Shown: piece by piece, positions 1 through 64,000 of the stretch
How positions within the stretch are numbered: the first letter of the stretch is position 1
Layout of the letters: every line of letters starts with the position of its first letter
From: Novosphingobium sp. 9
GTDB taxonomy: Bacteria > Pseudomonadota > Alphaproteobacteria > Sphingomonadales > Sphingomonadaceae
Direction of reading: 5' to 3'
Length of the DNA: 64,000 bases
Assembly: GCF_025340265.1 (NCBI RefSeq)
Contig: NZ_CP022708.1
Location: 891,501 to 955,500 of the forward strand
Program-made: the position numbers and the translations under genes
The notes under the pieces: generated by a model
What the model was told of the DNA's origin: nothing
The model's database searches: none
The model's input: only the letters and a program-made list of their open reading frames with translations

Positions 1-697
1 TGCCGATCTTCGCGCCGCCGCACTGGGCGCGCAGGCGGCGATCTTCGCAGGGGCCGGGCAAAGCTGCGTTGCCGGATCGCGTCTGCTCGTGCATCGCTCG
101 GTGCATGACGAACTGGTCGACCTTGTGGCGCGCGGCGCTTCGCAGATCCGCGTCGGCGATCCCGCCGATCCCCTCACCGAAGTCGGCCCGATCAACAATC
201 GCCGCCAGTTCGAGCATGTTACCGGCATGGTGAGCGGCGCCCTTGCCGAAGGCGCGGCGCTGGGCGGCGCGCTCGCCGCGATCCCCGATCAGGGCTTTTT
301 CGTGGCGCCCACCGTGATTGCGGGCGCCAGCAACGCAATGACCGTGGCGCAGGAAGAAGTCTTCGGCCCGGTCGTCGCCGCAATCCCCTTCGATACCGAG
401 GAAGAGGCCATCGCGCTTGCCAACGACAGCCGCTTCGGCCTTGCCGGGGCCGTGTGGACCGGTGACGTGGGCCGCGCGCACCGCGTTTCGCAGGCCGTGC
501 GGGCAGGTACGTTCTGGATCAATTCGTACAAGACGATCAACGTCGCCTCGCCCTTCGGCGGCTATGGCGAGAGCGGCTATGGTCGGTCGAGCGGGATCGA
601 CGTGCTGCGCGAATATACGCAGGTGAAGAGTGTCTGGGTGGAGACCGCCGCGACGCCGACCACCGCCTTCGGCTACGCGCCGGGCCTCGGAACCTGA
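1..697 (+). CDS. NAD(P)-dependent aldehyde dehydrogenase (5'-truncated by window edge)
   Basis: The reading frame is open from base 2, so this is the C-terminal half of an aldehyde dehydrogenase that oxidises an aldehyde to its acid. The catalytic cysteine lies in GQSCVAGSR (Cys codon 65-67). The conserved QEEVFGPVV block and the C-terminal GGYGESGYGR stretch are also present. The true start is outside the window. The gene ends 16 bases before the DUF3100 gene and is probably co-transcribed with it, the M20 amidohydrolase and the tannase-type esterase. A role in oxidising an aromatic aldehyde released by those enzymes is inference; the substrate cannot be read from the sequence. Confidence 0.93.
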   Translation, partial: ADLRAAALGAQAAIFAGAGQSCVAGSRLLVHRSVHDELVDLVARGASQIRVGDPADPLTEVGPINNRRQFEHVTGMVSGALAEGAALGGALAAIPDQGFFVAPTVIAGASNAMTVAQEEVFGPVVAAIPFDTEEEAIALANDSRFGLAGAVWTGDVGRAHRVSQAVRAGTFWINSYKTINVASPFGGYGESGYGRSSGIDVLREYTQVKSVWVETAATPTTAFGYAPGLGT

Positions 698-713
698 GCG
701 TGGCGGGGGGCAG

Positions 714-2060
714 GTGTCCGCGTTGGCGACGGTAGAGCCTGAGGCAAAATCGGGGGGCAGGCTGCGCCTCGTGGCGGGCATGGCGCTGATCGTGCTGGTG
801 GCCGAACTGGTGGGGCCGGTGGCGATCCCGCTGCCGGTAGGGGCGGTCACGCTGCTGCCGCTGCTCTGGGCGCTGCTGCTGGGCGCGGGTTGGGGGCTCG
901 CGTCCGGTACGCTCCGGCTGCCCGCCGCGCTCACCCTTCCCCCTGCGCTTCAGGCCCGCGCGGGGCACCTGCTCCAGTTCGCGCTGATGCTGTTCGTGGT
1001 CAAGCTGGGCCTGATGGTGGGCACCTCGGTCCCGCGCGTGCTGGAGAGCGGCACGGGGCTGGTGTTCCAGGAATTCGGGCACTTCCTGGGCACCATGGTG
1101 TTCGGCCTGCCGGTCGCGCTGCTGCTGGGCATCAAGCGCGAGGCGATCGGCGCGACGTTCTCGGTCGGGCGCGAGCCAAGCCTCGCGATCATCGCCGAAC
1201 GCTTCGGCATGCAGTCGGCCGAGGGGCGCGGGGTACTGGCGGAGTACCTGACCGGCACCGTGTTCGGGGCTGTGTTCATCGCCGTGCTCGCCTCGGTGCT
1301 GACCGCGCTGCATGTGTTCGATCCGGTGGCGATGGCGATGGGCTCAGGCGTCGGTTCGGGCAGCATGATGGCGGCCGCCGCCGGTGCCATCGCCGCGCAG
1401 CAACCGCCCGAAATGGCCAAGGACATCGCCGCCTTCGCCGCTGCCAGCAACATCATCACCACCACGATCGGTACGTGGTTCACGCTGTTCATCTCGCTGC
1501 CCGCGACGCTGTTTGCCTATCGCGTGCTCGAACCGATCCTCGGTCGCCGCACCAAGGCGAGCGCGGATACCTCCCCCGACGATCTGGACGCGCCCGATTT
1601 CGAGCAGGGCAGCGATCTTGGTCCCGTGGCCATCGGTCTGTGCTGGCTGGCCTGCGCGGTGATGGCGGTGATCGCCAATGCGCTGAACTACAAGGGCGCG
1701 ATCGACGGGGCGACGTTTGCCGCTGCCGCGATCACCGTGGTCATCGCGCTGGCCTCGACGCTGATCGCGCGGGCGCTGCCGGTGAAGATCCCGGTCGTCC
1801 TGTGGTGTTCGCTGTTCGGCATGGCCGCGACCTACCCGGCATTCCCGTGGGCGCCGGTGCTGGAAGAGGTGACGGGCAAGCTCAACTTCATGGCGCTGTC
1901 CACGCCGATCCTCGCCTTCGCGGGGCTTTCGCTCGCCAAGGATATTCCCGCGTTCCGGCGGCTGGGCTGGCGGATCGTCGTCGTCTCGCTCTGCGCCAAT
2001 GCGGGCACCTTCATCGGCGCGACGCTGATCGCGCAGTTCTTCGAACACCACCCGATCTGA
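714..2060 (+). CDS. DUF3100-type polytopic membrane protein
   Basis: A 448-residue protein with about ten hydrophobic segments (for example VAGMALIVLVAELVGPVAI and LPVALLLGI) resembles DUF3100 membrane proteins of unknown function. I chose the GTG at 714 because it follows a G-rich Shine-Dalgarno-like run and clears the upstream stop. The upstream ATG at 630 would overlap the dehydrogenase by 68 bases and add an Arg/Pro-rich, non-native-looking leader. It lies 7 bases before an M20 amidohydrolase gene. From that context it may transport the amidohydrolase substrate or product, which is inference. Family call is from recognition of the pattern, not a search. Confidence 0.75.
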   Translation: MSALATVEPEAKSGGRLRLVAGMALIVLVAELVGPVAIPLPVGAVTLLPLLWALLLGAGWGLASGTLRLPAALTLPPALQARAGHLLQFALMLFVVKLGLMVGTSVPRVLESGTGLVFQEFGHFLGTMVFGLPVALLLGIKREAIGATFSVGREPSLAIIAERFGMQSAEGRGVLAEYLTGTVFGAVFIAVLASVLTALHVFDPVAMAMGSGVGSGSMMAAAAGAIAAQQPPEMAKDIAAFAAASNIITTTIGTWFTLFISLPATLFAYRVLEPILGRRTKASADTSPDDLDAPDFEQGSDLGPVAIGLCWLACAVMAVIANALNYKGAIDGATFAAAAITVVIALASTLIARALPVKIPVVLWCSLFGMAATYPAFPWAPVLEEVTGKLNFMALSTPILAFAGLSLAKDIPAFRRLGWRIVVVSLCANAGTFIGATLIAQFFEHHPI

Positions 2061-2067
2061 GATAGAT

Positions 2068-3234
2068 ATGACCCTGATTTCCGAGATCGAGAGCACCGTG
2101 GGCGCGCAGATGCTGGACTGGCGCCACCGCCTCCACGCCGCGCCCGAACTGGCCTATCACGAGCATGAGACCGCCGCGCTGGTCGCCGAAGCGCTCACCG
2201 AGATGGGGCTGGAGGTCCACACCGGCATCGCCGGGACCGGCGTGGTCGCCACGCTGCGCCGGGGCGATGGTCCAACGTTGGGCCTGCGCGCCGATATGGA
2301 CGCACTGCCGGTCCACGAATGCGGCGGCGCAGAGCGCGGCCATGCCTCGCAGCGCCCCGGCGTGATGCACGCCTGCGGGCACGACGGCCACGTCGCCATG
2401 CTGCTCGGCGCGGCGCGGGTGCTGGCGAAAGACGAGAGCCTCAAGGGCACCATCCACTTCATCTTCCAGCCCGCCGAGGAATGCGGCGGCGGCGGCGCGG
2501 CGATGATCGCGGACGGGTTGTTCGATCGCTTCGCGTGCGACGAGGTCTATGCCCTGCACAACTGGCCGGGGCTGCCCGCAGGCCATATCGCGGTGCAGCC
2601 GGGGCCGATGATGGCCTCGCTCGATACCTTCGGCATCACCATCACCGGCAAGGGCGCGCACGCCGCGATGCCCCACCTTGCGCGCGATCCGGTGGTGGCG
2701 GGCGCGCAGGCGGTCCTCGCGCTCCAGACCATCGTCAGCCGCAATGTCGATCCGCTCGACGCGCTGGTGGTGACGGTGACGCAGGCGCATGCGGGCGATG
2801 CCGATAACGTGATCCCGCCCGAGATGATCCTGCGCGGCACGATCCGCTGCTTCACGGGCGAGGTGCGTGCCTACGCCCACGAACGCGTGCGCGAGATCTG
2901 CGCCGGGATCGGCGCGGCGACCGGCTGCGAGATGACCTTCGCGCTCGATGCCGGATATCCCGCGACGATCAACGCCGCCCCGCAGGCGGTCCGCGCGGCA
3001 CAGGCCGCCGAGGCGCTGGTGGGCGAAGACAGGGTGCGCCGCGAGATCCGCCCGTCGATGGCGTCTGAGGATTTCTCCTTCATGCTGCAGGCGGTGCCGG
3101 GGGCCTACGCCTGGCTCGGCATCGGCGAAGGCGCCGCGCCGCTGCACAATCCCGCCTACGATTTCGCCGACGAGGTGCTGTCCGTCGGTGCCGCCTACTG
3201 GGTCACGCTGGCGCGGCAGATGCTGGGCGCCTGA
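2068..3234 (+). CDS. M20-family amidohydrolase (hippurate hydrolase / N-acyl-amino-acid hydrolase type)
   Basis: A 388-residue cytoplasmic metallo-amidohydrolase. The binuclear metal-site motifs are all visible: HACGHDGH near residue 100, PAEECGGGG with the catalytic Glu-Glu pair, LHNWPG, and the C-terminal LHNPAYDF histidine. EDFSFM near the C-terminus is also typical. The length matches the family. Enzymes of this class split N-acyl or N-aroyl amino acids such as hippurate, or open indole-acetyl or amide conjugates; the exact substrate is not determined. The gene starts 7 bases after the DUF3100 stop, and the tannase-type gene follows after 45 bases. Confidence 0.92.
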   Translation: MTLISEIESTVGAQMLDWRHRLHAAPELAYHEHETAALVAEALTEMGLEVHTGIAGTGVVATLRRGDGPTLGLRADMDALPVHECGGAERGHASQRPGVMHACGHDGHVAMLLGAARVLAKDESLKGTIHFIFQPAEECGGGGAAMIADGLFDRFACDEVYALHNWPGLPAGHIAVQPGPMMASLDTFGITITGKGAHAAMPHLARDPVVAGAQAVLALQTIVSRNVDPLDALVVTVTQAHAGDADNVIPPEMILRGTIRCFTGEVRAYAHERVREICAGIGAATGCEMTFALDAGYPATINAAPQAVRAAQAAEALVGEDRVRREIRPSMASEDFSFMLQAVPGAYAWLGIGEGAAPLHNPAYDFADEVLSVGAAYWVTLARQMLGA

Positions 3235-3279
3235 ACCACCGAAAGTACCTGTAATCAGCAACGTCAGGGGATACGAACG

Positions 3280-5037
3280 ATGAGCAAGCACCGCACCCTC
3301 TATCTCGGCGCGCTGATGGCGGGCACTGTCGTCACGTCGACGGCGTTGGCGTCGGTCTGGGCGATCAGCGGCGCTTCGGCATCGGCCACTGCGCCAGAGC
3401 CGGTCGGCACGATGCCGGTCTTCGCCACGGTCCCCGCCAGCCTGACGCGCACCCAAAGCGCTTTCGCCGCACCGTGCCGCGCGCTTGCCAAGGCCGCGAT
3501 ACCGGGTGGCACCGTGCTGTCCGCGCAGCCGGTGAGCACGGCCAAGGGCGCGGCGTTCATTCCGAACGTCTCCTACCGTCCACTGCCGCAGACCGCCGCG
3601 ATGACACTGCCCGACTTCTGCCGGGTGACGGTGCGCATGACGCCGGTGACGGGCAGCAGCATTGAGGCCGAAGTCTGGTTGCCCGCGAGCGCCAAATGGA
3701 ACCAGCGCTACCTCGGCACCGGCAACGGCGGACCGGGCGGCGCGATCGCCTACTATGGCATGGTCTCGGGCCTGCTGCGTGGCTTTGCCGTCGCCAACAC
3801 AGACCTCGGCACCGCGCCGGTCTCCACGCAGGCGACGATCTATCCGGCCACCGCACGGCCCGAAAGCGGCGTCGATCTGGGGCACCGCGCCGATCACCAG
3901 ATGACCGTGGCGGCCAAGACGCTGATCCGCGCATTCTATGGCCACGATGCGATCACCTCGGTATTCTCCGGCTGCTCGACCGGCGGACAGGAAGCGCTGG
4001 CGCTCGCCCAGCGCTATCCGACCGATTACGACGGCATCCTTGCAGGCGCGCCTGCCAACAACCGCACGCACTTGCATGCCTACTTCCTGTGGAACTTCAT
4101 GGCCCAGCAGGCGGCGGGCGGTCGGCTGAGCGCGGCCAAGCTGGAGATGGTCCACAACCATGTGCTGGCCGCCTGTGCAGGCCACGACGGCGGCCGCGCG
4201 TCCGACGATTTCCTGACCGACCCGCGCCAGTGCCACTTCGATATCGAAACACTGCCCAAGTGCAGCGGCAGCGACGACGGCCCTGGTTGCCTGACCCAGC
4301 CCGAGTTCACCGCGCTGCGCAAGCTCTATGCCGGGCCGACCAATCCGCGTACCGGGGAGCGGATCTTCGCAGGCGTGCCCTTCGGCGTGGACTGGTCCGG
4401 CGTGCTCGCCCACGGCAGCACCGCGTGGCAGAACATCGATTCCTACACCTGGAACTGGACCTTCAAGCCGGGTTACGATTATCGCGGCTTCGATTTCGAC
4501 CGCGATCTCGATCAGGTGGACGCCAACAGCGCCTCGTACCTCAATTCGAACAGCGCGGACCTGACCGCGTTCCGCAACCACGGCGGCAAGCTGATCCTTT
4601 ATACCGGCACGGCGGACCCGCACATCCCATACCCCGACACCATGCATTACTACGAGCGCGTGGTCGCCGCGAACGGCGGCGATCTGGCGGCGACGCAGCA
4701 GTTCGCGCGCTATTTCCTCGCGCCCGGCATGGGGCACTGTGAGGGCGGCGCGGGTTTCGGCGATTTCGGTCAGGGCGCAAGCGTGCCGGGCCGGATCGAC
4801 AACGACCTGCTGCTCCAGCTGGTCCGCTGGGTGGAGAAGAACCGCGCGCCTGCGCCGGTCGCCCGCCAGTTCGATGCTGGCGGGAGCAAGGAACTCGCCG
4901 AGCGGCCCCTGTGCGCCTATCCGGCTTTCCCGGAATACACGAGCGGCAACCCGTCGCTGGCAACGAGCTATCGCTGCGTGCCGCATCCGCGCGGCGACGT
5001 GCCCACTCCGGCGCCGCGCTATCTCAACGCGCCGTAA
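3280..5037 (+). CDS. Tannase/feruloyl esterase family exported hydrolase
   Basis: A 585-residue alpha/beta hydrolase with an N-terminal signal sequence or anchor (about residues 7-32), so it should act in the periplasm or outside the cell. The family's CS-D-HC arrangement is complete: Cys232-Ser233 in GCSTGGQEAL, Asp446 in TGTADPH, and His486-Cys487 in GMGHCEGG. The two cysteines normally form the disulfide that joins Ser and His. Known members hydrolyse gallate, ferulate or MHET-type aromatic esters. The ATG at 3280 follows an AGGGG element 9 bases upstream. It is the last gene of the rightward set and is followed by a strong terminator. Confidence 0.9.
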   Translation: MSKHRTLYLGALMAGTVVTSTALASVWAISGASASATAPEPVGTMPVFATVPASLTRTQSAFAAPCRALAKAAIPGGTVLSAQPVSTAKGAAFIPNVSYRPLPQTAAMTLPDFCRVTVRMTPVTGSSIEAEVWLPASAKWNQRYLGTGNGGPGGAIAYYGMVSGLLRGFAVANTDLGTAPVSTQATIYPATARPESGVDLGHRADHQMTVAAKTLIRAFYGHDAITSVFSGCSTGGQEALALAQRYPTDYDGILAGAPANNRTHLHAYFLWNFMAQQAAGGRLSAAKLEMVHNHVLAACAGHDGGRASDDFLTDPRQCHFDIETLPKCSGSDDGPGCLTQPEFTALRKLYAGPTNPRTGERIFAGVPFGVDWSGVLAHGSTAWQNIDSYTWNWTFKPGYDYRGFDFDRDLDQVDANSASYLNSNSADLTAFRNHGGKLILYTGTADPHIPYPDTMHYYERVVAANGGDLAATQQFARYFLAPGMGHCEGGAGFGDFGQGASVPGRIDNDLLLQLVRWVEKNRAPAPVARQFDAGGSKELAERPLCAYPAFPEYTSGNPSLATSYRCVPHPRGDVPTPAPRYLNAP

Positions 5038-5064
5038 ATCGCACCGGGATTTGTGACACGGTCA

Positions 5065-5092
5065 GGGCCGTCGGAGTTCGCTCCGGCGGCCC
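5065..5092 (+). terminator. Rho-independent terminator after the esterase gene
   Basis: Inverted repeat GGGCCGTCGGAG / CTCCGGCGGCCC around a TTCG tetraloop, with one G-T pair, followed by TTGTCGTTT. It lies 28 bases after the esterase stop. Confidence 0.85.
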
Positions 5093-5411
5093 TTGTCGTT
5101 TGACACGCAGGGCCGAGCGTGAGGGGCCTGCACGGTGCTCCGCTTTCCTACAGGAGAGCACTTCCGGTAAACGGAAAGCATGTGCCCGCCGCTGTCCTCC
5201 TTCCTTTCGCCCCACCTTCGACAGGCTGGCCGCTCGATCCTCGGGCCGAATTTCGAGGTGTCACCTTGCCTGTCACCTTGGACCGCGCGCGGACACCATA
5301 AAGTAACGCTGTCAACATTTCTAAGTGTCGGTTTTGGAAGGGAGATAGTCGGCTGAGCGCCCCAAGGTGACACTTTCCCTCTGGACCGTGTCAACCGTGT
5401 CAACTTCGCAC
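5093..5411. other. Intergenic stretch between convergent genes
   Basis: No gene with a credible start, ribosome-binding site and composition is seen here. The stretch carries repeated GTGTCA/TGACAC words, including an 11-base inverted repeat TGTCACCTTGG (5271-5281) and CCAAGGTGACA (5362-5372), plus tandem GTGTCAAC near 5388-5405. Its role is unknown. Confidence 0.5.
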
Positions 5412-5444
5412 AAAAAAAGCCCCCGGACCTTGTGGGTCCGGGGG
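5412..5444 (-). terminator. Rho-independent terminator of the TonB receptor gene
   Basis: Perfect 10-bp stem CCCCCGGACC / GGTCCGGGGG (5420-5429 and 5435-5444) with a 5-nt loop. Read on the minus strand it is followed by seven U residues (AAAAAAA at 5412-5418). It lies 55 bases beyond the receptor stop. Confidence 0.9.
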
Positions 5445-5498
5445 ATGCAGTCAGGGTAAGGGAAATGTGCGAGCCGAAGGGCTGTTATGCCCTCTGTT

Positions 5499-7709
5499 TT
5501 AGAACTTGTAGTCGAGGCTCAGCGTGACAGTGCGCGGCTGAACCGGCACGGCGCGCAGGCCGAAATCGGGGCGGAAGGGATACTGCATGCCGACATACGA
5601 ACGGTTCTCGAACAGGTTCTGCACCGTCAGGCGGGCGGTAAGCGAACCGAGTTCGGCGCCGACATAGGCATTGGCGAGGTTCATCGACTTGAACGGATAG
5701 GGATGGCCGGTGCCTTCGAAGAAGTTCACATACGGGTCCTTGTGCGAGAAGCTGGCCCCGGCGAGCAGGCTGGTGCCCTCCTTGACTTCGCGCTTCCAGT
5801 CCGCCGCGACCGAGTACTGCCACTTCGAGGACAGCGGCAGGGTGTCGCCCTTGATGCCGCCCGAAAGCGGCAGGTCGTCGTCGAGGTAGGCGTCCTGATA
5901 GGTGGCGGTGGCCGAGAGGCGCAGGTCCGGCGTTGCCTGATAGCCGCCGCTGAACTCGACGCCGTTGCTGGTCGCCGAACCGCCGTTGGTCACGAAGATA
6001 CAGGTCGAATCGCCCTGAACCTGGCTGACGTTGAGCTGCATGTTCTTCCACTTGATGTGGTAGGCGGTCAGCTCGAAGTTCACCTTGCGGTCGAGGATCA
6101 GGCCCTTGATGCCCGCCTCGTAGTTGTCGGTGCGATCAGGATCGCTGGCGGCGGGAATGTCGCACGACGAGTTCGGACTGTTGAACGCGCCGGGACGATA
6201 GCCGGTGGCGAAGCGGCCATAGAACAGGAAGTCCGGATTGAAGTGGTAGCGGCCGTTGACGCTCCAGATGCCGACGCCGACGTGGCCGGTGTCCGCCGGG
6301 TTGGTTGCGCCGCCCAGCAGACCGGTGGAACTCGCCGCGCCGACCTGACTGTAGTTCGTGTAGCGTCCACCCGCCGACAGGTCGAACTTGTCGGAGAACT
6401 TGTAGGTGGCGTTGGCGAAGCCGGCGACTTCCTTGTACTTGTAGCGCGAATGGCCCTGCAACAGCGTGAAATCGGGAACGGGCACGAGGTTGGCGTCGAG
6501 TGCCTGGAAGTTGGTATCCTCGCCCGCGCGTTCGTTGGTGTAGTAGAAGCCGACCGTATATTCGAGGCGGGCCTTGGCCGAGGAGGTCAGGCGGGTTTCC
6601 GAGGTGAACTTGCGCACTGTGGAAGCGAGGCCAAAGCGGGTCTTGCCGTTTTCCGCCGGGTTGTAGGCCGCATAGGCCTCGGTCAGATCCTGGTTAAGCA
6701 GGGTGTCCATCGCCACCCAGCCCGCCGAGGTGGTCAGCGTTGCGAAGTCGAGATCGTAGTCCGCCCCGGCAGTGTAATCGACGGTCTTCTGGTTGATGGC
6801 GGTCGGTAGGTCCGAATAGGTCTTCTGCGGACCATAGACCGGGTGCAGGCCATCGGCTGTGACGAGCACCGTCGCCACGTCATCGGCATCGGACTTCTGG
6901 TAGAGCACACCGCCGTGCAGCTTGAGGCGGTCGGTCGCCTGCCACAGCAATGCGAAACGCCCGCCGTAACTCTTGGAGGAGTTCGCATTCTTCACGCCGG
7001 TGCCGACGTTGTCGATATAGCCGGGCGTCTTGGAGTAGAAGGCGCTGGCGCGGACCGCGAGCACACCGTCGACGATCGGCGCGTTGATCGCGGCGCGCGG
7101 CGACCAAGAAAGTCCGCCTGCGCCATTGGTGTAGCCCACCGTGGCACCGGCGCGGCCTTCGAACTTGTTCAGGTCGGGCTTCTTGAGCGTGTACTTGATG
7201 AGGCCGCCCATCGAGTTCGCGCCATAGAGCGTCCCCTGCGGGCCGCGCAGGATTTCGACCGCATCCATGTCGTAGGGCTGGAGGTCGAGCGTGAACAGGT
7301 TGCCGCGTCCGGCAGCGGTGGAGGAGCCGACCGGAAGATCGTCGATATAGGTGGCGACGAGCGGGCCTGCGAAGTCGTCGAGGAACGAGCCGGACAGGCC
7401 GCGCAGCTGGATCGAGTTCATGCCGGGGCCGCCGTAGTTCGAGATCGACAGGCCCGGAACGGTGCTGACGAGATCGGTCAGCTGCTTGACCTGCATGGCC
7501 TCCAGCTTCGCGCCGCCGATCGAGGTGATCGAAGCCGGAACGTCGATCGAGCGCTCATCGCGCTTCTGGGCGGTGACGACGATATCGCCGGGCACATCAT
7601 CCGCCACCGCAGCGGGTTGCGTTTGGGCATGGGCTACGGTCGCGAAGGACAGCGCCGTGGATGTGGCCATCAGGACTTGGAAAAGACGACGAGACGCAAC
7701 TTTGGACAT
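5499..7709 (-). CDS. TonB-dependent outer-membrane receptor
   Basis: A 736-residue receptor with a signal peptide ending near AHAQ. A TonB-box/plug start DIVVTAQKR follows, then a plug domain (SIQLRGLSG), a long beta-barrel with alternating aromatic strands, and the C-terminal strand TVTLSLDYKF that ends in Phe. ATG 7709 is preceded by a GGGGGG Shine-Dalgarno-like run. No siderophore-receptor hallmark is evident. The sphingomonad family of this type imports plant-derived or aromatic oligomers as well as metal chelates. Being beside the esterase/amidohydrolase set, it may supply their substrate, which is inference. Confidence 0.93.
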   Translation of the reverse strand: MSKVASRRLFQVLMATSTALSFATVAHAQTQPAAVADDVPGDIVVTAQKRDERSIDVPASITSIGGAKLEAMQVKQLTDLVSTVPGLSISNYGGPGMNSIQLRGLSGSFLDDFAGPLVATYIDDLPVGSSTAAGRGNLFTLDLQPYDMDAVEILRGPQGTLYGANSMGGLIKYTLKKPDLNKFEGRAGATVGYTNGAGGLSWSPRAAINAPIVDGVLAVRASAFYSKTPGYIDNVGTGVKNANSSKSYGGRFALLWQATDRLKLHGGVLYQKSDADDVATVLVTADGLHPVYGPQKTYSDLPTAINQKTVDYTAGADYDLDFATLTTSAGWVAMDTLLNQDLTEAYAAYNPAENGKTRFGLASTVRKFTSETRLTSSAKARLEYTVGFYYTNERAGEDTNFQALDANLVPVPDFTLLQGHSRYKYKEVAGFANATYKFSDKFDLSAGGRYTNYSQVGAASSTGLLGGATNPADTGHVGVGIWSVNGRYHFNPDFLFYGRFATGYRPGAFNSPNSSCDIPAASDPDRTDNYEAGIKGLILDRKVNFELTAYHIKWKNMQLNVSQVQGDSTCIFVTNGGSATSNGVEFSGGYQATPDLRLSATATYQDAYLDDDLPLSGGIKGDTLPLSSKWQYSVAADWKREVKEGTSLLAGASFSHKDPYVNFFEGTGHPYPFKSMNLANAYVGAELGSLTARLTVQNLFENRSYVGMQYPFRPDFGLRAVPVQPRTVTLSLDYKF

Positions 7710-7811
7710 GGACGACCCCCCTGGTCATGCACGATTGGTGAATACCCCCGTGCTTCTGGGGAAACTATCTCTCGCGATGAAATCGGTGGAAATGGCGTCG
7801 CGAATATGTTG

Positions 7812-7832
7812 GCGTTGCCTGTCAGGCAACGC
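7812..7832. promoter_or_regulatory. Perfect palindrome upstream of the TonB receptor
   Basis: GCGTTGCCTG - T - CAGGCAACGC is a perfect 10+10-bp inverted repeat with a one-base centre, 103 bases upstream of the receptor start. It may be an operator for the receptor gene. A one-base centre is too tight for a normal terminator hairpin. Confidence 0.45.
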
Positions 7833-7948
7833 AGCCTGAAGCAGGAATCTCGTATAGGAAGCGCTTCAACACAGGATAGGGAGTACTCTAAGGTCTTGCC
7901 GGAAAGTGATATCGCTGAGGCTCGATCTGCGAACAGTACCGACACGAC

Positions 7949-7976
7949 AACGCCCGGATTCTTAGGTCCGGGCGTT
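7949..7976 (-). terminator. Probable terminator of the RND efflux operon
   Basis: Perfect 10-bp inverted repeat AACGCCCGGA / TCCGGGCGTT with an 8-nt loop, just beyond the stop of the outer-membrane channel gene. The U-tract is weak on the minus strand, so termination strength is uncertain. Confidence 0.6.
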
Positions 7977-8009
7977 GTTGGGCAATCGGTAAAGCCTGAA
8001 CGAGCAGCC

Positions 8010-9479
8010 TTATTGGCTAGGTCCAGCCTCTGGCGCATCGAGGCCACCGCCGAGCGCGCGATAGAGTTCGACAGCGTTGGTCTGTTTTTCGAGTTGTGTC
8101 GAGACAAGAGCCTGCTGCGCAGTATAGAGGGTGCGCTGGCTGTCGAGCGTGGTCAGGAACGTATCGACGCCCTTCTCGTAGCGAGCCTGCGCAATGGTGA
8201 GTGCGCTGTTGGCGGCACTCGCCTGCTTGGTGTCCGCATCAAGCTGGTCGCCGATCGTCGCCCGGCGGGCGAGTGCATCGGCGACTTCACGGAACGCCGT
8301 CTGCACGGCCTTCTCATAGGTCGCGACCATCTCGTCGCGCTCGGCCTTGGCGTAACGCAGATTGCCAAGATTGCGCCCTGCATCGAAGATTGGCAGGGTC
8401 ACACTCGGCTCCACTGACCAGTTCTGGCTGTTATGCCCAAACAGATTGGACAGTCCCAGGCTCAGCGTACCGAACGCCGCCGTCAGCGATATCTGCGGAA
8501 AGAATGCCGCGCGCGCAGCACCGATATTGGCATCGGCACTCCTGAGTTGGTGCTCCGCCGAGACCACGTCGGGGCGCTTGAGCAACACTGTTGAGGCCAG
8601 GCCTGCCGGAAGCTGTGCGATGGTCGCATCGTCGCCATTCTGGCCATTGGGCAGCAGGGCATCATCGACCGTCGCACCGACCAGCAGATCGAGTGCGTTG
8701 CGATCCTGCGCAACACTCGTCGTCAGGCTGGCAATATCGGCGCGCGCCTGCTGATAGCTCGTCTCGGCCTGATGCACGTCAAGGTCAGAGGCGACACCCA
8801 TCGCCGCGCGACCCTGCGTGATCTTCAGCGTCTGCTCATAAGCGGCAGCGGTGTTCTTCGCGATCTCCAGCTGCTGGCGATCGGCACCGATCTGCAGCCA
8901 GGCGTCGGCCACTTCGGACACCAGCGTGACTTGCGCCGCGCGTCGCGTCTCGGCGCTGGCGAAGTAGGTCTCCTGGGCCGCCTGCGTCAGGTTGCGTACC
9001 CGGCCGAAGAGATCGACCTCCCATGCCGAAACACCGACCTGTGCCTGGTAGAGATTGTAACGTGTCGCATCCCCACCCGTTGCGCCCAGTCCCGGAGGCG
9101 TGCGTTCGATTTCGGCGGTGCCCCCGGCAGCGATGGTCGGGAACAGTTCTGCGCCCTGCACCTTGGCCTGCGCACGCGCCTCGGCCACATGGGCGATGGC
9201 AATGCGTAAGTCGCGGTTGTTGGCGAGCGAGAGCTGGAGCACCTGGCGCAGGCGCGCATCGGTGAAGAAGCGCTCCCAGCCCAGCGGCAAGGTCTGGTCG
9301 GTTACCGCCGAAGCGGTTTCAGCCGTGCTCTGCACGCCGGACACGACTGCGGGCGTCGCCGGAACCGGCAGGTCAGGGCGTACGTATTTGGGTGCCATGT
9401 TGCACCCCGCCAGCAAAAGGCCCGGAGCCAACAGAGCCGCAGTCCGGGTCAATGCTGACGTCTTGATCGATGTACGCAT
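8010..9479 (-). CDS. RND efflux outer-membrane lipoprotein (NodT/OprM family)
   Basis: A 489-residue outer-membrane factor that forms the exit duct of a tripartite pump. The lipobox LLAGC places the acylated cysteine at residue 26. The duplicated coiled-coil OEP domains fill the rest (ALLAPG leader; NRDLRIAIAHVAEARAQ; LRSADANIGAARAAFFPQISL in the second repeat). The gene starts 1 base after the pump stop codon, so it is the third gene of the same operon. It is followed by a terminator hairpin at 7949-7976. Confidence 0.95.
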   Translation of the reverse strand: MRTSIKTSALTRTAALLAPGLLLAGCNMAPKYVRPDLPVPATPAVVSGVQSTAETASAVTDQTLPLGWERFFTDARLRQVLQLSLANNRDLRIAIAHVAEARAQAKVQGAELFPTIAAGGTAEIERTPPGLGATGGDATRYNLYQAQVGVSAWEVDLFGRVRNLTQAAQETYFASAETRRAAQVTLVSEVADAWLQIGADRQQLEIAKNTAAAYEQTLKITQGRAAMGVASDLDVHQAETSYQQARADIASLTTSVAQDRNALDLLVGATVDDALLPNGQNGDDATIAQLPAGLASTVLLKRPDVVSAEHQLRSADANIGAARAAFFPQISLTAAFGTLSLGLSNLFGHNSQNWSVEPSVTLPIFDAGRNLGNLRYAKAERDEMVATYEKAVQTAFREVADALARRATIGDQLDADTKQASAANSALTIAQARYEKGVDTFLTTLDSQRTLYTAQQALVSTQLEKQTNAVELYRALGGGLDAPEAGPSQ

Positions 9480-9480
9480 C

Positions 9481-12400
9481 TCAGGCTTCCTGTTCGATCT
9501 TGGCGGTCGGCTTGTCCTGCTTGAACAGCTGTTTCACCAGACGGAAGAAGGTGGGAACGAAGAAGATCGCCAACACCGTCGCGGAAAGCATGCCGCCCAC
9601 CACGGCCCAGCCGATGGCATTCTGGCCGCCCGATCCCGCGCCGTGAGACAGCGCCAGCGGCAGCACGCCCAGCGTGAAGGCGAAGCTGGTCATCAGGATC
9701 GGACGCAGACGCAGCTTGGCTGCTTCCACCGCCGCCTCCGCCGCGCCCATACCGTCGCGCATCTTCTCCTCGGCGAACTCGATGATCAGGATCGCGTTCT
9801 TCGCCGAGACGCCCACCGTGGTGATCAGGCCCACCTGCAGGTAGATGTCGTTGGACTGACCCGTGATCCACGAGAACAGAACCGCGCCAAAAATACCCAG
9901 CGGCACCACCAGGATCACCGCGAGCGGCACCGACCAGCTTTCATACAGCGCCGCAAGGCACAGGAACACGATCAGCAGGGAGAGCGAATAGAGCGCGCCG
10001 GTCTGACCCGAACTCTGCTGCTGCTCGTAGCTCAGACCAGTCCACTCGTAGCCGAAGCCCTTGGGAAGCTTGGCGGCGAGTTCCTCCATCGCCTGCATCG
10101 CCTCGCCACTGCTGTGGCCCGGCGCTGGTGCGCCCATGATCTCGACGGAAGACAGGCCGTTGTAGCGCTCAAGGCGGCTCGGCCCGAAGATCCAGTGCCA
10201 GCTGGCAAAAGCCGAGAACGGCGTCATCGTACCATTCGAACCGCGCACGTACAGATCGCCGATCGAATCCGGCTTGTTGCGGAATTCCTTGTCCGCCTCG
10301 ACGTAGACCTTCTTAACGCGGCCGCGATCGAGGAAGTCATTGACGTAGTCCGAGCCGAAGGCGGTCGACAGGGTATCATTCACGTCGCTGAGGTCGAGGC
10401 CCAGCGCGCCGGCTTTGTTCTTGTCGACATCGAGCTTGACCTGCGGGGCATCCTCAAGCCCGTTTGCACGGACCATGGCAAGCCGCGGGTCCTTTCGGGC
10501 CATGGCAATCAACTGGTCGCGCGCCGCGATCAGCTTGTCATGCCCCAGATAGGCATTGTCCTTCAGTTCAAAGTCGAAACCATCGGCATTACCCAGTTCG
10601 AACACCGCCGGAGGCGCGAACGTCAGCACCTGGCCACTGCGGATCTTGGAAAGCGCCGCATTGGCACGGGCAACGATGGCATTGGCCGAATTTGCCTTGC
10701 CCTTGCGCTGCGACCAATCCTTCAGGCGAACGAAGGAGAGGCCGACATTCTGCGCCTCGCCCACGAAGCCGAAGCCGGAGGCATTGAAGACACCCTCGAC
10801 GTTCTTGCTCTCGTTCTTGAGGTAGTAGTCAGTGACCTGCTTCATCGTCGCCTGCGTTTCCTTCAAAGAGGAACCGGCAGGCAGCGAAACCTGAGTGAAG
10901 AGGAAGCCCTGATCTTCCGATGGCATGAAACCACCGGGGATACGCAGGAAGATCAGCGCCATGCCCGCAACGACCAGCGCATAGACACCCAGCGTCCGCT
11001 TCCAGTTGCGCTCGGCCTTCCACACCCCGCGTTCATAACCATCGCGGGTCTTGTCGAACGTACGGTTGAACCAGACGAAGAAGCGCGCCAGTCCGCCGCG
11101 CAGGCCCTTGCGGTGCGTGTCGACCAGATCGTGCTCGACCGGATCGTTGGCCTTCAGGATCGTCGCGCACAAAGCGGGCGTCAGCACCAGCGCGACCAAT
11201 ACCGACAGCGCCATCGAGATCACGATGGTCATCGAGAACTGGCGGAAGATCACGCCGGTCGACCCGCCGAAGAAGGCCATCGGCAGGAACACTGCCGCCA
11301 GCACCATCGCGATGCCGACCAGTGCGCCGGAGATTTCCTCCATCGAGCGCAGCGCTGCCGCCTTGGGCGAAAGGTGCTCCTCGTGGATCAGGCGCTCAAC
11401 GTTCTCGACGACGACAATGGCGTCATCGACAAGCAGGCCGATCGCGAGGACCATGCCGAACAGAGTCAATGTATTGAGCGAGTACCCTGCCGCAAAGAGC
11501 ACCGCAAAGGCGCCCAGCAGCACGACCGGCACGGCAATCGTCGGGATCAGGGTGGCGCGCCAGTTCTGGAGGAACAGGAACATCACCAGGAACACCAGCA
11601 CGATCGCCTCGATCAGCGTTTCCACAACATCGTGGATGGACAGCTTCACGAACTCGGAATTGTCCAGCGGGTAGACGATCTTGACGTCCGGCGGGAGCTG
11701 CGGCTGCAATTCGGCCAGCTTGGCCTTGACGCGCGCCACGGTATCGAGCGCATTGGCGCCGGATGCCAGCTTGATCGCCAGCGCCGCCGCCGGTTCGTTG
11801 TTGTAGCTTGCCTGCAGGCTGTAGTCCGCAGCGCCCAGTTCCACGCGCGCCACATCCGACATCAGGACATGCGAGCCATCGGCATTGGTGTGCAGGATGA
11901 TGTCGCGGAATTCCTGTGCGGTCGTCAGGCGGGTCTGCGCGGTGATGACCGCGTTGAGCTCCTGATCGTCCGGCGCCGGAAGCGAACCGACCTGCCCCGC
12001 CGAAACCTGCGCGTTCTGCGCCAGGATGGCATTGGTGACATCGTCCATCGTCAGGCCGAAACTGGTCAGCTTGTAGGGATCGACCCAGATGCGCATCGCG
12101 TATTCGGAGCCTATCAGCTGATAGTCGCCAACGCCGGTCACGCGGCTGATCGGGTCCTGCAACTGCGAGGACAGGATATCGCCCAGATCATCGGCCGAAT
12201 GACTGCCGTCCGTCGAGGTCAGCGCGAAGAACATCAGGAAGTTCTTGGCCGCCTTGGTGACGTTCAGCCCCTGACGCTGCACTTCCTCGGGCAGCATCGG
12301 CATGGCCGACTGCAAAGCGTTCTGCACCTGCACCTGCGCGATATCGGGGTTCGTCCCCTGCGCGAAAGTCAGGATGATCGACATGTTGCCGGCGCTGTCG

Positions 12401-12645
12401 CTCGACGTGCTGAAGTATTCCAGATGATCCAGCGCATCGAGCTGCTGTTCGATCACCTGCGCGACCGTATGCTCCAGCGTGTTGGCATCGTTACCGGCAA
12501 CCGTCGTGGTGATCTGCACCATCGGCGGGGCAATGGCCGGGAACTGCGCCACGGCCATGACGCGCAGCGCCAGCACGCCTGCGAGCATAAAGATGATCGC
12601 GATAACCCATGCGAAGATGGGGCGATTGATGAAAAAGCGGGACAT
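9481..12645 (-). CDS. RND efflux pump, HAE1 family (AcrB/MexB type)
   Basis: A 1054-residue inner-membrane proton/drug antiporter. It begins MSRFFINRPIFAWVIAI, the normal start for the family. An upstream in-frame ATG at 12750 would add 35 Arg-rich residues inside the adaptor gene and is rejected. The proton-relay Asp pair is present in GLLVDDAIVVVENVER (about residues 405-410), and twelve transmembrane segments and two large periplasmic loops can be followed. The final Lys-rich tail is short. It follows the adaptor stop by 4 bases, and the channel gene follows after 1 base. Substrates are unknown. Confidence 0.96.
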   Translation of the reverse strand: MSRFFINRPIFAWVIAIIFMLAGVLALRVMAVAQFPAIAPPMVQITTTVAGNDANTLEHTVAQVIEQQLDALDHLEYFSTSSDSAGNMSIILTFAQGTNPDIAQVQVQNALQSAMPMLPEEVQRQGLNVTKAAKNFLMFFALTSTDGSHSADDLGDILSSQLQDPISRVTGVGDYQLIGSEYAMRIWVDPYKLTSFGLTMDDVTNAILAQNAQVSAGQVGSLPAPDDQELNAVITAQTRLTTAQEFRDIILHTNADGSHVLMSDVARVELGAADYSLQASYNNEPAAALAIKLASGANALDTVARVKAKLAELQPQLPPDVKIVYPLDNSEFVKLSIHDVVETLIEAIVLVFLVMFLFLQNWRATLIPTIAVPVVLLGAFAVLFAAGYSLNTLTLFGMVLAIGLLVDDAIVVVENVERLIHEEHLSPKAAALRSMEEISGALVGIAMVLAAVFLPMAFFGGSTGVIFRQFSMTIVISMALSVLVALVLTPALCATILKANDPVEHDLVDTHRKGLRGGLARFFVWFNRTFDKTRDGYERGVWKAERNWKRTLGVYALVVAGMALIFLRIPGGFMPSEDQGFLFTQVSLPAGSSLKETQATMKQVTDYYLKNESKNVEGVFNASGFGFVGEAQNVGLSFVRLKDWSQRKGKANSANAIVARANAALSKIRSGQVLTFAPPAVFELGNADGFDFELKDNAYLGHDKLIAARDQLIAMARKDPRLAMVRANGLEDAPQVKLDVDKNKAGALGLDLSDVNDTLSTAFGSDYVNDFLDRGRVKKVYVEADKEFRNKPDSIGDLYVRGSNGTMTPFSAFASWHWIFGPSRLERYNGLSSVEIMGAPAPGHSSGEAMQAMEELAAKLPKGFGYEWTGLSYEQQQSSGQTGALYSLSLLIVFLCLAALYESWSVPLAVILVVPLGIFGAVLFSWITGQSNDIYLQVGLITTVGVSAKNAILIIEFAEEKMRDGMGAAEAAVEAAKLRLRPILMTSFAFTLGVLPLALSHGAGSGGQNAIGWAVVGGMLSATVLAIFFVPTFFRLVKQLFKQDKPTAKIEQEA

Positions 12646-12649
12646 CAAA

Positions 12650-13855
12650 TCAATCCTTGGCGGCTGCCGGAGCGCCCGAAGCGGCATCAGCCGGTGCAGC
12701 CATGTCGCCCGAACCGGGCGCGTCCACGTTCTGCGCAACCGCGCTGTCACCCGGCTTCACGCCGAGCAGGCCATCGACGATCAGGCGATCACCGGCCTTG
12801 AGGCCCGACGTGACGACCCAGTTCTGGCCGATGGCAGAGCCCAACTCGATCTTGCGCTGCTGCACCTTGCCATCGGCGCCGAGAACCATGGCGACGGCAT
12901 CGCCCTTCTCGTCATGCGTCACGCCCTTTTGCGGCGCGAGGATCGCGTTGTGGCGCACACCGTCGACCAGCTGCGCCTGCACGTACATGCCCGGCAGCAG
13001 CGTGCCGTCGGGATTGGGGAAGCGGGCGCGGATCGTCACCGAGCCCGAGCTGTCGTCGACCGTCGCCTCGGAAAACTCCAGCGAGCCCTCGATCGGATAG
13101 ATCGCGCCGTTGGGCAGCACCAGCTGGACGCGGGCCGCAGCGCCGCTCGCGCGCGAAAGGCCGCCCGAACGGGCCGCCGCCTGCAGATCGAGCATCCGGC
13201 TCGCAGGCTGGCTGACGTCGACATAGACCTCGCCGATCTTGCTGATCAGTGCCAGCGCCTGCGTCTGGCCGGTCTGGGCAAGGCCGCCGACCGTCACAAG
13301 CGAGCGCCCGATCCGGCCTGAGATCGGTGCGCGGATGCGGGTAAAGCCCAGATTGACCTGCGCGCTCATCACCGCCGCCTTGGCGGTCTGCACCTGTGCC
13401 CGCGCCGCCTGCGCGGCAGCCACGGCGTTGTCGTAGTCCTGCTGGCTGACGCCCTTGATCGCCAGCAGGCTTTTGTAGCGGTCCGCCTGAAGCTGGGTCG
13501 AGCGGATCGTCGCCTGCGCATTGGCGAGTTGCCCCTGCGCGCTGGCGAGCGCGGCGCGATACGGCGCATCCTCGATCTGGTAGAGCACCTGCCCCGCCTG
13601 CACCATCGTGCCTTCCTCGAACAGGCGGCGCGTGATCACGCCATCGACCTGCGGCCGCACTTCCGAGCTTTCGACAGCAGAGACACGTCCCGGCAACGAC
13701 GTGTTCTCGGTCGTATCCTGCGCCTTGAGCGTCACCACGCCGACCTGCGCTTCCGGCTTGGGTGCCGGTGCCGAAGACTGTCCGCAAGCGGCAAGCGAGA
13801 GAATGGCAATCGCCGCCGTCGAAACAGCTGCCAGCCTGACTTTTCCAAGTACCAC
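12650..13855 (-). CDS. RND efflux periplasmic adaptor (membrane fusion protein)
   Basis: A roughly 401-residue periplasmic adaptor of the AcrA/MexA type, acylated at the cysteine of LSLAAC. It has the barrel-sandwich half motifs (VSAVESSEVRPQVDGVI and TRIRAPISGRIGRSLV), the hairpin region and the beta-barrel. I prefer GTG 13855 because GAAGGAG lies 8 bases upstream; GTG 13864 and GTG 13909 are in the same frame and possible. It is the first gene of the leftward adaptor-pump-channel operon. A 20-bp palindrome lies about 215 bases upstream. Confidence 0.93.
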   Translation of the reverse strand: MVLGKVRLAAVSTAAIAILSLAACGQSSAPAPKPEAQVGVVTLKAQDTTENTSLPGRVSAVESSEVRPQVDGVITRRLFEEGTMVQAGQVLYQIEDAPYRAALASAQGQLANAQATIRSTQLQADRYKSLLAIKGVSQQDYDNAVAAAQAARAQVQTAKAAVMSAQVNLGFTRIRAPISGRIGRSLVTVGGLAQTGQTQALALISKIGEVYVDVSQPASRMLDLQAAARSGGLSRASGAAARVQLVLPNGAIYPIEGSLEFSEATVDDSSGSVTIRARFPNPDGTLLPGMYVQAQLVDGVRHNAILAPQKGVTHDEKGDAVAMVLGADGKVQQRKIELGSAIGQNWVVTSGLKAGDRLIVDGLLGVKPGDSAVAQNVDAPGSGDMAAPADAASGAPAAAKD

Positions 13856-14028
13856 CGCGTACACTCCTTCAATGCGAAGCAGGTATGCGGACAACGCAAG
13901 AGAGGCCACTCCAGCCGGAGGACCTCTCTAGGCATCGCTACGACCCGCTCCACCATGACCGACCCCGGCGTCGTTCCTGATTGGGAAACGTTGGCACCGA
14001 ATCGTGTTTGTTGCGTAGCAGCAATACG

Positions 14029-14090
14029 CGTAAATTTACGGAGGCGTTATCAATTTGAATGCGATTACAATTATGAATGATCGTTCATAA
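14029..14090. promoter_or_regulatory. Palindromic operator candidates of the RND operon
   Basis: Two palindromes lie in the A/T-rich leader between the dioxygenase stop and the adaptor start. CGTAAATTTACG (14029-14040) is perfect. TTATGAATGATCGTTCATAA (14071-14090) has one mismatch per half and the size and shape of a TetR-family operator. No regulator gene is adjacent. The rest of 13910-14140 shows no gene. Confidence 0.5.
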
Positions 14091-14140
14091 GCCTATGTGA
14101 ACGAGTGAAAAAATCTCAGTTTTTCATGCGGTGACATGCT

Positions 14141-14827
14141 CTACGGCTCACCCCACATACGCAACAGATTGTGGTATTGGCTGGCAAGCGCAACCGTCTC
14201 AGGACTATCTCCCAGCCGCTGTCGCAGGCTGTCGATGGCCTGGTCCATCTCGAAAAGCATCGTTCGGCGTGCCGTGTCCCGGATCAGGCTCTGCGTCCAG
14301 AAGAAGGCACAGACCCGCTCTCCACGCGTCACCGGCTCGACCTTGTGCTGGCTGGTCGCAGGATAAAGAATGAGATCTCCGGCAGGCAGCTTCACGCTAT
14401 GCTCGCCGTAGGTATCCACCACCACGAGCTCGCCGCCGTCATAGTCGTCAGGATCGCACAGGAACAGCGTACTGGACACATCGGTGCGCAGCCAGACCGG
14501 CGATCCGGGTACGCCGCGCAACGAACCGTCGACATGCAGTCCATAAGCCTCGCCCGTATCCCCGGCATAGCGGTTGAACAGCGGTGGCATATAGCTGGCT
14601 GGCAGGGCGGCACGGAAGAATGCCGGGCTGGCCTGAAGCGCCTGGAGGATGATCCGTCCTTGCGCCAGGCCGACGGAAGAGTCTTCCGGCAGTTGCCGGT
14701 TGCGCTTCACTTGTGCGCCCTGGCTGCCCACCGTCGCGCGTCCGTCCACCCAGTCGGCAGCATCGATTTCGGCGCGCATGGCCTTGACCTGCTCTCGGGT
14801 CAGGACACCGGGTATATGCAACATCAT
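14141..14827 (-). CDS. piuC: PKHD-type Fe(II)/2-oxoglutarate dioxygenase, PiuC/YbiX family
   Basis: A 228-residue cupin-fold dioxygenase. The iron ligands are visible as the HVD triad member pair in [11 protein letters not shown] and the distal histidine in SQHKVEPV; Arg in GERVCAFFW would bind 2-oxoglutarate. Length and N-terminus [10 protein letters not shown] match the PiuC/YbiX family. Homologues commonly sit directly downstream of a Fiu/PiuA catecholate receptor, exactly as here, and are iron-repressed. The physiological substrate of the family is not established. Transcription is probably shared with or parallel to the receptor gene upstream. Confidence 0.92.
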
Positions 14828-14849
14828 GGACTTGGGTCCTTGTCATGAA

Positions 14850-14877
14850 AGCCCCGCCGCCGGATGGCGACGGGGCT
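14850..14877 (-). terminator. Hairpin between siderophore receptor and dioxygenase genes
   Basis: AGCCCCGCCGCC / GGCGACGGGGCT pairs with one mismatch around GGAT, followed on the minus strand by TTTC. It probably terminates or attenuates receptor transcription before the dioxygenase. Confidence 0.6.
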
Positions 14878-14886
14878 GATCTTCAG

Positions 14887-14915
14887 GCTTCATCGCACGC
14901 AAGGCACGATGAAGC
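14887..14915. terminator. Second hairpin after the siderophore receptor
   Basis: Perfect 9-bp inverted repeat GCTTCATCG / CGATGAAGC with an 11-nt loop, 53 bases beyond the receptor stop and without a clear U-tract. It may stabilise mRNA ends or act as an attenuator with the neighbouring hairpin. Confidence 0.4.
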
Positions 14916-14967
14916 GTACCGGGCGTAATTCACCTGCCAAGGCCGGTGAGTTGCGCCGTTGCCTGCC

Positions 14968-17175
14968 TTACATGTGGACGTTCAGCGTCACACGCACCGA
15001 GCGCTCCAGACCCGGCTGATAACGATAGCCAAGGTAGTTCAGCGAGGTCATGTACTTCTTGTTGAAGAGATTATAGACGTTGAGCTGAACATCGGCATGG
15101 CTGTCGATCTTGTAGGTCGCCAGTGCGTCGAACACCCAGTACGAAGGCATTTCGTAAGGCGTTGTGGCCAGCTTCGACTGGCGCAGAACACTGCTGGTGT
15201 AACGCGCACCGCCACCCACGGTGAGGCCGATCGGCGTGCGATAGGTGGTCCACAGCGAGGCTGCGTCCTTCGGAGCATACGGCAGCGTCGAAGACCCATC
15301 CTGCGCCGTCGCGGCACCAACGGTGATGTCGGTCTTCTGGTGCGTGTAGGAACCGATCACGTTCCAGTCCGGAGTAATCTGGCCGGTTGCGGTCAGTTCG
15401 ACACCGGTGACGCGCTTCTTGCCGATCTGCGAGTAGGTGCCGTCGTCCTCGGCATAGACCTCGTTATAGATCCAGCTGCGGAACACCGCACCCGTCAGAA
15501 GCAGCGAGTCATGGAACAGGTTCCACTTGGTGCCGGCCTCCAGCGTGCGGGCCTTCTGCGGCTTGAGGTCGGGATCGCTGGCGCTGCTGGTCGCCGAGGA
15601 CAGCGAATAGGCATTGAAGCTGCCCTGCGCACCCGGCGGCTGCGCCGACACGGCATAGTTGGCGTAGATGTTGCCGGAATGGGTCAGCTTGTAGACGGCG
15701 CCAACCTTGTAGGTCCACAGATCGCCCTTGCCGGTGAGGTTCGACGAGCTGGTGTCATAGGTGGTCTTGTAGTGGTCGTAGCGTCCACCGAGATCGAGCG
15801 AGAGCCGCTTGGTCAGATCCACCGTGTCAAAGGCGTAGACGCCCACCGTATCAGTCTGCCAGTAGCTGTTGCTGCCGCTGCGCACCACCGTCACACCGCT
15901 TGCAGTGTATTCGGGATCGTAGAGACTGAGAGTGGTCAACGTACCCGTCTTGGTCAGGCCATAGTTGGTCTGCTTCTCACGCGAGAGGTCGGCACCGACG
16001 CTGATGTTATGATGAACGCTGCCGGTATCGAACTTGCCCGTCAGATTGATCTGGTCCGCGAGAACCGTGTTCTTGAGCTGCTTGGCTGCGCCCAGCCGGG
16101 TGGTCGTTGAAGCGCTGGGATCGTCCGCATCCAGCGTTGCCACGCCCGCCGTCACCGCGAGATAATCCTGCGACACGTCGCTCCAGCGGAACGTGTTGTG
16201 CAAGGTGAAGTTGCTGCCGAAGTCGTGCTCGGCCTTCAGCGTGGCCGAAGTCGCCTTCGAATTGTCGTGCGAGTCACTGGCGCCGTAATAGTTGCTGTGA
16301 TTGACCTTGGCGGCGGAACTCATCGCGGTATCCGTAAAGCCGGGCCAGCCGACCGTCGACAGGCCACTGTCGGGGCGGTTGTACTGCTCGACATACATCA
16401 CATCGGCATAGACGCGGGTGTCGGTGCCAAGGCCAACGGCGACCGACGGCGCAAGCCCCCACCGGTTGTTCTTGACATGATCGCGACCGGCGACACCGGC
16501 ATCCTGACCCATAACGTTCAGACGGAAGGCCGCCGTGTCCGAAAGCTTGCGATTGAGGTCGACCGTTCCGCGATAGTAATCGCCCATGCCAACGCCCGCG
16601 CTGGCATCGAGGCTGTTCTCCAGCGTCGGCTGCTTGGTCACAAGGTTGATCGAACCGCCCGCCGAGCTGCGCCCGTAATCTGAGCCCGACGCACCCTTGG
16701 TCACTTCGACCTGCTCGGTGTTGAAGACATCGCGGGTCACGCCGCTGAGGTCGCGGATGCCGTCGACATAGATGCTGTTCGACATGTCGAAACCGCGCAT
16801 GTAGAGCGAGTCACCCGTGATCGGGCCACCATTGCCCTCACCGGCGTTGAAAGTGCCCACGCCTGCCACATTGCGCATGGCCTCGGTCAGCGTGGTCGCC
16901 CCCTGATCCTTCATCACCTGCTTGTTGATGACCTCGATGGTCTGCGGCGTTTCGGACAGCGGCGCGGTATACTTCGGCGATGCCAGCTTGGGCTTGTAGC
17001 TGTGATCGTCAACGGCAGTGTCGGTTACATTAACCCCGCGCAGTTGCGTGGGATTTGACTCACTGACTGCGCTATCCTGCGCCAGGGCAGGCACGGCCGT
17101 GAAACTCGCAAAGCCCAAGGCAAGACATGCAGGCGCGGCCACGGCCGCCCCATAGCGGGAGGAATGTCTACTCAT
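14968..17175 (-). CDS. TonB-dependent siderophore receptor (catecholate/Fiu type)
   Basis: A 735-residue outer-membrane receptor. The start MSRHSSRYG at 17175 gives a clean signal peptide ending AALAQ-like (PALAQ) and has AGGGG upstream; a further in-frame ATG at 17217 would only add 14 residues. The plug carries the siderophore-family motifs SETPQTIEVINKQVMKDQG, LTEAMRNVAGV and DSLYMRGFD. The final strand is GLERSVRVTLNVHM, ending in Met rather than the usual aromatic residue. Paired with the PiuC-like gene, it should import a ferric catecholate siderophore under iron limitation. Confidence 0.94.
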   Translation of the reverse strand: MSRHSSRYGAAVAAPACLALGFASFTAVPALAQDSAVSESNPTQLRGVNVTDTAVDDHSYKPKLASPKYTAPLSETPQTIEVINKQVMKDQGATTLTEAMRNVAGVGTFNAGEGNGGPITGDSLYMRGFDMSNSIYVDGIRDLSGVTRDVFNTEQVEVTKGASGSDYGRSSAGGSINLVTKQPTLENSLDASAGVGMGDYYRGTVDLNRKLSDTAAFRLNVMGQDAGVAGRDHVKNNRWGLAPSVAVGLGTDTRVYADVMYVEQYNRPDSGLSTVGWPGFTDTAMSSAAKVNHSNYYGASDSHDNSKATSATLKAEHDFGSNFTLHNTFRWSDVSQDYLAVTAGVATLDADDPSASTTTRLGAAKQLKNTVLADQINLTGKFDTGSVHHNISVGADLSREKQTNYGLTKTGTLTTLSLYDPEYTASGVTVVRSGSNSYWQTDTVGVYAFDTVDLTKRLSLDLGGRYDHYKTTYDTSSSNLTGKGDLWTYKVGAVYKLTHSGNIYANYAVSAQPPGAQGSFNAYSLSSATSSASDPDLKPQKARTLEAGTKWNLFHDSLLLTGAVFRSWIYNEVYAEDDGTYSQIGKKRVTGVELTATGQITPDWNVIGSYTHQKTDITVGAATAQDGSSTLPYAPKDAASLWTTYRTPIGLTVGGGARYTSSVLRQSKLATTPYEMPSYWVFDALATYKIDSHADVQLNVYNLFNKKYMTSLNYLGYRYQPGLERSVRVTLNVHM

Positions 17176-17222
17176 TTGGATGAACCCCTGTTGATACGGT
17201 TGTAACCTTAGGTTCACCGCTA

Positions 17223-17239
17223 TTGCTAATACGTCGCAA
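17223..17239. promoter_or_regulatory. Possible Fur/Irr-type box before the siderophore receptor
   Basis: TTGCTAATACGTCGCAA is an imperfect palindrome of the form TTGCnA-N5-TnGCAA, 48 bases upstream of the receptor start. An iron regulator would be expected here, but the match is loose. Confidence 0.3.
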
Positions 17240-17680
17240 TATAATCAATAGAGATATTGTTTCATTTGGTTGCAAATTTTACGCGGTATTCGAAACATTG
17301 CGATTACAGCACGCCTGCAAAAGCGGCAGCGGCACGCTCAAAAAGGAAGATGCCACCGTGCAGCCTCTAACCCTGTGAATAGCCGCTGATCATAGCTACG
17401 CAGCCCGCAGCTGGAGCATGCTGCCCCCTTCAGACGGGGCACAATCACGCCGACTTCAGCGGGAGAGTGCCGCAGCACTTCTCCCAGATAGTCAGCTGAG
17501 AAAAGTGCCAAGGCCGGTATCAGAGCGAGGCCAAGTGCAGCCAAGTCTCCAATTGAAGCCGCACTGACAACAAAGGCTGCCACACGTCAGCACCCTGTGA
17601 TCGGCGGCCATCGAAGGCGTGCGCCGCCACCGGACTCCGACAGCTTTATCCGATCCGGGAAAAAATCATTCCGCCATGGG
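17240..17680. other. Intergenic stretch, no convincing gene
   Basis: The left part is A/T-rich promoter sequence for the siderophore receptor. The right part holds an 81-codon minus-strand frame (17338-17583, GTG start) with poor third-position GC and no ribosome-binding site, so I treat it as chance or a degenerate remnant. Confidence 0.5.
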
Positions 17681-19504
17681 TCATGCGGCAAGCCGGCTGA
17701 GCACTGCACGGTTACGGCCCGCGCGCTTGGCTTCATACAGCGCTGCGTCAGCAGCCTGGATAAGGTGCGTACCATCGTTGCCCATGCCCGGATTCCACGC
17801 CGCCACGCCGAACGACATGCTGGTGGAGCCCAGCGTCTGCCCATTCTGTCGAACGTTGAGTTCGCTGATCGCCTGACGCACCTCCTCAACGCGGACGAGC
17901 AACGCGTCTGCAGCCGAACTGGGTGCAATGATCGTGAACTCCTCGCCACCGAAACGGCACACAACATCGCCGTTACGGAACAGGGATTTCATCTCGGCGG
18001 CCACCGCCTGCAGCACGGCATCGCCAGCATCGTGCCCGAACTCGTCATTGAACCGCTTGAAGTGATCGACGTCGCACATCACCAGGCTGAGCGGCGCACC
18101 GGAGCGCGCAGCGCGTGCGATCTCCAGCGTCAGCGCCTCTTCCATGTAGCGACGGTTGAACAGTCCGGTCAGCGGATCACGAATGGTCTGTTCGCGCAAA
18201 GAGCGCTGGAGGCGATGATTGACGAGAGCAGAGGCGATGTTTTCGGCCAGAACCGTAAGGCGGAAGCGGTTCTCGGAATCCACCCTTCCGCGCAAGTACA
18301 GATCGCCAATCACTTCACCGCCGGCGAGCAAGGGCTCGCAGTGATAGATCTCGTTCTCGCTGGCATGCCCGCAGACGATATCGCTGCCCAGCTCGGCAAC
18401 ACCATGGCTCTGTCCACGGCGCAACGCCCAACATTGATCGGGAGAAAAGCCTTCCTGGCCGACTTCCATACCACCCCAACCGGCAATCGGAATCAGCAGA
18501 TTGCGGGAATTGTTGTGCGCATAGAGCGCGCCGGGAATGCCGGGCAGCACGCGCGGAACGAACACACGGATGATCTGCGCAAGCTCGTCGTCGGTACGTG
18601 CCGCCTGCATGCGATGCGCCATCCCGCCAAGCAGCTCGATGACATCGCCCCGTTCGCGCAGCACCTCGCTGTTGCGCTGCAATTCGGCATTGGCAACGTG
18701 CAGTCGCTCTTCGCTGTCCACCTGATCGGCCACTGCAAATTCGAGCTGATCGGCCATCGCATTGTAGCGCTTCGCCAGACGGCTGAATTCCTGCGAACCC
18801 ATGTCAGTGTCGATACGCGCCTTGCGCTGCCCACCGCCAAGATCGGTCATGGCCCGCAGCATCGCTTCGACGGGGCGACGGATACCACGGATCAAGGCAA
18901 AGCAGCCGATCGCGACCAGAAGGCCCACCAGCAATGCGCCGATCAAGGCCAATCGCTGGTTGCTCCCCAGCCTCACCTCCACAGACCCCGTGCGCGCGGC
19001 CTGCAACGCACGCTCCTCGTCCAGGAAGACTTGCGCCCGCACACCGATGGCATCCATCAGTTCACGCCCCTGCCCCGTCGAAACAGCAGCTTCGGCCCCT
19101 TCGAAATCACCTTTTCGCGCCAGATCCAGCGGGCGGCGCAGAAGCGTTGCCCGATCATCCAGAAGGGTAGCCAGCTCTTTGGCACGTCCATGCTGAAGCG
19201 GATTGTCAGCCGTCAGCGCCACGATGCGAGCAGCATTTGCCTTCATGTCGCCGAGGCTCTGATCGAATGCCTTTGCGAACTGCTGATCACGGGTGATCAC
19301 AAACCCGCGCTCTCCTGATTCCGCCTCGCGCATTTCACCCAGTGTGTGTTGCGTGAGTTCGATGATCTCCACCGAGTGGGTCATCCAGCGCAAGCTGTCG
19401 CTCGTCTGTTGCGAAGCATCTGCAAGAATCACCGCGAAAGAGCCCAGAGCGGCGACGACAATCACGCCAATGGCGGCGATCCGGGCAGAAAGCGAAGAAA
19501 ACAT
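17681..19504 (-). CDS. Membrane diguanylate cyclase (CHASE3-HAMP-GAF-GGDEF)
   Basis: A 607-residue sensor that makes cyclic di-GMP from two GTP. Order: N-terminal TM (residues about 8-28), periplasmic CHASE3 domain with the motif EAESGERGFV, second TM (LALIGALLVGLLVAIGCF), HAMP, a GAF-like domain, then the GGDEF domain. The active site reads RFGGEEF, so it should be catalytic. The inhibitory I-site RxxD is present as RNGD five residues before GGEEF, predicting product inhibition. The signal sensed is unknown. The gene is monocistronic as far as can be seen; the next gene upstream ends 77 bases away. Confidence 0.94.
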   Translation of the reverse strand: MFSSLSARIAAIGVIVVAALGSFAVILADASQQTSDSLRWMTHSVEIIELTQHTLGEMREAESGERGFVITRDQQFAKAFDQSLGDMKANAARIVALTADNPLQHGRAKELATLLDDRATLLRRPLDLARKGDFEGAEAAVSTGQGRELMDAIGVRAQVFLDEERALQAARTGSVEVRLGSNQRLALIGALLVGLLVAIGCFALIRGIRRPVEAMLRAMTDLGGGQRKARIDTDMGSQEFSRLAKRYNAMADQLEFAVADQVDSEERLHVANAELQRNSEVLRERGDVIELLGGMAHRMQAARTDDELAQIIRVFVPRVLPGIPGALYAHNNSRNLLIPIAGWGGMEVGQEGFSPDQCWALRRGQSHGVAELGSDIVCGHASENEIYHCEPLLAGGEVIGDLYLRGRVDSENRFRLTVLAENIASALVNHRLQRSLREQTIRDPLTGLFNRRYMEEALTLEIARAARSGAPLSLVMCDVDHFKRFNDEFGHDAGDAVLQAVAAEMKSLFRNGDVVCRFGGEEFTIIAPSSAADALLVRVEEVRQAISELNVRQNGQTLGSTSMSFGVAAWNPGMGNDGTHLIQAADAALYEAKRAGRNRAVLSRLAA

Positions 19505-19581
19505 GAAAAGCGCCTACAGGAATAGCCTTATCATGGCGTTAATGCGGGCCAATCATTCGTGGGATTGCAAACCTTTTAATG

Positions 19582-20793
19582 TCATGGATCCAACGGGTCA
19601 CGCGGGTCCATCCGCGCGGAATCGGCTGACGGCACGAACACCACTTCGGTTGGCGAAATGCGCCGAACCACTTTGCCCGGCTGATAGCCCAGTTCCTTCT
19701 CGTTGCGATCCACGAACGCTGGACTGCCGATATAGCTGCTCTGCCCCGGATTGCACACGACCACCGTTTCCTTGTCGAGCGGGGCATGCATGAGTTGCAG
19801 CACCCGCGTCGCATCGCGCAAATTCGTCGTCGTGTGCCTCGCATAGGGTTCGATCACGATGGCATCGGCGGGGATGCCGTAACGCTCGATCAGCGCCTTG
19901 CGCATCTGCTCGGCCTCCGCGAACGGTGTGCCACGCGGATGCGCATGACCGCCGGACACGATGATGAACGGCACATCGCCTTGCGCGAAGCGCTGCGCCG
20001 CCAGACGCAGATGATACTTGCCCATGGGGCTGAGCGGCATGCCCTCCACTTCCGGGCCGACACCGGTGACGATCATCGCGCTGTAACGCCAGCGCCCCCA
20101 ATCCAGATGCCGGGCACGCGCCATTGCAAGGGCATTCTCACCACCATCCAGCGGCTCGAAACTGATGGCATCCGTCCGATCGCTGCCATCGAGCAGGGCC
20201 AGCGCGAAGTCGACAGAGGGGTCGATCGCCTGTGCCGATCCGCCGCGCGGTGTCTGTGCGAGCCAGGCGGCCGCTTTCAGGCGAGCCTGCTGCTCAGCCG
20301 GATCGATCGTGCCCGGCCCGTCGATCAGCGGATAGGCTGGAACGGCCCCCAGCCCGTAAGTGCGCAAAATGACATTGACGCCCTCCAGCTCGCGACGAAT
20401 GGCAGCCGATGGCGCTTCCTGCGCGGGATCGCCCCCCTTCGCCGCATCCGGAGCCGCGGCGGCCAGCACATCTTCTTCACCGCTCGACCAGATCATGGCC
20501 TGCGTCAGGCAGATAAGATCGGTATTACAAGCTGCAAGCCGATCGGCGCGGGCCTTCAGCATCGCCGCGACACCGGGTGCACGAAGCAAATCGTCGCGCC
20601 ATTCCCGATGTTTGCCGATGCCGTCGAGAACCGGAAAAAGCTTGCGTGACAGCATGTCGATCGTCCGATCATGCACCGCTTCCGGCCTAGACGCAGGCGT
20701 GGGGATAGACGCAGACACGGGGGCGGCGCTCGTCGCAATCGGCGACAAGGCGAGGAGAACAGCCGAAATGCTGCAGGGAACCACTTTACGCAT
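19582..20793 (-). CDS. YdcF/SanA-like DUF218 protein with signal peptide
   Basis: A 403-residue exported protein. The start MRKVVPCSISAVLLAL (20793) gives a signal peptide ending near TSAAP; longer in-frame readings upstream are Arg/Pro-rich and rejected. The C-terminal 170 residues hold the DUF218 fold with IIVSGGHAHPRGTPFAEAEQM, YARHTTTNLRDA and VVVCNPGQSSYIG. The N-terminal half is an unassigned helical region. DUF218 proteins are implicated in envelope or polysaccharide functions and in S-adenosylmethionine binding, but the reaction is not known. Confidence 0.85.
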   Translation of the reverse strand: MRKVVPCSISAVLLALSPIATSAAPVSASIPTPASRPEAVHDRTIDMLSRKLFPVLDGIGKHREWRDDLLRAPGVAAMLKARADRLAACNTDLICLTQAMIWSSGEEDVLAAAAPDAAKGGDPAQEAPSAAIRRELEGVNVILRTYGLGAVPAYPLIDGPGTIDPAEQQARLKAAAWLAQTPRGGSAQAIDPSVDFALALLDGSDRTDAISFEPLDGGENALAMARARHLDWGRWRYSAMIVTGVGPEVEGMPLSPMGKYHLRLAAQRFAQGDVPFIIVSGGHAHPRGTPFAEAEQMRKALIERYGIPADAIVIEPYARHTTTNLRDATRVLQLMHAPLDKETVVVCNPGQSSYIGSPAFVDRNEKELGYQPGKVVRRISPTEVVFVPSADSARMDPRDPLDP

Positions 20794-21036
20794 ACCCACT
20801 GCATAGCCGCAAACGTATGACAAGATAACGAAAAAGCGCTCCGGGACAGGTAGCTCGCCACCCAAGGCGGCGTGGCCCCTAACATCCGCTCGACCAGAAC
20901 GGCGCTTTCGCTGCGGGACAGCTGAAACGCGTTGGAACGCACACAGAGAGGGCAGAACTACCCTGAGGCCATCATCCACCGATAACGCGCAAGGCGGACT
21001 GGACGCCGCCACCCCCTGCTCGCTAACGGCCCGGCG
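20794..21036. other. Intergenic stretch
   Basis: This holds the presumed promoter of the DUF218 gene. No gene, strong hairpin or repeat is seen. Confidence 0.4.
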
Positions 21037-21237
21037 ATGAGCATCATCGCCACCATCATGAACACCACCACCGGCCTTGCCATCCAGAAGCTCAAGTTCG
21101 AGCGGATGCCCAAGCCGTGGGTCACTTTCCATCTCGAAACCGGCGAACAGGTCACGGCCGACCGGGTCCATGTCGGCAAGCCGGCCCCCGGCAAATTCAT
21201 CACTCCGGTCGAAGTCTGGGTGACACCAAAGGCCTGA
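21037..21237 (+). CDS. Small hypothetical protein
   Basis: A 66-codon frame with host-like codon use (purine-rich first positions, high GC3), encoding a protein whose C-terminal half (TFHLETGEQVTADRVHVGKP) looks folded rather than random. The ribosome-binding site is weak. A competing minus-strand frame (20958-21299) shares the same third positions and encodes a signal-like N-terminus, so strand assignment is uncertain. No family recognised. Confidence 0.45.
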   Translation: MSIIATIMNTTTGLAIQKLKFERMPKPWVTFHLETGEQVTADRVHVGKPAPGKFITPVEVWVTPKA

Positions 21238-21361
21238 AGCCCGATCGCCGCGATACCAATAGACAACGAAAGTGCAGCGGACACGAATGCCCGCTGCACC
21301 TCCGAGCCAACCGGGGTTTGGGATGGCTCTGGATCGGGAGGGGGAACATCCCGCCTTCCCG

Positions 21362-21751
21362 TCAGGGAAGAAGGAAGACCCAGCCTCCGCCCAGCACGGT
21401 CTGTGCCGTCGAGCCGCCGGTCGCGCCTGCCATGTTGCCATTGCCCGAACCGGCAAAGCCGATCGAGGCCGACGAGCCCTGCTGGCCGGTGCTCGACGTA
21501 TGGTTGGTGGAGCTGCTGGTGTTGTTGCCGTTGATCAGCGCCACGCCCGAACCGTTGGAATTCGCAGCCGAAGTCGACTGCTGCACCGTCGAGCCGAACA
21601 GCACCGAGCCGCTGCTGCCCATGCTGGCCGCACTGGCGCTGCTGCCTGACGAGGTGGATGCGCCACCGATGGCGAGGCCGGCCTGAGCGGCCATGGCGGG
21701 GGATGCCAGAGTCATGCCGGCGGCGAGAATGACAAGTGCCTTCTTCATCAT
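21362..21751 (-). CDS. Secreted Ser/Gly/Asn-rich low-complexity protein
   Basis: A 129-residue protein with a clear signal peptide (MMKKALVILAAGMTLASPAMA) followed by a Ser/Gly/Ala/Asn-rich body with no charged residues to speak of and a hydrophobic end (VLGGGWVFLLP). ATG 21751 has AAGGAGAAGG just upstream. No family recognised. The composition suggests a surface or matrix-forming protein. It lies about 90 bases downstream of a second low-complexity secreted gene on the same strand and is likely co-expressed with it. Confidence 0.8.
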   Translation of the reverse strand: MMKKALVILAAGMTLASPAMAAQAGLAIGGASTSSGSSASAASMGSSGSVLFGSTVQQSTSAANSNGSGVALINGNNTSSSTNHTSSTGQQGSSASIGFAGSGNGNMAGATGGSTAQTVLGGGWVFLLP

Positions 21752-21843
21752 GATCCTTCTCCTTAACATGCGAGGGGCTATGGGGAGTTCGCGGACCGTC
21801 GCCCCGTGATCGGACCCGCGAAACCGGTGGCGAAGAGGCGCCG

Positions 21844-22704
21844 CTACTTGGCGATCATCTCCAGCTTGGGATCGAGCGCGGCCATCGGCGGCTGACGCGT
21901 CGCGGCCTCTGCGGTGGGATGGCCGTCAGGGCCGCGCACGGCAGGTTCGGGCGCAGGCGCCGAGGCGGGCTGGCTGGAGCCCATGCTGCCGAGCAGGCCC
22001 AGCGCATCGCAGGCGCGCGCGGTGGCCTTGTCGCCCTTTGGCCCCGAACTGTCCGCCGTGCAGATCGACCAGATCATCATCGACATCAGGCGCCCGGCAA
22101 GCTCCGCCTGCCCGAGGTTGGACGCATTGGCCGCTGCCATGCCGAACTTCTCCGCCCGGCGCAGCGACTGGCAGGACTTGTCGAACACCGGCCCGGCGCC
22201 GCCGAAGCTGATGCCGATCGGAGCCACGCTGGCGCCGCCGCTGGCAGTGCCGCCGCAATAGTCACTGCTGAAGCTGCTGGACGCCGCCAGCGGTACCGGG
22301 CTGTTAGTATAGACCTTCTGGGTCCGGGGCGTCGTCGAGTTGAACGTGATCGCCACGCCCTGCTCGTTCGTTGCGAGTTGCCCCTGCGACTGGGTCTGCG
22401 CGTTGTTCGCCTGCTGTCCCTGTGACTGGCCCTGGGTCTGTCCCTGATCCGAATTGGAACCGGACGTCGAGCCAGACCAGGCATTCGATCCCGATGCGCT
22501 GGTCGAGGTCAGGTTGCCCTGCTGGTTGACCGGCGCATTGACGTTGGTGGGATTGCTGGACGAAGCCGATTGCGATTGTGAGCCGGAGTTGGCCGCAGCG
22601 TTGCTGCCGCTTTCGGACGTGGTCTGGGCCAGGATCGCACCGGGGGCGGTTGTCGCCAGCAAGAGCGATACGGCGGCAAAAGTCGGGCGCAGATATCCTT
22701 TCAT
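21844..22704 (-). CDS. Secreted Gln/Ser/Asn-rich protein with C-terminal cysteine domain
   Basis: A 286-residue protein. Residues 1-26 are a signal peptide ending AILAQ. Residues about 27-120 are Ser/Gln/Asn/Gly low complexity with QGQ/QSQ repeats. Residues about 140-235 form a compact region with DYCGGTASGG, DKSCQSLRR, WSICTADS and RACDALG, four cysteines likely in disulfides. The tail is Pro-rich. A GNRA-capped hairpin (TGCCC-GAAA-GGGCA on the minus strand, 22724-22737) lies in the 5' leader. Function unknown; pattern suggests a surface-layer, biofilm or pilus-associated component. Confidence 0.8.
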   Translation of the reverse strand: MKGYLRPTFAAVSLLLATTAPGAILAQTTSESGSNAAANSGSQSQSASSSNPTNVNAPVNQQGNLTSTSASGSNAWSGSTSGSNSDQGQTQGQSQGQQANNAQTQSQGQLATNEQGVAITFNSTTPRTQKVYTNSPVPLAASSSFSSDYCGGTASGGASVAPIGISFGGAGPVFDKSCQSLRRAEKFGMAAANASNLGQAELAGRLMSMMIWSICTADSSGPKGDKATARACDALGLLGSMGSSQPASAPAPEPAVRGPDGHPTAEAATRQPPMAALDPKLEMIAK

Positions 22705-23283
22705 GACGATAACCCCTATTGTCTGCCCTTTCGGGCAAGTGGACGATCCCCCGGCCCTGCTTCCCTGCATCGACAGGCCAGCCGAACGCAGCGCCCGAAA
22801 ACGGCGTGCCCACGGGTGTGGCCTTGTCGTATACCCGGCAAGCGGCATGTCCTTGCCCAGCCGCGCTCACCCCCAGAACGGAGTTGTCCCGAAACCGGGC
22901 TGGCACGAAAGCCGGGGACACGAAAAACCGAGACCATCGCTTCACGATCCCGGCAACGCCCACATGCCAATACTTTCGCATGCAAACTAATAATTCAGGA
23001 AAATCCTGATTTACCGATTAACCGTGGTAACGATGTATGTAAATTGAGCGCGATTCCGGCCATCGTCAAATGGGTCAAATTGAGGACAGACTTTGCCGAC
23101 CTCTGTTTTGATGTGTCGGAAAACAGACCATTTTCTGTTTATTTTATCGCCGTCCCGATGTTGAACGCTATTGCCGTGAGTGCAATTGAGCACAGATGAT
23201 ACTTACGCAATTTGCCTAACAGCGTTAAAAGGCACTCCGCAAATGACACCAGTCGAGTCGTCAGAAAGCAGGAGGGTGTGACA
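22705..23283. other. Long divergent regulatory region
   Basis: About 580 bases between a leftward secreted-protein gene and a rightward LuxR-type gene. The right 300 bases are clearly more A/T-rich than the neighbours. TCAGGA-AAA-TCCTGA (22995-23009) is a perfect palindrome with spacer and TTACC/GGTAA (23011-23030) is a second, weaker one. No gene is supported. Confidence 0.5.
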
Positions 23284-23520
23284 ATGGAAGACCTGATGAT
23301 GGAGTGCGATCATCTGACATCGCGCGAAGTGGAAGTGCTTCAACTCGTCGCCGCGGGCATGTCGGCTAAGGAAATTGCCCGCGAACTGGACATCGCCGCG
23401 TGTACCGTCACCCGGCATGTCGAACACGTGCGTCTCAAGACGCGAACGCGAAACCGCACGCACATGATCGTGCACCTTCTCAGCCGTGGCCTGCTGAACG
23501 TACAGCCTCAGCACGTCTGA
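23284..23520 (+). CDS. Small LuxR-type HTH regulator
   Basis: A 78-residue protein that is almost only a LuxR/FixJ-type helix-turn-helix: LTSREVEVLQLVAAGMSAKEIARELDIAA then TVTRHVEHVRLKTRTRNRTHMIV. There is no receiver or ligand domain. ATG 23284 has GGAGGG 8 bases upstream; the longer reading from 23212 lacks this. It faces the two secreted low-complexity genes across a 580-base A/T-rich region, and may control them. Confidence 0.88.
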   Translation: MEDLMMECDHLTSREVEVLQLVAAGMSAKEIARELDIAACTVTRHVEHVRLKTRTRNRTHMIVHLLSRGLLNVQPQHV

Positions 23521-23521
23521 A

Positions 23522-23539
23522 ATCCCGGAACGCCGGGAT
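23522..23539 (+). terminator. Short hairpin after the LuxR-type gene
   Basis: Perfect 7-bp stem ATCCCGG / CCGGGAT with an AACG tetraloop immediately after the stop; no U-tract follows, so its strength is doubtful. Confidence 0.45.
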
Positions 23540-23692
23540 CAAGCGATCGTCAGGTAGGGGTTCCTGACGCATCGCGGACCACCGGAACCAATTCTCTTGC
23601 AGCATCGGAAGCGGAATAGGTCATGGCATGACGACGCCTGGCGGGGCGTATCGGGCCAACCCTGTTCCGCATCGGGCTTGGGAACATTGCCC

Positions 23693-24325
23693 TCAGGCCG
23701 CGATCGCCTTGCGCCCGAGGGCTATGGTAAACGCGCCGAGCAGCAGTCCTGCAGCGAGGTGCGTCAGGAAATCCACCGGCGACAGTTCGACCGGATGGCA
23801 GAAACCCAGCAGCCCGAAGGACAGAAAGGCGATGGCGGTACCTGCCAGTGCCAGCGACCGCGCAGGTTTCAGCGCACGTGTCCGTCGCAGGGCAAGGATC
23901 GCGATGGCCACCATCGGGATACCCGCCGACAGCACGAAAAAGAAACAGGACGCACCATGTTCGGGCATCACATGGAGCGGGGCAGGCAGGTTCATGGTGA
24001 ACACCGAAAGCCCTAGCCACGCGGCTCCCAGCCCCGCCAGCACCGCACCGCCCAGCCGCAGGCTGCGCCCGGCGACGCTGGCCGAAAGCGCCGCTGCGAA
24101 ACTCGCAAAGCCCAGCGTCAGCGACAGCGCGATGTTCGCGAACGCCAGCCATGCCAGCGTACCCGTCCAGTCCGTGCCGGGGCGATAGGCCAGACGGCTC
24201 CCCGCGAAGCCCAGCACCAGCGCCAGTGGAATCCACAGCAGCAGGCGCTGCCAGACCGGCGCGATCCGGCGAACCGGCCCGGCATCGGCGCTCAGCGCAT
24301 CGATCAGGGTATCGTGATCAACCAT
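23693..24325 (-). CDS. nrsF: NrsF-type anti-sigma factor (DUF1109)
   Basis: A 210-residue inner-membrane protein with about six TM segments (for example LLLWIPLALVLGFAGSRL and VLSAGIPMVAIAILAL) and a short cytoplasmic N-terminus, the layout of NrsF/DUF1109 proteins that hold SigF-type ECF factors at the membrane. Conserved features include cysteines in ASCFFF and FCHP, which could sense redox or metal stress. ATG 24325 is preferred over ATG 24340; either way it overlaps the sigma gene's end, so the two are translationally coupled. Confidence 0.88.
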   Translation of the reverse strand: MVDHDTLIDALSADAGPVRRIAPVWQRLLLWIPLALVLGFAGSRLAYRPGTDWTGTLAWLAFANIALSLTLGFASFAAALSASVAGRSLRLGGAVLAGLGAAWLGLSVFTMNLPAPLHVMPEHGASCFFFVLSAGIPMVAIAILALRRTRALKPARSLALAGTAIAFLSFGLLGFCHPVELSPVDFLTHLAAGLLLGAFTIALGRKAIAA

Positions 24326-24884
24326 GTGTCCGTTTCCCATGTTCGCGCAGCTTCACCACCGCGCGATGCAACAGCGACTTGACCGCAGGCACCGAGAGCC
24401 GGCTTTCGTCTGCCGCTTCGTCCAGCGTCATGTCCTGCAACTTCACCAGTTCGACCATCCGGCGCTGGCCGGCGGGCAGCACCTTGAGCATGCCCTCCAC
24501 CGCCTGCACCGTATCGATCGCCTCGAAGGCACGCTCGGCCATGTCGTCGACCGCTACGGGCAGATCTTCCTCGACCGCCATTTCCCGCCTCCGAGAGCGT
24601 CCCTGTTTGCGCAGAGCATCGACCGAGCGCGCAGAGACGATGGCCGAAATCCACGGCATCAGCGGCAGTTCGGGATCATAGGTATGCCGCAGTCGATGAA
24701 CGGTCATCAGCACCTCCTGCACCACGTCCTCCGCCAGTGCTTCGTCGAAGACCCGCCGCCGCACGCGTATCCGCACCACCGGCACGAGCGCCCGCAACAC
24801 CAGCCGATAGGCACGCTGGTCTCCATCCTGCGCCCGGCGCATGAAGCCGGGCCAGTCCTGTTCGGGGGGCAGGTCGTGCGCCAT
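24318..24884 (-). CDS. sigF: ECF-family RNA polymerase sigma factor (SigF type)
   Basis: A 188-residue sigma factor with region 2 (DQRAYRLVLRAL, LAEDVVQEVLMTVHR, YDPELPLMPWISAI) and region 4 helix-turn-helix (LPAGQRRMVELVKLQDMTLDEAADESRLSVPAVKSLLHRA). It overlaps the NrsF-like anti-sigma gene, the standard pairing. The upstream neighbours are a DsbD-like reductase and a periplasmic peroxiredoxin on the same strand, which would be natural targets. GTAACGTAACGAA directly before the start may be a regulatory element, but I could not fit a convincing -35/-10 pair. Confidence 0.92.
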   Translation of the reverse strand: MAHDLPPEQDWPGFMRRAQDGDQRAYRLVLRALVPVVRIRVRRRVFDEALAEDVVQEVLMTVHRLRHTYDPELPLMPWISAIVSARSVDALRKQGRSRRREMAVEEDLPVAVDDMAERAFEAIDTVQAVEGMLKVLPAGQRRMVELVKLQDMTLDEAADESRLSVPAVKSLLHRAVVKLREHGKRTHG

Positions 24885-24949
24885 GCCTTCGTTACGTTAC
24901 CTCGATTGCCTGCGTTGCGTGCTGGCCTGCGCTTGTCGCCTTGCCCCTG

Positions 24950-26218
24950 TCAAACCTTTCGACCGGAAGCAGCTTCCAGTGCGGAGACCGCCGTCTTCGT
25001 ATCGAGCACCTGCGGCAGGATCACCGGATCGCCGCCCTGCGCCGAATAGACCAGATAGAGCGGCAGGCCCGAGCGGTTCAGCTTCGCCATCGCCGTCTCG
25101 ATCCGGGGATCATAGTTGGTCGAGTCGGCGACCATATAGGTGGTGCCGGTACGGGCGATGGCATCCTTAAAGGCAGCGGTAGACAGCACCGCCTTCTCGT
25201 TCACCTTGCAGGTCAGGCACCAGTCGGCAGAGAAATCGACGAAGATCGGGCGGCCATCGGCCTGTGCCTTCGCGACAGCCTCGGGAGACCAGCGGATCGG
25301 GGCGCTGCTTGCGGCGGTGCCGGAGCCCGGTGTTGCGGCAGCGACTTGCAACACCTGCGGGGCTTGCGGTGCCCGCAGCGCGCTGCCCGGCGTGGCGACC
25401 AGCGCCGCGATACCGGCAAGGCCGATAACCACCAACCCCTGCTGCATGCGCGCCGGTTGTCCCATCATGCTGCGCCTTTGCGCAATGCCATAGACCCAGC
25501 CGACGAACGCCAGCAGCAGCGCGCAGCCCAGAATCAGCGCCAGCCCGGCGCTCCCGGTCTGCGCGGAGAGCACCCATGCCAGCCAGGCCGCAGCCGCCAG
25601 CATCGGGAAAGCCAGTGCGTGCTTCAGCGTCGTCATCCACGCGCCGGGACGCGGCAGGCGACGGGCCAGTGCGGGGCTGAACGAGACCAGCGTGAACGGT
25701 GCGGCAACACCTGCGCCCAACGCCCCGAAGATCGCTAGCGCCACCAGCGGAGACTGCACCAGCGCATAGCCGATGGCACCCGCCATGAACGGCCCGGCGC
25801 AGGGAGTGGAGACGACCACCGCCAGTGCACCGGTCAGCGCGGCGCCCAGCAGGCCGTCATGCCCGTCTGCGCTCTGGCCCATGCGCTGGATGCCGAGCCC
25901 GAATTCGAACAGGCCCATGAGGTTGAGTGCGGCGCCCAGCAGCACCAGCACCAGCAGCGCGACCACTACCGGTGACTGAAGCTGAAAGCCCCAGCCCACC
26001 GCCTGCCCTCCTGCCCGCAGCGCGATCAGCACGCCTGCCAATGCCAGCATCGCCAGCAGGCTTCCTGCGAAGAACGCGACACCTTCCGCCCGCATCTTCG
26101 CCGGATCGCCGCCCTGCCGGGCAAGGCCCAGCGCCTTGAGCGAAATGATCGGAAAGACGCAAGGCATCAGGTTCAGGATGATCCCGCCGACAAAGGCGGA
26201 CAACAGGGCTACCAGCAT
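24950..26218 (-). CDS. DsbD-like thiol:disulfide interchange protein lacking the N-terminal periplasmic domain
   Basis: A 422-residue protein that should carry electrons from cytoplasmic thioredoxin to the periplasm. The membrane part has the paired cysteines in LNLMPCVFPIISLK and VSTPCAGPF, then about eight TMs. The C-terminal thioredoxin domain has the active site WCLTC. The alpha domain found at the N-terminus of full DsbD/ScsB is absent, so the gamma domain must reduce its partners directly. The start at 26218 has AGAGG upstream; a longer frame to 26296 is rejected. It lies between the peroxiredoxin and sigma genes. Confidence 0.92.
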   Translation of the reverse strand: MLVALLSAFVGGIILNLMPCVFPIISLKALGLARQGGDPAKMRAEGVAFFAGSLLAMLALAGVLIALRAGGQAVGWGFQLQSPVVVALLVLVLLGAALNLMGLFEFGLGIQRMGQSADGHDGLLGAALTGALAVVVSTPCAGPFMAGAIGYALVQSPLVALAIFGALGAGVAAPFTLVSFSPALARRLPRPGAWMTTLKHALAFPMLAAAAWLAWVLSAQTGSAGLALILGCALLLAFVGWVYGIAQRRSMMGQPARMQQGLVVIGLAGIAALVATPGSALRAPQAPQVLQVAAATPGSGTAASSAPIRWSPEAVAKAQADGRPIFVDFSADWCLTCKVNEKAVLSTAAFKDAIARTGTTYMVADSTNYDPRIETAMAKLNRSGLPLYLVYSAQGGDPVILPQVLDTKTAVSALEAASGRKV

Positions 26219-26361
26219 GGTGGGCCTCTCTGGAAAAAGGGCAATGAAGTCGGGAAGGAACGCACGCGCGGCAAGCCGGACCAGGGTGCACGACAACGCG
26301 GCGTAAGCCGATGCGTCACACCCTGGCCGGACCGGAAACCGGGCAGCACTCAGGCGAAAGT

Positions 26362-26382
26362 CCGGTGAGACACGCTCACCGG
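26362..26382 (-). terminator. Hairpin after the peroxiredoxin gene
   Basis: Perfect 8-bp stem CCGGTGAG / CTCACCGG with a 5-nt loop, 8 bases beyond the stop, followed on the minus strand by ACTTTC. It would limit read-through into the DsbD-like gene. Confidence 0.65.
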
Positions 26383-26390
26383 CTCGCGCG

Positions 26391-26948
26391 TCAGCCGTGA
26401 TGTGCCTTCCATGCCTGCACGGCGGCCATCGTCTTTTCGATATGCGCCTGCGGGTTCATGTCGGTGTAGGCGAGCAGGATCTTGCCATCGGGTGCAATCA
26501 CGTAGGACGTGCGGTTCGACATCGCCTTCGGCGCGCCCTGCAGCATCACGTCATAGCGTGCGGCGATCTTCGCGCCCGGATCGGCGGCGACCGCGAACTT
26601 GTTGCGACATTCCGACTTCGAGAATTCGGCCACGCGCTCGACATTGCCTGCCGTTACCCCGATCACGCTCGCCCCCATCTGGTGGAACTTGTCGGTCGCC
26701 TCGGCGAACAGATGTGCCTCGATCGTGCAGCCCGACGTGAAAGCTGCCGGGAAGAAATAGAGCACGACGGGCCCCTTCTTCAGCGCCTTGTCGAGCGTCA
26801 CGTCGAACGGCTTGCCGGCGAGCGCTGCGTGCAGCGTGAAATCGGGCGCTTTGGCGCCCTGCGGCAGCGCGGCAAAGCTGGGGCTCGGCAGGGCAGCCAG
26901 CGAGAGGCCGAATGCCAGCGAGGCGGCGAGGGTCTTGCGAAACGTCAT
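26391..26948 (-). CDS. Periplasmic peroxiredoxin (AhpC/TSA-Bcp type)
   Basis: A 185-residue thiol peroxidase with a signal peptide (MTFRKTLAASLAFGLSLAAL, cleavage near SFAAL). The peroxidatic cysteine lies in FFPAAFTSGCTIEAH; a second cysteine in SKSECRNKF could be the resolving one. It would reduce hydrogen or organic peroxides in the periplasm. ATG 26948 has GGAG 9 bases upstream; a longer frame to 27401 is rejected. Periplasmic peroxiredoxins of this type are known partners of DsbD/ScsB-like reductases in Caulobacter, and such a reductase is the next gene. Confidence 0.9.
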   Translation of the reverse strand: MTFRKTLAASLAFGLSLAALPSPSFAALPQGAKAPDFTLHAALAGKPFDVTLDKALKKGPVVLYFFPAAFTSGCTIEAHLFAEATDKFHQMGASVIGVTAGNVERVAEFSKSECRNKFAVAADPGAKIAARYDVMLQGAPKAMSNRTSYVIAPDGKILLAYTDMNPQAHIEKTMAAVQAWKAHHG

Positions 26949-27252
26949 CTGCGATACTCCAGCGTGAACAAGTTGTGAAGCGCCGCCATCAGGCACGCTT
27001 ACCTGTCTATTCGCTTCATCCGCTCCAAAAGTTTCGCGAAAAAATGCAATGGGCGCGATTTTTTCGGGCGAGACCGAAAATGGAGATGGGCTTTGGCCGA
27101 TCAATCCAGCTGCGTCAGGCACATGGAAGTCGCGCGGCCCCTGCCCTCTTGCCCTCTTGCCCTTCGCCAACCTTGCGGTAGCAACGCAATCCATCGCAAG
27201 AGCGCCTGCAAAGCAAAGCGCCCTACGCACTCTACAAACGGACTTACAGGCG

Positions 27253-27642
27253 ATGGAATTTCTGTTCGAAATCCTCTTCCAGTTCATCGGCGAAATTGTG
27301 CTCCAGTTTCTGGTCGGCGTGTGCTTCGAACTGGGCCTGCGCGGTTTGGCACGGGTTCTGCGATGGGTGCCTACGCCGCCGATTGCAGCCGCGTGGATCA
27401 CGTTGGGCGGTGTCGCCGCAGGGGGAATCAGTTTGCTGATCCTACCGCATTCGGCCCTTCACGCACCGGTCCTGCGACTGGTCAATCTCGCGGTGACGCC
27501 CACTCTGGCAGGCGCGATGATGATGGGGCTGGGGCGTTTCCGAGCGAGGAAGGGGCAGGCGCTCGTCCGCCTCGACCGCTTTGGTTACGCGTTCCTGTTC
27601 GCCTTCGCGATGGCGCTGACGCGCTATAACTGGGCGATTTAG
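27253..27642 (+). CDS. Small inner-membrane protein, unknown function
   Basis: A 129-residue protein with three or four hydrophobic stretches (FLFEILFQFIGEIVLQFLVG, AAAWITLGGVAAGGISLLIL, AFLFAFAMALTRYNW). ATG 27253 follows CAGG. The upstream part of the same frame is not protein-like. No family recognised. It converges with the DUF1905 gene. Confidence 0.75.
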   Translation: MEFLFEILFQFIGEIVLQFLVGVCFELGLRGLARVLRWVPTPPIAAAWITLGGVAAGGISLLILPHSALHAPVLRLVNLAVTPTLAGAMMMGLGRFRARKGQALVRLDRFGYAFLFAFAMALTRYNWAI

Positions 27643-27691
27643 AGGTTGCGCGAAAAATTCGAGGCAGAAGCGACGATCCCGCGCTCCCCGG

Positions 27692-28024
27692 CTAATCCAA
27701 TTCCAGCACCACCGCCACCTCGTCTCCTTCTGCCAGGTCTTCTGCGGCGCGGACCGATCGCTTGACGGGCAACAGCCAGCCGCTCTCCTCGCTGCTCGGA
27801 AACACCGAGGTCACAAACTCGGTCTCACCGATCCGCGCCCTGACCTTGAGAGAACCGAACCCGCGCGAGACGCCCTCCAGCCGCCGCATCAGTGCCGTGG
27901 CGGAAAGCGCTTCGCCTCCCTCTCCGCCGATCGTCAGGAAATGCCAGGTGCCGCTGCCCGAACTGCCGGTCCAGCGCCACAAGGCGCCTGTGTGCATCAC
28001 GGTTTCGCTCACGGTATTGTTCAA
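27692..28024 (-). CDS. DUF1905 domain protein
   Basis: A protein of about 110 residues with the DUF1905 core: LWRWTGSSGSGTWHFLTI, ALMRRLEGVSRGFGSLKVRARIG and SSEESGWLLPVKRSVR. TTG 28024 overlaps the cyclophilin stop (TTGA), suggesting translational coupling; GTG 28012 and ATG 27997 are alternatives that leave the domain intact. Function of the family is unknown. Confidence 0.85.
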   Translation of the reverse strand: MNNTVSETVMHTGALWRWTGSSGSGTWHFLTIGGEGGEALSATALMRRLEGVSRGFGSLKVRARIGETEFVTSVFPSSEESGWLLPVKRSVRAAEDLAEGDEVAVVLELD

Positions 28025-29022
28025 TCCGCCGGAACCGGACGGATCGGCACCGGCACATTACAGGCATCCACCCCACCTGCCGGATGAATGTAGAACGCAT
28101 CCCTGCGGTTTGCGCGGGCATGGAGATAAGCGGTAAAGCTGCTGCTGTCGGTGGAGAGATATTCATAACCCGCAAGACCCGGCACATCGCTGCCGAGACG
28201 TACCGAGACAATCGGCGTACGCTCTGCCGCCGTCTTGTAGAAACCCATCTCTCCTGTCCCGCGCGGCAGCGAGGAAAGGTTTTCCATTCCGGCAATGATC
28301 CGCCCGACCAGCGCGATGTTGCGGTCCAGTTGGCGCGGCGCCTGTCCGATCACGGTGTAAAGCTCCGCCCCCGTGCCGGTATCCGGAGAGTTGTTGCGAC
28401 CGACGCCGACCATACCATAGCAGTGCAAGGGCCAGTTGTGCGCCTGCGCGCTCGGCTTGGCGAGCATGTCGCGCCCGACCGGCCAGCCCTTCCAGAACTG
28501 GGCGAGGCCATAGGGATCTTCAAGCGCATTGACCCAACCCCGGGCCGGATCGCGGATCGGCTGGGGCGTGACCGCCGGGACTTCGTATTGCGCCTCCGGC
28601 CCGATCATCAACCCCTTGGGCAACGGCTTCGCCTTGCCGGGCGTCTCGCCATCCGGATCGCCCCATTGCACGACGTAATTGTCCTGCACCCTCACCACCG
28701 CGATGCCATCGAACCAGTGCGCGGCGATCAGCTTGCGGATGTTGCCCACCCACCCTTGCGAAAACGGCGCGGGCATCAACTGTATCACCACCCGTCGCGC
28801 GTGCCCGGCAGCATCCGGCGCCAGGTCCATCACCATCAGGTCCGACGGAGCGATTCGCGCCCAATCCGCTGCCGGCGCCCCGGCAACGACGTCGTTGGGC
28901 GTTACCGGCTTGGAAGGTTGCTTCCCTCCTGGTGCCGCCAGCGCCAGCACCGGGGCCAGAAAGGCAAGCGAAACCGCAGCAGAACCGAGCTTCACGCGCG
29001 AATAAGAACAAGAGTTTGCCAT
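28021..29022 (-). CDS. Exported cyclophilin-type peptidyl-prolyl isomerase
   Basis: A 333-residue protein with a signal peptide (KLGSAAVSLAFLAPVLALAA). The cyclophilin core follows: HARRVVIQLMPAPFSQGWVGNIRKLIAAHWFDGIAVVRVQDNYVVQWGD and later HCYGMVGVGRNNSPDTGTGAELYTVIGQAPRQLDRNIALVGRI. Its fold is expanded by insertions typical of the proteobacterial periplasmic branch. It should assist folding of exported or outer-membrane proteins. The stop overlaps the DUF1905 start. Confidence 0.92.
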   Translation of the reverse strand: MANSCSYSRVKLGSAAVSLAFLAPVLALAAPGGKQPSKPVTPNDVVAGAPAADWARIAPSDLMVMDLAPDAAGHARRVVIQLMPAPFSQGWVGNIRKLIAAHWFDGIAVVRVQDNYVVQWGDPDGETPGKAKPLPKGLMIGPEAQYEVPAVTPQPIRDPARGWVNALEDPYGLAQFWKGWPVGRDMLAKPSAQAHNWPLHCYGMVGVGRNNSPDTGTGAELYTVIGQAPRQLDRNIALVGRIIAGMENLSSLPRGTGEMGFYKTAAERTPIVSVRLGSDVPGLAGYEYLSTDSSSFTAYLHARANRRDAFYIHPAGGVDACNVPVPIRPVPAD

Positions 29023-29095
29023 GAAGCGACGATGCCACGCGACAAGCGCTTGCGAAACCCCCGCACCACGATAGGGAGCCGCCTCCAGTGCATGC

Positions 29096-29186
29096 GGAGC
29101 GGTGGCCGAGTGGTCGAAGGCGCTCGCCTGGAAAGTGAGTATACGTCAAAAGCGTATCGAGGGTTCGAATCCCTCCCGCTCCGCCA
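29096..29186 (+). tRNA. tRNA-Ser (GGA anticodon)
   Basis: 91-nt type II tRNA. The acceptor stem is GGAGCGG / CCGCTCC, with discriminator G and encoded CCA. The anticodon loop contains GGA, and a long variable arm (TACG...CGTA) and T-arm GGGTTCGAATCCC are present. It is the attachment site of the prophage that begins immediately downstream. Confidence 0.96.
29161..29186. other. Likely attL core in the tRNA-Ser 3' end
   Basis: The integrase gene starts about 150 bases downstream of the tRNA and phage genes continue to the end of the window, the usual P4-integrase arrangement with crossover in the tRNA 3' half. The matching attR is outside the window, so the exact core is not defined. Confidence 0.5.
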
Positions 29187-29342
29187 TTTACTCATCCAAA
29201 CCAAGCTATAACGGTCCCAAAATCATAGATTTTCGGGCCTTTTTGCTGTATCCCTCGTCCATAGCTGTCCCGTTTTGTTCCTCCCCAGCCTCGGGGTATT
29301 GGGGGCAAAATGCGGGGTATCGAAATCGGAGGTAGGGGTATC

Positions 29343-30646
29343 GTGCTCACAGATCGGGAAGTGAAGAACGCCGCGCCGAGGGATAAGGCCTATAAGCTCG
29401 CGGATTCGGGCGGCCTGTTCCTTCATGTCGCAAAGACCGGGACGAAGACCTGGCGCATGAAGTTCCGGTTTCAGGGGGTAGAGCAACTGCTGACCTTTGG
29501 GCCATACCCCGAGGTAAAGCTGAGTGAGGCGCGCGACAAGCGCGACGATGCGCGGCGCCAGATCCGCGAGCATATCAATCCGGCTGGTGCCCGGCGGCGC
29601 GCGCAGGAAGCGAAGGAGCAGGAGAAGGCTGAGCTGGCCAAGCTCATTAACTTCGAAACCGCCGCGCGCGACTGGTTCGCCCTCCAAGCGCCGCGCTGGG
29701 CCCCGGTGCACGCGAACGACGTGATCACCAGCCTAGAGCGTGACGTGTTCCCTCGCTGGGCGCAAAGCCTCTGGTTTCCATCGACGCGCCAGCCGTGCTC
29801 AAGACGCTGCGCGAGGTCGAAGCCCGCGGATCGATAGAGACAGCCAAGCGCCTGCGTCAGCGCATCTCCTCGATCTACGCCTATGCGATTTCCGAGGGCA
29901 TCGTGTCGATGGATCCGGCCGCCGTTGTCGGCAAGGCGCTGAAGCCCCTGCCGAAGAAAGGTAAGCAGCCTGCGATCACCGATCCCGACGAGGCGCGCCA
30001 GGTGCTGATCGCTGCGGAGGCTTCCGGTGCATCGCCGGTGACGAAGCTTGCGTCGCGCTTGCTGGCGCTGACGCAGGCGCGCCCGGGCATGGTGCGCGGT
30101 GCAGAGTGGAGCGAGTTCGAGGGCATCGACTGGGAGGACAAAGCCTTCGGCCCCGCCCTTCCCCTCTGGCGCATCCCTGCCGCGCGCATGAAGCTGGTGA
30201 TGGACCTGAAGGACGAGCAGAGCTTCGAGCACCTCGTGCCGCTCTGCTGGCAGGCTGTCGACGTCCTGCGCGCCGTGCGCCGCCTCACCGGGCGCGGTCG
30301 GCTGGTCTTCCCCGGTCAGCGGCATAGCCATCGCCCGCTCAGCGAGAACGCGATCGGCTATCTCTACAACCGCGTTGGGTTCTTCGGCCGCCATGTGCCG
30401 CACGGCTGGCGCTCGTCCTTCTCCACGACGATGAACAGCATTGCCGTGAAGCAGAAGCGGATCGCCGATCCTGCCGTGATTGAACTTATGTTGGCGCACG
30501 TCCCGGAGAACAAGGTGAAGGCGGCCTATGACCGCGCCGGGCATATGGAGCGTCGGCGCGAACTGTCGCAGGAATGGGCCGATCTGCTCATGAAGAGCAT
30601 GGCCCCGGCGGACGAGCTGCTGGGCGGGGCTAGGCGGAATGGATAA
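29343..30646 (+). pseudogene. P4-type tyrosine integrase, frameshifted
   Basis: The first frame (29343-about 29752) encodes the DUF4102-type arm-binding start LTDREVKNAAPRDKAYKLAD and part of the core-binding domain. The second frame (about 29750-30646) continues it with the catalytic domain: Arg in QARPGMVRGAEW, HGWRSS, and the distal His and Tyr in LAHVPENKVKAAYDRAG. Restoring one base in the CCC run at 29750-29752 (CCCTCGCTGGG) joins them into about 434 residues, the normal length. As sequenced the enzyme is broken. GTG 29343 matches family starts; ATG 29310 is also possible. Confidence 0.88.
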
Positions 30647-30684
30647 GTTTCCGACACCATCAAATTTTTGCTCTCAGCTAGTTA

Positions 30685-31278
30685 TTATCTCGCCTTGTTC
30701 CATTCTCGAGCACGATCAATCTTGTCGAATTGGCCGGTAAGCCCCCAGTAAGCAAATTTGATTTTCCCAGGGCTCGAGAGTGGATGGCCTGATTTTTCCC
30801 AGCGGTTGTAGAGCGCTGCAAATTCGCAATATACCGAGCCCTTTTTAGCTTGGGCCCCCTCAATGAAATCACGCGAGTTCTCGAAATCAGTCATAAACTG
30901 GTTATGGAACCATCTTTTGTAGAAATCCTCGTCAAACAGCTTTCGACGAATACCTAGCGATGTCATCTCGTAGATGTTCAATTGCTGTAAAACAAGCTCA
31001 CGGTCTTGGTGATTTTCGACTGTGGCATCCAAAAGGCTCGCAATCTTGAACGGATCGCTGGGATCTTTGTCCCTACGGATTACTTTCTTAAAGTCGCCAT
31101 AGCGCTCTTGCGCGAAGCTATCCATCAGCGTCTTCATCACCATGTCTAAGGTTGCCCGGCGGCGATTGGCCGCTCGTGTATGCCGAAAAACGAGCAACGC
31201 AACGATTGCGGTCACAATAGCCGTACACGCCCCAACTGCCGGCGCGGCGTCCTTCCAGCTGGTCAGCAGCTCAAACAT
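30685..31278 (-). CDS. DUF4760-like membrane-anchored accessory protein
   Basis: A 197-residue protein with one N-terminal TM (AVGACTAIVTAIVALLVFRH) and a helical cytoplasmic domain (NRRRATLDMVMKTLMDSF...DRELVLQQLNIYEMTSLGIRRKLFDEDFYKRWF) of the DUF4760 kind. ATG 31278 has GGGGG 5 bases upstream. It is lower in GC than its neighbours and faces the integrase, the position of phage cargo genes; exclusion or defence is possible but not shown. A hairpin and a 14-codon frame precede it. Confidence 0.8.
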   Translation of the reverse strand: MFELLTSWKDAAPAVGACTAIVTAIVALLVFRHTRAANRRRATLDMVMKTLMDSFAQERYGDFKKVIRRDKDPSDPFKIASLLDATVENHQDRELVLQQLNIYEMTSLGIRRKLFDEDFYKRWFHNQFMTDFENSRDFIEGAQAKKGSVYCEFAALYNRWEKSGHPLSSPGKIKFAYWGLTGQFDKIDRAREWNKAR

Positions 31279-31297
31279 CTTACCCCCATACGAAAAA

Positions 31298-31322
31298 CGC
31301 CCCGGCTTATTAGGCCGAGGCG
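31298..31322 (-). terminator. Hairpin between the 14-codon frame and the DUF4760 gene
   Basis: CGCCCCGGC / GCCGAGGCG, 9-bp stem with one mismatch and a 7-nt loop, followed on the minus strand by TTTTT (AAAAA at 31293-31297). It looks like a terminator or attenuator. Confidence 0.65.
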
Positions 31323-31356
31323 TCCGCATCAAGATGCTTATTGTACGGGCTTAGGC

Positions 31357-31401
31357 TTAGTCGCCACCCCAGCCCTCGAATTTGGACGTCATCTTCAGCA
31401 T
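31357..31401 (-). CDS. 14-residue peptide, possible leader peptide
   Basis: Encodes MLKMTSKFEGWGGD with the strong ribosome-binding site AAGAGGAG 7 bases before the ATG (31401). A terminator-like hairpin follows 34 bases after the stop, and then the DUF4760 gene. The combination of strong initiation signal, tiny frame and terminator suggests a translated leader or an independent micro-peptide. Confidence 0.45.
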   Translation of the reverse strand: MLKMTSKFEGWGGD

Positions 31402-31826
31402 AGTCGGTCTCCTCTTACCGTTTGCCCAGCTTACCCGTAACAGGTGAATAAACACTGACTCTGTCACTCACCTGAAGACGGTATTGCTAAGGGAAAGCTA
31501 TGTATGGCCCTTGGATCTGTCAAACGCATTTATAGCAAGCACGTTCCCTGACTGTCTCTCCGATCAAGACACCCGCCAGGGTTGAAGTTGCATGTGAAGT
31601 CAGGCCCCAAGGTCCGAATCACCTTACGGCGCCAATAGCCACAACTCTCTACCCTTGCTAGTGCGCAAATTGCTCATCATGAAACGGTTTGCCGCCGCTT
31701 TGGCGCCCTTTGGTCAGAAGATTGCGGAAACACCTAACTCAACTCGCACAGGAGCAAACGTAGGGCGAACAAAGACTTCTCGGGACGATTATGGACGGAT
31801 TTCCCCTCCGAACTTCTCAATCCAAG
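31402..31826. other. A/T-richer non-coding stretch in the prophage
   Basis: No gene is supported. An inverted repeat CAGGTGA / TCACCTG (31441-31447 and 31468-31474) is present. It should hold the promoter of the leader peptide/DUF4760 unit. Confidence 0.4.
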
Positions 31827-32039
31827 CTACAAACTTGCCCGCCCTCGCCACCCCATAGGATCGGCCACCCAAGCATCGATATCGCTCTCATACCAAGCAA
31901 CCAGCCCTGCGCTGATCTTCTCCTGCGGAGGAAATGTCCCAGCCGCGATCCGGTTGTAGATCGTGGTGCGCGCGAGGCCGGTCCGTTTGGTGACGTCGCG
32001 CAGGCGAAGCAGGTTGTCCTTTCGGCGGTCGGTCGTCAT
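31827..32039 (-). CDS. AlpA-family HTH protein (excisionase-like)
   Basis: A 70-residue protein with the AlpA layout: LLRLRDVTKRTGLARTTIYNRIAAGTFPPQEKIS then AGLVAWYESDIDAWV. Such proteins regulate integrase genes and assist excision of P4-like elements. Its start overlaps the stop of the next upstream gene, so it ends the leftward early operon. Confidence 0.88.
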   Translation of the reverse strand: MTTDRRKDNLLRLRDVTKRTGLARTTIYNRIAAGTFPPQEKISAGLVAWYESDIDAWVADPMGWRGRASL

Positions 32040-32326
32040 TGCTCCAGCGCTTCCCCGAGATCATTGAGCCTCGAAATCATTTCGTTCGCGTCCCAGACTT
32101 CGTCATAGTCGTCGTCGTGCGAATTGCCGGATCGGTGGTATCGATAGACAGATCCCGCCTCCTCCTCGATCCGCTCCAGCCGCCGAACGTATTCCTTTTG
32201 TTCTCCATTCACTTCCTCAATTGCGGAGATGCGCGCCAGCAGCGCCTTCTCAAGCGGGGACAGATCTCCCGCCGCCCGAGCCTTCGCCAGCTCGACGGCG
32301 AGGTCGTGCTCGGTGGCGCTAATCAT
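32036..32326 (-). CDS. Phage hypothetical protein, coiled-coil
   Basis: A 96-residue, mostly helical charged protein (LSPLEKALLARISAIEEVNGEQKEYVRRLERIEEE) with an acidic C-terminal part. Overlaps the genes on both sides by a few bases. No family recognised. Confidence 0.7.
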   Translation of the reverse strand: MISATEHDLAVELAKARAAGDLSPLEKALLARISAIEEVNGEQKEYVRRLERIEEEAGSVYRYHRSGNSHDDDYDEVWDANEMISRLNDLGEALEQ

Positions 32327-32552
32327 CGCGCGTGGCCTTCGTGAATCGATTGCAGGCCTTCATTGTCTTCGGCTTGGAACCGGCTCGCATGCCCTCAATC
32401 CACACCGTGCAATCGGTCGTGTTAGCAATCCGTTTCGGGGCGCCATGGATGACTGTGGCTTCGGCTCGACGTAACTCGTCAGCGATGTCGCCAAACGCCG
32501 GCAAAAGCGCGTTGAGGGGCGTTGCGACCGCAATTGCGGCTTGGTTTGCCAT
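32319..32552 (-). CDS. Small phage hypothetical protein
   Basis: A 77-residue protein; MANQAAIAVATPLNALLPAFGDIADELRRAEATVIHG then a basic C-terminus. Stop overlaps the next gene's start, consistent with a packed operon. No family recognised. Confidence 0.65.
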   Translation of the reverse strand: MANQAAIAVATPLNALLPAFGDIADELRRAEATVIHGAPKRIANTTDCTVWIEGMRAGSKPKTMKACNRFTKATRDD

Positions 32553-32617
32553 TGGGTGATCCTTAAAATATTGAAAGGTATTGAATTTGTTGATCGTCGG
32601 TTGATGATGCTCGCACG

Positions 32618-32800
32618 ATGAGTAATGACAAGACGGCGACCATTCAGCGGTTTAAAAGTTGGGTAGTAATGGACCTCGGCTGGGCCGTTCGCGTGGGCGA
32701 AGGCACCTCGATGCAGACGATATTAATCTCGAGAGATATTCTCCCGACGGCGGCCAAGAAGCTTGCCCCCCTTGGAAGATATGATTGGCGACGCCAGTGA
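32618..32800 (+). CDS. Small phage hypothetical protein
   Basis: 60 codons, opposite in direction to the surrounding early operon. The ribosome-binding site is weak. The last 20 bases overlap the next small frame. No family recognised; a chance frame cannot be excluded. Confidence 0.4.
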   Translation: MSNDKTATIQRFKSWVVMDLGWAVRVGEGTSMQTILISRDILPTAAKKLAPLGRYDWRRQ

Positions 32801-32930
32801 CGCTCTGTTCGATGAAATTGAGCGCATGCTTCCCCAAAAATTGAAGGCGGCGCGCCCAGGTGCACCATATGCCGCCGTCGTTCGTGCAGAGAATCTGCGC
32901 GATTGGCCGCCACGGGACACGTCATACTAA
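32781..32930 (+). CDS. Small phage hypothetical protein
   Basis: 49 residues (MIGDASDALFDEIERMLPQ..., ending RDWPPRDTSY) with protein-like composition and GGAAG before the ATG. The stop overlaps the convergent stop of the ParB-like gene by 4 bases. No family recognised. Confidence 0.5.
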   Translation: MIGDASDALFDEIERMLPQKLKAARPGAPYAAVVRAENLRDWPPRDTSY

Positions 32931-34309
32931 ACAGCGTCACCGCGCCATGCTTGATCTCCGTCTGTTTCTGGCACTTCCTCGTAGGCCATCATCAGCGCAT
33001 CACGAATTGCGCTGGCGCGCGTATCGCCACCCCGCAGGCCGGTCAGGAAGCTGCCCCATTCTTCAGCAGTGTATCGCTTGAGCGCCTGGAGCAGCCGATC
33101 CGGATCAAACGCGGCTGGCGGAGATGCCAGAACCTTCACCAGACCAAGGAAGATGGAACCGGAATGGATCATCTTCTGCTGGGGAAAGGCTTCGGCCAGG
33201 TTTGTAAGCGCCGCCGACACAATGATGGCACCGTGCTTGCGCAGCGTTGTCGCGATCGAAGCCGTGAAGGCGATGTCTCCAGCGCTCCATGCCGCAACAG
33301 CGGTGTTGCGCGCGACGGTCAGGCCCGCATCGGTAACGAGCTGCTGGATCTCCAAAGCATCAGCATCTGATGCAGCCAGTGCGGCATGAAAGTCGTCCAG
33401 CCGGTTCATCGGCTTGCGTGCTCGATTCATGGCAACGAACATCGCGGCCTCGTCGGCGACGCTGCCGTAGACACCGACGCAGCACGGCAGGAACGGGATA
33501 TCGCCGCGCAGCTTGGCCGCAGCCAGCCGGTGCTGCCCATCGATCACCCATAGCGATCCGTCATCGCGCTTGGACACGACCAGCGGCAGACACATGCGCC
33601 AGTCCCAGCCGTTCGCAATCCGCTTGATGAGCGCCATGCTCGCCCCGTTGTCGGTCGAGCGCTGATAGCTGTCGTCAAGGTTCAACTCGGCAGGGTTACG
33701 GTTCTCGACCGAAGGCGGATTTCCCTTGGCGACTGGCCACCTTTTGGGGGTGGTGCTCTGAGCGGTGACCAGCCGGGCAGAAACCGCAGATTTCTGTGGC
33801 TTTTGGGTGGTGATCTCGCGCTTCCCCGGCGGGGTGATGCGGGTGAGTTCCTTTTGCTCCGAATCCACCTTTCCAATCGCAGATTTCTGCGCTTCTGGAG
33901 TCGATTTCCTCAGCGATTCAGGCGCGCGCAAATCCATGGCACGGATACGGCGCGAAATGTCGTCGGTATCGTCGTCGCGCGGAGCGACTTCGGCCTCCAG
34001 TGACCGGATTGGCTTGATGCCCTTAGCCTCCGGTACCGCGCCGTAAGCGCCGCTCTCCTTGGCCTCCAGATCTGCCAGGAGCGCACGCGCTTCGGCTGGA
34101 TGGCATGTGTAAAGATCGCCATTACGATCCACTACGATATTGCCCACCAGGACGCGTGACTGCACTTTTTTGTCACCGACGCGGGTGTGCATGACGAACG
34201 TGCCGTTGGCGTCGCGCTTGCCGACCATCTTCGGCTTGATCCATTCGGGGATCGTGTTGGACCCCTTGTTGATCCATGAGGGCGGCAGAGCGGTCACTGG
34301 CGCCTCCAC
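32927..34309 (-). CDS. ParB/sulfiredoxin-fold phage protein (DUF6551-like)
   Basis: A 460-residue protein. The N-terminal 200 residues are basic and poorly conserved. The middle holds a ParB-N-like motif, LWVIDGQHRLAAAKLRGD, preceded by DDSYQRSTDNGASMALIKRIANGWDW, typical of ParB-like nuclease/CTPase folds. The C-terminal part (FVAMNRARKPMNRLDDFHAAL) is helical. Phage copies may act in regulation, DNA modification or partition. It is in the leftward early operon under CI control by position. The biochemical role is unknown. Confidence 0.75.
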   Translation of the reverse strand: MEAPVTALPPSWINKGSNTIPEWIKPKMVGKRDANGTFVMHTRVGDKKVQSRVLVGNIVVDRNGDLYTCHPAEARALLADLEAKESGAYGAVPEAKGIKPIRSLEAEVAPRDDDTDDISRRIRAMDLRAPESLRKSTPEAQKSAIGKVDSEQKELTRITPPGKREITTQKPQKSAVSARLVTAQSTTPKRWPVAKGNPPSVENRNPAELNLDDSYQRSTDNGASMALIKRIANGWDWRMCLPLVVSKRDDGSLWVIDGQHRLAAAKLRGDIPFLPCCVGVYGSVADEAAMFVAMNRARKPMNRLDDFHAALAASDADALEIQQLVTDAGLTVARNTAVAAWSAGDIAFTASIATTLRKHGAIIVSAALTNLAEAFPQQKMIHSGSIFLGLVKVLASPPAAFDPDRLLQALKRYTAEEWGSFLTGLRGGDTRASAIRDALMMAYEEVPETDGDQAWRGDAV

Positions 34310-34614
34310 TGCGCCCGACGGCGCTTCGGCTTGAGCGAGCCCGCCACGACGATGCGCACGGCGGCCGGAAGCCCAGGCGTGTCCATCAGCTCGGCAAGCA
34401 GCGTCGTCGCGCAGTCGCTATCCGCGCAGCCGATCTCGGGATGGAACCACGGGTGCAGCGTACCGTCGGTGCCGATCGAGACGCCGCCGTTGATCTTGTT
34501 CCATGCGAGGAGCCAGCTTTCGGCCAGCAGCGGCGAGGCCGGGGGGCACGACCCCGCCACTGCTGACACTCCCGCTCGGGGGGCGGCGGGAACTGGATTG
34601 AGGGGCGCGGTCAT
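34294..34614 (-). CDS. Phage hypothetical protein
   Basis: 106 residues; Pro/Ala-rich N-terminus, then LLAWNKINGGVSIGTDGTLHPWFHPEIGCADSDC and a basic tail. Overlaps the ParB-like gene by 16 bases and the upstream gene by 4. No family recognised. Confidence 0.65.
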   Translation of the reverse strand: MTAPLNPVPAAPRAGVSAVAGSCPPASPLLAESWLLAWNKINGGVSIGTDGTLHPWFHPEIGCADSDCATTLLAELMDTPGLPAAVRIVVAGSLKPKRRRAQWRRQ

Positions 34615-34979
34615 GCTGCGATGCTTCCGTTGCTCAGCAAGCGCTGGCCCAGATCGCAGGACTGGAGATCGGCATAGATGCCGTGCCAGAATGCGGTATC
34701 TTGGGTGCCGTCATCGCAGAACTCACGCGTGCTGACCGCGAAGATCGAACCGCCCGGCTCGTGGCCATGCTGCTCCAGAATCTCGACGTACAGCTTCACG
34801 ATCAGGTCGCCCAACTGCTGAACGCGGGTCTGCATCAGACCGAAGAAGCGCGCGCCATGAAGCGCATGCTGAACCGTGTCGTCGATGTCGCAAGTCTCGG
34901 TTGCGTCCATCCATGCGATGTACGACGCGCGCCACGCCTCGAAGGCGGCTGCCATGGTCGGGGAAATGACAGTATCCAT
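34611..34979 (-). CDS. Phage hypothetical protein
   Basis: 122 residues, mixed alpha/beta composition (MAAAFEAWRASYIAWMDATETCDIDD). GTG 34985 is an alternative start that overlaps the upstream stop. Middle of the leftward early operon. No family recognised. Confidence 0.65.
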   Translation of the reverse strand: MDTVISPTMAAAFEAWRASYIAWMDATETCDIDDTVQHALHGARFFGLMQTRVQQLGDLIVKLYVEILEQHGHEPGGSIFAVSTREFCDDGTQDTAFWHGIYADLQSCDLGQRLLSNGSIAA

Positions 34980-34981
34980 GG

Positions 34982-35614
34982 TCACGCAGCCTCCGATTGA
35001 AGGGCGCGGCGGATATCGTTGCAGGTGCGCTCGACAGCTTCCAATTGGTCGCGCATCGCTTCCGCCGTTTCGTCGATCACTTCGGAGCAGATGCGCACGC
35101 GAGCTGCTTCACAGTCCGGCGGTAGATCCTCAGACACCTCATCGATGACACGCGACATCTCGATAATGCGGGTGCAGCGGCTTTGAGCCTCGATCGCGAA
35201 TTCAGCGATTGAGGTAAGCCGGGCCAGCATGGTCGCATCGGGTGCCGGAGGCACGCCGACAGATGCGATCTGCTCATGCATCACGCCGAGCATGCTTTCG
35301 ATAAACTTGATCTGGCGGCCCTGATCAGGTGTTCCGCTCGGGATGACGAGCCGCCCGTCTTCGGTCAGGCCGCAGCATTGCCGATGCAGGCTGTAAATCG
35401 TCTTGGCGATAAGATCCGCTGTGTTTCGCGGATTCCAAGCCTGCAATGCGGCAAACGTCGCATCGACCAAAGCATCGGGCCCCGACTTGACGGCAGCCGT
35501 ATAGGTCGTGACCGCGACGAGCAGAGCGGTGCTGACGCCTTCTGGCAGATCGGGCAGGCTGTAGACCACTTTCGCCACATCGGGCTCGTCGATGCGGGTG
35601 AACTGAAAAGCCAT
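34982..35614 (-). CDS. Phage hypothetical protein
   Basis: 210 residues, largely helical; central TADLIAKTIYSLHRQCCGLT and C-terminal acidic coiled-coil-like region. Part of the leftward early operon with 3-base gaps to its neighbours. No family recognised. Confidence 0.7.
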   Translation of the reverse strand: MAFQFTRIDEPDVAKVVYSLPDLPEGVSTALLVAVTTYTAAVKSGPDALVDATFAALQAWNPRNTADLIAKTIYSLHRQCCGLTEDGRLVIPSGTPDQGRQIKFIESMLGVMHEQIASVGVPPAPDATMLARLTSIAEFAIEAQSRCTRIIEMSRVIDEVSEDLPPDCEAARVRICSEVIDETAEAMRDQLEAVERTCNDIRRALQSEAA

Positions 35615-35617
35615 GGC

Positions 35618-35842
35618 TCAGGCCTCCGTGAAAGAGCGGAGACGCGCGCGGTTCGCGGCGGTCTCGGCCTCGGTGAGTTTGGGCGGCGTGCGGGCGATCT
35701 CGAAGGCGACGTGCAGGCCGAGCCACTGGATTTCGATGCGGGAGACCTCGCCCCAGCTTTCATCGGTGAAGTGATGGCACTGGCTGTCGATGCGCGGGAC
35801 TTCGGTGCGGAGGATGGCCCAATGGGGAATGAGATTGCCCAT
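35618..35842 (-). CDS. Small phage hypothetical protein
   Basis: 74 residues; IDSQCHHFTDESWGEVSRIE and IQWLGLHVAFEIARTPPKL suggest a small beta-rich fold. Leftward early operon. No family recognised. Confidence 0.65.
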   Translation of the reverse strand: MGNLIPHWAILRTEVPRIDSQCHHFTDESWGEVSRIEIQWLGLHVAFEIARTPPKLTEAETAANRARLRSFTEA

Positions 35843-35845
35843 GGG

Positions 35846-36469
35846 TCAGGCGCCCTTCCCTGCGGTCAGCGTCTCGACGTCAGCGATGATATAATCGAAG
35901 AAGCCGTTATTTCCGACGGTGTCGGTGGCGTGCATAATCCGCATCTTTTCCCGGACGGCTTCCATGTCGGGCGCCGGGCAGGCGATGAGGCGTTCGAGCG
36001 CGGCGCTTGAAAGCTCGCCATCTAAGCTCTTCTCTTCGGCTGACATCGCGCTGGTGTCGGTTGAGTCTGCCGCGCGGTAGGCGGCAAGCTTGATTTGCCA
36101 TTCATCGGCTCGACGGAGCAAAGACACTGCGCGGCGCATTGGCGGAGTGGGTTCGGGGATGCTGTCGGGAAGTAACGGGATCAGCCCATCAGCGACGCCT
36201 TGGCACAGGGCCAGACCACGACCAAGCGAAGACGTCAAAGTCATTAGGCTGGTCGCTGCTCCGACGAAATTCGTCAGACCACGCGCCTCTGCCTTGCTGA
36301 GAATTTCATGTCCGATCAGCGCATCCAGTTGGTGGATCGCTTCGATGCTCTCCCCCAGCCATTCTGCGACGTCAGCCGCAGCGCTGGAGGGCGATGTGAT
36401 GGAAATCCCGAGTTCGATCCCCGAGACGAACGGCACTTTGACGCCGCTGAACGGTGTAGTGTGACGCAT
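35846..36469 (-). CDS. Phage hypothetical protein, first gene of the leftward early operon
   Basis: 207 residues, helical, with no recognised domain. It is the first gene downstream of the two CI-type operators at 36605-36652, so it marks the 5' end of the leftward transcript. Confidence 0.68.
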   Translation of the reverse strand: MRHTTPFSGVKVPFVSGIELGISITSPSSAAADVAEWLGESIEAIHQLDALIGHEILSKAEARGLTNFVGAATSLMTLTSSLGRGLALCQGVADGLIPLLPDSIPEPTPPMRRAVSLLRRADEWQIKLAAYRAADSTDTSAMSAEEKSLDGELSSAALERLIACPAPDMEAVREKMRIMHATDTVGNNGFFDYIIADVETLTAGKGA

Positions 36470-36604
36470 GAAGCCCTCCTGCGATGGTGAAGCAGGAGGT
36501 TGGCTAATGCTGGCCCGAGTATCCGGCGGCCGAGCGAGTTTCCCTTACCTGCGCATCGGAGGGTCAGCGGCCCGGGGGCGATCGTCTCCGATGCCCTAAG
36601 GGTA

Positions 36605-36652
36605 TGTCCAAATCGGAAATAGTGTCAATGCAGTTAATGTCCGCATTGGAAA
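36605..36652. promoter_or_regulatory. Operator pair OL of the prophage repressor
   Basis: Two imperfect palindromes of the form TRTCC-N5-GGANA: TGTCCAAATCGGAAA (36605-36619) and TGTCCGCATTGGAAA (36638-36652), 33 bases apart centre to centre. They lie between the CI gene and the leftward early operon. The same motif recurs between cI and cro. Confidence 0.75.
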
Positions 36653-36657
36653 TATCG

Positions 36658-37263
36658 TCATAAAGGCACAAATGCGCCCTTGGCCATTCCGATAACGGTA
36701 AACTGCTCGCGCCCGAGGCTGATCGGCTGATGCTCGGGGTTCGACGAGCATGGTTCCAGCCGAGCTGGATCCGAACGGAAGAGCTTGATTGTCGTCTCGC
36801 CCTCAGAATTCATCACCGCGTAAACCTTGCCTTCACGTAGGTCGGCCTCATGAGGATCAATAACTACATATCCGCCATCGGGAATGATCTTGTCCATACT
36901 GTCGCCGCGCGTACGCAAGGCGAAAGCGGCCTCGCTGAGCCCCTCAACGGGAGGAAAGATCATATCCTCCCGGTGTTCAATGGCTTCACGCCAATTTCCA
37001 GCTGCAATCTCGCCAACAAGCGGGATCAGGAACGGGTTGGCTGGTCGCGCTGGCTCTTGGCTAAGAAGCGCGCTTTCCGAAATGTCGAATGCGGCGGCAA
37101 GTCGCTCAATCCAGCCGAGATCAAGCCGCCGCTGCGACTTCTCCAGCTTCATGATCTGCGGCGCGGTGGTTCCGGCGCGCTCAGCCAGCTCTGCCAACGA
37201 CCAGCCGCGTTCGGCACGGAGTGCGCGCACACGGTTCGGGATCGCTTCACTTAAATTCGACAT
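36658..37263 (-). CDS. CI-like phage repressor (XRE HTH + S24 peptidase)
   Basis: A 201-residue LexA/CI-type repressor. The N-terminal XRE domain reads RVRALRAERGWSLAELAERAGTTAPQIMKLEKSQRRLD. The S24 domain has the catalytic serine in RGDSMDKIIPDGGYVVID and lysine in TIKLF; a candidate Ala-Gly cleavage bond lies in EIAAGNW. RecA-stimulated self-cleavage on DNA damage is expected for the family. ATG 37263 has AGGGA upstream. Four matching operators flank this gene. Confidence 0.92.
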   Translation of the reverse strand: MSNLSEAIPNRVRALRAERGWSLAELAERAGTTAPQIMKLEKSQRRLDLGWIERLAAAFDISESALLSQEPARPANPFLIPLVGEIAAGNWREAIEHREDMIFPPVEGLSEAAFALRTRGDSMDKIIPDGGYVVIDPHEADLREGKVYAVMNSEGETTIKLFRSDPARLEPCSSNPEHQPISLGREQFTVIGMAKGAFVPL

Positions 37264-37291
37264 CAATTGTTCCCTTTGAGGCACCTCCTTG

Positions 37292-37364
37292 TATCCAATG
37301 CGGATATTAAGAAACAGTGCACAAAATGGACACTCAGACTGTTGCGATATGTCCAAATAGGAAA
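37292..37364. promoter_or_regulatory. Operator pair OR between cI and cro
   Basis: TATCC-AATGC-GGATA (37292-37306), a perfect palindrome with spacer, and TGTCC-AAATA-GGAAA (37350-37364), the same motif as OL, flank the divergent cI/cro promoters. A half-site GGACA lies between them at 37328-37332. Confidence 0.78.
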
Positions 37365-37376
37365 TACGATGGTCTC

Positions 37377-37577
37377 ATGCAGCTCAAAGACTATCTCGTC
37401 GAGGCGGATCTCACCTACGACGAATTCGCCAAACAGATAGGCGCCGCGAACGCGGGCGTCGTCGCGAAGTACGTCGCTGGGCGCCGCGTACCTCGGCCGC
37501 AGTTTATGAACGCGATTGCGAAGGCTACCGATGGAAAAGTTCAACCCAACGATTTTTTTACTGCGGCAGGCGCCTAA
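37377..37577 (+). CDS. Cro-like regulator
   Basis: A 66-residue helix-turn-helix protein (MQLKDYLVEADLTYDEFAKQIG, VVAKYVAGRRVPRPQFMNAIAKATDG) divergent from cI across the operator pair. ATG 37377 gives the compact form; a longer frame from 37317 would run through the operator. Expected to favour lytic growth. Confidence 0.85.
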   Translation: MQLKDYLVEADLTYDEFAKQIGAANAGVVAKYVAGRRVPRPQFMNAIAKATDGKVQPNDFFTAAGA

Positions 37578-37697
37578 CCATGCGCTGCACACCCAGCCCG
37601 CAGTGCAAGCCCGCCGGCCAAGAGACGGACGGCGAGCAACATAGAGCGCGCCATGAAGGTCCGCGCCCTATCATTCAGCCGCGTTCGGATATCTCCT

Positions 37698-37943
37698 TTA
37701 CCCCTCTGCGTATCGCGCGAGCAGGATCGATATCGAGTTTAGCGTCGTCACAAGATTGCCCGCATGCTGGGCGGCCCCGATGGCGTCGTCTGCCCGCTCG
37801 GCTATCGATTTCAGAGCGTCTGACAAAGTCTGTGCGTCGTCCTTCAGCAGCAACTCGCTTGCTGCCGCTGATCCCGCCAGCGCAGCGACGCATTTCACCA
37901 TGTCGACCATCATGCCATTTAGAAATTGCACGTCTCGATCCAT
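37698..37943 (-). CDS. Phage hypothetical protein, helical
   Basis: About 81 residues, opposite strand to cro and dnaB. Composition is strongly protein-like (DALKSIAERADDAIGAAQHAGNLVTTLNSISILLARYAEG). ATG 37943 or ATG 37976 may be used. No family recognised. A plus-strand frame over the same bases is Arg/Pro-rich and unlikely. Confidence 0.55.
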   Translation of the reverse strand: MDRDVQFLNGMMVDMVKCVAALAGSAAASELLLKDDAQTLSDALKSIAERADDAIGAAQHAGNLVTTLNSISILLARYAEG

Positions 37944-38031
37944 TTGAAAGCTCACTTCGTGCTCGTGTCGGAGCAAGCACAGTGACCGAACTGCCGGGCG
38001 TGGGCAACTGCGCTCGGCAGGGAGGGCGCGC

Positions 38032-39432
38032 GTGACCGACCTTCACAACGTCGAAGCGGAAGCGATCGTGCTGGGCGCCGTAATGTCCAGCGGCGGCGAA
38101 GTCATCGACATGGTAGCGCAGATCCTCCGCCCGCAGGCGTTCTATGAGCCCATTCATCAGCGCATCTATGCCGCCGTCCTTTCGGTGCATGCGCAGGGCA
38201 AAGCCGTCACGCCGGTCGCGTTGCGCCCTCTGCTCCAAGATGACCCCGGATTGCCGTCGCTTGGGGGCGTCGGATACCTCGGTCGGCTGACCGGTGACAT
38301 TCGATCCCTGATGAACCCTCAGGACGTGGCCGAGCAGATTGCCGATCTGGCGGTCCGGCGGCAGATGCGCGCCCGGTTCGCGGAAGCCTCGGCAGCGTGC
38401 GCCGACATGTCGATGTCAGTCGATGCGATTGCAGCCAGCGGCGAGATGCCGATCGATGCCACGCCCGGTATCAACTCGCGCACGTACTCGCTCGGCCAAG
38501 CCTTCACTTCGGCGAACGACCGGATCGACAGCATCCAGCGCGGGCAGATCGCGCCCGGCGTCCGCCTTCATGGCCTGACAGACTGGGATGACATCACCGG
38601 GGGCATGCATCCCGGCGCCTACATCCTTGTCGGCGGACGGCCCTCCATGGGCAAGACAGCCCTTACCCTGAGCGTCGCGCGCCGCGCAGCCATGGCTGGG
38701 CACGGTGTCCTCTACGTCAGCCGGGAAATGGACATCGTCGAGTTGATGCCGCGCATCCAGGCCGATTTGCTCCATGAAGCCGGAGGCCACGCCAGCTTTC
38801 AGGAGATCCGCGACGGCCGCCTGTCCGATGCCGACAAGCGCCTGCTGCGTGAGATCGAAGCCGAAGTGCAGGACTGGCCGTTGACCATCATCGACCCGGA
38901 AGCCTTCGGCGCCGACCAGATCAATCTGGTGATCCGCCAGCAAGCCCGCCAGTTCGAACGCCGAGGCCAAGCACTCGGTCTGGTCATCATCGACTATCTC
39001 GGACTGATCGACCCGCCACCGGCCACCAATCGCAACGAGGAAGTGACGGCGATCAGCAAGGCGATCAAGAGCGCGGCGCGCGTGAATCGCATTCCCATCA
39101 TCGTGCTTTCCCAGCTCAGCCGCGGCGTCGAGCAGCGCGAAGACAAGCACCCCCAGCTTTCCGACCTGCGCGACAGCGGATCGCTCGAACAGGACGCCGA
39201 CATCGTGATCTTCGTCTACCGCGACCAGTATTATCTAGAGCGCGCCGAGCCCGACGTCACCGACACCAAGCGCCGGGAGAAGTGGGAGCAGGACATGGCC
39301 GCTGCCCGCGACAAGATGGAAGTCTATTCGGCGAAGAACCGGCAGGGCGCGCTGTGTCGTCGCAAGCCATGGTTCTTCGGACGGCACCAAGCAGTGCGCC
39401 CGGCGAACTTCTATCAGCAGGGAGGCTTCTGA
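38032..39432 (+). CDS. dnaB: Replicative DNA helicase, DnaB family
   Basis: A 466-residue phage-encoded helicase. The N-terminal primase-interacting domain starts LHNVEAEAIVLGAVMSSGG; the RecA-like domain has Walker A GGRPSMGKTAL, Walker B LGLVIIDYLGLI, and a downstream arginine-finger region (RDSGSLEQDADIVIFVYR). GTG 38032 follows GGGAGG at 6 bases. It would unwind the phage replication fork or recruit host primase. It overlaps the next gene by one base (TGATG). Confidence 0.95.
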   Translation: MTDLHNVEAEAIVLGAVMSSGGEVIDMVAQILRPQAFYEPIHQRIYAAVLSVHAQGKAVTPVALRPLLQDDPGLPSLGGVGYLGRLTGDIRSLMNPQDVAEQIADLAVRRQMRARFAEASAACADMSMSVDAIAASGEMPIDATPGINSRTYSLGQAFTSANDRIDSIQRGQIAPGVRLHGLTDWDDITGGMHPGAYILVGGRPSMGKTALTLSVARRAAMAGHGVLYVSREMDIVELMPRIQADLLHEAGGHASFQEIRDGRLSDADKRLLREIEAEVQDWPLTIIDPEAFGADQINLVIRQQARQFERRGQALGLVIIDYLGLIDPPPATNRNEEVTAISKAIKSAARVNRIPIIVLSQLSRGVEQREDKHPQLSDLRDSGSLEQDADIVIFVYRDQYYLERAEPDVTDTKRREKWEQDMAAARDKMEVYSAKNRQGALCRRKPWFFGRHQAVRPANFYQQGGF

Positions 39433-40319
39433 TGGCCGACAGGCTGCCATCACTGCCTCTCTTCGTCGACGACTACGAAGGCGCAACCGCCCACCTCACG
39501 CTTGAGGAGGACGGAGCCTATATGCGCTTGCTGCGCCTGTGTTGGCGCACGCCACGGTGCTCGATTCCCGACGACCATGAGTGGATCAAGCGCCGCCTTC
39601 GCGTCGACCAGGACACGTTCGATCGGGTCGTGGCTCCGATCATCGACGAGTTCTTTAAGCGTTCCAGAGGACGCATATTCCAGAAACGTTTGCTGCAAGA
39701 ATTTGAGTACGCAAACGATAGGAAAGCCAAGCGCAAAGAAGCTGGAAAAAAGGGTGGCACTGCTAAGGCTCTTAAAGATAAGGATAAAGCGCCTAGCAAT
39801 GCTAACCTTTTGCCAGAGCAAAATAGTAGCAATGCTGTAGCACCCAGACCAACCCCAGACCAGACCATAGATAGTAAGAAAGAAGGAGCTATCGCTCCTT
39901 CTCGTGAAACAGCGTTGCCGGTGGTTATCGACCAGCCGGACGACACGCAAATCGCCTTCGACCGCCACGATGCCCTGCGCCGGGAGTTCGTGCCCAACGC
40001 CCGCGCCGTCGACCTGAGCCCGGAACGCAAGCGGCATCTGGCCGCCCGGCTCAAGGACGTCGGCGGTCTCGAAGGCTGGGCCGATACGCTCGCCATCATC
40101 CGAGGATCGCCGTTCCTGCGCGGGGAAACCTCCCGCAACGGTTTCGTCGCCGTAATCGACTGGCTGCTCAAGCCCGCAAACCTCCGCAAGGTCCGAGAAG
40201 GAAACTACGATCATGACGAACACGCCCAGCCGCACCGCGCCGTCACCCGCCCCAGTCCCGTTCCTCGGAGCCCCATCGCTGGCATCACTGCCGCATGGGC
40301 TGGCCGAGGCGTTGACTGA
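39432..40319 (+). CDS. DUF1376 phage replication-associated protein
   Basis: A 295-residue protein with the DUF1376 start (LPLFVDDYEGATAHLTLEEDGAYMRLLRLCWRTPRCSIPDDHEWIKRRL) and a Lys-rich linker with lower GC (39660-39900). DUF1376 proteins accompany DnaB-type helicases and may load them. It overlaps the following gene by 107 bases in another frame. The A/T-rich middle segment differs from its flanks in codon use. Confidence 0.82.
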   Translation: MADRLPSLPLFVDDYEGATAHLTLEEDGAYMRLLRLCWRTPRCSIPDDHEWIKRRLRVDQDTFDRVVAPIIDEFFKRSRGRIFQKRLLQEFEYANDRKAKRKEAGKKGGTAKALKDKDKAPSNANLLPEQNSSNAVAPRPTPDQTIDSKKEGAIAPSRETALPVVIDQPDDTQIAFDRHDALRREFVPNARAVDLSPERKRHLAARLKDVGGLEGWADTLAIIRGSPFLRGETSRNGFVAVIDWLLKPANLRKVREGNYDHDEHAQPHRAVTRPSPVPRSPIAGITAAWAGRGVD

Positions 40320-40833
40320 CACGCCCAAGGAATGGATTTTCGATGGCGGCCCGGCCTGGCGCCCGGAGAAGGCGCTCGATGCTCTGGATGCGCTCGGTGT
40401 CGAAGCTCGCGTGCCAGCGTTCCTGACCTCGCTGCAGGCCACCTGCGCGCCAGCCGATCCGCTGTGGTTCGGCCAGCGGCTGGGAGCGCTGTTCGTGCTG
40501 TTCAATCCGACCCGTGCGGTTGAGCCCGACGCGTTCCGGCTGTGGAACGACGAGGCGACCCGGCTGCTATCGGACTTGCCGCACGACATCGTTGCACATG
40601 CCATCGACGAGGCAATTCGTCGGTGCCCCCATGGGTTCATGCCGTCGGTAGGAGAGATCCGGCGAATTGCCGATCCGCTGGTTACCGAACGCGCCGAGCA
40701 GATCGACCGCTTGGGCAAGATGGAAGTGGCGTTGCTTGATCCAGTTGCGACCGAGCAGCGGATGCACCGTCGGCGCGACCAGGAGGCGCATCTCCGCGCC
40801 ATGGCTGGCTTGGCGAACCAAGAGGGCAAATGA
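40213..40833 (+). CDS. Phage hypothetical protein, replication region
   Basis: 206 residues; Pro-rich start, then helical segments (LWNDEATRLLSDLPHDIVAHAIDEAIRRCPHGFMPSVGEIRRIADPL). ATG 40213 has AAGGA upstream. Resembles phage proteins downstream of DUF1376 genes that may be helicase loaders, but no catalytic motif is visible. Confidence 0.72.
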   Translation: MTNTPSRTAPSPAPVPFLGAPSLASLPHGLAEALTDTPKEWIFDGGPAWRPEKALDALDALGVEARVPAFLTSLQATCAPADPLWFGQRLGALFVLFNPTRAVEPDAFRLWNDEATRLLSDLPHDIVAHAIDEAIRRCPHGFMPSVGEIRRIADPLVTERAEQIDRLGKMEVALLDPVATEQRMHRRRDQEAHLRAMAGLANQEGK

Positions 40834-41003
40834 GCATCCAGCCGCCCCGCACCCCCGCGTCGGCACTGCGCGAGATAGCCCGCACCTTGCGCCGCCTCCG
40901 CCCCGACTGGCGCGACCCCGAGCGCTACTTCGAGAACCGATCCGAGATTGAAAACCGCCTGCGCCGGCTGGCGCGAGAACTGGACCAAACGACAAATGGC
41001 TAA
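40830..41003 (+). CDS. Small phage hypothetical protein
   Basis: 57 residues, Arg-rich and helical (ALREIARTLRRLRPDWRDPERYFENR). Overlaps the upstream stop (ATGA) and the downstream start by several bases, a typical packed early operon gene. No family recognised. Confidence 0.65.
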   Translation: MSIQPPRTPASALREIARTLRRLRPDWRDPERYFENRSEIENRLRRLARELDQTTNG

Positions 41004-41622
41004 GCCGAAGAACCGCAAGAAGAAGCAGATCAAGACGGCGAAGGCTGATCTCGTGCTCAAGACCGAAACTCAGCAGTTCGATCCAACTCCGGAGCAGCGC
41101 CAGCACGCTCCGTATCATCGCGACGAAATCCTCCACGTCGAAACCTTCACCCGCGCCATCGTGCACCGGGTTCGCCATGTCTCGTCGTTTCGGGCCATGC
41201 GGGACAAGGAACAGATTTCGGACGATCAGTATCAGGCCGCCCTCGAAATCGCCTTCGTCGCCGAAATGATCGAGCGCAATGTATCGGTCCGGGGGGCAAG
41301 CCTCGAAGCGCGTGTGGATCATTCAGGCTCGGCACGAAACGCCTTGGTCGAACGGCTCGGCTTAATCCGTGCGGAGAAGGCCTACACGGATTGGCGCCAG
41401 ACGTTGCCCATGCCCAAGCGCATGGTGATCGACATGGTCATCGAGGACGTATCCCTTGTTTCCATTGCCCGCCGTTACCGCGTCGGCTGGATTAAGGCGC
41501 GCAAATGCCTGCTGGCCGCACTGGATCGTTGGGAAAACATCCGGGCGAAGACATGGAAGGATGTCGACGAGCGCGACGTGCTGTGGCGGTATGCCCGGCT
41601 GGGCGACGGCGAACTGCGTTAA
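40996..41622 (+). CDS. Putative phage late-gene regulator with C-terminal HTH
   Basis: 208 residues. Lys/Arg-rich start (MAKPKNRKKKQIKTAK), helical body, and a C-terminal sigma-region-4-like helix-turn-helix (MVIDMVIEDVSLVSIARRYRVGWIKARKCLLAALDRWENI). It sits at the end of the early rightward genes, where antiterminators or late activators lie in related phages. Function is inference. Confidence 0.55.
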   Translation: MAKPKNRKKKQIKTAKADLVLKTETQQFDPTPEQRQHAPYHRDEILHVETFTRAIVHRVRHVSSFRAMRDKEQISDDQYQAALEIAFVAEMIERNVSVRGASLEARVDHSGSARNALVERLGLIRAEKAYTDWRQTLPMPKRMVIDMVIEDVSLVSIARRYRVGWIKARKCLLAALDRWENIRAKTWKDVDERDVLWRYARLGDGELR

Positions 41623-41706
41623 TTCGCGCAATATCGCTTCCTAAGCGCGCCTAGTGCCCGATAAAGGCAGAAGTCTGTAGCTGGTCAGAAAGTACGCCGC
41701 CTCCCG

Positions 41707-42276
41707 ATGAATTTTTTTACTATCGCAGATCCTGGAATAGCGGCGGCGCTGATGACTGGTCGTAAAACCGAAATGCGGGTCACACTTCGCAGTCCTCTGG
41801 CGTCTATCCGCCCCTTCGATCAGGTTTGGGTGCGTGAGGCCTGTATCCCTGCCCGCTACGAAGACGGCACAGTATATTCGACCTCTCTAGCGAAGGCAGA
41901 TCTGGTGATCTTCCCGGACGGTTGGCGACGGCATCGCGACGGCAGGAACGAGCCCGGCCGTCCACCGAAACATCCCGACTATCAGTGGCTCACGGCCATG
42001 CACATGCCGCAATGGGCTTCGAGGATCGCCCTAACCATCGAATGGTCACGCGCCAGCAAATTGCAGCAGGCGACGACCAGGGAGTTTCGAGCGGAAGGGG
42101 TCGCCCCTATGCTGGGCGGCCTTCTGTGGCACTTGCCAAAATCTTCCCCCAGGGTGTTCCGCACTGCGCGAGCCGTCTTCTCTTGGTACTGGGACTTGCA
42201 CCACAGTCTATCGGGGGATCTCTGGAGCGATGACCCGGAGGTTGTCGCCTTAGGATTCCGGGCGCAGTGTCTGTAG
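41707..42276 (+). CDS. ASCH-like phage protein
   Basis: 189 residues resembling phage ASCH-fold proteins: MTGRKTEMRVTLRSPL, FDQVWVREACIPARY, HMPQWASRIALTIEWSRASKLQQAT, FRAEGVAPML. ASCH proteins bind RNA or nucleotides; the phage copies have no assigned role. Confidence 0.75.
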   Translation: MNFFTIADPGIAAALMTGRKTEMRVTLRSPLASIRPFDQVWVREACIPARYEDGTVYSTSLAKADLVIFPDGWRRHRDGRNEPGRPPKHPDYQWLTAMHMPQWASRIALTIEWSRASKLQQATTREFRAEGVAPMLGGLLWHLPKSSPRVFRTARAVFSWYWDLHHSLSGDLWSDDPEVVALGFRAQCL

Positions 42277-42332
42277 AACTTTAGGGTTGACCAACAACGA
42301 TAAGAAGCGCACCTTACCACCACTGAGATTTG

Positions 42333-42361
42333 CGCCCGCAGCCGGAAACGGTGAGCGGGCG
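42333..42361 (+). terminator. Hairpin between convergent genes
   Basis: Perfect 7-bp inverted repeat CGCCCGC / GCGGGCG with a 15-nt loop, followed by TTGCTG. Weak terminator candidate. Confidence 0.35.
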
Positions 42362-42375
42362 TTGCTGTATCTGGC

Positions 42376-42570
42376 TTAGATAGTCTCACCCAAGCGAGGG
42401 TCAGCCGGATCGTATCCGCTTTCAAGCAGCTTTGCCTGAGCACAAAGCGCGACTGCCCGCTCACGGTGCGCATAGACGCTCAGCATGCTGCGACCCTTAC
42501 GAACCGCTTCGTCTGCCCTGCGGGTTTCATACCGAGCCTGCCGCACCAGCTGATCAATTACGTTTGTCAC
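42376..42570 (-). CDS. Small phage hypothetical protein
   Basis: 64 residues, helical and basic (ARYETRRADEAVRKGRSMLSVYAHRERAVALCAQAKLLESG). Opposite strand to the late genes, likely an independently expressed cargo gene. No family recognised. Confidence 0.6.
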   Translation of the reverse strand: MTNVIDQLVRQARYETRRADEAVRKGRSMLSVYAHRERAVALCAQAKLLESGYDPADPRLGETI

Positions 42571-42827
42571 TGAGCTTCACCGTCTGTCCATGCGAGCGCG
42601 AGCTCGCCAATGGTCGGTGAAGATAATTCGCGGATATTCGTTCCCGGCTGAGAGAATGGTTTCGATCTACCGCCGTGGCTTAACGTCGGATTGATCCCGG
42701 TCGGCCTCTTCAATTCTGCGAGGTCGCCCGATGGTCAGTCCGCTGTCTTCCCATGGTTCGCTGTCAGCAGGGTCATCTCTGAAGCTAACCCGGCGAGGTC
42801 AGCGCTTTGACGTCCGATTTATGGTAG
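42571..42827. other. Gap with a start-less minus-strand reading frame
   Basis: A minus-strand frame of about 40 codons ending at 42667 looks coding (DDPADSEPWEDSGLTIGRPRR...) but has no ATG, GTG or TTG after its upstream stop. It may be a remnant of an accessory gene. Confidence 0.3.
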
Positions 42828-43367
42828 TTAGTCTGAACCCTGAGGAGCGCGCGCCTTTTTCTCCATGGCATTCCGGTCCGAAACGGGGTTGTTGTTCCAA
42901 CTGACTTGAATGCTTGCCGAGCAGTGATTGCAGGCAAAGGTCTTATCAAGACCCCGCTCAGCTATGGTCCGGTTACCTACACCATTGCCTTTGTTCTGGA
43001 GGGCAGACTTTCGGCCATGATCGAAGCAATTTACACAAAGCCAATGCGGTGGCTCGGCGTTCTCCATTCCCAACTTCGGCACATAGGCGAAGGCTCCTCG
43101 TCCTATGTCGTGAAGCGCATATCGCTCTTTCTCTGCCGACCAGTCTTTAAGCTTCACAATCTGATCTTCGAGATCGCGTATGCGAGCAGCAGCCGCCGCC
43201 TCGCTGGCCTGCGCATTCGCCAAGGCTTGGGTCGCTTCGATAAGGGCTCTCTGGAAGTCGAGCTTGACCTCATTAAGCTTCGCCTCAGTGAAGGAAGCGT
43301 TGAGGCCCTTAACGATGTCAGACATCGCCTTAAGGCTGCCAAGCGCAGCACTGAGTTCGGCTAGCAT
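42828..43367 (-). CDS. Phage protein with coiled coil and zinc ribbon
   Basis: 179 residues. N-terminal helical/coiled-coil region (LSAALGSLKAMSDIVKGLNASF...FQRALIEATQALANAQASEAAAAARIRDLEDQIVKLKDW), then two CxxC pairs (WLCVNCFDHG and FACNHCSAS) that form a zinc-ribbon-like module. ATG 43367 has GGGGGTGGGA directly upstream; the frame stays open further but without such a signal. Opposite strand to the late operon, so probably a cargo gene. Confidence 0.72.
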   Translation of the reverse strand: MLAELSAALGSLKAMSDIVKGLNASFTEAKLNEVKLDFQRALIEATQALANAQASEAAAAARIRDLEDQIVKLKDWSAEKERYALHDIGRGAFAYVPKLGMENAEPPHWLCVNCFDHGRKSALQNKGNGVGNRTIAERGLDKTFACNHCSASIQVSWNNNPVSDRNAMEKKARAPQGSD

Positions 43368-43463
43368 TCCCACCCCCTGAGTCGTCGCGAGCCTGAGGTT
43401 AGCGCTGTTGGCTTGGGAGTCTAGGTGGAGGGTGAGATTGGCCATCCGTACGCGGAGCATGGC

Positions 43464-43769
43464 ATGACCGCAGCCCCCACCTATCGAGACATCACCAAGC
43501 CTTGGTATGGCACGGCGCAATGGAAGCGCAGGCGTCGCGAGCAGCTGACACGAGAGCCGCTTTGCTGGATGTGCCAGCGTGATGGCGTTGTGACTGCCGC
43601 CACCGTCGCCGACCACGACCCACCGCATCGCGGTGACCGAACCGCCTTCTTCACCGGCCCCCTCAAGTCCCTGTGCAAGCGCCACCACGACAGCGACAAG
43701 GCCCTGATTGAGAACGGACGAGGAACAAAGCGCATCGGATCGGACGGTTGGCCGGTCGATGACGCGTGA
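43464..43769 (+). CDS. HNH endonuclease next to the terminase genes
   Basis: 101 residues with the HNH core: LCWMCQRDG, VADHDPPHRGD, LKSLCKRHHDSDK, including the metal-binding Cys pairs. ATG 43464 has CGGAG at 6 bases. HNH proteins beside terminase are known to be needed for packaging-site cleavage in many HK97-like phages, and that is the likely role here. Confidence 0.88.
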   Translation: MTAAPTYRDITKPWYGTAQWKRRRREQLTREPLCWMCQRDGVVTAATVADHDPPHRGDRTAFFTGPLKSLCKRHHDSDKALIENGRGTKRIGSDGWPVDDA

Positions 43770-43815
43770 TCGTTCAGAAAAGTCGCGCGAAACCTGCCAA
43801 ATTGACCCTGCCTGA

Positions 43816-43837
43816 CCCATTTCGTTCAGGAAATGGG
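43816..43837. promoter_or_regulatory. Perfect hairpin upstream of the terminase, possible cos-region element
   Basis: CCCATTTC / GAAATGGG with a 6-nt loop, directly followed by a run of G, between the HNH and TerS genes. No U-tract. Could be part of the packaging site or a processing element. Confidence 0.35.
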
Positions 43838-43928
43838 GGGGTATCCTGAATTTGGGGGTTGAGAGGGCCTCTGGCGCGCGTGAGCCTAAAAAAGCGCAAA
43901 GCCAGATTGATTGTCGGAGTTGCTCAAT

Positions 43929-44330
43929 ATGGCCACCCGTGGCGCGAAGCCGAAACCGGCAAAGCTGCGGCTGGTAGACGGTACACACCGCACTGCCCGT
44001 CACGGTGACAGCGCTGAAATGCGCGATGCAACCGAGGCAGCTGCAACCAGCTTCGGCAAGTTGGTCAAGCCCGCGCACCTGAAGGGTGAAGCGGCGAAGG
44101 CCTGGAAGAAATTTATCGACCCGGCCGCCTGGCTGGATGGATCGCGCGAACCAGCCGCGATCGCCTTCTGCGAATTGTGGAAGGAGTTTCTCTTTAACCC
44201 GACCGGCTTCCCGGCGTCGAAGCACGGCCAGATGCGCGCCTACATGAGCGAGCTCGGCCTGACCGATGAGCGCAATCGTGGGGACCATGCCACCGAGAAG
44301 GAGAAAGACGAGTTCTTCGGTTCCGACTGA
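43929..44330 (+). CDS. terS: Phage terminase small subunit (P27 family)
   Basis: 133 residues with the P27 start ATRGAKPKPAKLRLVDGTHR and the helical region KAWKKFIDPAAWLDGSREPAAIAFCELW. It recognises the packaging site. ATG 43929 has GGAG 9 bases upstream. Overlaps TerL by 44 bases. Confidence 0.87.
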   Translation: MATRGAKPKPAKLRLVDGTHRTARHGDSAEMRDATEAAATSFGKLVKPAHLKGEAAKAWKKFIDPAAWLDGSREPAAIAFCELWKEFLFNPTGFPASKHGQMRAYMSELGLTDERNRGDHATEKEKDEFFGSD

Positions 44331-46161
44331 CCGGGGGACGCAGTTCGCGCTGGACGTTGCGGCCGGCAAGATCATCGCCGGACCGCATGTACGCAACGCC
44401 TGCCGCCGTCATCTGGACGATCTGCAGAAGGGGCACGAACGAGGACTGACGTACTCGGTCGAGAAGGCCGAGCGCGTCTGGCGGTTCTTCGAGACAAAGC
44501 TGCGCCTGAACGGCGGGCAGTTCGAGGGCAGGCCCTTCACGCTGCACCCGTCGCAGGCGTTCAAGCTCGGCTGCCTGTTCGGCTGGCTGCGCGCCGATGG
44601 CACTCGCCGTTTCCGGCGCGCCTACATCGAAGAAGGCAAGGGCAACGGGAAGTCGCCCTTCGCCGGTGGCGTCGGGCTGTACGGCATGATGGCTGATGAC
44701 GAGCCGGGCGCCGAGATCTACGCCGTTGCGGCACACCGCGACCAGGCAAAGATCCTGTTCAACGATGCTGTCGCCATGGTCGATCAATCGCCCGACCTCG
44801 CCAAGCGGATCACACAGAGCGGTGGGCCGGGTCGGGTGTTCAACCTGGCGTGGCTGGCCAAGGGTTCATTCTTCCGCCCGCTCAGCCGAAGTGCTGGCAA
44901 GTCCGGTTCGGGCCTTCGCCCGCATATCGGCCTGGCCGACGAAATGCATGAGCATCCGAACCGCGATGCGGTGGAGATGATCGAGCGCGGCTTCAAGTTT
45001 CGCCGCCAGCCGCTGCTGCTGATGATCACCAACAGCGGCAGCGACCGCAATTCGATCTGCTACGAGGAGCATGAGCACGCCGTTAGAGTGGCCGCTGGCA
45101 CTGCTACGCCGGGGGAAGATTTCGCGTATGTCGGCGAGGTCATCGACGACAGCACCTTCAGTTGGGTCTGCTCGCTCGATCCGAAGGACGATCCGCTCAA
45201 AGACCCGAAGTGCTGGGCAAAGGCAAACCCGCTGCTCGGCACGATCCTGTCGCATGAGTATCTGGAAGGCGTCGTCGCGCAGGCCAAGGCCATCCCCGGC
45301 AAGCTGAACGGCATCCTCCGCCTGCACTTTTGCGTCTGGACCGATGCGGATGCGGCCTGGATGTCCCGCGCGGTTCTGGAGCCATGCATTGCGGACTTCG
45401 ATCCTGCGATCCACCACGGGAAGCAGGTGGCGATCGGCATCGACCTATCGCAGAGCCGCGATATCACGGCCAAAGCCAATGTCGTCGAGACCGGATCTGT
45501 CGACGTCAAAGTGATTGTCGAAGGCGAAAGCAAGATCGTCTCGAAGCCTACGTACGACGCGTGGATCGAGGCCTGGACGCCCGGCGACACGCTTGATGCC
45601 CGCGCGTTGCGGGACAAGGCTCCGTATGACGTTTGGGTGCGCCAAGGCCACCTGTACGCGCCGAAGGGCCAGAGCATCCGCTTTGACCACGTCGCGCAGG
45701 CGCTGGCCGACGATGAGCGCAACTTTGAAATCTCGGCTGTCGGCTACGACCGGTACGCGTTCCGGCAGTTCGAGAACGAGTGCAATCAGCTGGGCATGAG
45801 CATCCCCTTTGTCGAGCACCCGCAGGGCGGCACGAAAAAGGGCAAGGCCTCTGACTCCATGGTGGAAGAGGCAAGAAATAAGGGCGTCGAGCCCGAAGGT
45901 CTGTGGATGCCCGGATCAGTGCGCGAGCTTGAAAGCGCAATGATGGAAGGCCGCATCCGCATCCGCCGGAATCCGGTGGTGATCTCAGCGATGATGAGCG
46001 CGGTGACGGATGAAGACCGCTGGGGCAATTACTGGCTGGCAAAGGAGCGCGCGGTGAACAAGATCGACGCAGCAGTCGCCCTTTGCATGGCGATCGGTGT
46101 CGCGGCCAAGGTGCCGACCACCACCGGAATTGACGACTGGCTTGCGGCTCTCGCGCAATGA
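44287..46161 (+). CDS. terL: Phage terminase large subunit
   Basis: 624 residues. ATPase domain with P-loop-like EEGKGNGKSPFAGG and Walker B region GLADEMHEHPN. Nuclease domain with acidic residues in IGIDLSQSRDITA, then SAVGYDRYAF and KIDAAVALCMAIG. It packages DNA into procapsids. ATG 44287 has GGGG just upstream; ATG 44266 is possible. The portal gene starts 4 bases before its stop. Confidence 0.94.
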   Translation: MPPRRRKTSSSVPTDRGTQFALDVAAGKIIAGPHVRNACRRHLDDLQKGHERGLTYSVEKAERVWRFFETKLRLNGGQFEGRPFTLHPSQAFKLGCLFGWLRADGTRRFRRAYIEEGKGNGKSPFAGGVGLYGMMADDEPGAEIYAVAAHRDQAKILFNDAVAMVDQSPDLAKRITQSGGPGRVFNLAWLAKGSFFRPLSRSAGKSGSGLRPHIGLADEMHEHPNRDAVEMIERGFKFRRQPLLLMITNSGSDRNSICYEEHEHAVRVAAGTATPGEDFAYVGEVIDDSTFSWVCSLDPKDDPLKDPKCWAKANPLLGTILSHEYLEGVVAQAKAIPGKLNGILRLHFCVWTDADAAWMSRAVLEPCIADFDPAIHHGKQVAIGIDLSQSRDITAKANVVETGSVDVKVIVEGESKIVSKPTYDAWIEAWTPGDTLDARALRDKAPYDVWVRQGHLYAPKGQSIRFDHVAQALADDERNFEISAVGYDRYAFRQFENECNQLGMSIPFVEHPQGGTKKGKASDSMVEEARNKGVEPEGLWMPGSVRELESAMMEGRIRIRRNPVVISAMMSAVTDEDRWGNYWLAKERAVNKIDAAVALCMAIGVAAKVPTTTGIDDWLAALAQ

Positions 46162-47258
46162 GTTGGTGGACAAACGCTCTCAACTGGTTTGGCCTGCCCG
46201 CAGGTGCGCAAGATGGTGATAACCTGCGCACCAACCAGATCACGACCGAGCGCTATAGCGACGAGTGCGCCAGCGGCGCTGCATTGGCGCTCGGCCTTTC
46301 GGCGACGTGGGCATGTGTGAACTTCTGGGCGGGTAACATCGCGGGCTTGCCTCTGACTGTTTATCGTAAGGGGCCGGCTGGCGTGCCGGTTGAAGCCCGT
46401 GACCATCCCTTGTTTTCGCTTCTCCACGATAGCCCTAACTTCGATCAGTCGGCTTTCGACTTTTGGGAGTTCATGTGCGCCTGCCTGGAGTTGCATGGCA
46501 ACGCCTACGCCGAGATCGAGCGGAGGGCGAATGGCTCGATTATTTCACTGACGCCAGTCCGACCCGATATTGTCTGTGTCCGGCGGCTTTGGACCGGCGA
46601 GATCGAGTATAGCTGGGAGGCCGACGGGCGCTCTGTCCGGTCGCAGCAGGATGGCGTGCTCCATATTCGCGGCTTTGGCGGCGGTCCACTTGGCGGTTTG
46701 TCGCCTTTGCAGGTCTGTCGCCGTTCGTTTACGTCGGCGGTAGCGACCGATAGCGCGGCCCGCGCGATGTTCGTGAACGGCGCGCGCCCTTCTGGCATCC
46801 TTTCGACCGATAAGCCGTTAAACGGCGATCAGCGGACCAAGCTTGAAGGGCTGCTTCAGGAAAAGTTCGTCGGCGCTGCCAATTCCGGGCGCCCAATGGT
46901 GCTCGACAACGGGGTGAAGTGGAACCAGCTCTCGATCAGCCCGGAAGATGCGCAGATGCTGGAAAGTCGCCAGTTCAGCGTCGAGGATCTTTGCCGAATT
47001 TTCGAGGTAGACCCTCACATGGTGGGGCATACGGCCGGAAATACCCAACTCGGCAGCAGCATCAGCGATCAGACGCTCTCCCTGCTCAAGTTCAAGATGC
47101 GCAAGCGCCTGAAACGCATCGAAAGTGCGCTGGAGAAGCAGCTTCTTACCCCGGCTGATCGCTTCAATGGGGTGTCTATCGAGTTCAATGTCGAAGGCTT
47201 CCTTCGCGCCGACAGCGCCGGGCGCGCGACGTATTACAACATCATGCAGCAATTCATG

Positions 47259-47266
47259 ACCAAGAA
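47259..47266. repeat. Left copy of the 8-bp IS target duplication
   Basis: ACCAAGAA, repeated at 49756-49763 on the other side of the element. Confidence 0.95.
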
Positions 47267-47376
47267 TGTTGATTGCCACTGAGAAGTGACCCGGGGCGCG
47301 TATAAATTACCGCTGAGAATTGACCCATGTTTTCCTCCCTTCCGGCTGCCAGTCGGAGGGTCTTGGAGTGATCGAC

Positions 47377-48897
47377 ATGGACTTATTCAGTGTGATCCGC
47401 CGGTGGCATTTCCGGCAGGGGATTTCCATTCGGGAGATCAAGCGCCGGACCGGCCTGTCCCGCAACACCATCCGCAAGTATCTGCGCTCCGACACGGTTG
47501 AACCCAGCTTCAAGGTTCCGTTACGGTCGAGCAAACTCGATCCCTTCGCAGACAAACTGACGGCTTGGCTGCGAGTGGAATCCAAGAAATCCCGCAAGCA
47601 GAAGAGGACCGCCAAGCAACTCTACGTTGATCTGGTGAAGCTGGGTTACGATGGTTCCTATAACCGGGTGGCCGCCTTTGCGCGGCGATGGCGGACCGAG
47701 CTTCAGTATCAACAGCAGACCAGCGGGCGCGGGACGTTCGTGCCTTTGGTTTTCCAGCCTGGCGAGGCCTTCCAGTTCGACTGGAGTGAGGATTATGCCG
47801 TGCTGGACGGCAAGGTGACCAAGCTGCAGGTTGCCCATACCAAGCTGGCACATAGCCGCGCCTTCATCGTGCGAGCCTATCTGCTCCAGACCCATGAGAT
47901 GCTGTTCGACGCGCTGGCGCAGGCATTCCGGGTGCTTGGCGGCGTGCCGCAGCGTGGCATCTTCGACAATATGCGGACCGCTGTCGACAAGATCGGGACG
48001 GGGAAGGCGCGGCAGGTCAATGCCAGGTTCGCCGCCATGGCCAGCCACTATCTGTTCGAGGCCGATTTCTGCAATCCGGCTTCTGGCTGGGAGAAAGGAC
48101 AGGTCGAGAAGAACGTCCAGGACGCTCGACGCCGGCTGTGGCAACCGATGCCCAGCTTCCGCGATCTGGCTGAGTTGAACACCTGGCTGGAAGAACAATG
48201 CATCGCCCAATGGGGCGAGATCCAGCATGGTGTCCTGCCCGGCACCGTGGCCGATGCGCACGCCGAGGAAGTTTCCTGCCTGATGCCGCTGGGCCGGCCC
48301 TTCGATGGCTTTGTCGAGCAGATCAAGCGCGTGTCGCCGACCTGCCTCATTGCCTTCGACCGGAACCGCTATTCGGTGCCTGCATCCTTCGCGAACCGAC
48401 CCGTCAGCCTGAGGGTCTACCCGGATCGTCTGGTCATAGCGGCCGAAGGTCAGATCGTGTGCGAACATCCCCGGCTCATCGACCGTTCCCATCACAAGCC
48501 GGGACGCACGATCTATGACTGGCGGCATTATCTGGCGGTGATCCAGCGCAAGCCCGGCGCCTTGCGTAATGGCGCCCCCTTCCTCGAGATGCCCGAAGCC
48601 TTCCGGCAGTTACAGGGCCATCTGCTAAAGCGCCCGGGCGGCGACAGGGAGATGGTCGAGATCCTGTCTCTCGTTCTGCATCATGACGAGCGGGCAGTGT
48701 TGAGCGCGGTCGAGTTGGCTCTGGAAGCCGGTGTTGCCACCAAGACCCACGTTCTCAACATGTTGCATCGCCTTATCGATGGCAAGGTGCCTCCAGCAGC
48801 GCCGATCGATGCGCCTCAGGCCTTGCGTTTGACGCAGGAGCCCGAGGCCAATGTCGTACGCTATGACAGGCTAAGGGAGATCCGCCATGCGTCATGA
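47377..48897 (+). CDS. istA: IS21-family transposase IstA
   Basis: 506 residues. N-terminal HTH ([23 protein letters not shown]), DDE catalytic core with FQFDWSED (first Asp), [12 protein letters not shown] (second Asp) and [13 protein letters not shown] (Glu), then a C-terminal Mu-type beta-barrel ([23 protein letters not shown]). ATG 47377 has GGAG 9 bases before it. The stop overlaps istB by 11 bases. It cuts and joins the element's ends. Confidence 0.95.
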
Positions 48898-49666
48898 TCC
48901 CGCCAGCGCGGCCATCGTCGTCATGCTGCGCAGCCTCAAGATGTTCGGCATGGCGCAAGCCGCTGGCGATCTGATCGAGCAAGGCGCGCCTGCCTTCGAC
49001 GCTGCCGTGCCGATGCTGTCTGGGCTCCTGAAGGCAGAGATGGCCGAGCGGGAGGTCAGGTCGATCGCCTATCAGATCAAGGCGGCACGCTTCCCGGCCT
49101 ACAAAGATCTGGCGGGCTTCGATTTTGCCGCCAGCGAGATCACCGAAGCCCTCGTACGCCAGCTTCATCAGGGCGACTTCATGGAAAACGCCGACAACGT
49201 CGTGCTGATCGGCGGGCCCGGCACCGGCAAGAGCCATATCGCCACGGCTCTGGGCGTTCAGGCTGTCGAGCATCACCGCAAGAAGGTTCGCTTCTTCTCC
49301 ACGGTCGATCTGGTCAACGCGCTTGAGCAGGAAAAGACCTTGAACCGGTCCGGCCAGCTGACAGAACGCCTGCTACGCCTCGACCTGCTCATCCTCGATG
49401 AACTGGGCTACCTGCCCTTCAGCCCATCGGGCGGTGCCATGCTCTTCCATCTTCTCAGCAAGCTGTACGAGCGCACCAGCGTCGTCATCACCACCAACCT
49501 GAGCTTCAGCGAATGGGCTGGCGTGTTCGGCGATGCCAAGATGACCACCGCGCTGCTCGATCGGCTAACCCATCACTGCCACATCCTGGAGACCGGAAAC
49601 GACAGCTTCCGCTTCCGCGCCAGCACCGCTACGCCCAAAGCCAGAAAGGAGAAGCCCGCACCTTGA
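48887..49666 (+). CDS. istB: IS21-family helper ATPase IstB
   Basis: 259 residues; AAA+ ATPase of the DnaC/IstB group with Walker [11 protein letters not shown], Walker [13 protein letters not shown], and sensor region [11 protein letters not shown]. It forms the oligomer that delivers IstA to the target. Confidence 0.96.
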
Positions 49667-49755
49667 ACCTGCCCAAAAACGGCAGCACATAAACCATACC
49701 CACCCGGGTCAATTCTCAATGGAAATCCCGGGTCACTTCTCAGTGGCAATCAACA

Positions 49756-49763
49756 ACCAAGAA
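49756..49763. repeat. Right copy of the 8-bp IS target duplication
   Basis: ACCAAGAA, identical to 47259-47266; the portal frame resumes here. Confidence 0.95.
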
Positions 49764-49877
49764 CGAGATCCGCGCGCTGGAAGGGCTGCCGCCAGTGGAA
49801 GGCGGTGACATTCTCATGGCCCAGATGCAGGATGTACCGCTGAAAGACGCTATCAGCGGCGCATCGGAGAGCACGAA

Positions 49878-50078
49878 ATGACGAAACCCACAGACGACGC
49901 ATCGGCAAAGCTGGAGGCGCATAGAGCCGCCCTTCAGGCATCTGGCGCAATGCCGATGACCGCGGAAGAGATCCTTGCTGGGCAGACACAGGCCGGTGTC
50001 CCGCGCCCCTCCTTCCTCACCGACCACGAAGATGACGGCACGGTCGAATCCGTGTCGGGACCGAAAGGCACGCCATGA
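49878..50078 (+). CDS. Small phage structural-region protein
   Basis: 66 residues, acidic/Pro-rich, flexible in composition (MTAEEILAGQTQAGVPRPSFL). Starts and stops both overlap neighbours by ATGA. Between portal and protease genes. No family recognised. Confidence 0.65.
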   Translation: MTKPTDDASAKLEAHRAALQASGAMPMTAEEILAGQTQAGVPRPSFLTDHEDDGTVESVSGPKGTP

Positions 50079-50707
50079 ACGAACTCGACTTCGAGCTGGA
50101 TACCAAAGCCATTGGCGATGACGGCTCGATTTCGGGCCTCGCGGTTGGCTACGGCAACGTCGATAATGGCGGCGACCAGGTTATGCCCGGTGCGATCACC
50201 GCTTCCCTGGCGAACCGCAAATCGCTTCCGATGCTGCTCTATCACGACCAACGCCGACCGGCGGGAGTCTGGAACAGCTGGCAGGAGACGTCCGATGGCT
50301 TGCTCGTGAAGGGGCGCTTCGCGATGTCGACGCCGACCGGTCAGGAGGCCTATGGCCTCACCAAAGACGGCGCCATCGGCGGTCTTTCGATGGGGTTCAA
50401 GACGATCCGCCAGCGGCTGGAGCAAAAGACGCGCCAGTTGCTGGAGGTTGCGCTCCACGAAATCTCTCTCGTCACAATTCCGATGAATGATCGCACCCGC
50501 GTGCTGAGCGTGAAGGATATTGTCGGGTCTGGCGGTCTGCCGTCCCTCTCCGAATTTGAGTCCGCCCTGCGAGAGGCAATGGGGTTCTCAAAGACACAGG
50601 CCGCCGCGATCGCGGGCAAGGGCCTGTCTCAGCTGCTCCGGGGTGAGCCCGGCAGTGAACACGATGCCGACTTCTGGTCGGCCCTTGGCGCGCAGATCCG
50701 CGCCTAA
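50075..50707 (+). CDS. HK97-family prohead protease
   Basis: 210 residues of the U35 type: SGLAVGYGNVDNGGDQVMPGAI, catalytic His in LLYHDQRRPAGVW, and the Ser region GGLSMGFKT, then LLEVALHEISLVTIPMND. It removes capsid delta domains during maturation. Confidence 0.92.
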   Translation: MNELDFELDTKAIGDDGSISGLAVGYGNVDNGGDQVMPGAITASLANRKSLPMLLYHDQRRPAGVWNSWQETSDGLLVKGRFAMSTPTGQEAYGLTKDGAIGGLSMGFKTIRQRLEQKTRQLLEVALHEISLVTIPMNDRTRVLSVKDIVGSGGLPSLSEFESALREAMGFSKTQAAAIAGKGLSQLLRGEPGSEHDADFWSALGAQIRA

Positions 50708-50732
50708 CTCACCCCCTTTAAGGATTGCTGAA

Positions 50733-52064
50733 ATGAAGAAACTCGCTCTCACGGGCGCGCCTTTTGGCGTGCTCGCAATGTCTGCTGCCATGGGTGGCCT
50801 CACCGCGAACGAACGTCGCCTTGGCCGCCTCCTGCGCGACCCCAATGGTCACCCGAATGCCGGTAAGAGTGCCGCCGAGCTCGCGCTGGAGGTGAAAACG
50901 GCGTTCGAGGCCAAACATGACGAGGTCAAAGCCATCGCCGAGAAGGCTCTGGCTGAGGCGCAGCGCGGCATTCCGATGTCCGAGACGGCAAAGGAGCTCG
51001 CAGACCAGGCGCTGACCGGGCTGAACGAAACCAAGTCTCTGCTTCAGGAAATGGAGCAGAAGATGGCGCGCCGTGGCCCCTCCGGCCCCGAGCGCACCCC
51101 GTCGATCGGCGAGCAGTACGTCGAAAGCGACGAATACAAGTCCGCTTTCGCCAATGGCGCGCGCCAGGGCCAGAACGTGGGCATCGAAGTCAAGGCGATC
51201 ACCAGCCTGACCACCGACGCAGACGGTTCGGCCGGCGATCTGGTACGTCCCGACCGCATCCAGTCGCCGATGCAGATGTTGCCCAACCAGCAGCTGACGA
51301 TCCGCAACCTGATCGCGCCGGGTCAGACCGCATCGAGCTCGATCGAGTACGTGCAGGAAACGGGCTTCACCAACAACGCCGGTATGGTCGCGGAGGGCAC
51401 TCTGAAGCCGGAATCGAGCCTCAAGCTCGACCTGAAGAACGCTCCGGTCCGCAAAATCGCGCACTGGTTCCTTGCATCGGCGGAAATCCTTGCCGACGCT
51501 CCGGGCCTACGCTCGATGATCGACAACCGCCTGCGCTACGGCCTGGGCTTCGTCGAGGATGTCCAGCTGTTGAAGGGCGACGGCACCGGCCAGAACCTCA
51601 GCGGCATCAAGCCCCAGGCCTCTGACTATGCCGTTCCGGAAGGCCTTACCGGCTACGCGACGCCGACCATGATCGACAAGCTCCGCATCGCGCAGCTGCA
51701 GGTTGCTCTGGCGCTGTATCCTGCCGATGGCCAGGTGCTGCACCCGATCGATTGGGCCGTCATCGAAATGATGAAGGACGGCGAGGGTCGCTACCTGATC
51801 GGCAACCCTCAGGGCACGATTGCCCCCACCCTTTGGGGCCTGCCGGTCATCCCGTCGATGGCGCAGACCGTCGGCGAGTTCACTGTTGGCGCCTGGAAGA
51901 TGGGTGCGCAGCTGTTCGATCGCGAGCAGTCCGGCGTTCTCGTCTCCACCGAGGATGGCGACAACTTCCGCCGCAACATGGTGACCATCCTCGCCGAGGA
52001 GCGCCTGGCGCTCACGGTCTATCGCCCGGAAGCGTTCGTCGACGGCGCATTCGCGAACGCCTGA
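50733..52064 (+). CDS. HK97-family major capsid protein
   Basis: 443 residues. The first about 120 residues are a helical delta domain (AAELALEVKTAFEAKHDEVKAIAEKAL...LQEMEQKMARRG) expected to be cut by the protease. The fold-typical segments follow: SPMQMLPNQQLTIRNLIAPGQ, HWFLASAEILADAPGLRSMID, LLKGDGTGQNLSGI, PTLWGLPVIPSMA and the C-terminal NFRRNMVTILAEERLALTVYRPEAFV. ATG 50733 has AAGGA 8 bases upstream. Confidence 0.95.
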   Translation: MKKLALTGAPFGVLAMSAAMGGLTANERRLGRLLRDPNGHPNAGKSAAELALEVKTAFEAKHDEVKAIAEKALAEAQRGIPMSETAKELADQALTGLNETKSLLQEMEQKMARRGPSGPERTPSIGEQYVESDEYKSAFANGARQGQNVGIEVKAITSLTTDADGSAGDLVRPDRIQSPMQMLPNQQLTIRNLIAPGQTASSSIEYVQETGFTNNAGMVAEGTLKPESSLKLDLKNAPVRKIAHWFLASAEILADAPGLRSMIDNRLRYGLGFVEDVQLLKGDGTGQNLSGIKPQASDYAVPEGLTGYATPTMIDKLRIAQLQVALALYPADGQVLHPIDWAVIEMMKDGEGRYLIGNPQGTIAPTLWGLPVIPSMAQTVGEFTVGAWKMGAQLFDREQSGVLVSTEDGDNFRRNMVTILAEERLALTVYRPEAFVDGAFANA

Positions 52065-52072
52065 TCTGGATA

Positions 52073-52100
52073 GAGGGCGCGGGCACCGGCTCGCGCCCTC
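52073..52100 (+). terminator. Strong hairpin after the capsid gene
   Basis: Perfect 9-bp stem GAGGGCGCG / CGCGCCCTC with a 10-nt loop followed by ATTTC. It may partly terminate transcription, keeping capsid mRNA above downstream tail genes. Confidence 0.65.
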
Positions 52101-52119
52101 ATTTCAAGGAGCCGATGCC

Positions 52120-52401
52120 ATGGCTGACAAGAAAACCTACACCGTTCACCGCTCGATGCACGCAGCCGGGAAGAACTATGCTCGCGGCGACACCCGCGAG
52201 ATGACTGAGATCGACGCTGCCGCACTCGTAGAGGCCGGAGCCCTCTCTCTCGCAGGCGAAGATCCGAAGGTTCGCGCCGCCACGGTCAACCACACCTTCG
52301 GGGCAGCTACCAGCGCGGTCAATGATGGCGGTTACACCACCGCGACCGGCGAAAGCGTGGTCGTGAAGAAGGCTGCCGCCAAGTCGGCGGCGAAGGCCTG
52401 A
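52120..52401 (+). CDS. Small phage structural-region protein
   Basis: 93 residues; YTVHRSMHAAGKNYARGDTREMTEIDAAALVEAGAL, then Ala/Lys-rich tail. AAGGAG precedes the ATG. Located between capsid and connector genes, where head decoration or connector genes lie. No family recognised. Confidence 0.62.
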   Translation: MADKKTYTVHRSMHAAGKNYARGDTREMTEIDAAALVEAGALSLAGEDPKVRAATVNHTFGAATSAVNDGGYTTATGESVVVKKAAAKSAAKA

Positions 52402-52404
52402 TAA

Positions 52405-52683
52405 GTGGCGATCGACCTCAGCACTGCGAAGCAGCATCTTCGTGTTGACGCGAGCGAAGAGGATGCGCTGATCGGCGTGTACCTTCTCGCCGCGCAAGGC
52501 TGGGTCGAGAGCTATACCGACAAGACGCTGGCTGACTTCGATCCGGTTCCTGGCGTTCTGGACGCCGCCGTGCTGCTGCTTGTCGGGGATTTTTACGCCA
52601 ATCGAGAGGCCGGCGCGGCAACTCCCGCAATTACCGCCGCTGTAGAGGCGCTTTGCGACCCATATCGCGCGGTGCAGGTATGA
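52405..52683 (+). CDS. Head-tail connector, gp6-like
   Basis: 92 residues with the gp6-like helical start LSTAKQHLRVDASEEDALIGVYLLAAQGWVE and DAAVLLLVGDFYANREAG. GTG start. Overlaps the next gene by 4 bases. Confidence 0.82.
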   Translation: MAIDLSTAKQHLRVDASEEDALIGVYLLAAQGWVESYTDKTLADFDPVPGVLDAAVLLLVGDFYANREAGAATPAITAAVEALCDPYRAVQV

Positions 52684-53063
52684 AAGCCGGGTCTTTCGAC
52701 CGCCGCATCACCGTGATGCGAACCGGAAACCCCGTTGACGACGGCTACAACACCACCCCCGGCGCCCCTGCCCCGCTTTGCACGCGCTGGGCATCGTGGA
52801 AGCCATCGAACGGGCGCGAGGTGTTCGAGAACATGGGCATCGAAGCCAAGGCCGGGGGCACCGTCTGGCTGCGCTGGGACAGCGTGACCGCGACGATCAC
52901 CGAAACGGACACTGTGCAGTTCGCTGGCCGCACCTGGAACATCGTCGGCGTGCAAGAGCTATCGCGCCGCGAAGGTGTCGAGCTGATCGTGGTCGCTGAA
53001 GTTCCGCAGCTCACTGCGGAACAAATAGCAGCGATCCACGCCGCCATCGACAATGGAGGCTGA
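52680..53063 (+). CDS. Head closure / head-tail adaptor protein
   Basis: 127 residues of the SPP1-gp16/HK97 head-closure type: FDRRITVMRTG, LCTRWASWKPSNGREVFE, DTVQFAGRTWNIVGVQELSRREGVELIV. ATG 52680 overlaps the upstream stop. Confidence 0.85.
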   Translation: MKAGSFDRRITVMRTGNPVDDGYNTTPGAPAPLCTRWASWKPSNGREVFENMGIEAKAGGTVWLRWDSVTATITETDTVQFAGRTWNIVGVQELSRREGVELIVVAEVPQLTAEQIAAIHAAIDNGG

Positions 53064-53064
53064 A

Positions 53065-53604
53065 ATGGCCGACAGCACCACCATGAAGCTGACCGGCTTC
53101 TCGGACCTCGAAAAGCAGTTGGCCCAGCTCGCGGACAAGGCCACCATGCGCCGCGTCGGTACGCGTGCCTTGCAGGTCGCTGCCGAACCGATGCTCGCCG
53201 AGGCGAAGCGGCTGGCCCCCGATGACCCGGCCACCGGCGAAGGCAAGTACCTGGTCGAATCCATCAAGATCGGCCGGGCCGCAAATGCAGGACAGCAGCG
53301 AGCCGGGAACAGCGGCACTCAGGTTTCGACCTTCATCGGCATCGATGGCAGCGTGAAGCCCGCCAAGCCTTCAACACGGCGGTTCACCAAGAAAGGCACT
53401 GGCAAGCCCGGCGGCGGCGTCGCGGCCTATTCTATCTTCGAAGAAATGGGCACTGCTACCCATAAGGCGCAACCGTACATGCGCCCCGCCTTCGAGGCGA
53501 TGAAAGAGGAATCGGTCAACCGCGCTGGCGATGCTCTGCGCGAGGATATCGTAGCGACCGCCGCGCGCGCGGCACGCAAGGCAGCGAGGAACAGCAATGG
53601 CTGA
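53065..53604 (+). CDS. HK97-gp10-like minor tail / tail completion protein
   Basis: 179 residues: KLTGFSDLEKQLAQLADKATMRRVGTRALQVAAEPMLAEAKRLAP and EEMGTATHKAQPYMRPAFEA, the latter the family signature. ATG 53065 has GGAGG at 5 bases. Confidence 0.88.
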   Translation: MADSTTMKLTGFSDLEKQLAQLADKATMRRVGTRALQVAAEPMLAEAKRLAPDDPATGEGKYLVESIKIGRAANAGQQRAGNSGTQVSTFIGIDGSVKPAKPSTRRFTKKGTGKPGGGVAAYSIFEEMGTATHKAQPYMRPAFEAMKEESVNRAGDALREDIVATAARAARKAARNSNG

Positions 53605-53761
53605 AGTGATCCACACCATTGATGCTTTGCAGATTGGTATGAGCATCAAGGTCCGATTTCCACGCGGGTTTCGTCTCCGGGTCCATGCGGCTGCCGCCCT
53701 TCTGCGGCTGGTCGGCACTGTCGCGCCGGTCGCGACTGAGATCGAGGTTGAGGTCGCATGA
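53597..53761 (+). CDS. Small phage protein
   Basis: 54 residues; MAEVIHTIDALQIGMSIKVRFPRGF then a hydrophobic stretch AAAALLRLVGTVAPV. Overlaps gp10-like gene by 8 bases and the next gene by 4. Possible single-TM protein. Confidence 0.6.
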   Translation: MAEVIHTIDALQIGMSIKVRFPRGFRLRVHAAAALLRLVGTVAPVATEIEVEVA

Positions 53762-53943
53762 TTATCAAAATGATCGATGCGCCTGCCATTCCCGGCGGCC
53801 GGGCCATCGCCTTATGCAACGAGGACGGTGAGATGCTTCCCATGCAGCTTCGCGCCGTTGTCGAAAATGCGGTAGGCGAGTTCGGCACCATCACCGTCAC
53901 CTTCTCGATTGACGGCGAGCAAGTGCGCTTCGAGCAGCCGTGA
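53758..53943 (+). CDS. Small phage protein
   Basis: 61 residues, beta-rich (AIALCNEDGEMLPMQLRAVV, GTITVTFSIDGEQVRFEQP). Starts and stops overlap neighbours. No family recognised. Confidence 0.65.
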   Translation: MIIKMIDAPAIPGGRAIALCNEDGEMLPMQLRAVVENAVGEFGTITVTFSIDGEQVRFEQP

Positions 53944-54326
53944 GCTTCGAAACCGCCCTTCGGTCCAGACTGAAAGCTCTTCCCGCGCTCGCAGGCGCGT
54001 TCGTCGAGTGGGACGTGCGCCCGCAGGCGTCGTCATACCCTGCCGTAGTGCTGGAGACGATCGGCGGCGAGAGGGCCCAGACGATGGCTGGCCTCCAGCA
54101 GACCAATCGCGACAGGATCCAGTTCAACTGCTTCGCAATGGATAAGGTGTCCGCAGTAGCCCTCCGCGAAGCCGTGATCGCCACCGTTGCCGATCCTGCC
54201 ATTGTCGAAGGCATCGAATTCCAGCGAGGACAGATCATCCTGCACCGGTCGGACAGCGAAAGCACCGATGCCGGTACGGTGCGTATCGAAATCGTGGATG
54301 CCTATCTGTGGCACGCCACGGTCTGA
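53940..54326 (+). CDS. DUF3168 tail-completion protein
   Basis: 128 residues with the family's FETALRSRLKALPALAG, YPAVVLETIGGE and DRIQFNCFAMDKVSAVALREAV. Sits between the gp10-like and tube genes, as in HK97-like phages. GTG start overlapping the upstream stop. Confidence 0.87.
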   Translation: MSFETALRSRLKALPALAGAFVEWDVRPQASSYPAVVLETIGGERAQTMAGLQQTNRDRIQFNCFAMDKVSAVALREAVIATVADPAIVEGIEFQRGQIILHRSDSESTDAGTVRIEIVDAYLWHATV

Positions 54327-54385
54327 CGGCGTTGGCCCGGTAGCCAGCATCTCGGCGCAAGCCACCCTACCTACGGAGAACCTCT

Positions 54386-54826
54386 ATGACCGACGCCCGC
54401 ATGGGTTCGGGGTCGCGCTTCTGGCTGGCCGACGCCAGCGCCGCCCTGACCGAACTTGACGAACTCACCTCGATCGGTTTGCCGAATCCGACTGTCGACG
54501 ATGTCGAGGCCACGCACATGAAATCGCCGAACCGCCGCCGTGAATACATCGCTGGCCTGATCACCGATGGCGAAGGCACCTTTGGCTTCAACCTTGTGCC
54601 CGGCAGCGATACCGATCTGCTCATTCAGGCGGCGCTCGAAGACGGCGTGACCCGCGCCTATGAGGTGGTCATCCCGGACGGCGCTTTTGGCCAGAGCTTC
54701 AAGGGCGAACTCGTGGTGAAGGGCTACGAGCGCACCGTTCCGATCGATGATCGCATGACCGCTACGCTTACCGTTCGGTTCAGCGGGGCCGTGACCATCA
54801 CGACCCTGACGGCAGCGCACGCCTGA
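54386..54826 (+). CDS. Major tail tube protein
   Basis: 146 residues; beta-rich fold with MGSGSRFWLADASAALTELDELTSIGLP, EATHMKSPNRRREYIAGLITDGEG. GGAG precedes ATG by 7 bases. Its stop overlaps the chaperone start (TGATG). Confidence 0.87.
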   Translation: MTDARMGSGSRFWLADASAALTELDELTSIGLPNPTVDDVEATHMKSPNRRREYIAGLITDGEGTFGFNLVPGSDTDLLIQAALEDGVTRAYEVVIPDGAFGQSFKGELVVKGYERTVPIDDRMTATLTVRFSGAVTITTLTAAHA

Positions 54827-55176
54827 TGGTCGCGCCCGTAGACAGCAAGGTTGAGCTGGAGGTTGAGGGCGAAACCTTCATCCTCCGGCTGAACTTTCGC
54901 ACCCTCGCCCTGCTGGAAGAGGCCGGGATGGACCCGTTCACCGGCGAAGGGTTCTCGCTTTCCACCGTGCGCCTCGCAATGATGTGCATGGCGCTGGCGA
55001 TCGAGGACCACGGCGAGATGACCGATGCCGAGGCGCTGGCGATTGTCGTGCGCAGTAACGGCCAGTTCGCCGAGAAGGTGAAGGAGCTGTTCGAGACCTT
55101 CGGAAGCGCGCCCGCCGATCCGAGTGCGGAGGGAAAGGCCAAGCCGACCCGGCGGAGGGCGAAAACCGCCGCCTGA
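54826..55176 (+). CDS. Tail assembly chaperone G (GTA-gp10-like)
   Basis: 116 residues: ETFILRLNFRTLALLEEAGMDPFTGEGFSLSTVRLAMMCMALAIEDHGEMTDAEALAIVV. It binds the tape measure protein during tail assembly. Near its 3' end (55131-55137) it carries GGGAAAG, read as G-GGA-AAG in this frame, the -1 slip site used by lambda G/GT. After a slip, translation continues in the next frame to 55475. Confidence 0.9.
   Translation: MVAPVDSKVELEVEGETFILRLNFRTLALLEEAGMDPFTGEGFSLSTVRLAMMCMALAIEDHGEMTDAEALAIVVRSNGQFAEKVKELFETFGSAPADPSAEGKAKPTRRRAKTAA
55131..55171 (+). promoter_or_regulatory. Programmed -1 frameshift signal
   Basis: Slippery heptamer GGGAAAG (55131-55137) in exact X-XXY-YYZ phase, followed after 12 nt by the perfect hairpin CGGCGG / CCGCCG (55150-55155 and 55166-55171). 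It links the chaperone G frame to the T frame. Confidence 0.88.
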
Positions 55177-55475
55177 CGGTTGATGATTTCTACGTGATGT
55201 GGATCGAAGCGGGGCAAATTGCTGACGCCTTCTGGCAGCAGACGCCCCGCTCGTTCCAGTTTGCCATGCGCGGCATCCGCCGTCGGATGAAGGCCGACGC
55301 CGAAAATCGAACCGCGCAAGCCTGGCAGACTGCAGCGTTCGTCGGATCAACTCAATCGAAGGGCGGCCTAAAGCCGCTCAGTCACTATCTTAAGCGCCCC
55401 GCCATAAAAATGAGCGATGCAGAAATGCTCGCCAATATGAGGGCGCTAGCAGCGCGCGTGAACGCCGCAGATTAA
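55137..55475 (+). CDS. Tail chaperone T extension (expressed as G-T fusion)
   Basis: The -1 frame is open across the slip site and reads QADPAEGENRRLTVDDFYVM then WIEAGQIADAFWQQT...RGIRRRMKADAE. It has protein-like codon use before its first possible start (GTG 55194), as expected for a frame entered by slippage. The fusion product would be about 216 residues: 104 from G and 112 from T. The T part contacts the tail tube or tape measure. Confidence 0.85.
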   Translation, partial: GQADPAEGENRRLTVDDFYVMWIEAGQIADAFWQQTPRSFQFAMRGIRRRMKADAENRTAQAWQTAAFVGSTQSKGGLKPLSHYLKRPAIKMSDAEMLANMRALAARVNAAD

Positions 55476-55519
55476 CGGCAGCGCTTCGGCGCCACCTGGC
55501 AAATAAGTAGGATGTCCCC

Positions 55520-57900
55520 ATGGCCGAAGCAACTGTTCTGGGATCCCTGCTAATCCAACTGGGCATGGACAGCGCGCAGTTTGAGAGAGCAACCGCACGC
55601 GCACAATCCTCGGTGCAGAAGATGGCGCAGTCCATCGGCGCGCAAGCCAAGGATGTTGTCGACGCCTCAAACCGCATGGGCATCTCGATCACCTCGTTCT
55701 CGAACCAGGTTCAAACGCTTCAGGCGCGGCTCGACCCAAGCATTCAGGCATTGGCGAATTACCGCAAGGAAGTGACCTTGCTGAAAGAGGCGTACCGGGT
55801 TGGCGCCATTTCGCAGGATCAGTTCACCACGAATCTGCGGTCCGCAGTCCAGGGCTACCGTACCGGCGGCACGCAGGTAGTCGCATCATCCGGCGCGATG
55901 AAGGCCGGGATGCAGCAATTGAACTACCAGATTGGCGATATGGCCACCATGTGGGCGATGGGTGCAAAACCGCAGCAAATCTTCGCGTCGCAGGCTGCTC
56001 AGACGGTCCAGGCCATCACACTGATGACAGGCGGCGCAGGCAAATTTGCGAAATTCATGGCGGGACCGTGGGCATTGCTTTGCAGACTGCGGCCATCATG
56101 CTGTCAGCCATCATTCCCGCCTTGATGAAAACCGACGATGCCATGCATGAGGTCGAAGTATCGTCGAACAGCCTGGCGGATGCGCAGTCAGCTCTCGGCG
56201 ATATGTTCGACCTAGTGACTGGCAAGCTCAAAAAAAATACATCCGAGTTGCTGCTGAACGCCGAGGCCAAGGCGTACAACATGAAGATGGATGCGATGCG
56301 GATGCAGGATGCATCTGCAAAGACGCTCCGCTCAGCGTCTTCACGCTCGACTTCCGATGTGGTTTTTTCCAGTTTGGCAGCGGATCAGGTCGGGGTCCCT
56401 GGGTCTGCTGGCGAACGAAACACCAAAGCCGTTTCCGATTTCGTCTCGTCCTTCCAGAAAGACCTTGCCGCAGCGAAGACGGATCAGCAGCGGGCTGCAG
56501 TTGGCGACAAGGCTTGGAACCGCGCAGTAAGCATCGATCTCAAGGGGCTCTCGATAAGCCGCGAAGATCTGCTCGGGGCGATCAAAGATGCAGTTATCGC
56601 ACCTGGCCGAATGGGCGTCGCGGACGCAATGCTTTCGTCCATCAAGAATGGCGTTCTGGATCCATCCCTCCGCAACGATCCGAAGGACAAGAAGGCGAAA
56701 AGAGCACCGAAGGAAAAGACGCAGGAGCAAAAGGACGACATCTACCAAGATCAGCTGGACAAGCTGGCGAAGGACCGCGCCGACATTGAGGCGAACAACA
56801 ACCAGACGATCGAGCAGCGGTATCAGGCGCAGCTCTCGAAGATCGACGAGGACCTTGCCGCCTACGACCGCAATGTCGATCTCAACAAGAACCTTACCGA
56901 GCCGCGCCGGACAGAGCTCAAGGATCAGGCGGCCATCAACGCGCAGATGAAGCGCGACCAGGCCCTGAACGAGAAGAACCTTGCCGTCGCCAATCAGGGC
57001 TTCGAGCTCGACCAGAATAGCCTCCAGCAGCAGATCGACCAGTTGCAGTTGCAGGAGCAGCTGACCGACAGCACCGCCGACCGCCAGAAGATCGCGCTGG
57101 AAATTCTTGCGCTCCAGGACAAGCTGAAGGCTTCGGCTCTGGATCAGGTGATGGCGAACAACTCGCCTGACACAACCGCATGGCAGAACGCTTTCGACAA
57201 CAAGAACGCCCTGCAGCAATCGGCTGGCCAGCGCCAGCAAGTCGTCCTCAACCAAAACCTGACGCCGCTGCAGTCTTATGCCAAGGGCCTGCAAGCGTCG
57301 GTGACAAACATCAACGATGCGATGGAGAACATCCAGGTCGACAGCATCAATGGGCTGGTGGATGGATTGGCCAGCGCGGCGGCTGGCACGCAGAAGCTGG
57401 GCGACGTGTTCAAGAACGTGGCGCAGCAGATCATTGCCGATCTGGTCCGTATCCAGTTGCAAAGGGCCATCGTCGGCACGCTCGGCAACGTTCTTGGCAG
57501 CATCGGCGGTGGATCGACCATCGGCGGCCTGACGGGTTCGCAGTATACCTCGAGCCTATCATCCAGCCTCAGCTCTTACAGCAGCGGATTGTCAGTCAGT
57601 TTGGCAGGCGCACGCGCCAGCGGCGGACCGGTCATCGGCGGTCTACCGTACCTCGTCGGTGAGCGTGGGCCGGAGATCGTGGTGCCGGGCAGCAATGGCT
57701 CCGTGATCTCCAACGACAACCTCGCGAACATCGGCGGTGGCGGAGGAGATAACTACTACGGCGACACATACTACGGCCCCGGCGCAGACGAGTTCTGGGG
57801 CAAGGTCAACAACATCGGTTCGGCCAATGCCAGCTCCGCAATCGTGCGCGACAAGCAGCGACAGGCGAAGAAGGCCTCGCGGAGGTTCGGTAAGGCATGA
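55520..57900 (+). pseudogene. Tail tape measure protein, frameshifted
   Basis: The first frame (55520-56071) encodes a tape-measure N-terminus (MDSAQFERATARAQSSVQKM, NYQIGDMATMWAMGAKPQQIFASQAAQTVQAITLMTGG). It breaks after FMAGPW. The second frame (56071-57900) resumes with GIALQTAAIMLSAIIPALM, then coiled-coil rod sequence (DLAAYDRNVDLNKNL..., QQQIDQLQLQEQ) and a Gly-rich end with GGPVIGGLPYLVGERGPEIVVPG. Adding one G to GTGGGC (56068-56073) restores about 793 residues. Not a known slip site. Confidence 0.88.
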
Positions 57901-58487
57901 TCGACCTCACTGAACTGAAGTGCAGCGGCGCCGTTCCGTCGCTGATGGACTGGGCAGCGCTGATGGAGCCTGCGCTTGGCGGAGTGACGCAACGCGTCGG
58001 TCGCCTCGGCGCGCGATTCGCGGTTCAGTTCACGTCCCCTACGATGCGCATGGAGGCCGAGGGCCGCAAATGGATCGCCCGCCTCCAGCGCGCCCAGCGC
58101 GAAGGTGCGCGGATCGCCTACCCACAGCCCGACTTCAATGTCGGCGCTCCCGGCGTGCCGTCCGTCAGCGGCGTCCACACGGGTGGCACCTCGCTACTCA
58201 TTACTGGCGCAACGCCCCGATATGCCGTTCGGGAGGGTCAGGCACTGAACCTTGTCGTCGCCGGGCGGTACTACCTCTATTTCGCCGCGGGCAATGTGAA
58301 ACTGGACTCCAGCGGGACAGGTACGATCCCCCTCACCTCTCCGATGCGAACCCATCTGGCCGGGGCAGAAGCGGTAGAGCTGGCAAAGCCGGTTGTGGAG
58401 GGCTGGCTTGACGGTACGGAGCGCAGCTGGACGCTCGACGTGGCCCGCACCGTGGGCCTGTCGTTCACGGTGACGGAACGGGCATGA
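57897..58487 (+). CDS. Phage tail protein, unknown function
   Basis: 196 residues, beta-rich (SLMDWAALMEPALGGVTQRVGRLGARFAVQFTSPTM, YYLYFAAGNVKLDSSGTG). Between the tape measure and tail-hub-like genes, so probably a distal tail component. No firm family. Confidence 0.72.
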   Translation: MIDLTELKCSGAVPSLMDWAALMEPALGGVTQRVGRLGARFAVQFTSPTMRMEAEGRKWIARLQRAQREGARIAYPQPDFNVGAPGVPSVSGVHTGGTSLLITGATPRYAVREGQALNLVVAGRYYLYFAAGNVKLDSSGTGTIPLTSPMRTHLAGAEAVELAKPVVEGWLDGTERSWTLDVARTVGLSFTVTERA

Positions 58488-59083
58488 CTGCCTTCTCTCC
58501 CGCCCTCGATGCAGAACTGGCGAAGGACAACGTGACGTTCTTCGCCGCGTTGACGCTGACGGTGGGCGACGACACCGTGCGCCTGCTCGACGGATCGGCG
58601 CAGCTGCTGATCGGCGGCAACCTCTATTCCGGCGAGGATACGAAATATGGCGTCTGGAGCGACATGGACAGTTTCGAAGACGGATCGGGCGACGACGCGC
58701 CGGGCCTGTCGGTCACGCTGTTCCCGGCCGACGACGACGCTACTGCGGCCCTGTCCGGCCCTGCGATGCAGGGCGAAGCGGTGCAGATCCAGATCGGCGC
58801 GGTAAATCCGGCGCTGGGCAGCGTGGTGGGCGATCCGTTCCTGCTGTTCGATGGCGAGGTGGACGTCACCAAGCACGAGTTCGGCAAGAACATGTTGCAG
58901 GTCTCGCTCGATTGCGTGGGCGGCATGGAGCGGCTGTTCTTCAACGATGAGGGCATCGTGCTGGCACCGGCCTTTCATCAGCAGGTGTGGCCGGGTGAAG
59001 AAGGCTTCAACCACGTGACCGGCATCAAGGATACCATCTACTGGGGCACCAACACCCCGACGAAATCGGTGAGCTATACGTGA
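58484..59083 (+). CDS. DUF2163-like distal tail / hub protein
   Basis: 199 residues: DNVTFFAALTLTVGDDTVRLLDGSAQLL, GNLYSGEDTKYGVWSDMDSFEDG, FDGEVDVTKHEFGKNMLQVSLDCVGGMERLF. This resembles the hub-like proteins that precede a NlpC/P60-type protein in siphoviruses and gene transfer agents. Confidence 0.72.
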   Translation: MTAFSPALDAELAKDNVTFFAALTLTVGDDTVRLLDGSAQLLIGGNLYSGEDTKYGVWSDMDSFEDGSGDDAPGLSVTLFPADDDATAALSGPAMQGEAVQIQIGAVNPALGSVVGDPFLLFDGEVDVTKHEFGKNMLQVSLDCVGGMERLFFNDEGIVLAPAFHQQVWPGEEGFNHVTGIKDTIYWGTNTPTKSVSYT

Positions 59084-59490
59084 ACCTGCATGAGCGGCGA
59101 GAAGCCACCGCGAGCACGCTGGAGCGGTTCGCGGGCAAGCCGTTCGCCTTCGGTTCGTGCGATTGCGGCTTGGTGGTGATCGCGCACCTGAAGGCCATGG
59201 GTTGGCCGATCAAGACCGGCGGCACCTGGTCGACCATGCTGGGCCTGAAGCGCTGGCTGCGGCGCCACGGCGGATCGGGCGCGGCGGCGATCGACAGCTG
59301 GGGCGTGCCGCGCATCGCACCCGCGATGGTGTTGATCGGCGACGTGGTGGAGCTGGCGGGCGAGACTGACTTCGGCAGCTTCGGTGTGGTGATCGGCAAC
59401 GGGCGCGTGCTGGCATTCCATCAGGACGCCGATGGGCTGGCGATCATTCAGCCGACCGGCCTGCCTATCCTGACCGCCTGGAGAACCTGA
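59080..59490 (+). CDS. NlpC/P60-like (DUF6950) tail peptidoglycan hydrolase
   Basis: 136 residues: catalytic-Cys-like FAFGSCDCGLVVIAH, PAMVLIGDVVELAGETDFGSFGVVI, and GRVLAFHQDADGL. Located before the tip-fibre gene, matching tail hydrolases that open the cell wall at infection. Confidence 0.8.
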   Translation: MNLHERREATASTLERFAGKPFAFGSCDCGLVVIAHLKAMGWPIKTGGTWSTMLGLKRWLRRHGGSGAAAIDSWGVPRIAPAMVLIGDVVELAGETDFGSFGVVIGNGRVLAFHQDADGLAIIQPTGLPILTAWRT

Positions 59491-59493
59491 CGG

Positions 59494-61659
59494 ATGGCAA
59501 AGGTGCTTCAGATCGCGGCGGTGGTCGTCGCGGTCGCTGCCGCGATTCCGTCCGGCGGCACATCGCTGCTGGGCGTCGGGCTTGCCCAGGCGGGCGTGAC
59601 GACCGCCGCAGGCGTTGCGCTGAGTGCCTCGACCACGGCGATGATCGCGACGGCGGTGGGGCTTGCTTCCGGCGCGGTAACGGCGCTGACTGCGAAGTCG
59701 CCGTCGGTCGGCGGAAGCCAGACGGACTGGCAGAGCGATCCCAACGGGGCGGCGCCGATCGTGTTCGGCGAAACGCTGGTGGCCGGATCGGTGATCTATC
59801 GCAAGACGGCCAATCGCAGCTGGAGCGGCAAGAAGAACTACTGGCAGTTCATCGGCACGATCCTGTCCGCCTGCGGGCCGATCGATGCGCACCTTGCGAC
59901 CTGGGCGGACAAGGTTGTGACGACGTTCGTCGGCGACAATGCCGTGGGTGATCTGCACGGCCGTGTCTATCAAGCGACACAGCTGGGCCTGTGTCCCGAG
60001 CCAAGCCGGCTGCAGCCGGCGGGGCCATGGGACAATCTGGCCGGGCTTCCCAGCTGGACCAGCGCCAGCAAGCTGTCCGGCTACGCCGCCGCGATGAATG
60101 CTTTCATCTTCGACGGTAAAGGCAGCACGCTGTTCACGCAGGTGCCGGACATGCAGCACCGCATCCGGGGCGTGAAATGCTATGATCCGAGGCAGGATGA
60201 CACCTATCCCGGCGGCTCTGGTGCCCAGCGGTATAACGACCAGACGACGTGGGCCTATTCGGTCAATCCGTGGGTGCAGGCGACCACTTTTGCGCTGGGA
60301 TGGTTCCAGGGCCCGAACAACGTGCGCGTTGGCGGCGTGGGCATGCCGATCGGCTCGATCGACCTTGCCTCGTACGTCGAGGCGGCCAACGTAGCCGATG
60401 CCAACGGGTGGCAGTCGCACGGCCAGCTTCAGACGACCGACGACAAGTGGGAAGATCTCAAAGCGTTGTGCCAGGCGGGCGGCGGTGAGCCGGTCCGCCT
60501 GGGCGCAACGCTGTCGTGCATCGTCAACACTCCGCGCGTCTCGATCGGGACCATCACGCGCGATGACGTGATCGGCAATGCCTCGATCACCACAACGCAG
60601 ACCCGCCGCGACCGGATCAACGGGATCATCCCGACCTATCGCAGCGAAGATCATGACTTCGAGCAGGTGCCGGCAGGCGCGGTGCGTCGCGATACCTATC
60701 TCGCCGCCGACAAGGGCGTCGAGCGCACCAAGGCGATGACGTACTCGATGATCCAGTGCTTCAAGGGCAAGACGCCCGACCAGGCTGCACAGATCGCTGG
60801 ATACGACATCGCCAACGCCCGCGAGGCGGGGCCGATTGCGATGCCGCTGAAGCTGCGGTGGTTGGGTTATCGCGCGGGCGACTGCGTGACATTCGAGGAC
60901 ACGCCGGAGTTCGGCTACATGCGCGCGAAAAAGGCTCTGGTCCTGAAGCGTCAGCTGGATCCGGATCAGGGTAGCGTCGTGCTGACGCTGCGCGAGGAGA
61001 CTGACAGCAAACACAGCTGGGCGCTCGGGCTGGTGGGGACGCCAGCGCCGATCACCGACCGCAACGCACCTGCCGATTACGAAGCTCCCGACCCCAGTGA
61101 CTGGACGGCGGTGGCGTCCGTAAGCTCGGGCGGGGACGGCGTGATCACGTTGACCGGGGCAGTCAACGACGACGCCGCGAAATTCCTGCTGATCGAGTAC
61201 CGCGAAGTGGGAGCCGCCTTCTGGACACAGCAAGGCTATCTGCCCACCACGACGACAACCACGGCAATCACCGGGCTGGATACGTCCAAGACCTATGAAG
61301 TGGCCATCAGCTACTATTCCGAACTGCGGCTTGTGATCTCCAATCTGTCGTTTGACGTGCCGGATGTGGTGCCCACCGCTTCGAACGTCACCGTCGACAC
61401 GGCTGCCAATCCTCCGAGTGTAGCCTGGCGGATGCCGGATATCTCCGGGTGGTCGACGGCCGTGATCTATCGCAGCAACAGCAGCGATCCCAACGCCAGC
61501 GCAGCGGTTTCAGACGAGCTGACCGGCGCGCTGTTCGCGGACATGGACTGGCAGGACGCCACGCTCTCGCCGGGCACATACTGGTGGTGGGTACGGATTT
61601 ACAATTCTGCGGGGACACTGCTGTCCATCTCTTCCGCCGCCAGCGGCACCATTACCTGA
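59494..61659 (+). CDS. Tail tip / host-specificity protein (lambda J-like)
   Basis: 721 residues. Hydrophobic Ala-rich start (IAAVVVAVAAAIPSGG), then tail-tip body with APIVFGETLVAGSVIYRKT, DHDFEQVPAGAVRRDTYLA and FEDTPEFGYMRAKKALVLKRQL, and fibronectin-III-like modules near the C-terminus (DTSKTYEVAISYYSELR; WSTAVIYRSNSSD). It should sit at the tail tip and contact the host receptor. Confidence 0.85.
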   Translation: MAKVLQIAAVVVAVAAAIPSGGTSLLGVGLAQAGVTTAAGVALSASTTAMIATAVGLASGAVTALTAKSPSVGGSQTDWQSDPNGAAPIVFGETLVAGSVIYRKTANRSWSGKKNYWQFIGTILSACGPIDAHLATWADKVVTTFVGDNAVGDLHGRVYQATQLGLCPEPSRLQPAGPWDNLAGLPSWTSASKLSGYAAAMNAFIFDGKGSTLFTQVPDMQHRIRGVKCYDPRQDDTYPGGSGAQRYNDQTTWAYSVNPWVQATTFALGWFQGPNNVRVGGVGMPIGSIDLASYVEAANVADANGWQSHGQLQTTDDKWEDLKALCQAGGGEPVRLGATLSCIVNTPRVSIGTITRDDVIGNASITTTQTRRDRINGIIPTYRSEDHDFEQVPAGAVRRDTYLAADKGVERTKAMTYSMIQCFKGKTPDQAAQIAGYDIANAREAGPIAMPLKLRWLGYRAGDCVTFEDTPEFGYMRAKKALVLKRQLDPDQGSVVLTLREETDSKHSWALGLVGTPAPITDRNAPADYEAPDPSDWTAVASVSSGGDGVITLTGAVNDDAAKFLLIEYREVGAAFWTQQGYLPTTTTTTAITGLDTSKTYEVAISYYSELRLVISNLSFDVPDVVPTASNVTVDTAANPPSVAWRMPDISGWSTAVIYRSNSSDPNASAAVSDELTGALFADMDWQDATLSPGTYWWWVRIYNSAGTLLSISSAASGTIT

Positions 61660-61679
61660 TCCACGCACACGGGGCTTTC

Positions 61680-62075
61680 ATGGCAACGCAATTTGACGAC
61701 TGGCTGCGGTGGCTCGCCGCGGCCCAGAAGGGGCCTGTCTCGATTACGGACATGTCCCGCGGCCGCGCATTTTCAATGCCCTTCATCCTTGCGGGTGACT
61801 GGACCGGCTCGACCTTGCGTGGGCAAATCCGGCTGTACCCGGACGCAGCAGGCGATCCGTTGGCCACCTTCACGGTAACTGGCCCGGTGGTTGCCGATGG
61901 CTACAGTACCTTCACCTGCTCACTGTCGGCCGCTGTGACCGCTGCCTTTCCGCAAGATGTTGAACTGGCAGGCGTGGTGCAGTTCGCCGTCGACTTCCTC
62001 TTCAAGCCCAGCGGTGGCGTGGAAGATCTGCTGTGCGGGGGCACTATCAATCTTCTGGGGAGCATCACTCTGTGA
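61680..62075 (+). CDS. Phage tail-fibre-associated protein
   Basis: 131 residues, beta-rich: MATQFDDWLRWLAAAQKGPVSITDMSRGRAFSMPF and a hydrophobic sandwich after it. GGGG precedes ATG 61680. Its stop overlaps the fibre gene's GTG. No firm family. Confidence 0.68.
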   Translation: MATQFDDWLRWLAAAQKGPVSITDMSRGRAFSMPFILAGDWTGSTLRGQIRLYPDAAGDPLATFTVTGPVVADGYSTFTCSLSAAVTAAFPQDVELAGVVQFAVDFLFKPSGGVEDLLCGGTINLLGSITL

Positions 62076-64000
62076 GCCAAATCACGGTAAATGTCGGCGC
62101 GCGTCCCGTGCAGGTTTACGTCGGCGAAAACACGCTGGCCGCGCAACTGCAGGCGGTGCGGGCGGAAACGGCTCTCGCAAACGCGGCGGCGAAGGCGAAT
62201 TTGGCCGCCGAATACTCTGCCCTCACGCAGGCAACCGCCGCCTCCGTCCGCCGCGCGCTGGTGATCGACTATGGCGACACCGGCATCGTCGAGGCCCCGC
62301 GCTATCGCAGCACGGCGGGCCGTGCGTTCCGCAATGCGCAGGGGTACTGGGAGTTCTCGACGCTCGATGATCAGGAGATCGTCCACTACGATACCTCGGG
62401 CAACATCGTGGGCGTCGATTTCAGCCCGGCCGCCAGCTATGTCGGCGCGCCGTTCAACACCGGCAGCAATCCGGGCACCGCCGATCCGCTTTACCTCAGC
62501 AAGACGACGGCCACGACTGTCAGCTATGCAGGCGCGCACACCTATCCCTCGATCTACGGCACAGCCGGTCTCGGGATGGCGATCAACTTCGGCACCTATG
62601 CCTATTCGAACCCCTGTTCGTTTCCCAACATCACCCAGGCCTTCGTTGCCGGTGATCTGATCCGCGTCGAGGCCATCGTCGCGGTCCAGTCCTTCACGAC
62701 CGCACAGACGCTCTATTTCCTTCCCTCCGCCGTATCGGGCACGATCCCGACGTTGCAGGTCAATCTTTCGCTCAATGCAGACGGCACCATTGCCTCGGCA
62801 ACTTCCTCTGCGCGACGCTGGGGCTATAGCGTGTTCGGCACCTATGGCGGGGTGACGTTCTACCTCGTGTGGTCGGAAGGCAAGGCGACCGCTGCCGGCA
62901 CCGTTCGCCCCGGCTTCCAGGCCGCTGCCTATGCCTCCGGCATGAGCGCGACCCGCACCCTGCTGGTCGAAGACGTGCGCCTGATCAAGAACGGGCCGCC
63001 ACTGCCGAACATGGCGCCGGTCTGCGGCACCAAAACGTTCGGCGACAGCTACTACCAGACCAGCGCGACCGATCGGGCCATCAACATGAAGGCCTGGCGC
63101 ATGAAGAAGGGCCGCACCCGGATCACCGACGGTTCGATCCGCCCGGTGGCGGAGTGGCGCAGCGGCCCGAACAGCGAGCCCTACCTCCATGCCGAAAGCT
63201 TGATCGAGCTGGAGCTTTCGAGCGAGCCGGACAGCAATACGTACCTGTTGCCGAACCGGACGCAGGCGCTCGACCTGACACCGACGAACCTTGCCGAGCC
63301 GTTCTTCGCGTGCCTCGGCGATTGCTACTACGACGCCGACATCGCCGTCGGCACCGGCACGCATACCGCGTTCGAGATTCGAGGCGCCTTTTCCGCGCCC
63401 AAGCGCTGGGGCAGTATCGCTCGGTCAGCACGAACACCACGCGCAACACCGGCACGATCACTCACCGCCAAGCACACTGCTTCCCGCGCGGCGCGACCAG
63501 CGGCGAGCAGATCGGGCAGTCCTTTGTCGTTTCATTCCAACTGGCATCGCTGGGCCTGTGCGACATCGAGGACAGCTGCTTCTCGGGCATCACCCAGCAC
63601 TACACGCGCGGGCGCGACCGAACGTACTTCAACGAGACGTACAAGAGCGATGATGCGCGCTGGATCGGCTGCGGGCGCCTTGGCGGCGTTAACTTCAAGA
63701 TTCGCGACGTGTGCTTCAACCGGCTTGGTCGCGCGATGGATCAGCTGGCGGGCGCCAACGCGACTGCCGTCACCTACGACATCGACGGGGTACGCGGCGA
63801 GCGAGTTTGGTCGGACATGTTCGGCTTCGGGCGCGGCGTGCTCTCGGGCTCGATCAAGCACGCGATCCGTCAGGGGTCGACCGTCGCGCTCTACGATGTC
63901 TACCACGCTCGCGATCAGCTGTGCGTCGATATCGGCAATGGCATCCAGACGCTGGATGCCGCCGGGCTGACCGTCACCCAGCTACCCACCGACCGCCAGC
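62072..64000 (+). pseudogene. Tail fibre / tailspike, frameshifted and cut by window end
   Basis: First frame (GTG 62072-63411) encodes coiled-coil start (SQITVNVGARPVQVYVGENTLAAQLQAV) and beta-rich sequence ending FSAPKRWG. The same frame then becomes Arg/Ser/Ala-rich nonsense. The -1 frame from 63412 (QYRSVSTNTTRNTGTITHRQ, CDIEDSCFSGITQHYTRGRDR, AMDQLAGANATAVTYDIDG) continues open to the window end. Adding one G to GGGG (63408-63411) joins them. Confidence 0.85.

Follow-up and report, generated by a model that had tools for sequence, protein, structure and literature searches.

A predicted programmed −1 frameshift in the tail assembly chaperone locus of a Novosphingobium sp. 9 prophage

Organization of the G/T locus

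The window, i.e., the whole stretch of 64,000 nucleotides of Novosphingobium sp. 9 DNA that was analysed, contains a set of phage tail genes in the order tail tube gene, G, T, and tape measure gene, with head genes (terminase, portal, protease) further upstream. The best explanation is that G and T are the tail assembly chaperone genes (G/GT) of a prophage of the siphovirus type. The following features were delimited (window coordinates):

54386..54826, forward strand, gene of the major tail tube protein, upstream neighbour (PF16461 Phage_TTP_12, E 3.4e-20; phrog_158 major tail protein)
54826..55176, forward strand, open reading frame (ORF) of G, the tail assembly chaperone, zero-frame product of 116 aa
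55131..55137, forward strand, slippery heptamer G_GGA_AAG in the exact X_XXY_YYZ phase of the G ORF
55137..55475, forward strand, T, open −1 frame extension, 112 aa past the slip
55150..55171, forward strand, candidate downstream hairpin with arms at 55150–55155 and 55166–55171
55520..57900, forward strand, tape measure gene, next to T on the downstream side (matches PF09718 and, short of the family cut-off, PF06791 with E 3.6e-5)

In the initial annotation, the GGGAAAG heptamer at 55131–55137 was said to lie in exact phase with the chaperone frame and the −1 frame to be open from there to 55475. Both statements were confirmed. Within the 116-aa ORF, the heptamer is read as G_GGA_AAG, with codons GGA at 55132–55134 and AAG at 55135–55137, and the ORF terminates at TGA 55174–55176. 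The T frame (−1) is open from 55059 to TAA 55473–55475 and comprises 112 codons past the heptamer. The first ATG, GTG, or TTG codons in the T frame past the heptamer are GTG 55194 and ATG 55197, and a CTG is found at 55173. No Shine-Dalgarno-like stretch was seen ahead of 55194 on examination by eye.

Protein families and predicted structure of G and T

The window's own G and T matched no Pfam family at E 0.01. Among the 32 members of the G alignment, six matched PF11836 Phage_TAC_11 (GTA-gp10) at E ≤ 0.01, the best with E 7.4e-5, and 11 matched phrog_2115 “tail protein” at the same threshold, at which no match to this family was obtained for the window's G. All 23 members of the T alignment, including T of the window, matched phrog_19318 (function unknown), and 10 of them matched PF09550 Phage_TAC_6 at E ≤ 0.01 (best E 1.7e-5).

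The predicted model of T was all-helical (mean pLDDT 86.4, pTM 0.54), with the first helix formed by residues 15–24. Comparison of this model with the PDB yielded 79 matches up to E 10, of which the best had E 2.3 and none reached 0.001 or below, and the sequence profile of T retrieved from the PDB one chain, at 0.69. The G profile retrieved TAL effector chains with whole-sequence E down to 2.7e-20; no single stretch of them passed, and they were judged to be repeat artefacts. Besides these chains, a ribosomal protein was listed at 0.58. By tblastn, the window's G and T had no match at E 0.01 in 50,697 phage records. Searches of genome contigs with G and T, and of viral contigs with G, revealed no relative.

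Chance expectation of the heptamer and the open frame

The probability of at least one in-phase slippery heptamer in the 38-codon G/T overlap was 0.014 with the ORFs of the window as the background (37 mechanical ORFs of at least 150 aa with mutual overlap of at most 60 bases, 16,038 codons, containing six in-phase X_XXA_AAZ or X_XXT_TTZ heptamers) and 0.023 when the codons of G were shuffled. From base composition alone, a −1 frame that stays open for 112 codons has a probability of approximately 0.03. These figures are modest and neither is decisive on its own; therefore, the case depends on the relatives and on the conservation of the site.

Conservation of the slip site among relatives

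A search for T gave a match in seven of 197 related genomes, its own included. With the T profile, a match was obtained in 16 of 396 genomes of the order, 5 of 385 of the class, and 18 of 397 of the family; these genome sets overlap, and viral contigs and phage records were searched as well. In total, 39 relatives were counted after the removal of own-genome copies (L002, L009, L073), a locus at the same place as L006 (L010), repeats of counted loci (L078–L081, L083), matches that were not T-like (L008, L024, L092), and matches with E near 1e-3 (L075–L077, L093, L094; the genomes of L075–L077 recur in the PF09550 set described below). L091 was kept in spite of its ambiguous site. One genome provides L088 and L096–L099, of which L088, L096, and L097 are near copies, and another is shared by L085 and L095. 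Whether the ORF preceding T was G-like was judged by eye from translations.

Alignment of the relatives, which had been suggested as a check of the heptamer and of the −1 frame, bore out the frame relation: T overlapped a G-like ORF in its −1 frame in 38 of the 39, and a candidate slip site was found where the frames change. In the remaining relative, L090 (1120–1815), a single frame covers G and T, and CGGAAAG occupies the position of the heptamer. An in-phase X_XXA_AAZ heptamer was present in 25 of 39 unfused loci, the window included, most often as G_GGA_AAC (16 loci) or G_GGA_AAG (6 loci), with G_GGA_AAA, A_AAA_AAC, and C_CCA_AAC found once each. Phage vB_PsuS_Psul1 has the same heptamer as the window, and its locus is annotated as two hypothetical proteins.

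A protein search provided 20 further G proteins with 51–79% identity to G of the window, one of them being G of L003, a relative of the same genus. At the position of the site, all 20 had Gly-Lys or Gly-Asn within an otherwise variable tail; the heptamer is deduced here from the protein level, except for L003, whose DNA was examined. Between T of the window and T of L003, the differences at codon positions 1, 2, and 3 numbered 22, 25, and 62 over 110 codons and thus fell mostly at third positions. In the 17 aligned codons ahead of the first start of T, the pattern was weak (5, 7, and 11), and these numbers are too small to carry weight.

Initiation of T

The earlier view that T has no start signal of its own agreed with both the lack of a visible Shine-Dalgarno-like stretch before 55194 and a comparison of 36 loci (window included). 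In 33 of these, the site was not followed by any ATG, GTG, or TTG before the conserved aromatic residue of T was reached (CTG, present ahead of this residue in 16 of the 36, was not counted as a start). The aromatic residue is Trp in 34 loci and Tyr in two. A start codon ahead of it was found in L018, L082, and the window itself, where it is represented by GTG 55194 and ATG 55197.

Alternatively, T could be a separate gene starting at one of these two codons, either coupled to the G stop or independent of it. Database predictions favour such a gene, as they begin T at a Met or a few residues before it, both for the window's own protein (P0001) and for P0002–P0004 and P0006, with a resulting length of 92–98 aa. 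Of the other T proteins found, five in number, three (P0002–P0004) have Met directly before the conserved Trp; P0006 also has Met ahead of Trp, as well as another Met upstream. However, if T started at 55197, its first predicted helix (residues 15–24) would be truncated, this Met is missing from T of L003, and the conserved Gly-Lys/Gly-Asn site would be left unexplained if T were a gene apart. The absence of a recognizable ribosome-binding stretch and of early start codons in 33 of 36 loci, CTG uncounted, also argues against it. Overall, we consider a separate T gene at this locus very improbable and prefer its expression by a programmed −1 frameshift.

Distant PF09550 loci

Separate initiation of T receives further support at a greater phylogenetic distance. 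PF09550 was found in 24 of 190 genomes of the class. A candidate slip site was present in the overlap in 14 of the 24 loci and absent in 10, the patterns accepted as candidates having been chosen partly after the data had been seen. A T start codon at or near the G stop was observed in all 10 loci without a site and in 8 of the 14 with one. A T start without a heptamer, the pattern that the initial annotation had named as contrary to its reading, thus occurred in 10 of the 24 distant PF09550 loci and was absent from the 39 closer relatives. Judging from these sequences, frameshifting and a separate start of T seem to occur side by side across the wider family.

In five of the 14 loci with a site (L103, L104, L106, L112, and L117), the site is CCCTTTC or CCCTTTT, located in phase (X_XXY_YYZ) just ahead of the G stop, and a possible T start is found there as well. 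L116 (G000:C1:811466–811630), one of the 10 site-less loci, belongs to the same genome as the window; its PF09550 gene has a possible GTG start overlapping the upstream stop and no candidate site.

Relatives without the heptamer

In the 14 loci without X_XXA_AAZ, the overlap contained NNC_CCT in 12 cases (L011, L015, L017, L022, L027, L086, L088, L091, L096, L097, L098, and L101) and G_GGG_GAA in two. GGGGGAA is a reported motif of annotated frameshifts in actinobacteriophages (PMC10885494). NNC_CCT was also detected in 4 of the 25 heptamer loci, in two of them exactly at the site, and its background in the part of G upstream of the overlap was 8 per 3,081 codon pairs. The resulting Fisher P of 3e-5 is just a guide because the pattern is post hoc (it was first spotted on L011, L015, L017, and L022, and the other eight loci came from later searches), three of the later loci are near copies, and the sites at L086, L091, and L101 were assigned by eye.

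The host has a gene of tRNA-Pro(GGG). We tentatively suggest that, in this chaperone family, the usual heptamer and a −1 slip site based on proline, NNC_CCU, could stand in for each other; at the latter, tRNA-Pro(GGG) would re-pair from CCU to CCC. Sites such as G_GAC_CCU and G_CGC_CCU do not have the form X_XXY_YYZ, and slippage there would proceed by the CCCU tetramer and not by tandem re-pairing.

Downstream hairpin and host tRNAs

A perfect hairpin starting 12 nt downstream of the heptamer had been noted in the initial annotation. Its arms are indeed present (CGGCGG at 55150–55155 and CCGCCG at 55166–55171, starting 12 nt past the heptamer), but its folding was not clearly above chance. 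Compared with dinucleotide shuffles, the 50 nt that follow had a z of −1.56, and 12 of 200 shuffles folded as well; z was −1.06 for 100 nt, −0.10 when upstream sequence was included, and −2.1 for the stretch starting 5 nt past the heptamer. Within the 50 nt, the optimal fold had a register different from that of the CGGCGG/CCGCCG hairpin. Across the 24 X_XXA_AAZ loci, z averaged −0.21 over the next 50 nt, with two loci below −2, and −0.68 when counted from 5 nt on. No consistent counterpart of the hairpin was found in the relatives. With z varying from −0.1 to −2.1 depending on the stretch, the hairpin is unproven as a stimulator. Stimulatory structures are common at chaperone frameshift loci but dispensable. 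We do not claim that unusual sites are followed by stronger structures: z below −2 was obtained for 3 of 7 unusual vs. 1 of 16 usual sites in the first set, which was suggestive, but the difference weakened with more loci (3 of 12 vs. 2 of 24 for the next 50 nt).

According to 46 tRNA matches, tRNA-Lys is encoded in the host genome by two genes with the anticodon CUU and one with UUU, and tRNA-Gly is represented by the anticodons UCC, CCC, and GCC. The tRNA-Lys(CUU) gene had a full-length match with 91–100% identity in seven of seven genomes, its own included, the anticodon being read in its own genome only. E. coli has a single tRNA-Lys, and the usual explanation of slippery AAG builds on it (PMC5009743). 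In the host, tRNA-Lys(CUU) is expected to hold AAG tightly; since the host has this tRNA of its own, the explanation given for E. coli is not transferable unchanged. With such a set of tRNAs, the slip of the P-site glycine may carry more of the work in the host, or the rate of slippage may be low.

Origin of the frame change and proposed expression of G and G-T

Two further explanations of the frame change were weighed. In the first, G-T was ancestrally one gene, its frame is interrupted by a mutation or by faulty sequencing, and nothing is programmed. L090 with its one-frame G-T and the adjoining tape measure gene, which looks frame-broken, are consistent with this, but a private error cannot yield the −1 relation that is shared by 38 of 39 relatives and accompanied by a slip-site candidate; we regard an accidental break as highly improbable. 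In the second, RNA polymerase and not the ribosome slips. Transcriptional slippage is indeed documented in bacteria, where it takes place on stretches of 9 A or 9 T (PMC5009743). At this locus it is hardly credible, as the site contains runs of three only and the relatives keep a codon-phased pattern and not a long homopolymer.

Taken together, the comparison makes it very probable that the tail chaperone gene of the prophage carries a programmed −1 frameshift at GGGAAAG. A frameshift at this heptamer in a chaperone locus is ordinary, well-known phage biology. Most ribosomes would finish the 116-aa G at TGA 55174–55176. A small share would slip by −1 on G_GGA_AAG, re-pair on GGG and AAA, and continue in the −1 frame to TAA 55473–55475, producing a G-T fusion of approximately 216 aa. 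As in lambda, G would be expected to coat the tape measure protein, with the tail tube protein recruited by the T part. The sequences themselves show the site with its phase, the open frame, the gene order, the conservation, and, for most relatives, the lack of an early T start; the occurrence and rate of slippage and the assembly roles of G and G-T are inferred.

Frameshift sites of this kind tend to escape gene annotation. T is entered as a protein of its own, hypothetical or unnamed, that begins at an internal start codon; this is a probable annotation error, which recurs in the relatives. The chaperone family keeps its product while the slip site and the downstream structure vary, and the tRNA-Lys set of the host is unlike that of E. 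coli. The family thus makes it possible to compare what bacterial ribosomes need for −1 slippage outside E. coli.

Comparison with known frameshift loci

The locus resembles lambda G/GT in its position between the tail tube and tape measure genes, and in a −1 shift that occurs late in G, towards its 3′ end. The heptamer of lambda G/GT is likewise GGGAAAG. The differences from lambda are the lack of a tblastn match of the window's G and T in the 50,697 phage records and the presence of tRNA-Lys(CUU) in the host, as compared with one tRNA-Lys in E. coli. The mechanism of lambda G/GT is described in PMC5009743, where G_GGA_AAG is listed as highly shift-prone in E. coli.

The PF11836 (GTA-gp10) and PF09550 families, matched by some of the relatives, show the same order, G followed by T; the window's proteins miss them at E 0.01. 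A −1 frameshift at GGGAAAC is predicted for gp18/gp19 of Burkholderia phage KL1 (PMC3483164). This is the commonest form of the heptamer among the loci compared here (16 of 39), the window itself having GGGAAAG. Unlike the window, KL1 has an intervening tail gene ahead of the tape measure gene (PMC3483164). No paper on the G/T locus of the Novosphingobium sp. 9 prophage was found among the literature search results.

State of the prophage

The tape measure gene of the window is split over two overlapping frames, 55520–56125 and 55951–57900. In the relative L003, the tape measure frame is unbroken across the fetched stretch (tblastn). The frame-broken tape measure gene may reflect a defective prophage or an error in the sequence. 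A second programmed shift in this gene was considered but is not claimed: on inspection by eye, the neighbouring AAATTTG did not fit the reading phase.

No direct repeat of at least 30 bases was found between 29000 and 64000 of the window. A tRNA-Ser(GGA) gene is located at 29096–29186 and may represent the integration site. Between the portal and head protease genes, the stretch 47320–49666 contains a transposase gene (phrog_1157) together with a gene of a DnaC-like ATPase, a pair that is presumably istA/istB of an IS21-type element.
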